A DNA stretch of 64,000 nucleotides, from assembly GCA_027625915.1 (NCBI GenBank), contig JANTQA010000021.1, positions 3,534,001 to 3,598,000 of the forward strand, read 5' to 3'. A model generated the notes under the pieces. It was given only the letters and a program-made list of their open reading frames with translations, searched no databases and was not told the origin of the DNA. The translations under genes were made by a program, and so were the position numbers. Positions 1 through 64,000 of this stretch are shown here, in pieces (the stretch's first letter is position 1; each line of letters begins with the position of its first letter). The stretch is from Anaeramoeba flamelloides. Its lineage: Eukaryota > Metamonada > Anaeramoebidae.

Positions 1-777
1 ATTTTTTCTTTAATTAATTGATCATACTTTTTATTTTCCATAAGGTTTCCAATTAAAAAAAAATATTTAACTTTTTTTTCTGTTTCACTTTTTAACCAAT
101 AGAAAAATTATTTTCAAGAATAAACTTATTTTTTAATAAAAATAAACGGTATTTTTTTAGTTTTTATATTAAAAATATGTTAAATTATGAGATCCCAAAA
201 TATATTTAAATTAATAAATTAATTCGCTGAGGTTAACTGGCTAATTTAATCAACTTAGACATAAATAACAAAAAATGTTCTCAATAAGATTTTCTTTTTA
301 TTTTGTAAAATTGTTCTAAAATAAAATTCATAATAAAGTTCTTAATTTTTTTTTAATTTTTTTTTCTTTTATTTCTAGCGGAAAAACAAATATTGTTAGA
401 GCCTAGAACCAGTTATTTAAATAGTAATGGTTTTTTATAATAGATAAATTCAATTTATAAAAATATTATTTTTAAAAATTTGATTTTGAATGTGCCAATA
501 ATTCTGAAATGGAGTTTATATTATATTTCAGTGAGTGTTTTGGTGGCTCCAATGCCTTAATCAAGTATTTGCATTATTCAATTTTTGAAAAATTTCATTG
601 AAAGAAATTATGCCCATTTCCATTTTTTACATTATATGTAGCAGATTTAGCTAAGGCATATCTTCCACCATCATATTTATAAAAAATCTCATCATATATT
701 TGGTTAAAGAAATTTTTTTAAAAATACAGTTTCTCAGAAACACTGGTCAGTTAAAATTTAAAAAATTCCCTTCTCCC
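1..777. other. AT-rich intergenic DNA, no gene seen
   Basis: No open frame of protein-like composition on either strand. The part at about 640-750 (a stretch around TTTGGTTAAAG, then CAGTTTCTCAGAAAC) resembles about 17340-17450, so it is probably a worn repeat. The rest is A/T-tract sequence with nothing I can name. Confidence 0.5.
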
Positions 778-1340
778 TTAAGGTTTACAATCCATGAAAT
801 TTGAAAGTAAAAAACTATCTTCTATAAGTCGAGGAAACTTGTTTTTTTGTTCTTATATTCTAGATCTTGGAATTTATCTTAATATGATGAGGAGTTTACT
901 CCTCTTAAAAACATATATTAATTTTTTTTTTTTTCTGAAATCCGAATTGAAGTTTGTAAGACTTTTAGATTGGCTGGATCGATAGTGAAAAAAAATGTGT
1001 TTTGTAGGTTGTTGATTGAAATTTTTAATTAGATTTGGTTTTATTTAGTACTTTTAAAAACAATAATTTTATTCATTTAGTTAATTAAAAAAAAGTAAAT
1101 CAAATTTTTCTTCTACAAACCAAAAATCTAATTTGTTTATGACTTGCGATATATTAGTCTTACATTCTTCTAATTGGATTTTGGAAAGAAAAAAAAAATA
1201 AATAGATAAAAATCGACATTTTGAATCATTATTTTAACCCACACCAAGAACAAGATCAATCAGATAAGAACCAAACTAACAAGCAACAACACTCAACTGA
1301 AGAAAATCTTATTTCAAATTTCAGAGAATGTAAACCTTAA
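778..1340. mobile_element. TTAA-ended foldback element, copy 1
   Basis: The segment starts TTAAGGTTTACAATCC and ends with the inverse, GAATGTAAACCTTAA. Its two halves are roughly reverse complements along most of its 563 bp, so a transcript could fold into one long hairpin. A second copy lies at 61646-62205 and shows the same symmetry more clearly. There is no coding capacity, so it is a non-autonomous DNA element. It sits about 180 bp upstream of the RPL8 start codon and could overlap that promoter. Confidence 0.75.
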
Positions 1341-1522
1341 GATTTTAAGCATCAAACCTTAAATCTTAAACTTCTATATTTTCAAAGAACTGACGATTTC
1401 CTTGGTTTGAGTTTTAAATTTGGAACTTTGAAAAGATTAAGATGTCAAAGACAATTTTATGGGAATTAAAATCTTTTTACTGATTTGAGTTTTATTTTTT
1501 TATTTTTTAGATCTTCATAAAA

Positions 1523-4500
1523 ATGGGTAAAAGAGTAAGAACTCAACGTAAAGGAAGCGGAACTGTCTTTAGAGCACACACACATCATAGAAAGGGAGCA
1601 GCAAAACTTAGATCTTTAGATCGAGTCGAAAAAAGAGGTTATATCAGAGGTGTAGTACACAACATTATTCACGATCCAGGTAGATCTGCACCACTTGCTG
1701 TTGTTCATTTCAAAAGTGTTCTTGGAAACAAAAAACAAAAAGAACTTTTCATTGCCACTGAAGGAATGTATTCAGGACAATTTATTTTCTGTGGTAAAAC
1801 TGGTAAGTTTAAATTTTAATCTGAACAGTTTTTATTTTTCTTTTTACTTGAGGAATTTTATTTTTTTTTCTATTTGCTTTTAAATTTTTTTTAATTTTTT
1901 TTTTTTTGCTTTTCTTTTCTTTTTGATCTTGATCACAATTTTTCCAATTCTATAATCAACCAAAACGAATTGAAAACTTCTTTCGTTTTAAACACTAACA
2001 ACATCATAATCTTTCTTCATTTTTTTTTTTTCAATAATTTTTTTTTTTTGATGTCTTGTTCATTACTTTTCAATAATTCCCATCAATTTTTAAATCACTT
2101 AATTCCTTTAATCTGAAAATTAAAATGCTCATTTTATAAAAAATCAAAACAAAACTTTTCAATAAAAAAAAACAATGAAATTCAAATAAACATTAAATAA
2201 AATCAATCTTTGTCAACAAAATAATTAGCTCGACTTGAACCAGGTAATACTTTACCAATTGGAGTTTTACCAGAAGGTACAATTATTTGTAATGTAGAAG
2301 GAAGAATGGGAGACAGAGGAAAAATTGCGAGATGTTCAGGAAACTATGCCACTGTCATTGGACACAAACCCGAAGAAGGAAAAACAAGAATTAGACTACC
2401 GTCTGGAACCAAAAAATTCGTTTCTTCAAAGGCTAGAGCCACAATTGGAATCGTTGCTGGTGGAGGAAGAGTTGACAAACCTTTACTTAAAGCCGGAAGA
2501 GCCTATTTCAAAAATAAAGCCAAGAAAAATAGATGGCCAGTAGTTAGGGGTGTTGCTAAAAATGTAATGATTTTGTCTTTATTGTTTTTCTTTGCTTTCC
2601 ATTTTTCTTTCCAAAAGTGTGTTCTTTATTTTTTCCTGTAATTATCCAAATTTAAAGTTTCCAATTATTCATGTATTTATTAACTGTAATCTAATTTTTC
2701 ATAATTCAGCAAAATGAAAAATAAAAAAGAATTTTCATGAAATTTTCCGATCATTTTTATTCAATTCACTTTCATAATGATGAGGTAATTATTTTCAATA
2801 ATTCATACAATGTTTAGAATCTAAACATTGGTGTTTTGTTTTTACTTGGATGATTAATGTGTTTTATTAATTTATAAAACCGATCCAAAAATGATATAAA
2901 ATTCGAACCAAAAAAAAAAAAAAATCACTTCATTTTGCAAAAGAAATGTAATCAACACATTTATCATAAATGTAAATGAATTTAATTTAGAAATTTATAT
3001 TTTTTTTGAATAGTGTGGAAAAAAGTATTATTAATTTTTCAAACTGATCTTCAAAGTTTAAAATTCTTACAAAAAAAAAAAAAAAAAAAAACCCACTTCA
3101 TTTTGCAAAAGAAATGTAATCAAACCATTTATCAAACATGCAAATCAATTTAATTATGAATTTATGTTCAAGAATTGATTCAAACAACTTTTATTAATTT
3201 TTCAAACTGATCCAAAAATGATATAAAATTCTAACCAAATAAAAAAAATAAAAAAAATAAAAAAAATCTGCTTCATTTTGCAAAAGAAATGCCATCAACT
3301 ATTTATCATAGATTTGAACACATCTTAATTTGATATAACCAATCAATTAGACATACCTTTAAGTCTAAACTTTAAAAAGATTGGAAATATTAAATTTAAT
3401 AAATCTCCTTTTTAATATTTTTCTTTCCTTTTGCTAGTTGTGTATTATTCCTGCTAAAAATATCAAAATTAATTCAAATTCTTAAACTCCAAAAGAAATT
3501 GATTTTCAGATTTTGGTAAAAATCATCATGAAGTATGAATTTTACAACAGAGTAATTGCAATAAAATTTGCATGAAATTTTATGTTTTTCTCGATTTTTC
3601 AATCTTTTTAATTAATTTTTTTCATTACATTAAAATTTTCCAAACCAATTAATATCCTCATTGTAATTTAAAAACAAAATTTATGTGATGGATTTGGTAT
3701 TTAATTTCATAAAATATTGATCAACTGAGAAAAAACAAAACAATAATGTATTGATCCAAAAGATCATTCGTATATTCGACGTTTTTTAAAATTACAAAAT
3801 ATTTTAAAAAAAGTAAACAAATTTTTAAAAAAGGGAAAAGAAAAAGAAAAAGAAAAATAACGAAAAAAAATGAAACAGAAAAACAAAATTGAAAAGAATT
3901 TGAAACAAAAAAGAATTTTTAAAAAATTATTCAAAAAAAAATATTTAAAACAAATTATTATGATATTTTCGAAAGGTTTAACTAAATATCTTGATTCAAA
4001 AAAAAATGTTTTTATTTTTTTTTTATTTTTGTTTCCATCCCAAAGAAAAACAAAAATAAAAAGGAACAGTAATACAAAAATTAATTATACATCCTTTTTT
4101 TTTTTATTTAATATTTTTAATAATTAAGATTTTTCAATAAACAAAAGAGATAAAATTAAATAATAATCAATGATACATTAAATATATTGTTATTAATCTA
4201 ATTCCTCATAATATTAAAGATTCAAAACTTTAGAGATTTCCATTAATTGAAAAATTGCATTGTCATGTTTTTGAAAAATTACTTTTACAACACAATACAC
4301 TCTATCATTATATTAAAATATATACTTCATTTAAACAATTTCTTTTTAAATATTAAATATGAAAAAAAAAAACTAATTAATTAAAAAATTAAAACATATC
4401 TATATGTTTAAAGAAATAGAAATTTTGAAATCAAGTAAAAAAAAAATTTCTTTAATGCAAATAAAACTTAACATTTTTCAAGAAGATATTTTAACTACAT

Positions 4501-5605
4501 TATTAAACATATTTTTTTATAATTATTCCTCATTAATAAAATTTTGGGATTTGCAAGTTAATTCCTGTAAAATTGGTCAAATAGGTTAAATCAATTAATC
4601 AAGATCAGAGTTCGGCACCTCCTTTTTGTTATAAAATAAATTGAACAAAATTTTCATTCAGCTTTCCAAAAAAAAGTTTTTAAAGTTCTATAAAAATTTA
4701 AATTTTTAAATCAGGTAAATGAGTTTAAATTACAATTTTACTCTTTAGACTTGTGAAATTTACTGATTTATTTGAATTCTTAGGATTTGTTTTTTTTTGG
4801 AAAGCTGAATGAAATTTTTATTCAAATTATTTTCCAATCAATAGTAATCCCAAAAAAAAGGAAAAAATAAAATAAAAATAATTTTTTTTTTTGATACTTT
4901 TTGAATTCTAATTCATCAGATAACTCAAAGAACAATTAATAGAATCATCAAATTAAAATTGTATTGTTATTATTTTTTTTTTTTTTGAGGAATATAATAC
5001 TGAATTCTGGTTGAGATTGAAATCAAATATTATTTAATTTGAAATTTGTTAACAATCCCAATATCGTACATTCAGATTATATACTTTAACAATGATAAAG
5101 CAATGATTACTTATCATTAAATTCACAGAAAACTAAATTAAGTTTAAAATACTTCTAATTACTGTAATTAAAAGTATCTTTTGACTACTCTTTGAATTAG
5201 GAGTCACAAATTTAGTCACTTCAAACCCCCCTCTTTAACAGATTAAGATCTCTTGAGCACTTAACCCTTACCAATAAACCCTACTTATCATTAAATTCTT
5301 TCTTTCTTCGTTCTTTGTTCTTTTTTAAACATTTCACTTTCATGTTTTCTCAACTTGTGAAATTTAAATTATTCATATGAATTTAAATTGTTAATTTTAA
5401 TTGAAATCTTTTTTTACTATATTTTCTTATTTACATTTATTGTATTTCATAATATTAGCCCGTTGAACATCCTCATGGTGGTGGTAACCATCAACATATT
5501 GGTCACCCATCTACAATCAGTCGATTTGCATCAATTGGTCAAAAAGTCGGTTTAATTTCTGCTAGAAGAACTGGTAGAAGATCTGGTGCTTCCAAAAAAA
5601 AATAA
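1523..5605 (+). CDS. RPL8: 60S ribosomal protein L8 (uL2), three exons
   Basis: Universal large-subunit protein uL2, which binds 23S/28S-type rRNA near the peptidyl transferase centre. Exons are 1523-1802, 2229-2563 and 5459-5605; all introns are GT-AG and the phases agree. They encode 253 residues, close to the 257 of the human protein. Exon 1 starts [19 protein letters not shown] as in other eukaryotes. Exon 2 carries [19 protein letters not shown] and [18 protein letters not shown]. Exon 3 carries the family's conserved [19 protein letters not shown] and [12 protein letters not shown], ending in lysines. The start is the only ATG fitting the conserved N terminus. Intron 1 is 426 bp and intron 2 is 2,895 bp, the latter unusually long for a ribosomal protein gene. 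An intact frame and strong conservation say it is functional. Confidence 0.97.
2879..3310. repeat. Tandem repeat, three units of about 170 bp
   Basis: The phrase CTTCATTTTGCAAAAGAAATG recurs at about 2928, 3096 and 3271, i.e. 168 and 175 bp apart. Each time it follows an A-tract and a GATCCAAAAATGATATAAA-like or related leader. The A-tracts differ in length between units. The array is confined to RPL8 intron 2. Confidence 0.8.
4641..4825. mobile_element. Small MITE with TTTTCATTCAGCTTTCC inverted repeats
   Basis: Left end TTGAACAAAATTTTCATTC then AGCTTTCCAAAAAAAA; the right end is its inverse, GGAAAGCTGAATGAAATTTTTATTCAA. About 185 bp with no coding capacity. The same terminal words recur at 57245-57802, so this is a dispersed family. 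Confidence 0.7.
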
Positions 5606-5957
5606 TTCAAATCATAACTTATCAATGAATTAAAAAGAAAATATATGGGTCCGAATATTTTACAATATAAACAGAACAAATAAATTAATAAAATAAAAAT
5701 AAGAGAGATTTAGAACATTAATATTCTTTTCTCTTCAAATTTCTTTTTTTAATTTAACTGTTTTTTTTTTTTTTTTATTTTTCTTTTAATTTGAATTAAA
5801 CATACAAACCATCTCCAAAAAAGTAGGGTACATTTATTTTAAAATATCTTTATTAAAATCAATTTTAATTAAACTATTTAAATATTAAAAATTGTTATTT
5901 ATCATTAATTGATTCGACATCAAAATTTGATTTTTTTTTTTTATTTTATTATTATTT
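5606..5957. other. RPL8 3' flank
   Basis: Probably the 3' UTR and polyadenylation region. At 5811-5835 the words TCTCCAAAAAAGTAGGGTA resemble one end of the mariner-like MITE at 14991-15589, a possible solo remnant. Nothing else seen. Confidence 0.4.
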
Positions 5958-6182
5958 TTGAAGAGATGTCATTCAACAAAATTTTTGGCCATTGATGTTT
6001 GTCTGAAACATAAAATTGATTTAAAGTTTTTTATATTAGATATAATGTCGACAAGATTTATAACTCATTATATAGCTTTTCTTGAAAAAAATGCAAATAA
6101 AGAATTTATATTTTTAAACAAAGATGAAGAAAAAGAGAAAGAAAAGCTAGCAATAAAAGGTGAAAAATTATTTATTTTCTAA
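5958..6182 (+). CDS. Possible orphan exon, unknown protein
   Basis: A 75-codon open stretch with mixed, protein-like composition (KRCHSTKFLAIDVCLKHK near the start, then THYIAFLEKNANKEFIFL, then a Glu/Lys run). There is no ATG at its start. AG before 5964 and GT near 6160 could bound an exon. No flanking exon was found and I do not recognise the family. It may be a gene fragment or a chance frame. Confidence 0.2.
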   Translation: MKRCHSTKFLAIDVCLKHKIDLKFFILDIMSTRFITHYIAFLEKNANKEFIFLNKDEEKEKEKLAIKGEKLFIF

Positions 6183-6280
6183 TTTGGCAAAATTTCAAAA
6201 TTGGTTAAATTCTCATTTTTTTTAAAATAGTCAATTCCATTGAAATATATTGGCTGTAGGTATATAAAAAACCCCCTTTT

Positions 6281-6338
6281 CGGGTAGGTTAATGTGTGTT
6301 AGAGTATGTTAGCGTAGGTTAGGGTAGTTTAGAGTGGT
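6281..6338 (+). repeat. 10-bp minisatellite, telomere-like G/T-rich strand
   Basis: Five to six 10-bp blocks of the form (A/G)GxGTAxGTT: GGGTAGGTTA, ATGTGTGTTA, GAGTATGTTA, GCGTAGGTTA, GGGTAGTTTA. It is strikingly G-rich in this genome, strand-asymmetric, and preceded by CCCCC. It lies about 70 bp left of a MITE. Confidence 0.75.
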
Positions 6339-6407
6339 ATTTAGGAAATTTTGATTAAGGATTTTGAAAAAAAACTAATTAAGAGAGGAATTAGACTTTT
6401 GTGACTT

Positions 6408-7164
6408 TTAAGGGATTAGCGTCACCATAGATTTCTCTATAATCAAAGTATGTTGTAATTGGGTGTAAATGGTATTGGTGCACTATGGCTCAAATAGCTC
6501 TAAAAAATCTATTATAAATCTTATTGCACAATAAATTCTTACATTTTTTACTAATGATCACAATTAAAAAAGTTTCATTTTGAAAAAATTTTTTTTAATT
6601 CCTTTTCCACATCTAAAAATAGAAACCCAAAATACATATATTCTGGTATTTAATAATTTATATTTAGAACTTCCAAAAGTAACTATTTTTATAATTTTTT
6701 AATTTCAAAGATTAACTCAATAATCATCAACATAAAAGCACAAAGACTGATTATTTTTGTTTGCTTTTGATAAAGGTTCTTGTAGCATCAATATATTTGC
6801 AGGATTTGAGAAATAATTTGTCAAAAAATTTATTCGGTTAATTATTTAATTTTTTAAAAAAAAATGAATTTTTTAGTAACTAATCTACATTTCGCCACAA
6901 ATTTAAGAAAGATATTTTGTCACTTTGTAGTCTGAATATTGATAATTCAATCTTTAAATTTATGGCGAAATGCAGATTTTATTCTGAAATTTCTGGGTTT
7001 TTTACTAATACATAGATCATTTTTAATTGATGAATTCAACTAATATTACTACTTGACTAATCGATTTTTTAGAGACATTCAAACCATGTAGCACTAATGT
7101 GGTTAGACCCAATAACAACATATTTTGATCCTAGGCTTCTCCTTGGTAGACGCTAATCCCTTAA
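6408..7164. mobile_element. 757-bp TTAA-ended MITE (GGGATTAGCGTC family), copy 1
   Basis: The left end TTAAGGGATTAGCGTC is mirrored by GACGCTAATCCCTTAA at the right. The centre is itself palindromic: ATTTCGCCACAAATTTAAG at about 6888 is answered by TTTAAATTTATGGCGAAAT. Near-identical copy at 30552-31310 and an old copy at 21696-22460. No ORF, so non-autonomous. Confidence 0.88.
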
Positions 7165-8503
7165 GGTGTAAAAAATTTCCACTTAACTTTGATGCTTAAA
7201 AATTGGGTTTCCATATCATGAAATATGATTATATTTGAATTTTTGCTAAAAGAGATCGGTTTAATAATTTTTTTATTTGATTTTTTTGTACTTTAGAACT
7301 CTTGAATTTTTTTTATTAGAATTTTATGGTCCAAGACCCCGATAAAACAATAAGTTTATAACAATCATTCAACATCTTACTAACAAAAATATTAGTTATA
7401 TTGTGAATTTTTCATAAAAATAAGTATAATAACATTTTTGTATCATAAAAATTATTATTATTTTAACATATTTGAATTTTTCAATTATATTTATTATTTT
7501 AAAAAAATCCATATAAAAAAATAAAATTGAAATATTTAAATACAATTCATTTAAAAAAAATTTTTTTAATTAAAATAGTTTTCTATTAAGTTTTTTAATA
7601 GTAAAACATTATGTACAATTTGTATTACCTTTTTTTTTTTATTATATTATTTTTTTATAGCTTACGATTTGTAACACCCTATATAACATTGTCCAAAATT
7701 TTATAACTTTTCTAAAAACAAAAAAATGTTAGGAAATTTGTAAATTTTTTTATTACCCAGATGAGGTTATTTATATTTTAATGAGTTTTTTTCAAATTCT
7801 AACACACACCTTATATGATACCTTTCAATCAAATTAATCACATTTTATTTAATTTTTTTTCATGAGGGATAGAAGAACAATTTCAACATACCATTTTTGG
7901 TGGCATGAACCTCCTCCAGAGTGGTTTGATAGACTTACTAATTGATTTGGCCCTTAAAATCCTTTTACATTTTTGATTTCAACATATTTATATGTAAAAG
8001 TGATCTTTCGTGTTTGGAATTCATTAGAAAAGATTTGTTAAGGATAAAATACAGACTTCCTCTGTTCTGATTTATTTGGTTTTACTCTTTGATAATTTTA
8101 ATCATTCACGTTAATACATTTCGAAATTCAAAACAAAATTTAAAATAAAACCAAAAAAAAATTGTTCGAAAAAAATTAAAAAATTAAGATACAACTCTGA
8201 ATTACTTTCGGTTCTGTTCACTTTAGGGCAGTTTATGATCTTTTGGTTCCAAAGTTTCAATCAATTTTTACTCAAAAAATCTTTTTTCAACAATTTTCTC
8301 ACAAATAATAATGTACCTAAAAGGAAAAAATCTGTTTACTTTGCTGATGTATTTTCTGTTCACTTTCGTTCTATCAAAATTTTTCTTTCCTAGTCGTCAA
8401 ATAGTACAAAGTAACCAATTTTCAGATTTGTAAGGATGAAAACCAAAACAAATAGGAAAGAAATTGAAGAAATTAAACATTTTCTCAAAACAACTTTTTT
8501 TTT
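7165..8503. other. Intergenic DNA; one odd 28-codon frame
   Basis: Mostly A/T tracts. A short ATG frame at 7862-7948 reads MRDRRTIS then TYHFWWHEPPPEWFDRLTN and stops; the Trp/Pro-rich composition is unlike the surrounding noise, but no partner exon was seen and it is not called as a gene. The last 100 bp should hold the promoter of the beta-helix gene. Confidence 0.35.
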
Positions 8504-11500
8504 ATGATGAATTATTTAATAATTTGTATTTTTTTAAGTTTGTTCTTATGTGCTTTTGGAACAGACTATTATATTTCATCTTCTGAAGGAGACGATTCCA
8601 ATAATGGGCTAAGTGCTTCAACACCATGGGAAACATTAGATAAGGTGAATTCGATTCTGGAATCATCATCTGGTAACACCTTTTCTTTTAAAAGAGGAGA
8701 TAAATGGAGAGGGCAATTGAGAGTATTAAAATCGAACAACAATATCCAGGCATATGGGCAATTAGAAGATCCTCTTCCTCTTGTAAAAGGTTCGCTTCCA
8801 GTTACGGGATGGGATCAGCATAATGATAACAAGAAGGATAATATCTGGGTTGCCAAACAACCAGATTGTCCATCAGATCTCGAATCTGGTGATTGTGGTG
8901 ACATCAAATTAATTTTTAGAAATAACGAAAAACTTACTAAAGCAAGGTTCGATCTTTCTTTTGTGATCAAATTCTGTTCATACGCAAAGAGAATACTTTT
9001 TTTTCTTTTGGAAATAAAAAAAAAACAATTGGAAAATCGAAAAATTTTATTTTTTTTGATACGATCCCAATTTTGAGCTTGAACACAAAAAAATAATCTC
9101 AATAACTCCAACAAATTCTTCTTGTTTTCGGTTTGTTTCACACTACCAGTATTTGAAATTGAAAAGAGATAAAATTTTTTACTGATTGTTTTTTCTCAAT
9201 TCTTGAAAATATTCTTTTCAATGAGGTTTTTTTGTTCACACATGTAGCATATAAAAAGTGCAAAAACAACAAATAGAGATCACATTTTTCAATCAATGTC
9301 TTCAAAATCTATTTGTAAAATAAAAATCGGAAAATTGAAACAAAGCCAAAATTTTTTCCCATTTCTTCGACAATTAACGATATTATTTTTGATTAAAAAG
9401 TTAAAGTAAAAAAAAGAAATTAAGAGCTATCAGCCCCATTCTTGATATCAACAAAAGAACACTTTAAAGCCAAAGAAATACTGTTCCTGACTTTAAAGAA
9501 ATAAAACAAAAAATTGTTTGAATATTTTACCCCCTCATTCTTCAAATGATTTTATATTCCATTTCCTTACTTTAACATTTTTTGTCTATTTTATTTTTCC
9601 GATTTTAAATTTAAGGACTATCTCCATTTTAACATCTTTTTAGGGTTTTAAATTAAACTAAGATGTTTTAATTTCGTTTTGTAATTGTGATGTAGCCGAA
9701 AACAAAACAAATAAAATTTTTGAATTTTTTTTTTGATTTAAAAAAAACTATTAAAATTTCTTTTCAATTCTTTTTTGAAGGGGATCCAAAACTTAAGTGG
9801 TGGGTGCCAAAAATAAAATAGGTTTTATTTCCCTCAAAAATTGTTGACCAATTTTAAGATAAAGTGACAGCTCATTAACAGCACTTTTCAATCGTGATTA
9901 GCACCTCGAACCATTTTCAGAGCAATATGTCGTAAATAAAGTAAGGTCAATTTTCAGAAAAAAGTTGAATAAAATCTTGGAAATCAAAAAAGAAGACTTG
10001 TTTTTTTATTTTTTGAGAAAAAAATTTTTCAGTTTCAATTTATTCTTATTCATACGAATTTTAGAAAAATTTTTGAAATCAGGAAAGAAAAGAAAAAAAC
10101 TCCAATCATCTTAGATTTCGGTCAACCTCAAAGTTGATTAGAGTTTTTTTTTTTGTTAGAAGATTTTGGTGGTGTAAAAAAACTTGTTTGGAGCATTAAG
10201 GTACACTCAAAAATGAAAGGAATTGATTACAAACAATCCCTAATAAAACAATTTTTTTTAACATCTATATGTCTTAATATAGAGGGACAATATTTTTTTT
10301 AAAGAATTTGTTTTATAGAATATAGACAGCTAAATTTGATTAGAATATTGTTAAAAATAACCCCCAATTCACTATTTGAGTTCGACAAACCCCCATAATC
10401 TTTTACTTAAAATCAAAAAAAAAATAAAAATATTTTCAACATTTTCTTATTTTGTAGTTACTAAAATCAAAATTATTACAAGATCTGTTAAATAAGGGTG
10501 TGTGTTTGCTGGTTTTTCTTCCAAAATTCGAATAAATAACGAAAACCATTTTATTTCTTTGTAAAAATTGAAATTTCATTTAAAATTTTTTTCTTGAAAA
10601 AATACAACTCCTGTTTTTTTGTACTGAGTGGAAAACACCCCACCTAAACAAAAAAATTTTAAAACCAAAATTGAAATTAAACTATTCTTTCTATGTGTTG
10701 AGAAAATAAATTGCTATTTTTTGTTCTTTTCTTCAACCAAAAAAAGATAAAATATAATTACTACCAAACATTCAAGCTACAAACACTTTTAATCCTGATG
10801 TTTATTTGTAATTTTTGAAATCCATTTTGTAATAAATAATCTCAAAAAGTAAATCCCATGAATGAAAATGAGTACCAAATCCCCGATTTCTATTATGGAT
10901 TTAATTTTTGAATGAAAAATTTCACTTCAAAAAAAGCAATTAAACACGATTTTACAGTCTTATTCTAAACTAAATAACGTTTTATCAATTAGAATTCGAA
11001 ATTGAAATAGTAGTTTTCCTAAAAAATTATTCCAAAAAAATAAAATACCTTCTTATTTTTCAAACAATTGTAGTATTTCAAGACATTTAGTTTTTTATTA
11101 CAAATCTATTTTGTATCAATCTCTTATGATCATAAAACCGAGTATCTAAACTTTTTTAACCATTTTAAATTCAAATTTCAATAAGTAACTCTTCAATCAA
11201 TACCAAATTAATAGATTTTCAATTCTATGTTTTCAATAAGCAAAAAATGTTTCAGTTTTTTATCATTGAATTTTTTTCTTTATTAGTTTATTGAACAACA
11301 ATTCCCATTCAATTTTTAATAATAATATAAGAGTCAATATTATTTTTGGTACCAATTACAGGAAATTAGAAAAAATAAAAAATACCGAAATTGTAGCGAA
11401 AGGCATATAACATTTTTATAACAGAATTCCCTTTTATGTGATGATTGTTTTCATATTTTTTGAAAAAAATATTCTTATAAAATTTTTATAAAATGTTATA

Positions 11501-14500
11501 ATTTTATAACACATTTTATAACAAATATAAATTTATAAAAGTTGATATTATAAAATATTATAACATCTTAAAGCCCTAGTACCAGTATAAAAGCAAAAAA
11601 TGTCCATTTTTTTTGTCATTTTTTATCAATCCCCCTTTTCAAAAACTTCTTGAACAAAAGGTTGAATGAAATATAAAAATGATTACTATTCAAAACTAAC
11701 CAAATACTTGGTTCAAAACAATAACTTAAAGATATAACAAAAAAGATAATTTTAAAAAATAATGATAAAAAAATGTTCATTTTTTGCTTTTATACTGGGA
11801 ATAGGGCTTTAAAAGTTTATCCAGCATGCTTATAGCACCTTATAAAAAAAGTTTTTTATTAAGGAACTAATCTCTAATAAATTTTTTTACCAAAATTTAA
11901 TAGAGATCGAGAAAATTTTTTGTCAATTACGTAGATTTAAAAAAATCCTGTTTATTTTCAATATTAAGCATATTTCTAGATAAAGAATCCTTTTTTTAGA
12001 AATAGGTCAAAAAAAAAAAAAAAAAATAGAGACTAGCCCCATAAGGAAGGAAAAATTTTTTTTTTTTAAGAAATAAAGCCTGTCCTGAAGTGATAAGGCT
12101 TTTTCTATGAAAAAGTTGTTTATAGTTCTCACAATTTTTTTTCTTAAACAGGATGTTTAGGATAGAGCTCTAAATATAGATTAAGAGGGTACTTGCGAAA
12201 AAAGTGTTCTTTTAAATTTTCCACAAACACAACAAGAGTGAGAATTCATGGTGAAAATATAAATCAAAGAAGTAGAGAGTTGTGAAAAATAAAACATAAT
12301 GATAACTGATAATTTTTTTCTAAAGATTGTTATTCGTTCTCGAATATTTGAATAGTTATTAGTTCTTAAACATGATCGAGCGGTGTCGTTCTAGTTCATG
12401 CCTCTTTTTTATAAAAGTGAATGCAATTTTTGAGGAAAATAAAACCTATTTTATTTTTGGCACCCACCACTTAAGTTTTGGATCCCCTTCAAAAAAGAAT
12501 TGAAAAGAAGTTTTAATTGTTTTTTTTGAAACAAAAAAAAAAATTCAAAAATTTTATTTGTTTTGTTTTCAGCTTTATCACAATTACAAAACGAAATTAA
12601 AACATCTTAGTTTAATTTAAAACCCTATAAAGATGTTAAAATTGAGATAGTCCTTAAATCTTTTACATTTATGAAATTGATATTAATTTCAACAAAATGT
12701 AGTTAATTTTATTTAAAAGGATAAAACAAATCAATATTTCATCCAAATTCAAAAATCTCTTTGTTCATAATCTTAAATCTAATACCATAAAAAGTTCAAA
12801 TCCCTAACAAACCACAAATTTATGTAGTTGGTGTTCTTGAGAAAATGTAAATATTTAGTATAAACAAAACTAAACTATTTTCTAATCAAATTAATCAAGT
12901 TGCAATCTGGATTATATGTGTTTGAAGGGATTGAATTGATATTAAAAGTAAAAAAATTGGTTTGTGGAAATTCTAAAATTGAAATCATTTTTTTTCATTT
13001 TTCTTTTTTGCATTTTTTCGATTTTTTTTTGAAAAGTAATGGTTTTACAAATTTTTATTATTGCAAGATCTATAGTCAGTTGGTAAAAAAGTGTTATTCT
13101 AATGTTACTGAAATAGTGGAAATAATTGTTTCGAAATAATTTAATATTTCTATTGGGATTTTCTTTGAATCTTCGATTAAAGATCAAAACGAACATTGTT
13201 GTTTTTCATAGCATTTGTTCACTAAGAATTTTGTTTTTTTCAATTTTTAAGAAAATCTATTGTTTTATTAGATTTACTTCATATGAAGATCAATTATTCT
13301 CCGATGTATATTATTATACTTATTTTTTTATTTGCTCTTCAAAGGTCAATTAAAAAAAAAATTGATATTTGAAAAAAATAATTAGTCCCTTTTATAGAAA
13401 CTAAGTTTATATATAAGGCAAAAAGAGGAATTCATAAAAAATTTTTTTTGGTGAAAAAATAAGATTATCAGTTGTTCAGTCTATTTTCACTTATTTCAAA
13501 TTTTTTTTTTATTAATTAAATTTATTTTGACAAATTTATCAATTGCTTCTGAAAATTTTTTTACCAACACAAAAAATTAAAATTTAATTTTTTCTCTTGT
13601 CATCAAAAATCTAAATAATCAAGCTCTGATTAGTAAAATTTTAGATATTTTTGAAATATATTGACTTTTAAAATCAAATTCCCACAAATAAATTAAAAAA
13701 TAAACTTTTTTTAAATTTTTTACAACTTTTTATTTTGATTTATCAGAATTTGTATACTATACTGATAAATTCGAATTTATGTAATAAAATTTTTAGTTCA
13801 ATTTCGCATTTTTGTAATCTAGGGGCCCCACTTTTAAAAACAACTCACAAAAAAAAATATAATTTGAAGGATCAACTAATTAATAAAGTTTCTTTACATT
13901 TAAACCAATAGAATGCTTTATTCCAAGCTTATTATAAAAAAAATTCGAAAAAGGAAAATGAGTAAGAATTTTCAGATATTTATTTGAATTTATCAGTATC
14001 ATGTTTTGAATATTTTCAGAAATATTTAATATTTTGAGTAAAAAAAAAAAAAAAAAAAAAAAAAGAAATATTCAACCTATTGTGAAAAGATAATTTAATC
14101 AATAGTTTATCAATTTTTTATTAAAAATATCTTGTTGATGGTTTTTCGTATTCTCCATAAAAATTATAATCAATTTCCGAAAATTTAAAAAAAAATTCCT
14201 TTTTTTTTTAATTTTTATTTTCAATTTTCAAAAATAAAAAGAGAACCCAACGAAAAATATTACAGAATTGATACAGCAACTGATTTGAAAAGCTTAACTG
14301 ATATGACTTTAAATCAGCCAGATAATACTTGGACCGGTGCAGATGTGCATGTTAGATCATGGAGCTGGTACTGGGAAATAAGAAAAAGTAATTTTAACCT
14401 ATAGAGAAATATTAATTGTTATTTTTATTTTTATTTTTATATTTTTTATTCAATTCATCGTTTATTTTTATTTATTTATTTATATATATATATATGTTTA

Positions 14501-14946
14501 ACAATTCTAACTATATTGATAATATTTTTAGTTTCGAATCATAAATCATGTAAACTTTCTTGGACTAATACAATGGAGAGTGTAATGGGGGAAATTATAT
14601 CCAGGCTGGGGTAAGTTCTAAATATTATTTCACAAGATATTATTTTTCTTTATCAAAACTTAGGGATTCATTGTATAATTTAACTGATATTTATTACAAT
14701 TTAAAGCTATCATGGCGTTCAAAAAAAAAAAAAAAAAAAAAAAAATAGTCCAAAAATATTTTTTGTGGAACTTAAGAATTTATTCAATGTTAACCTGAAA
14801 AAATTATAAAATAGTTAGAAAATTAATTGTGATTATTTATATATCTAACACAAGTTTTTCACCAATTCTGTGAATTGTCTGTTTCTAAAATAGTTATTAT
14901 AGTAATTTTATAATTATAATGACAATAATTTATATTTATATCTATC

Positions 14947-14990
<44 letters not shown>

Positions 14991-17900
14991 AGGTATTTCC
15001 AAAAAAGTGGGGTATTTTTTTTTTTACAATTCATACAAAACCTTGTTTGTTAGTGGAGCTATTCGTAAACTCGTAACACCAAATTAAGTTAAATATTAAT
15101 ACTGATTGAATCAGCATTTATGGTATTTATTTCGATATATATATAATCAAAATATTTCGGAAAAATGAAAAAAAAAATGTACTTTTTTTTTTTTAGTGAA
15201 ATCAATTTAAGAACAATTTCAATAAAAAAATGAAAATATCGAAAAGATACAAATTATTTTTTAAATGATCAAATACATTTTATAAGTTTAAAATTCTATT
15301 TGTAAATTTTTTTCAGATAAAAAAATCATTAAAACGATTTTTATTCTTAAAAATAAAATAATAACCAATTTTCACCCTTGTAAAAATATCAGATAAAAAA
15401 GAGATCATAAAATTTTATATCTTTTATTTATGTGATGTCATACTTATAAACAAATTGAGTTATTATTATAAATCAATAAATGATTTTTAATAATTTAATA
15501 TAATTTAATATAATTTAATAGTTTAATGGGGATTTGGGTTTAATCAATATATTTAAAAAAAGGTTTGCCACACTTTTTTGGAAATAGCTTAGATATTAAC
15601 TTCTCTATAACGGGGAATATGATATAATTAATATTAAAAAAAAATTCAAACAACTTCATGCGGTTTTTTAATTACATCAAATTATTTTTTAATAAAGAAA
15701 TTTTGAGATTTTTGTGTAAAATTTTCAAGAATAACAAGAATCACCGAATTACAGAAACCAAAAAAACATAGAAATGTGAAAAAAAAAAATTGTTGTTCAT
15801 ATTGGAATTTAATGTTAAAAAAAGAAGGATAAATATAAAAAAAAGAAAAAAGAATTAACTTGGGTATCATTCTTTTTTTTACCCTTTTAAATTTTTTAAT
15901 AATCTAAAAATTATTGAAGAAGGTTTCAATTTTGATTAATATTTGTAAGTTCAATTGATTGTAAGATTTCTCATCAAGTATTAATTATGCAGTTAATAAA
16001 CACAATAAAACTGATTTGAAAGATCAATATTTAAAATTTTTTCAGAAGTCAAAAAAAATCAAAGCAAAAACAAAAAAGAAAAAAATAATTTAATCGAGTT
16101 ATTTAATGATGGTTTGTTAAGTCATGATTAGAGAGCTAAAAATCGATATTTTTTTAAGGAACTTTTTATTTGATAACCAAATCTGAAAAGGATTAATGTG
16201 AAGTCAAAAACCTTAAAAATATTATTTGAATAAATATTTAATCAAGTCTCAAGATTGTTTCAGAGAGTAGATACAATTTTACAATTTTGAAAAATTTAAA
16301 TTGAGAGAACCTTGCTAAAAAAAGATTTTTTTAAGTGTCATGCGATATTGAAACTTTGAAAAAAAAACACCATTCAGTACTCTATTAGAGAAAAGAAAAC
16401 GAAGTAAAGTAAATTAGGGTTGAATCTTTAATTTTTTATAATACATTTTTTATTAAATTTTTAGTTTTTATGAAATTATGTTTTGGATATAGAAATATGT
16501 TTATGTGAGTGCTTGAAATGTTTCAGAGAGCAAACTAAAAAAAGAGACAAAAAGGTGGGTATTTGGAAAAAATATTTTCTTTTAGAAGACCAAAACATGA
16601 AAGATCACCTTTCCAGCTAAACTTTTTTTAAATCAAAAAAGAAAAAAAAAAAACAACCAAATTATATTTTAAAAGAAATTTCTTCTTTATCTTCTTAATT
16701 TGAATGAAAAAAAAAGTAAATTATCTAGAATTTCTAGTCCAATTCTTATTTATTACTTATTTAACAAAACATTTTTTTTACAAATTTGTTTTCAAAATTC
16801 TTTTTTCAAATATTTTTAATCAAAATAAACCAAAATCAAGAATATTATTTAAAAAATTAAAGTAAAAGGATTGAATACTCAAAATCCAAAAAACCAGTTA
16901 GAAAAGATTCAAATCAAGATAAAAGAAAATATGTTGAGAAAAAAGTAAAAATTCCTGATTATTTTGACTTTCAATTTGAACGAAAATAAATAATTATAAA
17001 ATCAAATTAAAACCAAACCAATAAATTTATTTTTCTGAAGAGATATTTAAAAAATATCCTATTTTCTTTAACATGATTAAAATTAGATGAATTAACTGAA
17101 TTATATTCAGTTATAAAAATTCCTTTTGGGAAATTCTTTCGAAATAACAACTAATTGAGTTCTCAAAAAATAATTTATCAATTGAAAGTTTGAACAATGG
17201 AGAATTAAAAATAAAACCAAATTAAGAATAAGTAATTGTATCAAATTTTACAGATAAGATCAAGAAATAAATGTTTTTTTTTCATTTTTTCTTAATCGAT
17301 TTTTTCATTATGTTGATTTTCATTTTTTACTTGATATGTAGGTAAATATATCACAGTAGGATATATCCCACCCTCCTATTCATTAAAAAATTAATGTATT
17401 TGGTTAAGGAAATGATTTTAAAAATTCAGTTTCTCAGAAACTAAGATACTCAAAATTGGTAAAATGTTCCAACCTGTAAAGTATCAAAGTTAAGGAAAAA
17501 TACATAAATTTATCAACAAAACTTAAAAAATTAAAAAATCATTTTTTAAGCTAGTGTATACACAGAGTACTGTTTCTCATTGTTCTCTTTAATTGAAATA
17601 AAATAAATAAATCAAAAAATGAAGTAATATTTATATTCGTTTTTCCCAGTTAAACTCTATTTTGTTAGAGAGCTTTTCCCACATTTCGAAAAACAAAATT
17701 TATAATTATTTCTGAAGTTTTATTTAATAGATACCTTAAAAGGGCTGAAAAAGTAACAATTAACATATCTCTTTCTTATTTATGAATTATATACTTTTAC
17801 CTTTTTTTTTTTTTTTTTTTTCTTATTAAAAGGGTATTTTATTGACAATTCTTATTATGCGCTTGATTATGAAAATGAGTATTTTTATGACGATGAGGAT

Positions 17901-19898
17901 CAAAAAATATATTTATATAGCAAAACTGACCCAAACGAAGATTTAATTGAAGCGGTTTATTACCCAACTGGGATCTACACTGAATGGGAAAGGAGCAATA
18001 TTAACATTGATCATATTGAGCTGCAGCATTATTGGGAAAATGGTATGTATATAAATAAATTAACAAATGGGATCATTAGCGATAATAAGCTGAGCAAAAT
18101 ATTAACATGGGGAATAAAAGTCCATGATGCATATGATATACTTATCGAAAATAATGAATTAGAAAATATTTATGACACCCCGATTGATTATGGTACAACG
18201 ACTGCTGATCATGATTGTGGCAATTCCTATATCAGGGGAAACACTATCACAGATTCAGCACTTGAATGTGGGATTGGAAAGATCTCGCAGGGGATAGGCA
18301 TCAAAATATGGGGTAATGGTATGATTGTTGAGCAAAATCGAATACAAAACTGTGGATCTAATGGTATTATGGTTGGTTATGGGAACTTTAACACTATACG
18401 TGAAAACTATATTAATAATACATGTCTGTGCTTCAATGATTGTGGTTGTATGTATATACATACACCTTCCTTAATTGAGAATAATCATTTAATAAACCCC
18501 CGGGGCGAAATGGAGGCATCGGGTATGTATGATTCTTATGTGATGAGCGGCGACCGAGAAGAAAGACAGATTGGCCGTGGAAGAATTGCAGTCGAGGATG
18601 GAGAGAATATGAAATGGTTACATAAAATTCTATTTGGGTTTTATTTGGATACAGCAGCCACAGATATTGAAATAAAAAATAATTACATTGAAAATTGCTT
18701 TGTTGCTGGACTGAATAGTCTGGATGGGGACAGTAATAAAATAGAAGGAAACATTTTTTATAACAACGGCCTAAGTATGGAATTACTTCTTTCTAACGGG
18801 AAGTCAAGTGCCTCAAATACAATCACAAACAATATCTTTTTTAGCACGTCAAAGAGTCAACGGGCACTCCGTTTACCCTCAGAGGACAAATCCTTTGGGA
18901 ACTTTCAAAGCAATAAATATATTAACCCACTAACTTACTTACATATTGATTTGGAATATAGTGACGACTATTCAATCACTTTGTATCAAAGGTATAAAAA
19001 ATCTGATTTCGATACGAGTGGGTCAACAAATAGTTATCATGACTATATCCAATGGTACTTTGAGAACCAAAAAAACATAAAAACCTGGACACTTGATTCT
19101 GAATCGCAAGTTAAGCTATGGATAACCGATAGTAACGAAGCTTCGTTAAGCTATGATGATCAAACGATGAGTGGCGGATCGATGAAGGTTGCAATAACAA
19201 ACACCCCCTCGGCGGATAACACTATATGGACACAGCCACTGGAAAAGGTTAGTCTGAACACTGACAAACCCTATCACATCCAATTTACAGCGCAAAGCGA
19301 AGACGAATTTGTCCTTGAGTTGTTTGTCATAGACGCCACCACAGACACATACGATAAGGCCGTTTTGTATGAATACGCCATACTCGATCAAGATGAGCGA
19401 ACCTTTCATTTTGTGTTTGACACACTTTTAGATGAAACAGTGACACAGGCCTATTTGCAGTTACGAACCACAGACTATACCACACCCACAAATTTTTGGC
19501 TAAAGGATTTTAAAATAGAACAGGCAGATATCCATATATATGATCTAAATGATGTATACCCTCTGAAATGCAATGACCAAAATACACAATCAACAATTGA
19601 TTTGAATGCAGACACTTATATGGATGTTGATGGTAATAATGTAGGTACCTCACTCACTCTCGAGCCTTACACTTGCCAACTCTTGATTTTAAAAGACTAT
19701 ACCCAAGCTAATACAAACCCTAGAACAAGAGATTCTGAGCCAAGCTGGCACAGTTGGAAACCAGATACAAAATGCTCACAAGACAACAGTGACGACAATG
19801 ATGATGATACCGTTTCAAGTGCCTTTGCTATCCAAATAATCCAATTAAATACTTTAATATTGTCTTTTATAATATTTTTATCACAATTCTTATTTTAA
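8504..19898 (+). CDS. Secreted right-handed beta-helix protein, four exons
   Basis: Exons: 8504-8946, 14242-14387, 14532-14610, 17833-19898. Exon 1 gives a signal peptide (MMNYLIICIFLSLFLCAFG) and the start of a pectate-lyase-like fold (DYYISSSEGDD, NNGLSASTPWETL). Exon 2 continues with PNEKYYRIDTATDL. Exon 4 (687 codons) holds GYFIDNSYYALDYENE, then N-x-I-x-x-N beta-helix rungs (NNELENIYDTPIDYG; ENRI-type turns), then a jelly-roll region like carbohydrate-binding modules (about codons 330-570), a Ser/Asp-rich linker and a hydrophobic C terminus suggesting a GPI or membrane anchor. The family is mainly bacterial and acts on polysaccharides; substrate unknown. Splice phases agree for exons 1 to 3, but exon 3 does not join exon 4 in frame with the canonical sites: exon 3 shifts from MESVMGE towards NYIQAG, so an indel, a sequencing error or gene decay is possible. 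Exon 4 is visibly richer in G/C than its surroundings. Confidence 0.78.
10560..10990 (-). repeat. Segment shared with 55127-55560
   Basis: Reverse complement of this stretch matches 55127-55560 over more than 400 bp with gaps, e.g. AACGTTATTTAGTTTAG, AAATCCATAATAGAAATCG, TTTGGTACTCATTTTCATT, GAATGTTTGGTAGTA. It is an internal part of the 3-kb element, so 55.1-55.6 kb is probably a fragment of a relative. Confidence 0.7.
11568..11812. mobile_element. 245-bp TTAA-ended foldback MITE
   Basis: Left end TTAAAGCCCTAGTACCAG then TATAAAAGCAAAAAATG; the right end is its inverse (CATTTTTTGCTTTTATACTGGGAATAGGGCTTTAA). The inverted repeats are about 45 bp. It lies inside the 3-kb element, so it is the younger insertion of the two. 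Confidence 0.8.
11859..12044. mobile_element. Roughly 185-bp TTAA MITE, copy 1 (worn)
   Basis: Left end TTAAGGAACTAATCTCT; right end TAGAGACTAGCCCCATAAGG. The body matches the reverse complement of 39319-39500, including ATTTTCAATATTAAGCATA-like and AAAATTTTTTGTCAATTAC-like words. Nested in the 3-kb element. Confidence 0.75.
12658..14241. other. Rest of intron 1 of the beta-helix gene
   Basis: A/T-rich DNA. Frames at 12900 and 13126 are Phe/Ile/Lys-rich noise. A 24-bp poly-A run lies at about 14040-14063. The acceptor AAAAAG at 14241 precedes AGAACCCAACG. Confidence 0.5.
14939..14990. repeat. (TA)n microsatellite
   Basis: About 50 bp of TATATA with a few interruptions, ending exactly where the mariner-like MITE begins. 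A shorter TA run is at about 14479-14495. Both lie in introns of the beta-helix gene. Confidence 0.85.
14991..15589. mobile_element. 599-bp Tc1/mariner-like MITE with TA duplication
   Basis: Left end AGGTATTTCCAAAAAAGTGG preceded by TA; right end CACTTTTTTGGAAATAGCT followed by TA. The terminal words resemble the CCAAAAGT core typical of mariner-type ends. No transposase frame, so non-autonomous. Lies in intron 3 of the beta-helix gene. Confidence 0.8.
15592..17832. other. Rest of intron 3 of the beta-helix gene
   Basis: No coding signal. Part at about 17340-17450 resembles 640-750. A T-run leads to the acceptor TTAAAAG at 17832, directly before GGTATTTTATTGAC of exon 4. Confidence 0.5.
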
Positions 19899-20356
19899 AA
19901 ATAGCTCTTTTCGATGAATTACAGTTAATTTAACAATTAAAATAAAAAAAAAAAAAAAAAAAAAAAAAAGCCTTATTTTTTTATTATCTTTATCGAGAGA
20001 AATGAGTAATTAAAAAAAAATTTATCAAAAAAAAAAAAAAGTAGAAGAAGAAAAATAATTAAAATATAATAATATAAAAAATATTATATCATTTAGATAG
20101 CCAAATTAAAAATTATCCACTGTCTTTAGGCTTTTTTGATTATAAGTAATAAAAAGGTATTTTCCTGAATTCTCTTTGAATCTTGGAAAAATGCTATTAG
20201 TTTTTCTTGAGTTTGAAATTTATATCATTTTCTTGTAATTTTGGGAGACCAATAATTTGTATGTATTTTTTTTACATGATATGAATCTGTCTATCTTCGT
20301 TTATGATTTAAATCCGGCTATTTTCTTTATTATTGATTGGAAAAAAAGGAGTAAAT
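19899..20356. other. 3' flank of the beta-helix gene
   Basis: Probable 3' UTR with a 24-bp poly-A run at about 19946-19969. Nothing else recognised. Confidence 0.45.
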
Positions 20357-21560
20357 TTAGGTACTAGTAAACCAAAAAAAATCTTATATTAAATTTAATA
20401 ACAAATTCAAAAAAAATTTACATCATCTTGAAATTGAAAAATGAAGTAAAAATCTAATTACTATACCTACCAAAATTACTTTTTAATGCTATTTTCCAAA
20501 ATGAATTATTGTTTTTAAAAGTTTTGATCCATTTTTCTCTCATTTTTGAAAAGTTCAAAATTCAAACATATTTCTTGAAATTATTTGAAAAAAAATTATT
20601 TTCGTTGAATAAGAAAGAAATCTTATGGTCTCTTAAGGTAGTTTACAAAAACATACTTTTGAATTGATACAAATAAGTTTTGGAAAATACCTCATTATAA
20701 AAAATCTACTTGTTTTCAAAAAAAATTATAATAATTATTTTAAACTCAAAAAAATATAATTTTTTTGATTAAAAGAAAGATTAAATCATTTTATCAAATT
20801 TATTGAATTAACATAATATGATAAAGTAGAAATAAGCCATTGGATCAAAAAATCCAAAATACTTTTCAAAACCTGGAAAATTTAACTTCTACTCCGAAAT
20901 AAATACTTTTTAATTCAGTTATTTATAATCAATAATTAATAACCTGATTTTAATTCTTTCAGTGATTGGGTAACAACACATAGATTAAATTTATAAATAG
21001 AATTTACAATTAGTTCTCAACTTTTAAATATTTCCAAACAAATAAAACGAATTCAAATAAATAAGTCTAATAAAAAAAATAATATTCGGAAATATCTGAT
21101 TTTAATTATCCTAGTTCCTTGTGTATACCTAGATATTGAAAAAAAAATGAATTGTCCAATCTTTTAAATTTCAAGTAAATTTATGAATACTTGTTGAATA
21201 AAAAAATAATCATTTTTTTTTAGATCTTGAAGAATTCAATATTTGATTTATTTTGTTTTTTTTAAAAAAAGATAAAAGTTCCAAATTCATTTGATCATAA
21301 AAATTCTCAAAAATTACTTGAGGTGAGATTTCATTAAAATCAAAATGTTTGTAAAATTCTTCTTTTGTTACATTAATTTGAAATAATCCAAATCAAACGG
21401 GTGAAATTTTTTAAAATATAAATACCATTGAGAAAAAAGAATTTCTTTTTTAAAAAGTAGAAATCATTTCTTTACAATCTTCAAATTGTTTTTTTTTTTT
21501 TTAATCTAGTTTAATTGCTTTTAGAATTAAAAGGTACCTTTTCAAGATAAGTGCTTTATT
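20357..21560 (-). mobile_element. 1.2-kb TTAA element, copy IV (reverse, old)
   Basis: Reverse complement of the elements at 22461-24877. Its left edge GGTACTAGTAAACCAAAAAAAATC is the inverse of their right end, and internal blocks match (e.g. AATAATTAATAACCTGATTTTAA; ATTATTGTTTTTAAAAG then TTTGATCC). The right boundary is worn and only approximate. Confidence 0.6.
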
Positions 21561-21695
21561 ACTTGTCAATTCAAAAATGTGTTAAATAATTTATTAATCA
21601 ATTTGGAATAATGGAGATTTGATAATTTCACTTTTAAAGGGGTACTTGGTAAAGAATATTTTGAAATGTAATCTATTTTACAAAGTCTCTTGTAA

Positions 21696-22460
21696 TTAAA
21701 GGTAATTAATCTCACCATTGACTTGTCTATAATCAAAGTATTTTGTGATTGGATGTTAATAATATTCAATTCTTATTACACAAATGGAACTATAAAATCA
21801 TATAACTCTTATTGCACTATAAATTATTGATTTCTTACCTATAACCACTATTAAAAAAAGTCATTTTGGAATTTTTTTTAAAATCCTCTATCAAATCTAA
21901 AAAAAAAAATTCTGTATAATAGTATTGTAGTCATCTGAAACTCATATTTAGAACTTTCAAAAGTTTGAATTATTATTTGATGTTTTTCATTTCAAAGAAT
22001 AAATATATAATAACCAACATAAAAACACGAAGTTTGAATATTTTTATTTCTTTTTTATGAAGATTCTTGAAACATCAATATAATAACATAAAGATGAAAT
22101 TATTTGTCAAAAAAATCAATTTGTAAATAATTTAATTGTTTAAAAAATTGATTTTTTTCGTAACTAATCTACATTTTGTGACAAATTTTTGAAAAATATT
22201 TTTTAAATTTGAATCTGAAAATTGATAATTTGACCTTTAAATTTGTTTTAAAATACAGATGTTTTTCTGAATTAATTGGATTTTTTTACTAATACAAAGA
22301 TTATTTTTAATTAATTGATGAATTATCAACAAGTATTAATATTTGGATAATAGATTTTTGAGTAAAAATTTTGAATACTGATTTACCAAATAATGTTATT
22401 TTCATCCAATAACAACATAGTTAATCTTATAGTTCTCCTTTGTGGACACTAATACCTGAA
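21696..22460. mobile_element. 757-bp MITE family, copy 3 (old)
   Basis: Starts TTAAAGGTAATTAATCTCACC and ends GACACTAATACCTGAA, worn versions of the GGGATTAGCGTC ends. Internal words such as TCTATAATCAAAGTAT and ACTAATCTACATTT agree with the copies at 6408 and 30552. It abuts copy I of the 1.2-kb family. Confidence 0.75.
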
Positions 22461-23664
22461 GTGAATAGAAACTGCTATTAAGTTTTTTTCCCCAAAGGTA
22501 ATAGAGACATTAATTACGCAAGGCTACAATTAAACCAGATATGTAAATTCATTTATCAACTTGAAGAGAGATGAGTTTACATTTTTAAAACAATTTCTTT
22601 TCCTAATTGAAAATTTCATTGAAAAGATGTGATCAATTTTTATGTTTGGATTTTTGGATCAATTTTAAAAAAAAAAATTTTAGCAAAAATTTTTATTTGG
22701 ATGAAATCTCACTTTTAGTAATTTCTGAGAATTTGTATTATCAAATAAATTTGGAACTTTTATCTTTTTTTAAAAAAAACAAGAAAAATAAAATATTGAA
22801 TTCTTGAAGATCAGAAAAAAATGGATCTCGAATTTATCTACAAATATTAATTAAATTTCTTGAAATTTAAGAGATTAAGCAATATTCTTTTTCAAATATC
22901 TAGATTACAAACGAGAAAGTATCATTATTAAAATCAGTTATTTGATAATATCTATTATTATTTTTTATTAGAATTATTTATTTGAATTTATTTTAAAAAT
23001 TGAGAACTAATTGTAAAGGCTATTTGATACAATTAATCTTTGGGTTGTTAATAATCCATCGAAAAAATTAAAATCAGGTTATTAATTATTAATTATAAAT
23101 AATCAAATTAAAAAGTATTTCATTGGATTATAAGTTGAATTTTACAGGTATTAAAAAAGTATTTTGGTGTATTTTTTAATTTAATTATTTGGTTTTTTAT
23201 CTCGTATTTTTTTAATTCAATAAACAGAAAAAATTGATTTGGACTGTTCTTAGAATCGAAAGATTATTTTAATTACAAGTTTAAAATAATTATTGTATTT
23301 TTTTTGAAATTAAATAGATTTTTTAAACTGTGTTACACTAGAACTTAGTGGCTTCTATTTTGAAAGTGTATTTTTGTACACTTCCTTTTAGACAATTCAA
23401 TTTCTTTCATCTTTGAAAGAAAATAAGTTTTTTTCAATAATTTCAGGAAATATAATTGAATTTTGGACTGTGAAAAAATAAAAAAAAAATGGCAGAAAAC
23501 TTCAAAAAACAAAAATTCATCTTCGAAAAAAGAATCTAAACCAAAGGTTTTTTTGTAGAAAACAGATTTTACTTCACTTTTCAATTTCAAGACAAGGTAA
23601 TTGTTTTTTGAATTTGCTATTAAATTTAATATAAGAATTTTTTTTTCGTTTTCATGTCCCTTAA
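22461..23664 (+). mobile_element. 1.2-kb TTAA element, copy I
   Basis: Collinear with copy II next door from CCAAAGGTAATAGAG through GTGTATTTTTGTACACTTCC to the right end TCATGTCCCTTAA. The left end is worn. Its right TTAA is the same four bases as the left TTAA of copy II. No transposase frame; the minus-strand ORF at 23345-23590 is low-complexity and absent from the other copies. Confidence 0.75.
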
Positions 23665-24877
23665 GGGACTATTAACCCTTATTTTTTTTTTTTCCAAAGG
23701 TAATAGAGTAATTATTTACATAAGGATACAATTAAACCCAATAAGAAACTTTGTTTGTCAACTTTAGAGAAATGGATAATCATTTTTAAAAGATTTCATT
23801 TTTCCAAATGGAATTTTCAGTTAAAAGATCTGATCCTTTTTTGTTGGTTTTTTGATCAAATTAGAAAAATAAAAATATGCAAAAAAATTTAATTTTGTAG
23901 AAATATGGGTTTTAGTAATTTCTGAGAGTCATTATGAGCAAGTAAAGGTGTGTCTTTAATATTATTTTAAAAATACATCAAAAATAAATCAAATATTGTA
24001 TCCATTGAAGATCTAAAAAATTTGAACATTTATTTTATCCACAAATATTTATGAAATTTCTTGAAATTTAAAAGACTTGTCAATATACTTTTATAAATAT
24101 CAAGAGTATAAAAAAGGAACTGTTTGTATTAAAATCAGGTATTTGATAATATCTATTATTTTTTTTATTATTAGATATATGCATTTGAATTGTTTTATTT
24201 GTTGTAAAATCTTGAAAAAAATTGAGAAATAAATGTAAACCCTATTTGATAAATTTAATCATTGGGTTGTTAATGACTTACTGAAATAATTAAGATTGGG
24301 TTTATAATTATTAATTATAAATAATCAAATTAAAAAGTATTTCTTGAGATAATAAGTTGAATTTTCCAGGTTTTAAAAAAGTATTTCGGGAGAATTTTTA
24401 ATTTGATTCTTTGGTTCTTTTTCTCAGATTTTTTCATTAAATCCCTAGAAAAAATAGATTTGGTCTGTTCTTTGAATCAAAAAATTATATTTTTTACAAG
24501 TTTAAAATAATTATTGTATTTTTTTTTGAGATTAAGTATATTTTTTAAACTTGGCTATTTTAGAACTTAGTGGTCTCATTTTTAAAGTGTATTTTTGTAC
24601 ACTTCCTTTCCAGGCAATAAGATTTCAATCTTCTTTCAAATAAAATATTTTTTTTTAATAATTCAGAAATATTGGATTTTGAACTTTTTAAAAATGAGAA
24701 AAATGGATCAGTCTTTTAAAAACAATAATTCATTTCTGAAAATAGTATTAAAAGTAAGCTCTGTTTTGTAGTTATCATATTTTTACTTAGTTTTTCAATT
24801 TCAAGATGAGGTAAAATTTTTTTTAAATTTGTTTGTAAATTTACTTGAAGATTTTTTTTAGTTTACTAGTCCCTTAA
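23661..24877 (+). mobile_element. 1.2-kb TTAA element, copy II
   Basis: Starts TTAAGGGACTATTAACCC and ends TTTACTAGTCCCTTAA, giving short inverted repeats of about 15 bp. 1,217 bp without coding capacity. Best-kept copy, and the reference for copies I, III and IV. Confidence 0.82.
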
Positions 24878-25239
24878 ACAAAAAAAATTCTTCATTTAAA
24901 GACTCTATCTTAAAAGTGTCAAAAAGAAATTCAAATATTAAACCATTTCTCCAAATTTAAATACCTTAACAACAAAAAAAGAATTTCCAAATCCTTTTCA
25001 CTTAAAATGAGAAAAAAAATTAATTTCAAAAACAACTTTTTTCCACTTTTATTAACAAATTGGTTGGGAAACATAACAAGCTTCGCCATTTGTTTTTACA
25101 TTCAAAATAGCTTTCAAAGTTGTTTTCAAGAAAATACTTCACCTAACTCACTAATTGGATGAAGAAGTCAAAAACCATCAACAAAGATCTCTTTTTCTGA
25201 ATCTTTTTTCATTTTTTCTTTTTTAAAAACCTTAATAGC
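24878..25239. other. 5' flank of the USP-like gene
   Basis: A/T-rich with no repeat recognised; presumably promoter and 5' UTR of the gene starting at 25240. Confidence 0.45.
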
Positions 25240-26187
25240 ATGGAATACGTTGGCTTAAGAAACCATGGTGGAACTGGTTATTTAAATTCAATTTTTCAAC
25301 AGTTATTTATGGAAAAGGAATTCCGCGAAACAATTCTTAATTTTACCTTTAGCAAACAAAAAGAACAACTAAATGAAAATGAATTGGTCTTGTACGAACT
25401 CAAAAATATTTTCCATATTTTGGCTAAAAAACAAGTTGAATTTACAGAAACACTTGAGTTTTGTAAAGTGTTTAAAGACTGGGAGGGAAACCCAATCAAC
25501 CCAAGGGCTGTTATGGATTGCAGCGAATTCATGAGCATGCTCTTTGATAAGCTTGATTCTGCAAGCAAGGGGATTATCAAAAATCTATTTGGTGGTACCA
25601 TTTCTCACCAAATCGTTTGTCGAGAAGGAAACCATATCAATGAAAGAGAAGAGTCCTTCTTTTCAATTAGTTTAGATGTTCGTGGTCAAACATCTTTCTT
25701 GGGATCATTCAGCAAGTTTTGTGAAACCGAAATGTTAGAAGGAGAAAATCAATATTATTGTGACTCTTGTGGAAAGAAAGTTGACGCAACGAAGAGGCAA
25801 ATAATTAAGAAAATGCCAAAAAATTTGATCGTCCATTTAAAAAGATACGATTTCGATTACAACACATTCCAAAGAATTAAATTGAATTCTTATTTTGAAT
25901 TCCCACTTGAAACGAACCTCAAAAAATTCACTTTACAAAATGAAAATCAAAACCAAAACGAAAATTTAAACTTCACCCTTCATGGGATTATTGTTCACAA
26001 GGGCACTGTAAATGCTGGGCAAAATTATTCAATAATTAATACAAAAGAAAAATGGATAAAATTTGATGACAAAAAGATTTCCGAATATAGCACGGCTGAT
26101 ATCGATCAAGATTTTTATGGTGGCTTAGATAAGAATAATAAAGAAAAAATGCAGTCTGCTTATATTTTATTCTATAAAAAGAATTAG
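25240..26187 (+). CDS. USP-family (peptidase C19) pseudo-deubiquitinase
   Basis: A single-exon 315-residue catalytic domain closest in wording to the USP9X/USP24/USP34 group. The Cys box reads YVGLRNHGGTGYLNSIFQQL, where active family members have T-C-Y: the nucleophile at residue 13 is Gly. The DxxEF block is present (DCSEFMSMLFDKL, 93-105), as is REESFFSISLDV (137-146 region). The fingers keep one CxxC (174-177), but the other pair is C127-x-x-G130. PKNLIVHLKRYDFD and RIKLNSYFEFP (193-222) are family hallmarks. In the His box the usual GHYYS is GQNYS (Gln 261); WIKFDD (272-277) keeps the third-residue Asp. Active-site Cys and His are therefore both gone while the frame and fold motifs are intact, which suggests a ubiquitin-binding pseudoenzyme rather than a decayed gene. 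Cytosolic or nuclear; regulation unknown. Confidence 0.9.
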   Translation: MEYVGLRNHGGTGYLNSIFQQLFMEKEFRETILNFTFSKQKEQLNENELVLYELKNIFHILAKKQVEFTETLEFCKVFKDWEGNPINPRAVMDCSEFMSMLFDKLDSASKGIIKNLFGGTISHQIVCREGNHINEREESFFSISLDVRGQTSFLGSFSKFCETEMLEGENQYYCDSCGKKVDATKRQIIKKMPKNLIVHLKRYDFDYNTFQRIKLNSYFEFPLETNLKKFTLQNENQNQNENLNFTLHGIIVHKGTVNAGQNYSIINTKEKWIKFDDKKISEYSTADIDQDFYGGLDKNNKEKMQSAYILFYKKN

Positions 26188-26783
26188 AAGAAAATAAGAA
26201 GAAGCAGGCGAAGGGGAAGGAGATGGAGAAGGAGAAGGATCATTAATAAAAATAAAAAGAAAAAGAAAAATAATATTAATATTAAATCTATTGAATGAGA
26301 AAAATGAAAATAATTAAAAAGAAAAAGATGATATCAACAGGTTGATCTCAAACCTGGGAAAAACAACCAAAAATAATAAAAGAATACTAACAATAATAAA
26401 AAGATCATAGCCTTTTTCTATATTTATATATTGAGAGTTTTTTTGTTTAAAAAATTTCTAATTACTACTTTGATTAATACTGTTAAATTCAACTTTCATA
26501 ATTGTTATTTGATCTCAAAATAGAAATAAGGGAGAGCCAAATTTATTCTATAGATTTTTTTTTGTTTAATTAGCTCCTGAATACTGATAAATTCAAATAA
26601 GTGTGTGTACAATTTTTGCTCGTTTTATCATTTTTGAATTGTTTAATACCTTGGCTTTAATTAAAACATTTTATTAGTTGAAATGTTAAGACACTTTGAA
26701 AAATTGGTTGTTCTTCAAAATAGTCTTTGTCAATAACTGCTTTAAAAGCAGAAGTTATTGGAAATCTAAAATGGAAATTAAAA
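26188..26783. other. 3' flank of the USP-like gene, GA-rich start
   Basis: Directly after the stop, about 26195-26245 is a purine tract of GGAGAAGGAGAAGG type with a rough 6-bp period. The rest is A/T-rich DNA with no feature recognised. Confidence 0.5.
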
Positions 26784-26885
26784 TACAGTCAGTACCACTT
26801 TTAAGACACAAACTTTGAAAGGAAATTTAAGGAACAATAAAAATCTCAAATTAAGGCACAAAATTTGATATTCTAGTAAAAAAAA
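26784..26885. mobile_element. Half copy of the TACAGTCAG MITE
   Basis: TACAGTCAGTACCACTTTTA then AGACACAAACTTTGAAAGG matches the left arm of the MITE at 38208-38404; the right arm is missing. Ends near ATTCTAGTAAAA. Confidence 0.75.
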
Positions 26886-26927
26886 CATCTTTTTATTTTT
26901 TTCTATTTATTCCATTGTTGAATTCCC

Positions 26928-27145
26928 TTTTTATTGGCAAGAAGAATTACTAAGGATGAAAAATCAAGTGGTTACCTACTAATATTGTAAGGACAGAAAC
27001 TAGTTAGTATGGGTAACTTGAAAATAAAAGACAAAAATAAAAACTGGAACGATTAAAAAATATTCGATCAAAAAGAAAAAAAATGACAACTACTAAACAA
27101 CTACCTCTCAACCAAGTATTCACTATTACTTCGAAATAATTAAAC
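26928..27145 (+). repeat. Dispersed LYWEEELQRKK repeat, copy A
   Basis: About 220 bp sharing TATTGGCAAGAAGAATTAC, AATCAAGTGGTTAC and CAACTACC-type words with copies at 43745-44035 (minus) and 48570-48835 (plus). In the other two copies this part is an open frame; here it is interrupted. Nature unknown: a gene fragment family or an unnamed transposon. Confidence 0.55.
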
Positions 27146-27394
27146 GACAAAATTTTAAATAAATGGATTGCGTCTGATTTTTTGAGTTTTCTTGATAAAA
27201 ATGGGCTGTTGGTTTTTTTTTTTTTGTTTTTTAAAAAACACCTTTGAAAAAATCCTTTTTTTGTTTTTTTTTTTTTTATTTACTTTTTCTTTTCTTTTAA
27301 TTTTTCTTTTTTTTTTTTCAACCAAGAAAAATTTGGAACTTGCATGATTCAAAAATATTTTCTTTATCATCTAAATTACTAATTTACCATTAGT

Positions 27395-28490
27395 ATTCAG
27401 AGTGTAGTAAAGTGCCGTAGAGTTCCGTAGAAGTGTCTAGGTTTTTTTTTAAATTAAGAAATAACAAGAAAATTTCAAAAATTTACTTTTAATTTCTAAA
27501 ATTAAAAAAAATCACTAACTTACCTTTTACCTAATTTAAATGAATAGAGTAAAATCATTGATTTTTCAATATTTTTTAAAATCCCGGAAAACCTCAACAG
27601 CTGTAAGATTATCTTGATCGCCCCCTTCAATCAATAAAAAAAAAATAAATAAACTCCTTTTCAGTCAAAGGTTGGTAGTTTTTAGGAATCAATAGAACAT
27701 ATAGGCTGAGTTTAATTTCTTATTCTTCATAGATAAATTTTCAATTTTTAAATTTTAAAATTTTTTATCATTTAATTATCTTTTTTCTTGCTTTTTTTTG
27801 ATTTTTCCTTTCTGATTTTTTTTTAAAAAAACAATTTAAAAAAAAATGTTTGAAACTCCAAATTAACACAGATAAAATTGAGGGCCGTATTTTCTTCAAA
27901 AATAAATATATTTACCATTAAAACATCTTAGTCTTTTATTATTATTATTATTATTATTATTGAAGATAGGTGATTAAACAAAATTACTTACTTTTTACTG
28001 TTATTTTTTTTTTTAATTTAATAAATAAAGAGAAAATCTAAAAAAATTTTGATTTGTTTCTTATTTTAAAAAACCACCTTTAGTTTTTCTAGAGTTTACT
28101 GTTTTATTTATAAAATCGATAAGATTTTCGTAAGTATTTTTAAGTTTTCTGTTTATTTGGAAAATCAATAGATTTTCGTTAGGTTTTTTTTACTTTAGAA
28201 ATAAAATATAAAACCTCAAAAAAAAACTAGAACACTTTACAAATAAAACAGAAAATCCCAAGAAAACCTAGGTATTCAAAGCACTCTACGGAACTTCAAG
28301 TTAGGTTTTTTAAATTACAGTTTTGATTAGAAAAACAATAGATTTTCAAAAAAATAAAAAAAGTAAAAAAATACCTTTTGCTTATCTTTAATTTTCTTTT
28401 TATTCCATAAATCGATATTTTTTCAAATCAAATACAAAAATTCAAGTAAACATTGGTACTTTTTGGCACTCGAAGACACTTCCTATAACT
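27395..28490. repeat. Modular palindrome array
   Basis: Begins with GTGCCGTAGAGTTCCGTAG and AAGTGTCTAGG and ends with the roughly inverse AGTGCC/GAAGACACTTCC words near 28470. In between are repeated inverted modules: AATTTAAATGAATAGAGTAA answered by its complement, and TTTTCTGTTTATTTGG with AAAATCAATAGATTTT. Related arrays lie at 37870-38620, 59662-59945 and 60316-60410. An (ATT)n run is at about 27937-27961. Confidence 0.65.
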
Positions 28491-28854
28491 CTAAAATATA
28501 TTTTAAAGTTCTTAATCCTAGCTATAATTTAGGAAGATTATAGCTTATAGGATAACTTTTTTATTAAAAAAAGGAAAAGATTAAAAAATATTTCTAAACC
28601 AAGACAAGAAAAAAGAGAAAGAAAAGCAAGAAAGTAAAAGTCTATAAATAATAGAAAAAAAAAGTTAAAACGTAATAGAAAAAAATTTTTGTGCCCAAGT
28701 TTTGAAGGGGCTAGTGGTTGTTTCCTTTTTTCTGGATGGTTTTTTGTGAATCGTTACCATAATTTTATTTTAATCAAGAGATCTAAATATTTGACCAATT
28801 ACAGATCAAATGAAAATGGCACCTTTATTAAGTTTTTATTTTTTTTAAGATCCA

Positions 28855-29093
28855 ATGATGGACCAGTATACAAATTCTTATTATTGTTTTTTTTTTATTC
28901 ATCCTCCCCCTCCCCTCCCCAAACACCTAGAAAACAGAAATAGGAGGATGGCAAAAACTAAAAAAGGTAAATTTGGAAAAGGTAAAAATTATTAAAAATC
29001 ACAAAATCTATTTTTCAACTATCTATATTTCCTACAGAAATTGAGAATTTTACACTCGATGCTATAATGAAAATAGCCCAAAAATATTTATAA
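28855..29093 (+). CDS. Possible small spliced gene, unknown
   Basis: An ATG frame from 28855 reads through a proline run coded by CCTCCCCCTCCCCTCCCC and a basic stretch (KHLENRNRRMAKTKKG). A GT donor at 28967 or 28982 would join a CTACAG acceptor at 29037 in the same phase to a short exon, EIENFTLDAIMKIAQKYL and stop. The product would be about 55-60 residues; MAKTKK at 28948 is an alternative start. The intron (56-71 bp) fits other short introns here. I do not recognise the family. Phase agreement and composition are the only support. Confidence 0.3.
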
Positions 29094-30129
29094 AATTTTA
29101 TTTTTTTTTGAAATTTTTGGTTTTTTGTGGTTTTCCTTTTATGAATCTGGCCTCTAATATAAAGTTTATTTTTTTCTCTTATTTATAAATAATTGTAGTT
29201 GGGTTGATTCTTACAAAAATTCTGAATAAAAAAGTTAAGATATTAGTGTAGGGTGTACTGGATCTAGCATTTTTTTTTTTTTTCAAAAAAAAAAAAAAAA
29301 AGGAGTAAAATATTTGATTTTGTTTCATTTTTTGAATTTGTGAAAATTAACTGCACAAAGATGAAAAGTAATTTTCTTTCTTGAAAAATAAATTAAATAC
29401 GAAATTGATAAATTCTGTTAAAGATCTTTCAAAGTAAGTACCTAAAAATTTTTTTAAAAATTTATTTTTTTTGAAAATTTTGTCATTTGTTGAGGTATTT
29501 CTTATAGGGGCATCAACTTTTAATTGGGAGTTCAAGTTTTCTCTAATTTATTAAAGATCTTGTTTTGTCAGATTCATAAAATAAAAAAAATGAATTTTTC
29601 ATTTTTTTACTAGGAAACCACTTAGGTTAAATGTAGTTTAATTGAAAAGTAAAATACATAAAAAATATCAAAATTTACTCTTTTGATATTAAGAATTATG
29701 GATAAATCTTGAAATTAAAAGAATTCAAAAAAAGTTACTTGCAGTAATCTAAATCTTGAATTATTCAAAACTGAAATGTTATTTTTTTGGTTTCATTTTT
29801 TAAGATAGGAAAAATTACGGAAAAAATATTTCAAAAAATGAGTTTTTTACCTTTTGATATATTGTAATTAGTTCAATATTTTATTGTTGAATCATATTTA
29901 TTATATATTAATTTATTAAAAAACACTCTATTATAATAGTTCCGGTCTTTTATTTTTTTCTTGGTGAAATATAAAAATTAATTCAATATTATCGCTCAGC
30001 TAATAACAATTTAAAAGTTAAACTTAGTGAAGATTTAAATAAATTTTAAATTCTGAATGGATTTGTTTAAAATTTTTCATATTTTTTTGAATTTATTATT
30101 AAATTATTTATTTTTGGTAAAAATTTTTA
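29094..30129. other. A/T-rich DNA, nothing recognised
   Basis: Homopolymer runs at about 29270-29302. The word AGGGTGTACTGGATCTAGC near 29250 echoes an arm of the foldback element at 61646, possibly a scrap of it. The minus-strand frame at 29347 is low-complexity. Confidence 0.4.
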
Positions 30130-31750
30130 ATAAAATTTTTAGTTATTAATGTAAACCCTAAAACTGTTGAATTTTCAAAAACAGGTAAATTTTATTTTTC
30201 TGATCATATTGAAAATATTATTTAAAAAGTCAAAAATAAATCACATTTTAGAGATAAATATAAAAATTATTAAGCATTCAGAAAATTTTCGAATTAAATA
30301 CAGTTTAAATATTCTAAATCTATCAATTTTAACTTTTTGGTAATTGTAGAAATTCAAAAAAAAAAACACAAATCTTCAAAATAAATTATGAATAATACTG
30401 AAAAATATTATCAGTGTACTAAATATTAAAATAAAAATCGTTTTTTGACAATTTAAAATATTTGAGTTAATTTAAAATTAAGAAAGGTGTTTGATTATTG
30501 TGAATTTAATTTGTATTAAAAATATTATTTGTTAAAAAAAAATAAATTCTCTTAAGGGATTAGCGTCGCCATTGATTTCTCTATAATCAAAGTATGTTGT
30601 AATTGGATATAAATGATATTAGTGCACCATGGCTCAATAAGCTCTAAAAAATCTTTTATAAATCTGATTGCACAACAAAACGATAAATTTTTTACTAAGG
30701 ATCACTATTAAAAAAGTTTCATTTTGAAAAAAAAAATTTTAAAAATTCCTTTTCCAAATCTAAAAATAAAAACCCAAAATACAGTATTACAGTATTTAAT
30801 AATTTAGATTTAGAACTTTGAAAAGTAACTTTTTTTTTTAATTTTTTTAATTTCAAAGATTAACTCAACAATCATCAACATAAAAGCGCAAAGACTGATT
30901 TTTTTATTTGCTTTTGATTAATATACCTATAGAAACAATATATTTCCAGGATTTGAGAAATAATTTGTCAAAAATATTTATTTGTTAATTATTTAATTGT
31001 TAAAAAAAAATGAATTTTTTAGTAACGAATCTACATTTCGCCACAAATTTAAGAAAGATATTTTGTATCTTTGTAGTCTGAATATTAATAATTCAACCTT
31101 TAAATTTATGGCGAAATGCAGATTTTATTCTGAAATTTCTGGGTTTTTTACCAATACAAAGATCATTTTTAATTAATGATATCAACAAATATTACTACTT
31201 GACTAATCGATTTTTTAGAGACATTTGAACCATGTAGGATTAATGTAGTTAAGTTCAATAACAACATACTTTGTTCCTAGGCTTCTCCTTGGTAGACGCT
31301 AATCCCTTAAAAACCATTTTATATTCTAAATTATTGAAATTATTATAAGAATAATCTAAAGTTATTAAATATTTTATTTTATCAAAAGCGAAAGTACAAT
31401 AATCCTTCATTTGGAGGGTGATGTTTTCTAATAAAATCTAGAATTTATCAAAGTGGTAACTACAATAAATTAAATTTTCAATTTTGAGTCATTTTTTCGA
31501 TTAATTATTAAATATTAGAGTTTGTTTTTGATTTAGATATATATAAAAGGTTTAAAATTGATACTATTTAAAATGTTGATACAAATCCCAATTAGAACAG
31601 TTAATGGTTGTTCAATAACTATATATTTATCTGTTAAATGGGAGTTACTTTTGACTTTTTACTAGTATTTTCAATATGATCAGAAAAATAAAATTTACTG
31701 GTTTTGAAATTAGAGGATTTTAAGTTTGATATTTCTTTTAAGAACAATTT
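30130..31750. mobile_element. Long foldback element split by a MITE
   Basis: The left arm (about 30178-30340) is inverted in the right arm (about 31545-31705): CAGGTAAATTTTATTTTTCT then GATCATATTGAAAATA on the left, and TATTTTCAATATGATCAG then AAAAATAAAATTTACTG on the right; ATCTATCAATTTTAAC is answered by TTAAAATTGATA. The 759-bp MITE 30552-31310 sits near the centre. Outer limits are approximate. Confidence 0.6.
30552..31310. mobile_element. 757-bp TTAA MITE family, copy 2
   Basis: TTAAGGGATTAGCGTCGCC at the left, GACGCTAATCCCTTAA at the right. Matches 6408-7164 almost throughout, in the same orientation, including the central ATTTCGCCACAAATTTAAG palindrome. It appears young, judged by similarity. 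Confidence 0.88.
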
Positions 31751-33980
31751 TCATTTTGGATCCTTCATTTTTTGAAATTTTTTTATTAATATTAGGACTT
31801 TTCGAAATCAATATTAGATTAACTTTTAGTTTTCTGTTATATTTCTTTGATCTTTTCAATGTTCAGACTTTTTACAAAATTGAAACAAGCATTTTATTAT
31901 GAAACAAGTTTTACCATATTTAAAAAAATTGTCAAACATATTAGAATGATAAAGAATGTACTCAGAATGAAAATTTTTCAATCATTTATTACTTGTTTTA
32001 CACTGATTAAAGAAGACATAGAAAACTGAATATCTCCAAACCTGGTTAATTACTATTGATAAAATCTTGATGCCAGACAAAGATATTGAAAAATCTTAGT
32101 ATCAAAAAATACGAAAAAATTCACTTTTCTAAAAGTTTACAATTTAAATCTCAAATTTGTAAATTATTTAAGATACTCAAATTCTATTTTCTATACTATG
32201 TTTTGAAATTCTATTTTGAACAAAATCTATCAAAGTTTTGCCTTTGGTTTTTATTTTTAAAATGCAGGAAAAAATATGTAAAAAAATATTTGAAAATGAG
32301 AACATTTCCTACCGTTTTTACCATTTAAACCAATTTAACCATTTTTTTCCATTTTTCAATTTTTTTCCAGAATTATTAAATAAGTTTGGACAAGTTATCC
32401 GACCAACAGTCGATTAATTATTATCATTTTAAATATTCAACACTAATATGATTAACCCTCAATTACTTGGTACTTTTACTTACCATCTGAATTTCGGATG
32501 AAACTAACCACTTAATTAAGTTTCCTTAAATTCAATTTAAAAAGAGCTGAACAAAATCATTTTTTGAGATTTTTGAATATACATTTTTTTATGAAAATTA
32601 AATTTTACCGTATTTACAAATATTTTTCTCAAAAGTTGGACAAAAAAGCAGTGCAATTTATTATTCAAATAACAGCTAAAGCGATTTGGTCACTGATAAA
32701 TTTACTTTTTTTTATTTTGGACTTTGATACAAAATTTATATTTTTATTTTCAAAAAATATTTTTTAATCGAATTTGTCAGTACACTGAATTGATTTTAGA
32801 CTGACTACAACGGTTAAATTTTATCAATTGAAAATTTGAAAATTCTACTCCTATTTGCTATTAATTTGTTGAATAAAAAAGCTTATTTATGGGATTCTGA
32901 ATTTTAAAGTGAAATGTCAATGCTATTTCCAAAATATATACCCAATTACACTTACAAAAAAATAAAAACCAGTTTCAAAATCAAGAAAGTAATAGCTACC
33001 ATGTTAAGGAACGCAGGTTTGAGTATCCTGTGAAATACTCGGGCTATTTGACAAAAATTCTTTTTTATCCCTAATTTTTGATCATAAAAAATTATTAATA
33101 CTTTTTTTAAAAAAAAGATCAACAAACTGATTTGGAAGAGTTTACTCTTGACAAAGTCTCTGTTAAAGAACATCTAGGCCATTTTTAATATGAATAGAAT
33201 TGATCTGAACCAACGATCTTGGAGAATATTTTCTACCAAAATCAAGAAACAAAATCTTTGTGAGGGATAATTTTCGAAAAATCATGACATCTATATTTTT
33301 TTACAGAATGCTTCAAGATAAGACTCAAAGAATTTTATCAATCAAATTACACCCCCTTTGAAAATTTTGAATGTCATACTTTCTGAAAATGGCTTGTTTC
33401 AGAATCATATCTAATAATTTTACATTTATCAGTTTTTTGCTTTTACTTTTCCACGAAATTAAGTAATTCCCTAAAGTCCAATTTTGGCCAAAGGCTTGGT
33501 AATATTGTTGATTTTTAATAATCAGGAAATCTGAAAATTTGAAAAATTACCAAACAAAATGAAGTGCTTTGTTAAAAGAAAATTTCCTCAAATCTCTGTT
33601 TCTTATCAGTTTGTGTGGACTTTTTTCACCCATCCTGTTCAATACACTTCTGTCTCTTTTCACACAAGATCATATTATCCGTTTAAAAATCATAAATAGT
33701 CTCAGACTTTTAAATCTGTTAATTGCTTTTATAAATTTTTTCATCTTTAAAAGTGATCGAAAGCATAAGGATTTTCAAAGATTATTTTGATTTTTGAAAA
33801 ATCAAAAAAAAACATTTTTTTTTTTTTCTAATCAATTTAACATTTGAAAACACAATTTAGTCCAACAAAAAGTGAATCAAAAACCCGAAAAACAAAACTC
33901 TAATTTTAAATTTACCAAACCCTTTATTTTTCTGTCAAACTTTTGTATAAAAAACCGAAAAACGACTTTTCAAAATTTAG
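31751..33980. other. Gene-poor A/T-rich DNA
   Basis: Several 60-80 codon frames (31847, 32086, 32564, 33569 on plus; 32952 on minus) are Phe/Lys/Ile-rich with no recognisable motif and are treated as noise. The last 130 bp are the 5' flank of the membrane-protein gene. Confidence 0.45.
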
Positions 33981-34730
33981 ATGATGTATTCTAAAAATCC
34001 ACAAGATCTGGAAGAGAAAACTGACACACCTGTGAAAAAAATGAGTTCCAATATATGTACCTTATTGCTGATGTTCACCCTGTTTTTACTAATCACAGTT
34101 GCGCAATTCATTGCTTCCTTTGTTTCCCATTCTAATGCGCTCTTAGAGGACTGCTCACTGATGGCTGTCGACACGCTGTCATACCTCATTACCCTGTTTT
34201 CCGAAAAAGCCCAGAACACAAGACACAAAAAGAAGCTGCTCTTCAAATTAGTCACGGCCTTCCTCAGCATCCTGATTCTCTTTGCGATCACCATTTGGGT
34301 ACTTGTTGAAAGTTGTACTAACATTGTCAGCAAAAACCATAACAGGGAGGTTAATGGGAAAATTGTTCTCATTTTCTCAGTCATAGGGCTTGCCATCGAT
34401 CTCACCTGTATCATCAATTTCTACAGAAACAATAGGAAAACCAAAAATGATCAAATTACCAAGCTCAATATGAATTCGTCACTTTTCCATGTCCTTTCCG
34501 ATCTGCTCCGCTCCTTTTCGACCTTGGTTGAATCAATTTTAATCATCAGCTTCAAATTCGAGCCTGGCCTCACAGACGATGTCGTCAGTATCATTATTTC
34601 CTCTTTAATTGTTATGGGCTCTTTCCAAATGTTCAAAAAGATCTTTGTCAAATACAGGCAATATAAAACAGATCAACTAGTCGAGCCTATGGTGGCCTTT
34701 GAAACTTCAGAAACAACTTCTTTACTTTAA
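33981..34730 (+). CDS. CDF/ZnT-like cation efflux membrane protein, short form
   Basis: 249 residues, one exon. About six membrane segments can be placed: 25-48, 54-73, 87-110, 125-148, 166-190 and 197-217. The second contains LLEDCSLMAVDTLSYLITLF and the fifth SLFHVLSDLLRSF, the positions of the paired metal-binding H-x-x-x-D motifs of cation diffusion facilitators, which exchange Zn2+ or Mn2+ for protons. In segment 5, H170 and D174 are kept. In segment 2, D64 is kept but the usual His is Leu 60. The cytoplasmic C-terminal domain typical of the family is absent; the protein ends about 30 residues after segment 6. Codons use visibly more G and C than nearby DNA. Family assignment rests on motif spacing; another small multi-pass family is possible. 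Confidence 0.65.
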   Translation: MMYSKNPQDLEEKTDTPVKKMSSNICTLLLMFTLFLLITVAQFIASFVSHSNALLEDCSLMAVDTLSYLITLFSEKAQNTRHKKKLLFKLVTAFLSILILFAITIWVLVESCTNIVSKNHNREVNGKIVLIFSVIGLAIDLTCIINFYRNNRKTKNDQITKLNMNSSLFHVLSDLLRSFSTLVESILIISFKFEPGLTDDVVSIIISSLIVMGSFQMFKKIFVKYRQYKTDQLVEPMVAFETSETTSLL

Positions 34731-35693
34731 ATCATTTTTTATTAGGGTATTGCACCATTTTTATGTTTTTAAGTTTTGTTTTTGTTTTGAAAAATTGAAA
34801 CAGATCCAGAACACCTTTTCATATATTTTTTTTGAATAAATTTTAATAAATTTTTGATAGAGATGATTTAAAAGAATTCTAAACTGTTTGGCAGTTCTTT
34901 TATCACAACTTTTTGAAATTTTTGTTTTCAAAAAAGCATTTTATTTAGATTGTTTGATATTATTTTCAGTAAATTTCTGTTTGATCCGACATTAAATACT
35001 ACATTTCTGAACTATGTCAGAAGTAAACGGAAAATTTTTAATCTCATTGCCTCAACAGCAAAAGAAAAAGTGAATTATTTCATGTATATGCTTCCGACAA
35101 GTATAAAATTTGAGCAAATTAAAGATAATCCAAATTGATAATGGAATTTTTATGTAGAGCAATATTAAAAAAGTGTGTTCTTGAGGTGTTTAATAGATGT
35201 CTAAAACAATTGTCTACAAACTGGATTAGATCTATTTTGAGGGATAAATTAAAAAAAGTTTTTGATAACACTTTACTAACACAACTTTAAGGACTATCTG
35301 TATTTTTGTTTTGGATGAGAACTGAAATACAATACTGTCATCTAAAAAAACTTTTTCAAATCTAGAGTGTTTAAAGGAAAGCCAAAATATTGCAAATTTT
35401 ATGTTTTTTTTCATTTTTTGACAAACTCTAAGTATTTATTGATAAAATTAATGAATTTTCGAAACAAAAAACGGTAAATTTAAACATCTATTTTTTTGCA
35501 CTTAAGGTTCACTCACTTTCTACTTGATATGAAAGTGTATTTAAAGAATTTTCCTAAACTCTTTCAGATTTTCCATACAATTGGAAATTTAGATAAGAAA
35601 ATTTTGCTATTCAAACTTTTCCGAGAAAATTAGTACTGAGATTTGTGACAATATTTTTTTGTGAATTAACCAAAAATAAAAAAAAAAATTTAA
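34731..35693. other. Downstream A/T-rich DNA, nothing recognised
   Basis: The frames at 34950 (plus) and 35232 (minus) lack protein-like composition. The first 100-150 bp are probably the 3' UTR of the membrane-protein gene. Confidence 0.4.
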
Positions 35694-36274
35694 ATATGTC
35701 CCTACGAACCAAAAAACACTAAAATTGGAAAACTGAACAAATACCTTCCATTAATACAATTAAAAAAACTAAATGAAAAAAATAAAAATAAATAAAGTTT
35801 CAATTTAACTTTTTCTTGAAAACATTTTTTGCCAAAATTATTGAATTCATACTTGAAATTATCTATATTTTTAGATACAATATCTTGTTTTAACTCATTT
35901 ACAAAAACAAATTCTAAATTATGGGGAATTTTCTTTTGACAAAAGGGACTAATTTGGTCCTCAAATGTTTTTTTTAGTTTTAAATGGTAGAATTAAAAAA
36001 AAATCAAAACTAAAAAAGATAAACTCTCTGGAAAAGCATTCTAATTTAATATATTATCTTATTTTTTGATTTCAAGCTTTTCTCAACCCCAATTTTTCAA
36101 AAAAAAATAAAAAGAGCACATTAATTTCAAAAAATATTTTTGATATTCAAAAGTTGAGAGTGTTTTTATTCTAAAAAAATTTCTCCCATTGGTTAATTGA
36201 ATTAAGTTATAAACTTATATTTCGAAAAATATTAATCAGAAAAAAATAATGCTTAATTTTATTAAGGACATATT
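35694..36274. repeat. 580-bp dispersed element, copy 1
   Basis: Starts ATATGTCCCTACGAACC and ends TTAAGGACATATT, so there are short inverted ends (ATGTCCYTA). The whole 580 bp is repeated in reverse at 41818-42399 with very few differences. The reverse strand holds a protein-like stretch also seen in copy 2 (NELKQDIVSKNIDNFKFEF), perhaps a transposase scrap. Confidence 0.85.
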
Positions 36275-37869
36275 ATAAGAGAATAGGATTTCTTGTCCAA
36301 CATTCATTTACCCCAAAAAATGTAGTTTTAGCAAACCAAGTAAATGTAATGCTTTTTAAATGACACATAGCCTTTAAGAATAGGGACAGCTTTTAAATTA
36401 GAAATGGACAATATAAAGTTAGGATATTAGTGTTGGTTTAAGTGATTAATTTCTGTTTTTGAAGAGTTACAATTTCCATTTTCTTGAAAAGACCACAGTT
36501 TTGAAAACTATTAATATACAGACAACACTGTACACTGATAATACACCTCATACTAAAACGTTGTTTCTGTCAAATTTCCCCATGTTTTTTTTCAAATTTC
36601 AATTATTTTTTGAGAATTGGCATTTTAAAGAACAAATCAGAAATAAATAGAATAATAAACAAACCAAATAATAGTTAATCTTCCTCTGAAATAAAACTAA
36701 TAAATTGATTGATTTTCTGAAAAATTGAAAAACTCAATATTCTTCGGTAACTCATTGAAAAAAACAATAAAGTTCATATTGATCTTTGATTGAAGATCTA
36801 AATAAAATTCTAATAGAAATCAATATAATTTCTCTACAATCATTTTCACTATTTCAATAATATTAAATAACATGGTTTTACCTTGTGACTGTAGATCTTG
36901 CAATAACAAAAAAATTTTTAAAATGAATTAGGTTTTTAAAAAAAAAAGATGTGAAAAATTAAAAGAAATAAAGAAGAAAATGATTTCAATTTTGATATTT
37001 CCAAAATAAAATTTTTCCTTGTAATATTCACTCAAACACTTTAAATACATGTGATTAATGGATTAAAACTTGGCCCCTTTGAATGGATAATGGTTTATAA
37101 AAAACATTCTCGTCTGTAAGTGTAAAATCACCTAAAGAAAAGAATCAAAATAGTCAACTATATTAAGACTTTATTGAACTTCCAGAGTTACTGGCAAGCA
37201 ACATTACATTTCCCAATATTCTTTTATTATTTTTTTAAATTTCAAAAACTGGAAATTTTTTTCCAGACCAAAAAGGGTAAAAAAATTTGATTTAAAAAAA
37301 ACAAAACATATGGAATTTATTTGAATATTTTTAAAGTTATACAAATTAACAATATTTAAATGATTTTAAAAACCAGAAACTATTTTTTAAAAACATAAAA
37401 GCCAAAAGGTGTTTAAATGATTAGTTTTTAAACATTTCAAAACTAAAAATTTATTAACTTAAATGTTATTGGATTTTGATCTTTTAATTATATAGCTCAA
37501 ACAAATTCAGTACTAAATTCTATAAATAGTCACAACTTGAAAAAATTTGTTTTAAAAAACAATTAACATTTGCTAATTTTCTCCTTTTTAATAACTTCAC
37601 TTATAATAAACACACATTTGGTTAATATAAGATTTTTATTCAAAAAATGATTTTTGAAAGATATTTGAGAATTTAAGTTGAAAATCCACTTTTCCATGTT
37701 CTAATAAGATTTTTTTCACATTGAATTATAAAAAATTTAAAAAAGAATTATTCACCGTTAAAACCGCCTTTTATTATCTGTCAAAAGTATTTGAAATTTA
37801 ATAAATGCCTTTAGAATGGATAATCAATTATTTTGACAATTAACGAATTATTTATTGTTTTGAATTGAA
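36275..37869. other. A/T-rich DNA, nothing recognised
   Basis: No repeat or gene recognised. The 63-codon frame at 36459 has no motif. Confidence 0.4.
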
Positions 37870-38620
37870 AAAAATATTTTTTTTTTGTTTTTTACTGTAG
37901 GTTTTTTTTAATTCTGAAATAAACAGAAAATTTCTTAAAGTTTCAGTTTATTTCAATAAGTAAAAAAAAAACTTGGACACTTTTGTTAGGATTTATAGAA
38001 TTTAAAAGAATTGGGTAAAATCATATAGATTGAACTCTATTCTTTTAAATTCTGGAAAATCACCTTTAGATTTTCTTGATTTTTCTATTTATTTAGAAAA
38101 TCCATAGAATTTCTTTAGGTTTTTTTGAGTTTTCTATTTATTTGTGAAGTGTTCTAGGTTTTTTTGAGTTTTCTGTTTATTAGGACAATTGATAGATTTT
38201 ACGAATACAGTCAGTTCCACTTTTAAGACACAAAATTCAACGAAAATTTAAGGCACAATAAAAATCTCAAATTAAGGCACAAAATTCAGATTCTAGTAAA
38301 ATAAATTGTTAAATAAAAAATATCTAAATTTTGTGCCTTAATTTGAAATTTTTTTGTGCCTTAAATTTCGTTGCTAGTTTGTGCCTTAAAAGTGAAACTG
38401 ACTGTATCCGTTTTACAAATAAGAGATAAAACCCCAAGAAAACAAACTTTTGTTTTTTTTTTTAATTTTTGACATGTAAATAAAATTTATTTAATTTTCT
38501 TTCGATTTCAATAATTAACAAAAACCACAGTTAGGGTTTCTAAAATTTTAAAAACAATGTGAAAAATCATTGATTATACTCAAGATTTTTTAACCCTGGA
38601 AAACATATTACACGGATTAT
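37870..38620. repeat. Modular palindrome array with an inserted MITE
   Basis: Shares modules with 27395-28490: GAGTTTTCTGTTTATT, AGTGTTCTAGGTTTTTTTG, and an ATTGATAGATTTTACG / CGTTTTACAAATAA hairpin arm. The loop of the last hairpin is split by the 197-bp MITE 38208-38404. Confidence 0.65.
38208..38404. mobile_element. 197-bp pogo/Tc1-like MITE with TA duplication
   Basis: Left end CAGTCAGTTCCACTTTTAAG preceded by TA; right end the inverse, CTTAAAAGTGAAACTGACTG, followed by TA. The two arms of about 80 bp are near-complete inverted repeats (AAATTTAAGGCACAATAAAA and so on). CAGT ends with a TA target fit the pogo/Tigger branch. Half copy at 26784. Confidence 0.85.
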
Positions 38621-39318
38621 TTATCATCAGTTCATTTATCCTCTATTGTGTTTTTTTTTTTTTTTAGATATTTGTATTTTTTTTTTCAACACTATTAGTT
38701 ATTATCTATCCAAGGAAATATATAAAAGTTGAATTTAACTAAAATCTTGTACCAGATCATTTTAAAATTTTTACCCCAAAATAGACCTTATTTTTCTAGA
38801 CTAGAGACTTCCAAATATCACTGTACCACAACAAAACAATAAATACAACAACTTCTTGATTCTAAAGTCTTAAAATTTTGATTATATTTTGATTAAAACT
38901 TTATTAACAAGTATCAATTGGTGATTGAAGTAATATTTTTGTCTAACTTAGAATTTTCAATTTTATTTTTTTCATAATTATGATGTTTCACAAGAAATTG
39001 ATGCCATTTTTTTGGTTTAAATGTAATTAGCATTTTAAACAACTACCCGAGAGTATATTTAAGGTCAAATCAATTTTAAAGGTTTATCCCTTGAAGTTTT
39101 TAATATATTTTAAATGATGAATGAAATTTTTTTAAAATTATTTCACTTTTTATTGATTTATTATTTAGTTTTTTTGATAAATATTCTCAAAAAATGTTTC
39201 TATTTTGATCCTTGATTTTTCTAATTTCTTTTCTATAATCAAACTTTACTAAGCCAACACTGTTTTTACTTATTGTTTATTCTCAGTTTTCTTTCATTGA
39301 TTAATGCAGAGGAAGTAG
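38621..39318. other. A/T-rich DNA, nothing recognised
   Basis: No coding signal or repeat match noticed. Confidence 0.4.
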
Positions 39319-39500
39319 TTAAGGGGTAGTATTTATTATTTTTTTTTTTTTTTTGGCTAATTTCTAAATAAGGATTCCTTATCGAGAAGTATGTTCAATA
39401 TTGAAAATAAACAGGCGATTTCAAATCGAAGTAATTGGCAAAAAATTTTCTCAGTTTATTAAATATAGGTAAAAAAATTTAATAGAGATTAGTCCCTTAA
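39319..39500. mobile_element. 182-bp TTAA MITE, copy 2
   Basis: TTAAGGGGTAGTATTTATT at the left, AATAGAGATTAGTCCCTTAA at the right. Reverse-complement relative of 11859-12044. Confidence 0.8.
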
Positions 39501-39860
39501 GAAAAAAAACAATGATTAATTCGACAAATTGAAAGATAATTATATTGAATTCAAACGAAACTACACTTTTTATTTTGAAACACAGATTATATAAGTCGAG
39601 AGAAGCTATTTTGATAACAGTTCTTTTCTAAATTTGATATAATTTCTCAAAATAATGACCTGAGAATTAATAAAAGTATTGAAAAATATTCTATTAATTT
39701 TGATTTGATAAAACTAAAAATTCATTTTTTTATTTTTCTCAATTTAAATAAAAATCCAAATTAGAAAATTGTATTAGAAGTCAAGTTTTTCAAACATTTG
39801 AAAAAAAAAACATAAAATTCCTTCCTAATCAATTTAAATAACCTTTTAAAAAAAACTCAA
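39501..39860. other. 5' flank of the WD40/BTB gene
   Basis: Probable promoter and 5' UTR region for the exon at 39861; no motif identified. Confidence 0.4.
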
Positions 39861-40022
39861 ATGAACAAAAAAAAATCAAAAAATCAAAAAATAGCCAAAG
39901 AATTAACCCACAAAAATATCCAAATCTTTTACAATGATGAAGATCCTATTTTCTTTATTATGATTGACGAACAAAATTTATATATTTCACATGAAAATGA
40001 TATCATCCAAACACCAAAAGAC
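39861..40022 (+). CDS. Probable first exon of the WD40/tandem-BTB gene
   Basis: ATG followed by 54 in-frame codons (NKKKSKNQKIAKELTHKNIQ, then DPIFFIMIDEQNLYISHEND), ending at a GTAAAT donor in phase 0. The second half looks like a propeller blade, and ELTHKNIQIF resembles LLTKNTEIYE in the main exon downstream. Phase 0 matches an acceptor CAAAG at 45779, giving a 547-residue protein with a 5.8-kb intron. An alternative is a 62-bp intron to an acceptor TTTTTTTTAG at 40084, with a following exon reading CKILVNLNLQLSS; how that would continue is unclear. Confidence 0.5.
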
Positions 40023-41817
40023 GTAAATTAAACAAAAAATTTTTATCTTTTTTCTATTCTTTTTTTCTTTTCAATTTTTTTTAGTGCAAAATCCTCGTCA
40101 ATTTGAATCTACAGCTGAGTTCCAAAATTTATAAAAAACGGTTTAAAATCTTGTTTTTCTCTCTCCATTAAATCTCTTGAATAAAAAAGAAATAAAAACA
40201 AAAGTATTAAACTTTTGAAAAAAGAAAAAAAACACAAGATTTTTTTTTTTTCTTCTATCTTTTGCTGTTTGGATTTTTTTATGAAACACAATGACCATTT
40301 ACACGAGAAGACGACAGTTTTTAAAATTAACCATATTCTAGCAGTAGTGTCAAGCAATAATACACTCGATAATATAATCACAATCTAGTTCCAAAGTACA
40401 AAATTATCTCCAAATAAAATCATTTTTTTTCACACACTAATTTTATTATCACTTGTAAATCTTATTAAATTTTGAAAATAGCCAAGCTCAAGAAAAAAAA
40501 AACTATATCTTTGGTAAGTTGAAAGGTTTCATTTTCGAATATTTAAGAAAACCAAACCCAAGAGATAAATTTACAACTTGATAATGGTTTTTTTAAAATC
40601 ACAAAAAAAACGTTAATGCAACAAAAAAAAGTTATTCAAAAACATCAAAAAGAATGAAAACAAAATAATACATTTTTTGATTCAATTTTAAATGACTATT
40701 CGTCCCATTTAAACCAACTTTCCAAAAGAATTGAATTCTTCTATTTACTGAATGATCTTTTTTTTAAATTTATCCCAAAATAAACCAAAAACTAAGAGTA
40801 ACATAAGATTATAATTGTTTCCCCCTTTTCACTCAATACTATTGTTTAATATTTGAAAACAGTCAAAAACCATCAAATTTCAGAGTGATTAGATTTTCGA
40901 AATAGTAAATGGTACTTTATGAATCAAAGATGGAATGATTTAAAATTGAATAATATGAGATATCAAAATATTTATTTGGTTTAATCTGATCACCCAGCCA
41001 ATGGCGACACAAGCACTTCTTACTTCTGAAACGATCCATTTAATAACAATTCAAAAAAAACAACAAAAAAAAAAACAAATAATAGAACAATTGGCTTGGT
41101 GTAAGAAACAATCGACTTTTTTGGTTTTTACTTTTGTGAATGATCTTGTTTTTACTTTGAAAAGCAAAAAAAACCATTAATCCAAAATGTATATTGCCAA
41201 TGACTTTTGTGATCGTTTCTTCTCTGCTTGAATGGGTGCTATTGTTTAACGGAACTGATTCTCTAAGATAAAAATTTGAAAGTTTACACTGAAGGGAGTA
41301 ACACCAAAAAAGTCAAAATTTTCACTTTTTAATATTTTCAAAGAAGATTAGAAAACAACATTTTAAACTTTACTTGTGTCTAGTTGCATTTTTAGTATTC
41401 AAAAAGTACTTATTTAAAAAAAAACAATTTATTAATTTTAATTTCAAACAGAAAATAAAATGCCACAATAGAATGTTGAGTTGATTTGTTTAATCTACTT
41501 TGGGGAATGTTTAATGGTTTAACACTTTATTCTGATCTCAGCATTCTATTATGGTATTTTATTTCATGTTGGAAAAAAATTTAAAAAATTGTTTTGAAAC
41601 CAAGCACTTTAAATAGCAAAAATCAAACAAAACCACATCCTAAATAAACAAGACAATTTTCAGATCCAATTGTGAATTAAAAAAAAAAGTGAAAGTGTTG
41701 ACTTCTTGTATGGACTCTTATTTTAATTGAACTTACTCAAAAATTTAAAAAGGAACAATACGTACTTAACAATAAAAAAAAAAATGAAATGGTAAACAAC
41801 CTTAAGATTGTTCATTT
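40023..41817. other. Putative intron DNA with a 59-codon frame
   Basis: If the exon at 39861 belongs to the BTB gene, this is intron. An ATG frame at 41001-41180 starts MATQALLTSETIHLITIQ, has a Lys/Gln run and ends VFTLKSKKNH; its first 40 bases are richer in G/C than the surroundings. It may be a small gene or an exon of unknown partner. The minus frame at 40109 is not supported. Confidence 0.3.
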
Positions 41818-42399
41818 TATATGTCCTTAATAAAATTAAGCACTATTTTTTTCTGATTAATATTTTTCGAAATATAAGTTTATAACTTAATTCAATTAAC
41901 CAATGGGAGAAATTTTTTTAGAATAAAAACACTCTCAACTTTTGAATATCAAAAATATTTTTTGAAATTAATGTGCTCTTTTTTATTTTTTTTTGAAAAA
42001 TTGGGGTTGAGAAAAGCTTGAAATCAAAAAATAAGATAATATATTAAATTAGAATGCTTTTCCAGAGAGTTTATCTTTTTTAGTTTTGATTTTTTTTTAA
42101 TTCTACCATTTAAAACTAAAAAAAACATTTGAGGACCAAATTAGTCCCTTTTGTCAAAAGAAAATTCCTATAATTTAGAATTTGTTTTTGTAAATGAGTT
42201 AAAACAAGATATTGTATCTAAAAATATAGATAATTTCAAGTTTGAATTCAATGATTTTGGCAAAAAATGTTTTCAAGAAAAAGTTAAGTTGAAACTTTAT
42301 TTATTTTTATTTTTTTCATTTAGTTTTTTTAATTGTATTAATGGAAGGTATTTGTTCAGTTTTCCATTTTTAGTGTTTTTTGGTTCGTAGGGACATATT
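41818..42399. repeat. 580-bp dispersed element, copy 2 (inverted)
   Basis: Reverse complement of 35694-36274: begins TATGTCCTTAATAAAATTAAG and ends CGTAGGGACATATT. The plus strand has a frame at 42151 with SYNLEFVFVNELKQDIVSKN followed by FKFEFNDFGKKCFQEKVKLK, which then runs into Phe-rich noise. The pair are 5.5 kb apart in opposite directions. Confidence 0.85.
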
Positions 42400-43744
42400 A
42401 AACCTTTTTGTGAAATATTTTGAATTTAAATTGATGTTTTTAAAAAACGATTCCACCAAGCGATTGTTTTAACTAAAGAGAATTAAAAATCTAGAATACA
42501 CTTTAATGATTTCTATTATCCTGGGTATTTGTATTGTTAGTGAATCTAATATAATAATAAGTTGGGATTCAAGGATTATTCCAAAAAGAATATAGTATTG
42601 TTTCTGCAAATGTTCCATCAACCCACCAACCAGGTATAAAACCAAAAGAAAAATATCTTTTGATTTGATCACTGGTTTAATTTGTTTCTTTTAATTTATT
42701 TTTCAAAATTGATTGCTTCTTTGAAGTTCTTTGTATAATCAAATTATTATTTTACTAAATTCTAAAATATGTTAAGATTACTTGAAAAGTTACAAAAGTT
42801 TGAAACTGGAATTAATTTTTAACACTGGTATGAATACAAATATCATGATTTACAATTTACTCTTATATAATAGAATCTCACAATTCCAAATAATTACACA
42901 TTTTACTAAAAATTGATTAGGAATTGAAATAAAAATACCAAATTAATCTTTTGTTCTTTGAAAAAATGAATAATTATTATGAATTAAAAGTATTTTTTAA
43001 AATGTACAAAATAATGAATTTTAAAGATTGGAAGGGTAATAGAAAAAGTTTTTTTTTTTGATTTTATTTTCCTGATATATTCTGTTAAATTGATTAGTTG
43101 AAGTTGAGTAAATATTGTAAAAAAACGTTTAAATAAATCCTAATTTAATACTTCTAAAATAAGGATATATTTGTATTTATTAAAATTCAAAAGAATTATC
43201 TTGAAAATATTATGGTAATTTTGAAAGATAAAAACAAAAGGTGGTTTATTATTTTATTAATAATAAATAAGTTACTAAAACATTTCAAGTAAGGTAAAAA
43301 AAAAAAAAAAGGAATTTAATTAATTAACGTAAAATTGTTAAATAATATGAAAAGAATATTATCAAAGAAAAAGAATCACTCTTTAAAAGTTTTACACCGT
43401 TAAATAAAAATTTATATTAGAAATACCAATAAACCCTGAAATTCTCTTTTCTAAAATCGAATTTTGAAAAAAAATAATTATTATTTTATTGATGGAAGAT
43501 GTGTAAATTACCCTCAAATTTCCTTTTACTTAAATTTCCTCAAAGGTAAATTAAGCGTAAAATCATAAATTTCACTATTGTTCAAGGGAAAGAAACACCC
43601 TGAATTTTTTTTATTTAAAAATGCAAAAAGCAAAAAATTGAAAAGGAAAAATTGAAAAGAAAAAAAAAAAAAAAGAAATTTAAAAAGGGTTTACAAGAAG
43701 CAATAGGTAAAAAATCAAAAAAAAAAAGAAAAATACAATGCTAT
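42400..43744. other. A/T-rich DNA, nothing recognised
   Basis: The frame at 42469 on the minus strand has no motif. Purine tract and poly-A runs at 43640-43730. Confidence 0.4.
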
Positions 43745-44035
43745 CTTTAATTAAGGACACCCAAAATCACAGCCACGGCACTTTTGGTTAATTTAATTTA
43801 ATAATTTGATAATTGATCATGAAAGTTTATTTTGGGATCGTTGTTCAATAGTTGTTTAAATTTCTAATATTTTTTGATCAGATTTACTTTAAAATCTTTG
43901 GATATTTTTATAGCCTTTGTTTTTTGTTTTTATTTTCAAGTTATCCATACTTTCGTGTTTCAGTGTCACAGTATTAGTAAGTAACCACTTGATCTTTTTC
44001 CGTTGTAACTCTTCTTTGCAATATAAAGAAGATTT
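43745..44035 (-). repeat. Dispersed LYWEEELQRKK repeat, copy B
   Basis: Minus-strand copy of the family at 26928 and 48570. Its frame (part of a 108-codon minus ORF at 43889-44215) reads SSLYCKEELQRKKIKWLLTN then TVTLKHESMDNLKIK. Homology continues past the stop through AACAACGATCCC and TTCATGATCA words. Confidence 0.6.
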
Positions 44036-44693
44036 AGCCAGGGGAAAAATGGAAAAAAAATAAAAAAAATAATTATTATAATTATTTTTTGAGATCTCTA
44101 TGGGATATTTAGATTTGGGAATATTTGCCGATCTGGTTATTATCAAATAATTAAAAAGTATTCTATAAATATAATCTGAAAATAAAAAGTGAAAGGGTTT
44201 AGTCTTATATCTCAAAAAATCATCTCCTATATAAAAATTAAATAAATTTCTCCAAATTTAAATTTTTTTTTTTAAAGCATATTTTCTCTGAAAATTTAAT
44301 CGTTGATATTACAAAATTAAAGTTTTTACATTTTTTTTTTTAAAATTTTTTAGGGAATCTAGGAACTTAAGAGAACCTATATAATTTTTAATAAAATATT
44401 ACCCATTTCAATTTCAGTGATTTTTATGGTGTTGCTACTCCCTTAAGGCATTTTTTAAAGTATAAAATCTTAGGTGAGATCAAAAAAATGAAGTTTTATA
44501 TTTTTGGATGTAAAATTCAATTTCCAATTTTAATTTTGAATTTTGTCCTCAGAATTTTTTTCCCAAATAACACAAATAGTTATCAAAACCATTTAAAGTT
44601 TCCATTTTGCTTTTTGAGACTATGGTATATTTGAAAACAGCCATCTTCTTGAAAAAATGGTCAATTTATTTCAAAAAAAAATTTCAATAAACA
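44036..44693. other. A/T-rich DNA left of a LINE
   Basis: A CCCTTAAGG word at 44449-44457 looks like one TTAA-type transposon end, but no partner was found. Nothing else recognised. Confidence 0.4.
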
Positions 44694-44709
44694 AAATTCC
44701 TAGATTTTT

Positions 44710-45614
44710 TTAAAAAAGTAAAAGCAAATTTTAAAAAAATCAAGATGATTTTTAGCCAACAACAATTAGCCAATGGAGTAAAATTACAAATGTTTAAATC
44801 GATATGTATTAGCCAATTATTTTATGGATTAGTTATTTTCAATCTAACCCAAAATGATTTCAACTCGATAGATGTTTGGATAAATAAAAAAGTAACAAAA
44901 TTTTTAAAAATTAATCCACATTCCCCAAGAATAATTTATAAAACCGAGGCAAAAATAGACCAAGTAAGAATTTCGATATATAAAAGAAGATTTAAACTCA
45001 AAAATAAATTAGAAATACTTGGTTTCGAACAAATATCAAAAAATTTAAAATTTTCCAAAAAAGACAACGAAAATATTAATTGGAAAGCGGAAAATCTAAA
45101 ATTGCTAAATGCGAATCTTAACCAATTTAGAGAAAATTTAATAATAAATAGCACTGGGTGGAAAGGCCAGGAATATTTAAAAATTATTAGATACAATAAC
45201 AATATAAACAAACAACAAAAATATTTAAAATGGAAGGGCTCAACTTCCATCTTAAAACTAAGAAATTTCACAAATTATCTAAATAGATATTCTTATGTTT
45301 ATGATAAGAATAAAACAAAAACAAAATCTTGCAACTTATGCAAAAAATATAAAAACCTAGATACAGATGAAGATATCGATATTTTTTTTATGGGACTGCC
45401 CATTCTATAAAGAAAATCGAATAATTTGGATTAAAGATTTAATTCAAATTAACAAAAATAATAAGAATAATATTTTTGATATTATTCGAAATAAAGACTC
45501 ATTGTTTATTTTATCATTAGTTAATGATAAAGAAAATTATGATTCTTTATTGAGATTTCTAAACAAAAATTTAGAAATTAGGGCTGTAAGAGGAAATTGA
45601 TTTCCTCCCTTCAA

Positions 45615-45640
<26 letters not shown>
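44710..45640 (+). mobile_element. 5'-truncated LINE, 3' end only
   Basis: About 930 bp of a non-LTR retrotransposon: the tail of the reverse transcriptase protein (frames 44745-45410 and 45367-45600, which overlap through a one-base slip near 45385) with FKSICISQLFYGLVIFNLTQ, then a Cys-x-x-Cys region (SCNLCKKYK) and WDCPFYKENRIIW. It ends in about 28 A. AAATTCCTAGATTTTT at 44694-44709 is repeated at 45641-45656, a 16-bp target duplication. It lies just upstream of the main BTB exon. Confidence 0.88.
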
Positions 45641-45645
<5 letters not shown>

Positions 45646-45731
45646 CCTAGATTTTTGAAAATTCATCAATCAAAATTCAATGGAAATGAAAAAAAAACAC
45701 AAGACTTACTCTTATTTTCTTCTTCTTTATT

Positions 45732-47261
45732 TTGATTTTTTTCTTCTTTTCAATTTGTCTTTTTATCAAAAAAACAAAGCTCTTAAAAAATAATAAACCC
45801 ACAAAAAAGGATATTAAAAAAGAAAATTTCAAAGTACTTCTAACGAAAAATACAGAGATTTATGAAACAAGAAAAAGAAAAGGAGAAGATCTGATAATAG
45901 CTTGTTCACAAGATGGCGAAATAATTGCAATAGATCCACAAAGTGGAAAAAAAGTCAAAGAATTTGTTGGCTTTGGAAATGGAGTTTATCAAACTGTTGA
46001 TTATCAAAACACAATTTATGGCTTTGGAGGTTCAAATGAAATTGTTTGTTGGGATTTTGAAACAACCAAAATAATAACAAGAATACCAACCCAAGAACTA
46101 GTGTTTTGTGGCCACCTGGAAGAAGAGTCTGGAAAAATCTTTGTCGGATCAGAAACAGGAAATATTCTTGTGCTTGATCCTGAAAGAAATAAAATAATCA
46201 AAGAATTTAAATCACATTCTTCTTTTGTCGAGCAAATTGATAGCCTAGATGGGATTGTTTATACCTCGGGTATGGGCCTAAATGAAAGGATCAAAAGTTG
46301 GGATTCCAAAACTTATCGACAACTTAAAACTTATGAAGGGTATGCACAAGGAACGTCTGGTATCAGAATTAAATGGAATTATCTTATAACTTTAGGGATG
46401 AATGAAAATAATAATAACCAAATCAAGGTCTGGGATCTTGAAACAACAGAATTATTATATTTTGCAAATTTTACTAAACATTTATGTTATTCCTTTACTA
46501 TAAGTGAAAATTTTATTTATGTAACAAATACATCTGGTTTAATTACCATTGATGTTGAAAGCCAATTAGAGAACTATTCTTGCTCAAATTTCAATTTTCT
46601 CAAATTTTTAAAGAACCCAAAATTTAGTGACCTTGAAATCTTTGATTATCCTGTCCACAAATTCCTTGTGAAGTCGAGGTGTTTGAAAGAAGCATCAGAA
46701 ATCAAAACCATTTTAGAAAATAACTTTTCAAAACAAGAAACTTTCAAATTTTTGGAATGGGTTTATGGCAAAGAATTTAATTCTTTTTCATCAATGAATG
46801 AGATCCAAAAAATATTTGACAAATTAGAAATCCATGAATTGAAAACCAAAACATTACAATCTGATTTAATCAATTCATATTCAGATGAAAATTCCAAAGA
46901 CTTTTCAATAATTGTTAAAGATCAAGATAATAACGATGAGGATGAGGAAAAGGTTGGATATGAAGAAGAAATCAAAGTTCACAAATTCATTTTATTTACC
47001 AAATGTGGATTATTTCAAGATTTTTTTGAAAATTTCGCAAAAGAAACTAACAAAGTTCAAGATTATTCAGGAAAATCCATTGAGTCAATCGAACACTTCA
47101 TCAAATATCTTTATTTTAATGAGTTGAAACTGACAGGGGATGATGACCCACAATTAATTTATGAAGAACTTTTTGATGCTGTTGATTACTACCAATTAGA
47201 AAAGCCCTATAACTTGCCAAATTGCTTGAAAAAAATTAAAAAACAATACAATTTAAATTGA
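45732..47261 (+). CDS. WD40-like propeller / tandem BTB protein
   Basis: 509 codons from the first ATG. An acceptor at 45779 would trim the Phe-rich first 16 and join the exon at 39861. Residues 50-275 are WD/PQQ-like blades (LIIACSQDGEIIAIDPQSGK; GKIFVGSETGNILVLDP; NQIKVWDLETTELLYF). Residues 296-346 are a short first BTB (FSDLEIFDYPVHKFLVKSR ... FKFLEWVYGKEF). Residues 389-490 are a second BTB (KDFSIIVKDQD, acidic loop, EIKVHKFILFTKCGLFQDFF, SIEHFIKYLYFNEL). The C-terminal half is closely paralogous to the gene at 50756-58414. BTB proteins of this shape usually dimerise and can act as CUL3 ubiquitin-ligase adaptors; the target is unknown. The start codon is uncertain because a LINE tail lies 75 bp upstream. 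Confidence 0.85.
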   Translation: MIFFFFSICLFIKKTKLLKNNKPTKKDIKKENFKVLLTKNTEIYETRKRKGEDLIIACSQDGEIIAIDPQSGKKVKEFVGFGNGVYQTVDYQNTIYGFGGSNEIVCWDFETTKIITRIPTQELVFCGHLEEESGKIFVGSETGNILVLDPERNKIIKEFKSHSSFVEQIDSLDGIVYTSGMGLNERIKSWDSKTYRQLKTYEGYAQGTSGIRIKWNYLITLGMNENNNNQIKVWDLETTELLYFANFTKHLCYSFTISENFIYVTNTSGLITIDVESQLENYSCSNFNFLKFLKNPKFSDLEIFDYPVHKFLVKSRCLKEASEIKTILENNFSKQETFKFLEWVYGKEFNSFSSMNEIQKIFDKLEIHELKTKTLQSDLINSYSDENSKDFSIIVKDQDNNDEDEEKVGYEEEIKVHKFILFTKCGLFQDFFENFAKETNKVQDYSGKSIESIEHFIKYLYFNELKLTGDDDPQLIYEELFDAVDYYQLEKPYNLPNCLKKIKKQYNLN

Positions 47262-48569
47262 ATTCCTTGTATTTTACTACACTTGTTTATCTTTTCTTTA
47301 ACACTTATTTTGATTGTTTTTATATCTTTTTTTTTTTTTTTTTTTTATTACATTTACATTTGGAGGAAATAGTATGGATTTTTTTTGTTTAACCCTGATC
47401 TTCATTCATCCCAAAAACCTAGTATATATTTTTTTTCTCAATTTATTATTTGATCAAATTTCATTAAATGTTGAGAAATATTTTATTTTTATTATTTTGC
47501 TCATTATTTTTTTTTAAACGTTATTTTAAAAAATAAAAATAAGTTTTGTTTTTTATTTAATAATTTTTTATAAAAAATAATTTTTTTCTTCTGCATTTAA
47601 TGTCATAGTATTAATAATTTTGAAAATTGAATTCAAATGATAGATAGAATTGCCATCGTAAAAGATTATTCCAGAATTAAAAATCAATTTGACTATGAAA
47701 AGTTGACAATCAAACTTTTTTTCATTAATAATAATAATTTGCCTAACTTTCTGTATTTCTTTTGCATAAAATCTCATTTTTTTTTTTTTTTTTTATTGTT
47801 TAAGGGAGGAAAAATCTCATTTTTTTGTTTTTACAATTTTTTTTTTTTTTATATTTTTTATTTTCACAAAACGAAATGTGTATTATTTTTCTCTAAAAAA
47901 ATAAAAAGAAAGAAAGATCAAAAGAGATATCCAAAAATAAAAAAGATTATGATATTTTAACATATATTACAGCTAACAATTCAGTTTTGGAAGTTCCAAG
48001 ATTTTTCACCAAAATTATTAACTTTTTTTACAATATATAACATTACTTTGAATATTAAATAAACTAAATTCAAAAAATTTGGACACAGTTTAAACTGTTG
48101 AAAGAATAACAATACTACAGTTTACAGTTAATTTTAATTTGGAAAGAATTTTGTTTTTACAAACTATTTCATTTTTTGTCTTTTTTTCTTTTGTTTTCAT
48201 TTCCTTTTTACCAGTTACATAATCTGTTTAGTTAGTTATGGAAATTTTTTTCGATGATTGAAAGAAGGTTTGTGTTGAGTTTGTTAAATTGGAAAAGCAC
48301 ATATAATTAGTACATTTTATTATTTCATTTGATCGATTAACAATTGTTGGTGAAATTTCAACAAATTTACCATTCCATTTTTTGTTCAGCTTGTTTTATT
48401 ATTTTGGGCACAACTATTATTCATTTTTGAGTTTTATATTTTTTTCTTTTATTTGGATAAAGATGATTACTTATAAAAACATTAATACTCTGGTTACTTT
48501 TAAGCGGTTTTATATTCAGTTTGGAAAAATATAATAAATTGAGGGTTTTTTTTTTATTGCTTTGCATTT
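47262..48569. other. 3' flank and A/T-rich DNA
   Basis: Frames at 47314 and 47637 (plus) and 47568 (minus) are Phe-rich noise. The part at about 48050-48300 faintly resembles 49540-49740, possibly an old direct repeat. Confidence 0.4.
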
Positions 48570-48835
48570 CCCCCAGCTTGAATCTACTTTATATTGGGAA
48601 GAAGAGTTACAAAGGAAAAAGATCAAGTGGTTACTTGATAATACCGAGATACTGAAACACAAAAGAATGAGTAACTTGATATAAAAAAAAAAAGCAAAAA
48701 CTAAAAATGATGAAAGGTTTAAAGCAAATATGTCAATAAAAAAAACAAGAAATTACAATCATCAAACAACGATCCCCAAATGAACATTCATGATCATTTA
48801 CCAATCAATTCAATTAACAAAAGTATTGTGTTTCT
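48570..48835 (+). repeat. Dispersed LYWEEELQRKK repeat, copy C
   Basis: Clearest copy: TTTATATTGGGAAGAAGAG then TTACAAAGGAAAAAGATCAAG; the plus-strand frame reads ESTLYWEEELQRKKIKWLLD then NTEILKHKRMSNL before a stop. The downstream TCAAACAACGATCCCCAAAT and CATGATCATTTACC are shared with copy B. Confidence 0.6.
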
Positions 48836-50755
48836 TAAATAGGGTGTTCTAAATTAATTATATCAATCTCTTTTATTTTTAACTATTTCTTCTGATAAAT
48901 CCTTATTAAACCTTTTTAAATTTCTTTTTTTATTTTCCTTTTTTTTTTGATTGTTTTCTTTTTTTTTTTGCTTATATTTTTTTAAATAAAAATAATTTGG
49001 GTATTCATTTCTCTTGAAAAATCTTGAAATCTATAATTTTATGCTTAAATTACCTTTGAGAAAATTTAAGTAAAAGGACATTTAGAGTGTAATTTACACT
49101 TCCTCAAGAATATTCAATAGAAAATCCATTTTTTCCACTTTTCGGAGTCGTGGAATACCAATTTATTAATCACAGTTTGTGGAATCTTATTATTAATAAT
49201 CTTTCTATCGGGTTTTTACTCCTCCTGGTTCAGGACGTGGATATTTTTTAATTTGGTCATGTAAATGATATAATATTTTTTTACTTTAATCTTTTAATTA
49301 TTTTTCTTCTTCTCTTTTTTTATTTAGTAAATTTTCTTTGATTACTCCTTTCTCACAATAAATAAATAAATAGAAAATTCATTTTTTCGAAAAATGATCT
49401 ATTATTTTTTATTTTATCAATTTTTTTTTTTACTCATAAACAGTTTACACCAAAAAAAAATAGTAAAAATAATTATGGTCGGATCCAAATCATCAAGTTT
49501 AAATCTAAATGAAAATTAAATATTTTCCATACAGCTAAAACAGTCCAAATAAACACAATAATACAATTTCATACAAATTGGAAATAATTTTGATTTTTGT
49601 AAAATATGAAAATCAATTTTTCATCTTTTAGTTTTTGTTTTATTTCATTTTTTGAATTACGTAGCTTGTTTCGTTCGATCAAAATTTTTTCAACAGATTG
49701 ATATTAGGCTAAAGTTGAGTTGTTCCAAATAGAAGAACTCAAATAAAATTAGTTGGTAGTATCTAGCCATTTGTGATAAATCAATATTTCTAATAAAATT
49801 TAAAGAAATTTACTAATAAAAATTTTTTTTTTTGCTCTCTCCAAAATTTTTTAACATACCCTTGATTTATTTGTATTGATAATTATTTATTTTTAGTTTT
49901 GTGAGTATTGTAATTTATAAAAAAGTGTTACCATTTCAATTAGTGAATGGTTCTAATTTAGGTATTTTTTCTTGAACCGATTAAATAAGATTTTTTTTTC
50001 ACAAATCGAATTTTTGTGTGTTAAAATTTTGAATTGGGGTTGATCTAAATGTGAAAATAATGTCATTAAAAGTGATATAATTAAAAATTGTGATGTCAAT
50101 GACATTTTCTGGCTTTTTTTTTTTTTTTTTTTTAATATCACCTAGCTATGGTAAGAAATAGCCTGGGAATCCAAACACCGATTTGTTTCACAAAAAATGA
50201 GTCGAATAATTTTCATAATAATTTACAATTTTTCGCATTTCGTGCTTAAAGTCATTTTTTCTCTATTTAAATTTTTTTTTTTATATGGTATATTTCATCT
50301 TAATTACAAAGTTCTATTTTTATTTTTTTTCGCTTTTCATGAATTTTGATAATTCCATTCTTCTTATAAATTTTTATTTATAAAAAAAAAAAATAAAATA
50401 AAAATGGATAATTATTTACGATTAAGTGTTATACTTTAAGTGATGAGACTCAAAATAAATTGTATACGTTTTAAAAATTTTGAAATTGTAAAAAAGGTAA
50501 AAGATTTTATTTTGATTTATATTTATTTCAAAAAAATAAAAATGAAAAGTAATATTAATAAATTTTATCAAAATAAATTATTTATTTGTTTTATTTTTGA
50601 TTATTTTAATTTTAGATTATTTAAATTTGATCTTAATATAAAAAAAGTTTCTTGTTTCATTAGGATCATTAAAATGTAATTAAAAAAAATTCTTCAAGTC
50701 TTTTCTTTTGATGATTAATAACACATAAGTAATTAAAGGAAAGGGATAAAATATA
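48836..50755. other. A/T-rich DNA between the two BTB genes
   Basis: A short minus-strand frame ending at 49205 reads LHDQIKKYPRPEPGGVKTR then stops; it looks protein-like but has no visible partner. The frames at 49953 and 50440 are noise. The last part is the 3' flank of the RCC1/BTB gene, which converges on the WD40/BTB gene. Confidence 0.4.
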
Positions 50756-53700
50756 TTACTTGAGGTTATATTGATCTTTAATTTTAAATAGTTCGTATTT
50801 GAGAGTAGAATTCTCATTTAATTGGTAGTATTCTATGGAATCATTTAATTCCTCAACGATTAATTCGGGGTCATGATCAGCAGTTAATTCAATTGAACCA
50901 GTATAAAAAAATTTGATCAATATTTCTAAACTTTCAATTGTTTTACCTGAAAAATCCTTTACGGAATTAGATTCTTCATTAACATTTTGAAACATGTCTC
51001 TAAATAATCCACTTCTGGCATATAAAACAAACTTGTGAACTGGGATTTCTTCGAAATATTCTTCTTCTTCCTCTTCTCCCGTTTCGTTATAATTATCATC
51101 GTCAATTTTGACTAACAAATTGAAATTTTTGGAGTCTTCGTCATTGTATAACTTTAGCAAGTCGTCTCTGAAAGATTTTTCGAGAAAGCCACTTATCTTA
51201 AATTCATTACAAATCTGATTAACAATTCGATAATCTTCAATTATTCCAGAATAAACCCATTTAAAGAAAAAACGAATTTCCTTTTTATTATATTCAGATT
51301 GATATAGCTTTTGTTCAATTTCTTCAATTGGCTTTCCAATTCTGCTTTCAACAAAATATTTGTGGATTTTGAGATTGTAATTCTTTAATGTATAATCACT
51401 AAAATCTCCGGTTTCTAATAAAATTAAAAAATCCATATTTCGAGATTTGTTTTTGTTTGTATCTGGAAAAATGAAAAAGCAATACAAACTGCTTGCTAAA
51501 TCAAAATTTATATTTTGTGGAAGATTTGGATTTTCAAGTTTTGCAACGAGAACATCTGGAAAATTTAGCCCATAAACATCATTTTCCATTGTTAGAATCA
51601 TTGTTTTGGCTGATCCTGAAACAATGTTTTGACATTTTATTTTTTTCAGTTGTGGGATTGGTATAAAATTTTTTGAATTTGCATTTCGCCCATTTGCCCT
51701 TGCGCTACCACAACTCAAAATGGTTCCATTTTTAAATAAGATTATTGAGGCTTGATTTGGACAAGATATACGTTTAATCTCATTCCCTGAAATATTAGGT
51801 ACTACCCGTTTTATAGACTTGCTACTAGTATCGTTTAAACCCAATTGCGAAGCATTATTATACCCTAATCCAATTAATTTGTCATCGTAGGTTGTATAAA
51901 AGTTATGATTTGAATGTGGTGATCCAAATACGTCTGATACATTTTCTGCAATTATTACTGGTTGTTGACGATTCGTCATGTCGCCAGTTACCAATTGCCC
52001 TTTTATTTTTCATTTTTTGGTTATTTTTTTATATTTTATTTAATTTTATTATTATTATAATAATAAATTTTTTATAAATTATTGGAAAATAATTTTAGTT
52101 CAGAAGTAAATTGAGAAATGTTTTTTGGAAAATTTTGATCCCTTTTTTTTTTGAATTTTTTTTTTTTTAGAGCTCATTCGCTTATTTTTCATTTGTGCTT
52201 AATTTTTACTAAAAGTTTTTTTAAATTAAATTTTTTTTTTATTTTTTCGCAAAATTTAATAAATATGGCAGTTTTAATAATAAGTCTTTCGATATAATTT
52301 CATTATTTTTTATTTTTTCTAATTTTCAGTAAATAGAAACCAAAAAAGATAATATTGTCTTGTATGCGAATAATTGAAAATTGAATGGAAATTGTTGTTC
52401 AATAAACTAATCTATAAAAGAAAAAATTACCAAAGATCATGAATTGAAACTAAAATGATTTTTACTTTTTTGTGAAAACATGCTGAAAAATCTAATAATT
52501 TGGAATTGAATGAAGGGTTACTCGTTGAAATTTGAATTGAACAAGGTTAAAAAAGTTTAGGTAATTTATTTTTTTGATCATAAGAGATTTATCAGAAATA
52601 GATTGGTAATAAAAAAGGAAATGGATTGAAATACTACAATTTTTCAAAAGACTTTGAGATTTATTTTTTTTGGAAATGATTTTTTTTTTTTAATAATTTA
52701 AAACTCAATAAATCAAAGACTATCAAAAATTTTATTAGTGATCATAATACAATTATGAATAAATTTGAAATAAAATCAAATTGGGAAATCAATGATATCT
52801 ATAAAATTAAAGATATTCCAACCTTTCAAGAAGACTTTCTCCAATTCTTTTCTCGACATAATTTTAATTTAAATGAAGAAAATTTTATTTTATTTAAAAA
52901 AAAATATAAACAGTAAGAAAGAATAGTATTTGATATCAAACAAGATAAATTAAAAATTAATAATTTACTTTATAAATTGTTTGATAAAAATGAAACTTTA
53001 CATAAAATCAAAAAAATTAATGAATTAAATTACTTGTAATTACTTAATCAAATAAATGAAGAATATAATAAAAATAAAAACTTTTGGAAAACATTAAATA
53101 AAATAAGAGAAACTTCTACAAAAATGTTTTTAAATAATGAAACCATATTCACAGTGTATAACGATTTTGTAAAATCAATTAGTCAAAAACCTAATACAAA
53201 TATAATTAATTATATTAAAAAATTTAAAATTAATAAAAATTCATTAAATCCAATTGACATAAAGGAAATTTTTGATCAAGATAAAATTAAAGAAATAATC
53301 AAATTTCAAAAAAAATAAATCAGTTAAAGAATTTGACAAAATAAATCATTATAAGTTTATAAAAAACCAACCAATTCAATATTTATTAAATTATAATTAT
53401 TTTATTAAAACAGTTCAAAATATTTTTTTAAATTGGATAACAGACGAAACTGAAAAAAGTATAAATTTTATTAAAAAAAGAAATTTATTATTTATTCATA
53501 AATCGGGGGGATGAAGGCGAACCATTAAATTATCGACCTATCTCTATAAATCAATCTCTTCCAAGATTTTTTTTTAAATTAATATACATTGGAATTCAAG
53601 ACTCATGGGACTTGATTTCAAAAAAAACAATTTGGATTTAAAAAATATTTTGGAACAAGAATTGCTGTTTTAAATTTATTAAGAAAATTTAAAAAAATAA

Positions 53701-56700
53701 AAAATAAAAATAAAAATACAGAATACTTTGTAGTTACTATAGACATACAAAAATGTTTTGACTCTATACAACACTCGTTAATATATCAATCTATTAAAAA
53801 ATTTATAGAAAATGAAACAATTAAAAATTGGCTCTTGAGATATTACAAAAAAGAAGGAATTGGAGTTTATCAAGGAGATCCCTTATCACCAATTCTCTTC
53901 GCATTTATATCTCATTTCCTACTAGAAAAGTTAAAAACTTTAGCTGTTCATGTTCAAATGTATGCAGATGATCTGATTCTTATTATGAAAGGGCCATTAA
54001 TCTCTCTAAAAATTAATTTAGAAAGGATTTTTGAAATAATAAAAAGATTCGGGATCAACCCACATAATAAAAAAACCAAATATAAAAAAGAATTAAAAGA
54101 TATTTTTTATCTTGGGATTTGGTTAGAAAAAAACACACATCTTGAATATAATTTCAAAAAAGTAGAAAAGTCCTTGGAAACACTTAATCGATTGTTTCAA
54201 CAAAATAAAATCAACAATGGAGTCAAAATAACTTCTTTCAAAGCTCTCATTTTAAGTCAACTTTATTATGGTCTTGAAATATTTGACTTGAAACAAAATG
54301 ATTTTGAAAGAATTGATAGATTTATAAATAAATCAGTCACAAATTTCTTACAAATTAATATCCATTCACCTTGGTTAATTTATAAAACTGAAGCAAAAAT
54401 TGATCTCGCTAGATTAAAAGTATACCGAAGAAAATATAAATTGATAGAAAAATTAGATTTCTTAAATTTAAAAAAAATTAAAAAACAATACTAAATTTTC
54501 GAAAATTGGAAAATGAAAATATTAATTGGCACACTAAGGGATTAAAATTATTAGATTTAGAATTAAAAGTTTTTCGATTAACCGAATTGGAAAATTCACC
54601 TAGTTGGAAAGTTCAACAATATCTAAAAAATTATAAAACAACAAAATTGCAATTTCAAAAAAACAAAAAATATTTAAACTGGAAAGCTTCAAAAACAATT
54701 CTAAAATTTCGAAATTTTACTAATTATTTAAATAGGTACTCTTATGTAACAAGTAAAAATAAAAATAAAAATTGTGATTTATGTAAAGAAAAGTTAAATA
54801 TTGATATCATTGAAGATTTCGATCATTTTTTATGGGACTGTCCGGCTTATAAAATAAATCGAAAAATCTGGATATCTGAATTATTTGAAAAAAAAAAAAA
54901 ATTAATAATATCAGAGATATTATTAATAAAAAAGAATTCATCATATATATTATCATTAGTAAGTGATAATAAAATTTGTGATTCTTTAACAAAATTTCTA
55001 AAAAAAAGTTTAGAAATTAGGGCACACAGGAGAAAAGCAATTTTCTCTCTTCAAAAATAAAAAAAAAAAAAAAAAAAAAAAAAAGGAAATGATTTTTTTT
55101 AAAACTACTAAACAATTTCAAATTCTATAGGATAAAACGTTATTTAGTTTAGAGCAATACTGAAAAATAGTGTTTAATTGCATTTTTTGTTAAAAAATTT
55201 TCTTTCAAAAATTAAATCCATAATAGAAATCGGTGATTTGGTACTCATTTTCATTAATGAGATTTACTTTTTGAGATTATTTATTACCAAGTGGGTTTGA
55301 AAATTTACAAATATACATCGGGAAAGAAAACAATTTATAACTTGAATGTTTGGTAGTAGTTCGATTTTATCTTTTTTTGATTGCAAGGAAATAATAAAAA
55401 AGAGAAATTTAATTCCTCAACTCATAGAAAGCTTTGTTTAATTTTAATTTTGGTTTTTAACCTGTTTTGATTTAGGTGGAGTGTGTTCCACTTGGTACAG
55501 AAAAAAAAGGAGTTTTATTTTTTCAAGATTAAAATTCAAATGAAATTTCCAATTTTACTAAAAAAAAAAGTATTTCAATTTTCTAAAACGGAAAATAGTT
55601 GATGTGTGGGTGATTATTTGAAAATTGTGAGAAAAGTAATTTTTAACTTGTAGTGTCAATTATGTCAGGAATTACATATACCTTTTGTGTTTTTATGAAC
55701 TTATATTTGTTACAACTTTTTTTTGAATTGTAAAGTCTTCATTAAGTTAAAGATGTATCTCTTTAGGCTATTTTCTTAAACCCTTTGAATGAAATTTACT
55801 ACAACAACAATAATGTAAATTGAGATCTTTTATTTGTTTTTTCGAATTGGTCACGTTTAAGTTATCAGTATTTTTAAAAAATAAAATGAAAATCTTGTTA
55901 AGATCTGAAAAAAAATTTTTTTAGGAGTTTGTGTTTAGGCTTATGAAATTAATGAGTTAATTTCATCTAAACAATTTATGGATTTGAGACTATTTTTTGA
56001 AATAAAAATTTCACTTGATTTCCAATATAAAACAAAAAAAAAAGCAACCCATTATTTTTATTAACAAATAAGTTAATTCAAGGAAATTATGAATCCTATT
56101 TTTAGTTTATGTTGAAAAGTCTTGATTTCATAGAAATTTTTTATTTGGTTATTCTTGTTCATTAGAATAATATTTCAATTTTAAATCTCAGCAAATATAA
56201 TTTAAAATTGAAGTGCAGATGATTGGATAAGTGAAATTTTGATAGAATTTTAATCAGCATTTATCAATTTAAAATAAGATCTAATAAAAAAAAATTTTTT
56301 TCTTAAAGGTTTTGAAAAAGTTTTTTTCTGGTTTTCAAACAATTGAAAAAAAATATACAAAGAATTTTCAATTTTGAAAAATTTTTTTAACAATTGTTTG
56401 GCATTATTCATATGAATACTTATAACAATTCAAACCATTTTTGTCAGAAAAAAAATAATTTTGAATTTTAGGAATAAAATTAACTAATTTTCAAATATCT
56501 TCAAGAAAATTTTATTTTAAAAAAATTGAATTTCATCTTTGTAACAAAAACAAAATTTCTTAGTAAAATTTTTAAATTACTTTTAAAATTTGATGATTAT
56601 AACTATTCTTCTTTTAAAAAAACAATTATTTTTTAATCTGCTGAATATATCAATTTTTTGGATAGCCAAAAGAATTATCTCAAAAAAGAAAAAAAATCTT

Positions 56701-58414
56701 TATTTAAAATTACTGGTAACAAAGACTATTTGTCTAGGGTAATAATGATTAAAATAGGTATAAACTAGATAAAAACTTTTTATAATTTTTTGAAATAAAA
56801 TGAATTTATATAGTTTTCTTTTTCATAAAAAATGGAAAAAAAAAATTGATCTCACTGAAAAAATTTTCAATTATATATTTCTTAGTCAATCAGAATTTTT
56901 TGACATTTCGCATATACAAAATTTCAAAGTATTTAAATATCACCTATAAAATCTTTTAAAATTTTTACCTGTTGTCGTAAATGGGCTGATCCCTGAAATG
57001 AAAAAAAATTGACAGTTAAAAAAAATGCTTTTAAAAAGAGATAATTTTGTCTTGACGGGATTCGATGTTATTAGATTATGGTGTGTGTTGTTGGTGAATA
57101 TTTTTTCAAGAATATGGACAATTTAGTATTGGCCCCTTCTCACGAAAATTGTCTTTTCTTCTGGGAATACGAGTTAACGAATCATCAAAGAAAAGTCATT
57201 ATTAAAAATTAGAAATTGATGTATAAAAGGTCCTGTTAATTGTAAAATAAAAAGATCAAAATTTTCATTCATCTTTCCAAAAAAATCACAATACTACTAT
57301 TAATGGAGCAATAAAAAGATCAAAATTTTCATTTGGCTAACCAAAAAAATCACATCTCAAGAACGAAAATAAATCACCCAAAATCCCAATTCTCAAAAGA
57401 AGAAAATTAATATTCTTAACTTATTTCCGGAATTAAAAAATTGAAATTTTCTAATGGTTTACAATCTTTTTTTAAAAGTTGAATGAAAATTTTGTTCCAT
57501 TTAATTTGCAAAAAATAGTCTGTCAAAACTTGTTTATATTTTCAGAAAAAAATAAAAATCCTTTGCACAAAATTCAACGATTTAAAGAGTACTGTTTGTT
57601 TCAAAATAAATGGAACAAAATTTTTGTTCAACCATCCAAAAAAAGATTTGCAAAATCTAGTAACATTTCCAACTTTTTAATTTCTGTGAACAAGTCGAAA
57701 TAATTAATTTTCTTCTTTTGAGAATTGGGATTTTGGGTGATTTATTTTGGTTCTTGAGATGTGATTTTTAGGAAAGCTGAATGAAAATTTTGATCTTTTT
57801 CTTTTTCTTTTTCAATTAACAGTAAACAACAACAAGAAAAAAACTTTTTAAAAAAAGAAAAAATTGAGAAAAAAACAAAAAAAACAAAAAAAACAAAAAA
57901 AAATAAAAAAGAAAAAGGCAATACCTTGACCATTTAAACCATTTCCATATAAAACATTTTCATAAGTAAGAAAATAATTGTTAACAGAAGTACAGACAAT
58001 TTTTTTGATCTTTAACTTATTTTTAACAAACCAAGTGCACAAATAAGCCTTATTTTGATCCAAACCAGTAACATCTTCTAAAGGCAATTCTTTATAAGAA
58101 TTATCTTTTCCAATAGAATAAACCAACCCAGAAAAGGTTAAAACTAAACAATTGTAATAACCGTGATCTATTGTCATAATGGAATCATTTTTAAGATCTA
58201 TACTAATTTTGCTTTTTTCCGAACCACGAACAGCGTACAATTCATCTTTGTGATTTGAAAATATGAAATTTGACAATCCACCACAAGCCTGTTTAATATC
58301 TTGTGGGTTGGTTATAGGTCTAATTTTAGATCTTAAACTTGAATTGCTATTAAAAAACATAGAGTCTCCATAAAAGAAACAGTTTGTTTTTGTTTGTGTT
58401 TGTTTCTGTTCCAT
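50756..58414 (-). CDS. RCC1-repeat / tandem BTB protein, two exons
   Basis: Exon 1 is 58414-57925 (MEQKQTQTKTNCFFYGDSMF ...) and exon 2 is 51999-50756. The donor CAAG|GTATTG and acceptor AAAAG|GGCAATTG join in phase to give GNGLNGQGQLVTGDMTN, a typical RCC1 repeat core, which confirms the join. The product is 577 residues. RCC1 blades cover about 1-340 (LYGNGLNGQG; IGLGYNNASQLGLND; ILSCGSARANGRN). A first BTB is at about 362-420 (GDFSDYTLKNYNLKIHKYFV; FFFKWVYSG), and a second at about 455-560 (KNFNLLVKIDDD, Glu-rich loop, EIPVHKFVLYARSGLFRDMF, TIESLEILIKFFYTGSIEL). An upstream in-frame ATG at 58459 is possible, but MEQK fits better because the family's repeat starts soon after. The 5,925-bp intron carries an antisense LINE. 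Likely a CUL3-type adaptor or GEF-like scaffold. Confidence 0.88.
52688..55084 (+). mobile_element. LINE with reverse transcriptase, 5' truncated and decayed
   Basis: 2.4 kb. The reverse transcriptase core is legible: LNYRPISINQSL near 53525, FGFKKYFGTRIAVLNLL near 53630, VVTIDIQKCFDSI near 53735, GVYQGDPLSPILF at 53863 and MYADDLILIM at 53960. The C-terminal part has NCDLCKEKL and FDHFLWDCPAYKINRKIW. The frame is interrupted several times (open parts 53124-53318, 53835-54494, 54506-55060), and no endonuclease domain is present. It ends in about 25 A. GGAAATGATTTTTTTT at 52672-52687 recurs at 55085-55100 as the target duplication. It belongs to a subfamily different from the copies at 44.7 and 59.3 kb and lies antisense in the RCC1/BTB intron. 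Confidence 0.92.
55127..55560 (+). repeat. Fragment related to the 3-kb TIR element
   Basis: Matches the reverse complement of 10560-10990 (see there): starts GATAAAACGTTATTTAGTTT and runs through GGTGGAGTGTGTTCCACTTGG to the AAAAGGAGTTTTATTTTTTC word. No terminal repeats are present, so it is a remnant in the RCC1/BTB intron. Confidence 0.68.
55561..57244. other. Intron DNA; one candidate micro-exon
   Basis: A/T-rich. On the minus strand 56992-56969 is a 24-base segment bounded by TTTCAG and GTAAAA; inserting it into the RCC1/BTB mRNA would keep the frame and add ISPFTTTG. It would disturb an RCC1 repeat, so it may be chance or an alternative exon. Confidence 0.3.
57245..57802. mobile_element. 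Foldback element, CATTCAGCTTTCC family, with inner palindrome
   Basis: The left arm (AAAGATCAAAATTTTCATTC ... ATCACATCTCAAGAACG ... CACCCAAAATCCCAATTCTC) is inverted from about 57715 to 57802 (GAGAATTGGGATTTTGGGTG ... GAAAGCTGAATG). The loop holds a second palindrome, GAATGAAAATTTTGTTCC at 57482 versus GGAACAAAATTTTTGTTC at 57611. Related to the MITE at 4641. Confidence 0.7.
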
Positions 58415-58911
58415 TATCAATATTTTCAGATATTCAATAAAAAATGGAAAATTAATCAAAACTCAAGATTTTCAAATTTGAAGAGAGATGAACCAACTTT
58501 TCTTAGATTTCGTGGGACCACAAAAACTTGATTTGGAGAGCATTAACATTTCTTTTTCAATTTAAAAATTGTTCAATAATCGACTTGAGGAATATTTGTT
58601 TTTGTAACAAAGAATGGATCAAATTTAAAATTCATTTTTATTTTCCTTTTCCTTTTCCTTTTCCAGAAACATGTGAGTAATTACCTCAATCCACATCTTT
58701 GAAAACTCTTTTTGAAATAGGAAAATGTTAATGAAGTGAAAATTTTTTTCTCTTTTATTGAAAATACTTAGTAATCTGGAATTTCTTTTTCAAACTTAAT
58801 TGAAGTTTTTGTTCCAAATTTCTCTTTTTTCAAAAAAGCTGACACTTTTTTTAGAAGGTACAAATGAGAAAGGAAACGTATATAGTAATTTTAAAAAAGT
58901 TAAGACTTTTT
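58415..58911. other. 5' flank of the RCC1/BTB gene
   Basis: Promoter side of the minus-strand gene. GTGGGACCACAAAAACTTG then ATTTGGAGAGCATTAA near 58510 faintly resembles about 10155-10200 in the 3-kb element. CCTTTTCCTTTTCC tract near 58645. Confidence 0.4.
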
Positions 58912-59661
58912 TTAAGGGACTAGTAACCCTTATTTATTATTTTTCCCAAAGGTAATAGAATAATTATTTACATAAGGATTCAATTAAACCCGATATACAA
59001 CTTCATTTCTCAACTTTAAAGAAAAGAATTTTATCGTTTTTAAGAAAGAAATTCATTTTTTGCAATTAAATTTTGTTAAAAGATCTAATCCTTTTTTTGT
59101 TTGGTTTTTGGATCAAATTAGAAAAATAAAAATATGCATGAAAATTTAATTTTGAAGAAATATCGGTTTTAGTAATTTCCAAGAGTTTTTCTGAACAAGT
59201 AACCTTGAAACTTTAATCTTATTTTAAAAATACAATAAAAATAAATCTAATATTGTATCCATGAAGATCCAAAAAAATTTGAACATTTATTTTATTCACA
59301 AATATTTATTAAATTATTTGAAATTTGGATAAATAAAAAAGTAACAATTTTTTTAAAAATTAATCCACACTCTCCCAGAATAAAATATAAAACCAAGGCA
59401 AAAATAGACCAAGCAAGAATTTCGATATATAAAAGAAGATTTAAACTCAAAAATAAATTAGAAAATCTTGGTTTCGAATAAATATGAAAAAATTTAAAAT
59501 TTTCAAAAAAAGACAACGAAAATATTAATTGGAAAGTGGAAAATCTAAAATTGCTAAATGCGAATCTTAATCAATTTAGAGAAAACTTAATAATAAATAA
59601 TTTGGGTGTAAGGGTCAGGATTATTTAAAAATTATTAGATACAATAACAATATAAACAAAC

Positions 59662-59945
59662 AGTCGTGTCGCCAAGTGCCGTCAAGTGCCTAGGTTTTCT
59701 TGAGGTTTTCTACTTCATCTGTTAAATCTATCGATTTTATAAAGAAACAGAAAACTCAAGAAAACTTAACGGCGCTTTTCCAAAATTCAAATGAATAGAG
59801 AAAAATCAAAGATTTTACTCAATTCGTTTAAATTCTGGAAAAGCTTAAAGCGGTTCATTTTAATTTAAGAAATAAGCGAAAATTTTATAAATTTTCTGTT
59901 TATTTCTTAAATTAAAAAAAAAACTAATGACAAAAAATATTTAAT
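59662..59945. repeat. Palindrome-module insert in the LINE, first
   Basis: Comparison with 45193-45251 shows extra DNA here: GTCGTGTCGCCAAGTGCC, then GTCAAGTGCCTAGG, then two hairpins (ATCTATCGATTTTATAAAG type and AAATTCAAATGAATAGAG / TCGTTTAAATTCTGG). Same modules as 27395-28490. The right edge is approximate. Confidence 0.7.
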
Positions 59946-60315
59946 GAAAAAAAATATTTAAAATCGAAGGGCTGAACTTCCATCTTAAAACTAAGAAATT
60001 TCACAAATTATCTAAATAGATATTCTTATGTTTATGATAAGAATAAAACAAACACAAAATTTTGCAATTTATGCAAAAAATATAAAAACCTAGATACAGA
60101 TGAAGATATCGATATTTTTTTTATGGGACTGCCCATTCTATAAAGAAAATCGAATAATTTGGATTAAAGATTTAATTCAAATTAACAAAAATAGAAGAAT
60201 AATATCTTTGATATTATTCGAAATAATGACTCATTGTTTATTTTATCATTAGTTAATGATAAAGAGAATTATGATTTTTTATTGAGATTTCTAAATAAAA
60301 ATTTAGAAATTAGGG

Positions 60316-60410
60316 AAGTGCCTAGTTTTTCCAGAATTTAAAAGAATAGAGTAAAATCTAAGATTTAAATCAATTCTTTTGAATTATGGAAAACCTAACA
60401 GCCATAAGAG
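60316..60410. repeat. Palindrome-module insert in the LINE, second
   Basis: About 95 bp absent from the 44.7-kb LINE: AAGTGCCTAG, then one hairpin (CCAGAATTTAAAAGAATAG / CAATTCTTTTGAATTATGG), then AAACCTAACA. It looks like the smallest unit of the palindrome-module family. Confidence 0.7.
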
Positions 60411-61285
60411 TAAATTGGTTTCCTTCCTTCAAAATAAAAAAAAAAAAAAAAAATTTCTTGAAATTTAAAAGACTTGCCAATAAATTTTTTCAAATATCTA
60501 GAGTAAAAACAAGGAACTGTTTGTATTAAAATCAGGTATTTGATAGTTTCTATTTTTTTTTTTTATTATTAGAAATATTCATTTGAATTCTTTTATTTGT
60601 TGAAAAATCTTTAAAAAATTGAAAAATAATTGTAAAGTCTATTTGATAAATTTAATCATTGGGCTGTTAATGACTTACTGAAATAATTAAGATTAGGTTA
60701 TTAATTACTGATTATAAAAAATCAAATTAAAAAGTATTTCTCTTTAAGATTAAAAGTTAAATTTCCAAGATTTGACAAAAGTATTTCAGGAGAATTTTTA
60801 ATTTATGGTTTGGTTTTTTTTCTCAGATTTTTTCAGTCAATAAAAAATAAAAAATAGATTTGGTCTGTTCTTTGAATCAAAAAATTATATTTTTTACAAG
60901 TTTAAAATAATTATTGTATTTTTTTTTGAGATTAAGTATATTTTTTATTTTCTTAGTTATTTTAGAACTTTGTGGTCTCATTTTTAAAGTGTATTTTTGT
61001 TCACTTCCTTTACGGGCAATAAAATATCAATCTTCTTTCAAAGAAAATAATTTTTTTTTAAATAATCCAGAAATATTATGAATTTTGAACTTTTCAAAAA
61101 TGAGAAAAATGGATCAGACTTTTTAAAAACAATAATTCATTTCTGAAAATAGCATTAAAAGTAAGTTATGTATTGTAGTTTTCAGATTTTTACTTTATTT
61201 TTCAATTTCAAGATACGGTATAATTGTTTTTTAAATTTTTTTGTAAATTTACTTGAAGATTTTTTTTAGTTCACTATTCCCTTAA

Positions 61286-61645
61286 GAGAGAGATTGCTAG
61301 AATTAAAACTGAATTAAAAGTTTTATGTTTAACTGGTATTTGAATTACAAAGGGAAAAATTTTCACTTTCATTTTCAATTTCCCTTTTCAATTAGAGTTT
61401 TTCAATCAATTTACTTCCTTTGAGCTAACTCTATTTATAAAAGAATAATATTGAAAATCAAACAAAAATATAATCCCATTTAATATTCAAATACAAATAA
61501 AAAAGAGAGAAATTTATGATAAAAAAGTATTTTTCTTCACACTTCAACCTGGTAACCATCTTTAATTGTAGATACTTCTCTTTATTAAAATAAAAATTTT
61601 TAAAACAGTTTTTTTCAGAGAAAATCGTTGTTTTTTTACCCCACT
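61286..61645. other. A/T-rich spacer, nothing recognised
   Basis: Lies between the 1.2-kb element and the foldback element. No coding signal. Confidence 0.4.
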
Positions 61646-62205
61646 TTAAAGTTTACAATCCCTGAAATTTGAAAAAATATTATCTTGTGTAGGGTGTAGT
61701 AACTTGTTAATTTTGCTCTTATCTGATCGATCTAGTGCTTGGTATGGGTTTTAATAGTGGCTCAAAAAGGTACTTTTTGACAATTATTTTTTTTTTTTTC
61801 CAAAATCCAAATTGAAGAGTGGAAGTCGAATACATCGGAAGTTAAGTCTTAAAAAAATGTGATTTTGAGTTTGTGGATTGAAATATTTAAATTGGTTTGG
61901 TTTTATTGGGAGCTTTTAAAAAAATAATTTTTTTCATTTAGTTCATTGACAAAAAAGTAAATCAAAATTTTCTTCTAAAACCAAAAAATCAAAATTTATT
62001 CTTAAACACCTACCAACATATTAATCTTACACTCTTCAATTCGAATTTCGGAAATAAAAAAAATTAATTGTCAAAAATTGTCATTTTGAACCACTATTAA
62101 AACCCATACCAAGCACAAGATCGATCAGCGAAGAACAAAATTAACAAGTCAGTGCACCCTACACAAGATAACCTTTTTTGTGATTTCAGGGATTGTAAAT
62201 TTTAA
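61646..62205. mobile_element. TTAA-ended foldback element, copy 2
   Basis: TTAAAGTTTACAATCCCTG at the left and AGGGATTGTAAATTTTAA at the right. Arms are complementary through TCTTGTGTAGGGTGTA / TGCACCCTACACAAGATA, TGCTTGGTATGGGTTTTAAT / AAAACCCATACCAAGCAC and AATCCAAATTGAAGAGTG / ACTCTTCAATTCGAATTTC: a hairpin of roughly 240-bp arms. Related to 778-1340. Confidence 0.82.
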
Positions 62206-62354
62206 GAAGATTTAATTTGTTAAAGTAATAGATATAAAAGAGAATAACAAAATTTAAGGACTAATTTTCAACTTTAAAAGGAGTTTATTCAATTTGATCT
62301 TTGACATTCAATTCTTCAAAAGAATTTTGATTCTGAAGAAATCGGACAAAAAAT

Positions 62355-62880
62355 GTAAACTATCTTTCATAATAATTGGCCCATTAAAAATCAAATTTTA
62401 AATAAAAATATTTTTAATAATTGAATTTATCTATTATAATATAAAAATTTAGATTTTAATATTTAATACTATACTCAAGAGATATTTATTTTATGTCTAA
62501 AAATAAAAGAACGAAAAATATAATAAAAAAAAAACTGTTAAAAAAAAATTGGGCCATTTATTTTGAAAGAAGCATTACATGAAAAATAGACAATTTAAAA
62601 AAGTAAAAAAACCCTTTTATCGATTCTCATTCTATTTGAATAACTAAATCTAATCTCTTTTTCTTATTTGAAACCAAATTTTTCATTAATTCATCTGTTA
62701 CTTCTTTCAAATTTTTTCATTTTTATTTTCCATTTTAACAAAATACTTTTGAAAAAATAAAAAAGAGAACAAATGATTTATTTGCAAACTTTTTATTGTG
62801 AGGGGAAAAACTTCCAAACGATACAAAAGAAATTTATTATTCAAATGTAAGGTGGGCCATTTATTATGAAATTTAGTTTA
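62355..62880. mobile_element. Foldback element with TGGGCCA words
   Basis: GTAAACTATCTTTCATAAT then AATTGGCCCAT at the left is inverted as GGGCCATTTATTATGAAAT then TTAGTTTAC at the right; a third copy of the word, TTGGGCCATTTATTTTGAAAG, lies at about 62551. Probably a MITE with an internal duplication. Confidence 0.55.
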
Positions 62881-64000
62881 CTAAATTCAATGTTAAAATC
62901 AACAATTATTTTCAAAACCAATTATAGATCCTTGAATGAAAATTTAAAAAAAAAATGACTTTAAGGGATTCTCAAGCACAAGTTCACATTTGAATTCATT
63001 TCATTTTTATCAATGGTAACTGTTAAAAATAGTTATGGCATCTTGGAGAGATTGATTGGTGTTAATAAATTCGAAATTGAAATTATAAAATTGAAAAATT
63101 AAATTTTGATAGGATCTAAAAAAAGTGAAAATTGGAATTATAAAAATTTTGAATTTTTTAGTCATAGAAATTCTCAGTGAATAAATATGGTTGAGATTAT
63201 AGAACTCTTTCAAGATGCATTTTTATGGTCAATTTCCTCCGTTTTCACCTGATAACATAACCCTTCAGGAAGGTTTTAGATTTTCACATTTTTTAAAATT
63301 GGTATTATGAAAAACACTCTTAATAAAGATTGTTCAAGTTTACAGAATTTGAAAATCTGAAACCCCACTATCATAAATTACTCTATATTAAAAGCACAAA
63401 AAGGAAAATAGAAAGGAACCTTTCATTTTAGGTTTTTTTTTTGATTTTTTTTTTATTTTTAAGGTATTTCTTGATAAATATCAATAATAATTCTCACGTA
63501 TATAGTTTATCTTTTTTCTAAACAATTCTGATGTTGGTTTATTCTAAAAAAATAAGTCAATTTTTTATTTTTGGCAGTTCCCTTTGAGTGAAATGAAGTT
63601 ATCTATATCATTTGGAACCCAAAATATCCTAATTGCCTTCGAAATAAAAACTTTTATTTGAATTATTATCAAAGGATTATAAGATATAAAATTAATAAAT
63701 AATTATCTTTGAAAGAAAATTTTATAATTAAAAATTGTATAGTTACTTACAATAAAAAAATAACTTGAAAAAAAATTTCCAACATCGGGAATTTTTTTTT
63801 GGTTAATGTGATTTTAAATTTTTCCATCCAAATTTTGTTAAAATAAATTTTTTTTTTTTTGAAAAGTTTGTCTAGACATCAAAAACCTCTTAGTTTTAAA
63901 GTTTAAAGCACATAATACTTTACTGGAATTTTTCTGGAACCCTTTGCTCCCCAAAATTTCCTAAAATGCTTGATCAAATAATTTATTCATTACAAAAGTT
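62881..64000. other. A/T-rich DNA, nothing recognised
   Basis: The minus frame at 63010 has no motif. No repeat match noticed. Confidence 0.4.

Follow-up and report, generated by a model that had tools for sequence, protein, structure and literature searches.

The locus described here raises the question of whether a ubiquitin-specific protease (USP) domain that has lost both its nucleophile and its general base can be maintained as a protein of its own, and of where such a protein would come from. The gene lies in a window of 64,000 nucleotides of Anaeramoeba flamelloides DNA. Anaeramoeba genomes are described as A+T-rich and as carrying expanded gene families (PMC11550330). In the open-access library searched we found no title on ubiquitin in Anaeramoeba and no paper on a catalytically inactive ubiquitin-specific protease pseudoenzyme in protists. 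Sequence comparison makes it likely that the gene encodes an independently evolved, stand-alone pseudo-USP derived from a giant USP9X/USP34-like enzyme, kept by selection and non-cleaving.

The gene and its surroundings

The gene and the repeat that precedes it are located as follows.

23660..24877, + strand: abundant noncoding repeat, upstream of the USP gene and not part of it (genome search)
25240..26187, + strand: putative stand-alone pseudo-USP gene (whole-length PF00443 match; ungapped relative L031 of the same start and length)

The open reading frame at 25240-26187 consists of 315 codons and a stop. Its product matches the Pfam UCH profile (PF00443) over positions 1-254 of 254 with 156.9 bits (E 9.1e-46; curated cut-off, 23.9 bits), and the complete USP-type domain proposed in the preliminary description is thus covered end to end. 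UCH and UCH_1 were the only Pfam domains in the 315 aa, and NCBIfam gave no match over cut-off. The closest solved proteins by sequence were USP9X (E 6e-47) and USP34 (E 2e-39). This upholds two members of the USP9X/USP24/USP34-like assignment made earlier; the third, USP24, was absent from that search. A single-sequence structure model of the protein (pLDDT 33, pTM 0.18) was given no weight. Relatives of the gene were also sought on viral contigs, where eight stretches fitted a pattern and none was confirmed.

The noncoding repeat is about 1.2 kb long and has further window copies at 22483-23664, 20356-21474 and 60451-61285. Its genome search gave 5884 first-look candidates; 40 were scored and 43 matches listed, the best other copies being 93% identical. 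Elsewhere in the window, a ribosomal protein L2 (uL2/RPL8) gene occupies 1523-2638; an intron of some 420 bases separates its two exons, and exon 1 scores slightly below the Pfam cut-off. The frames at 8504-9073 and 17757-19895, about 8.7 kb apart, may belong as two exons to one gene for a secreted beta-helix protein, with a Pfam match in 17757-19895 only. Two BTB-domain genes with propeller repeats (45732-47258 and 50759-51994; WD40-BTB and RCC1-BTB) have C-terminal parts that look similar by eye. A reverse-transcriptase element carries RVT_1 in 53616-55057; its downstream part is resembled, by eye, by 44691-45407, which has no Pfam match. Scans of the window for tRNA and Rfam families detected nothing.

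The USP family of the host genome

At least 123 matches to PF00443 were found in the 254-Mb assembly (76 contigs); 121 of 302 candidates were scored, which makes the count a lower bound, and a few genes account for two matches each. Among the 123 matches listed, 47 belong to single open frames that exceed 2000 aa. These frames amount to a greatly expanded set of giant USP9X/USP34-like deubiquitinases; in L102, the only one compared, the similarity to USP9X reaches past the catalytic domain. An expansion of this size is unusual; humans have about four such giants.

Searching the genome with the window protein itself gave 141 matches. The sole close full-length match besides the window gene is a gene on contig 34 (L031:4992-5939), which is 63% identical (197 of 315 residues); its frame, also of 315 aa, shares the start of the window gene and aligns to it without gaps. 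Identity drops to 45-50% in the long matches that follow, and is 52% and 62% in two short fragments of some 40-50 aa.

For the catalytic sites, 81 loci and the window yielded 85 frames matching the family profile. At the Cys column, 77 frames have Cys, one has Gly (the window gene), one has Asp (L031) and six are not covered. At the His column there are 78 His, one Gln (the window gene), one Arg (L038) and two Glu, the latter in low-complexity side frames of L032 and L033, with three frames not covered. Twenty further Cys-box stretches, 19 from the PF00443 list and one from the window-protein search, all have Cys (18 by pattern; L082 and L097 by eye). Cys is therefore present in 97 of the 99 copies read, the exceptions being the window gene and L031; genome matches outside these 99 mostly start mid-domain. 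L038 reads TCF at the Cys box and GRY instead of GHY at the His box, and could be a further dead copy. The USP frame of L032 stops before the His box and adjoins a similar copy, L033, with a longer frame.

Loss of catalytic residues in a conserved domain

The sites that bear on catalysis and ubiquitin binding are listed below.

25246..25317, + strand: Cys box (residues 3-26), 50% identical to L031 versus 64% in the rest outside the boxes
25261..25263, + strand: Asn8, the Cys-box Asn, kept (Asn in 78 of the 78 frames covered, of 85)
25276..25278, + strand: Gly13 (GGT) at the catalytic Cys site (Asp, GAT, in L031)
25510..25512, + strand: Val91 replacing the near-invariant switching-loop Gln (Gln in 58 of 59 copies with Cys and His)
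25516..25518, + strand: Asp93, kept (Asp in 76 of 82 frames covered)
25618..25629, + strand: finger CxxG (Cys127, Gly130)
25759..25770, + strand: second finger pair Cys174 and Cys177, kept (Cys in 29 and 28 of 82 frames covered)
26020..26025, + strand: Gln261-Asn262 at the catalytic His-Tyr (Tyr262 in 59 of 59 copies with Cys and His)
26065..26070, + strand: Asp276-Asp277, retained at the sites of the third and fourth catalytic acids (matched to those of USP7 by alignment)

Codon 13 (GGT) encodes Gly where USP9X, USP34 and USP7 have Cys, and codon 261 (CAA) encodes Gln where the same three proteins have His. The replacement of the nucleophile by Gly and of the general base by Gln, as first described, holds against the genome as well, where the two columns carry Cys in 97 of 99 copies and His in 78 of 82 frames covered. 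These counts also speak against an alignment in which the true Cys and His of the family would lie elsewhere. The third loss claimed earlier, that of a finger zinc ligand, does not stand as a functional loss: codon 130 is indeed GGA (Gly), forming CxxG, but only 7 of 82 copies carry a Cys there. Among human proteins, column 130 holds Val in USP7, and the partner Cys position is Ser in USP34.

Beyond the changes in the preliminary description, two more near-invariant residues are replaced, Gln91 by Val and Tyr262 by Asn. The reference set for this comparison was the 59 copies, out of 74 others, with both Cys and His in the merged matrix, a set defined by these residues rather than by activity. 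All 15 copies outside the set have Cys; most are off-register at the His column, with the box in a second aligned piece, and read His when that piece is used, except L038 (Arg). Across 18 positions conserved in at least 97%, the window protein keeps 14 and departs at Cys13, Gln91, His261 and Tyr262, while L031 keeps 17 and departs at Cys13 alone. L031 thus retains His261 (CAC), Tyr262 and Gln91, and it carries Asp at 13, Ala at 130 and Asn276-Asp277. In a leave-one-out count over the 59 copies, 45 showed no departure, 12 showed one and two showed two.

The two switching-loop positions can be read against USP36, in which the counterpart of residue 91, a Gln, makes the substrate channel narrower and that of residue 93, an Asp, engages Arg42 and Gln49 of ubiquitin (PMC10611586). 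The equivalence comes from the common Q-x-D-x-x-E motif and the USP7 alignment, not from an alignment to USP36. Of this USP36-type pair, the window copy would lack the channel-narrowing Gln and keep the ubiquitin-holding Asp.

Selection on the pair

Pairwise maximum likelihood on the window gene and L031 gave an omega of 0.2055 (dS 1.20, dN 0.246; 2dlnL 58.2 against omega = 1), with a 2.5-97.5% range of 0.114-0.289 over 60 codon bootstraps. With equal codon frequencies, omega was 0.348 (dS 0.70, 2dlnL 35.4). The dN/dS is thus far from 1 and indicates that the pair has been maintained, two 315-aa frames being free of gaps and stops between them at a dS of 0.7-1.2. This agrees with the earlier proposal that nucleophile and general base were lost while selection kept the remainder, with the proviso that a pairwise omega averages the periods before and after the loss of Cys. 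A branch model with four Cys-bearing outgroups gave 0.179 for the window branch, 0.170 for L031 and 0.058 for the background, and a single omega for all branches was worse by 2dlnL 12.9; these figures are rough, because the outgroups are saturated and two of the four are misaligned at the His box. Omegas about three times the background suggest that constraint has been partly relaxed. An omega of 1 was rejected more firmly for L031 (2dlnL 8.0) than for the window branch, where the rejection was weak (2dlnL 5.1).

This weak rejection is one reason to consider that the window copy could be a recently dead duplicate, a pseudogene that has not yet acquired stops. Its four departures at near-invariant sites, compared with one in L031, would fit such an origin, and stops do occur in some USP matches of this genome (one of the 123 PF00443 matches and three of the 141 window-protein matches). 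We nevertheless regard a pseudogene as unlikely. The 315 codons are uninterrupted by stop or gap, which by chance would be expected at about 4e-11 at the stop rate of the flanks, and neutral simulations kept the frame open in 3 of 2000 runs at 0.1 substitutions per site and in 0 of 2000 at 0.3. Third-position GC is 0.32 in the frame versus 0.22-0.23 in the flanks. The departures concern catalytic sites, while 26 of the 31 positions conserved in at least 90% are kept, and the upper bootstrap omega of 0.29 is in our judgment too low for a pair in which one of two similar branches had evolved neutrally.

Within the protein, Cys-box identity minus that of the rest was -0.14 for the pair, below every one of 573 other pairs (mean +0.227, lowest -0.011), and 20 other path-disjoint pairs gave +0.08 to +0.40, the opposite sign in 20 of 20. 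Cys-box identity to the family consensus was 0.58 and 0.54 in the two genes, both inside the span of Cys-bearing copies, which reach down to 0.43. A raised omega in the Cys box was not found (0.09 over 24 codons versus 0.21 for the rest); the changes there are mostly conservative, so that the helix appears constrained though the nucleophile is not. We also looked for stronger conservation of the ubiquitin cradle than of the thumb. The palm-minus-thumb difference in identity (+0.10) was ordinary among 20 controls and thus gives no special ubiquitin-cradle signal.

Origin and order of events

A tree (IQ-TREE, LG+G4) was built on window columns only; of the 76 best-covered sequences it took in 57, those more than 30% identical to the window protein. 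It joined the window gene and L031 with UFBoot 100 on a long stem (0.46), and next to the pair it placed, at support values of 84-93, a clade containing the giant USPs L027, L042, L047 and L052. Ranking behind the pair, the four best genome matches come from frames 2266-2880 aa long, and all four have Cys.

Changing GGT to GAT takes one step and TGT to GAT takes two, and the codon model placed Gly (0.845) at site 13 of the pair ancestor ahead of Asp (0.098) and Cys (0.042). By parsimony and by the codon model, loss of the Cys most likely preceded the split of the window gene and L031, and His, Tyr262 and Gln91 were most likely lost later, in the window lineage. Were the Cys instead lost twice and recently, the shared history of the pair would have been mostly that of active enzymes and the omega of 0.21 would say little about the dead state. 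The different residues at site 13 (Gly versus Asp) and the retention of His, Tyr262 and Gln91 in L031 could be taken in this way. We find two recent losses quite improbable, since just 2 of 99 copies read lack the Cys and these two are sisters, one step separates their codons, the ancestor is poorly described by Cys, and Cys-box conservation relative to the rest has already fallen below that of all other pairs.

The gene also appears to stand alone, as first described. In L102, one of the four giant frames that rank behind the pair (2249 aa read, the frame continuing), the similarity to USP9X begins some 70 aa before the catalytic domain. With these 2249 aa, which start roughly 560 residues into the frame, as a tblastn query, no giant flanks were found around the window gene or L031 with a match better than E 3.4. 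At four control loci, the same query at E 1e-3 recovered the downstream part in 4/4 and the upstream part in 3/4 (not L029). That the giant flanks are untraceable suggests that the domain was copied alone, or that its surroundings were lost long ago.

Comparison of the two genes' own flanks gave a score of 29.5 for the upstream 300 bases, equal to the best of 200 shuffles (mean 17.4), and of 33.5 for the downstream 300 bases, no better than shuffles (maximum 36.5). Some upstream kinship of the two genes is thus possible; because the upstream score ties the best shuffle, flank divergence offers no clean contrast. The bases before the window ATG close with a pyrimidine-rich stretch and AG, and the gene may have a short 5' exon. 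The L031 ATG, at the same residue 1, lacks this context. The frame is open upstream of the ATG for 13 codons in the window gene and for five in L031.

Possible function

With the nucleophile missing, canonical catalysis is lost. Whether residues elsewhere have taken over, so that ubiquitin or another substrate would still be cleaved, deserves consideration given the published claims of activity for USP39, in which Asp replaces Cys, and for USP52 (PMC10919355), and the revision of USP53 and USP54 from inactive to active (PMC12037411). L031 has its His and an Asn-Asp pair, and the window protein has six Cys outside the Cys box (75, 94, 127, 161, 174 and 177). Migrated catalysis is very improbable here, as the Cys box contains no Cys at all and the window copy has lost His261 too; moreover, USP53 and USP54 do possess a catalytic Cys and His (PMC12037411).

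Loss of cleavage with retention of the domain is the reading we prefer, and the window protein probably grips ubiquitin without cleaving it. The following course of events would account for the data. The catalytic domain of a giant USP9X/USP34-like protease would have been copied alone, would have lost its Cys, and would then have given rise, by duplication, to the window gene and its relative on contig 34. Purifying selection would have held both as folded, non-cleaving proteins, the fold itself being deduced from sequence. The retained palm and fingers, judging from the domain and Asp93, may bind ubiquitin or a ubiquitin-like protein, and the bound protein might shield ubiquitin marks from the other USPs of the cell, or serve as scaffold or partner of one. 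A more specific proposal, which we put forward only tentatively and consider rather unlikely, is that this lineage, with its more than one hundred USP-domain matches, made a dedicated ubiquitin reader from a giant USP9X-like enzyme, whose catalytic domain was taken out and lost its nucleophile, and that the two-gene family protects ubiquitin marks from a swollen deubiquitinase repertoire. If so, the protected marks may lie, for instance, on symbiont- or phagosome-associated membranes.

It would appear that a pseudo-USP arose here independently, beyond the well-studied examples from animals and yeast. The pair is also graded, L031 having lost the nucleophile only and the window copy the nucleophile, the base and their neighbours, which makes it a natural series for asking why a dead USP domain persists.

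Comparison with known systems

About 13% of deubiquitinases are considered inactive, and the residual activity of pseudo-USPs is debated (PMC10919355). The best comparison by residue is USP39/Sad1. USP39 is described as spliceosomal, with an N-terminal zinc-finger domain and a USP domain without catalytic Cys and His (PMC10919355); its Asp in place of Cys is found in L031 as well. However, the 315 aa of the window protein comprise the USP domain only, and its relatives are USP9X/USP34-like. The USP domains of USP50 (PMC10867860) and of USP52/PAN2 (PMC10919355) are held to be inactive, like that of the window gene, in what are different proteins. USP53 and USP54, once filed as pseudoenzymes, are reported to be active on K63-linked chains (PMC12037411), and differ from the window protein in having the catalytic Cys and His that it has lost. 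The giants USP9X and USP34 are its nearest relatives by sequence, and its best in-genome matches after L031 are giant frames too. In USP9X, USP24 and USP34 the catalytic domain is embedded in large N- and C-terminal regions, whereas here it forms the entire gene; and the four best-matching giants of this genome keep their Cys, whereas the window gene has neither Cys nor His.
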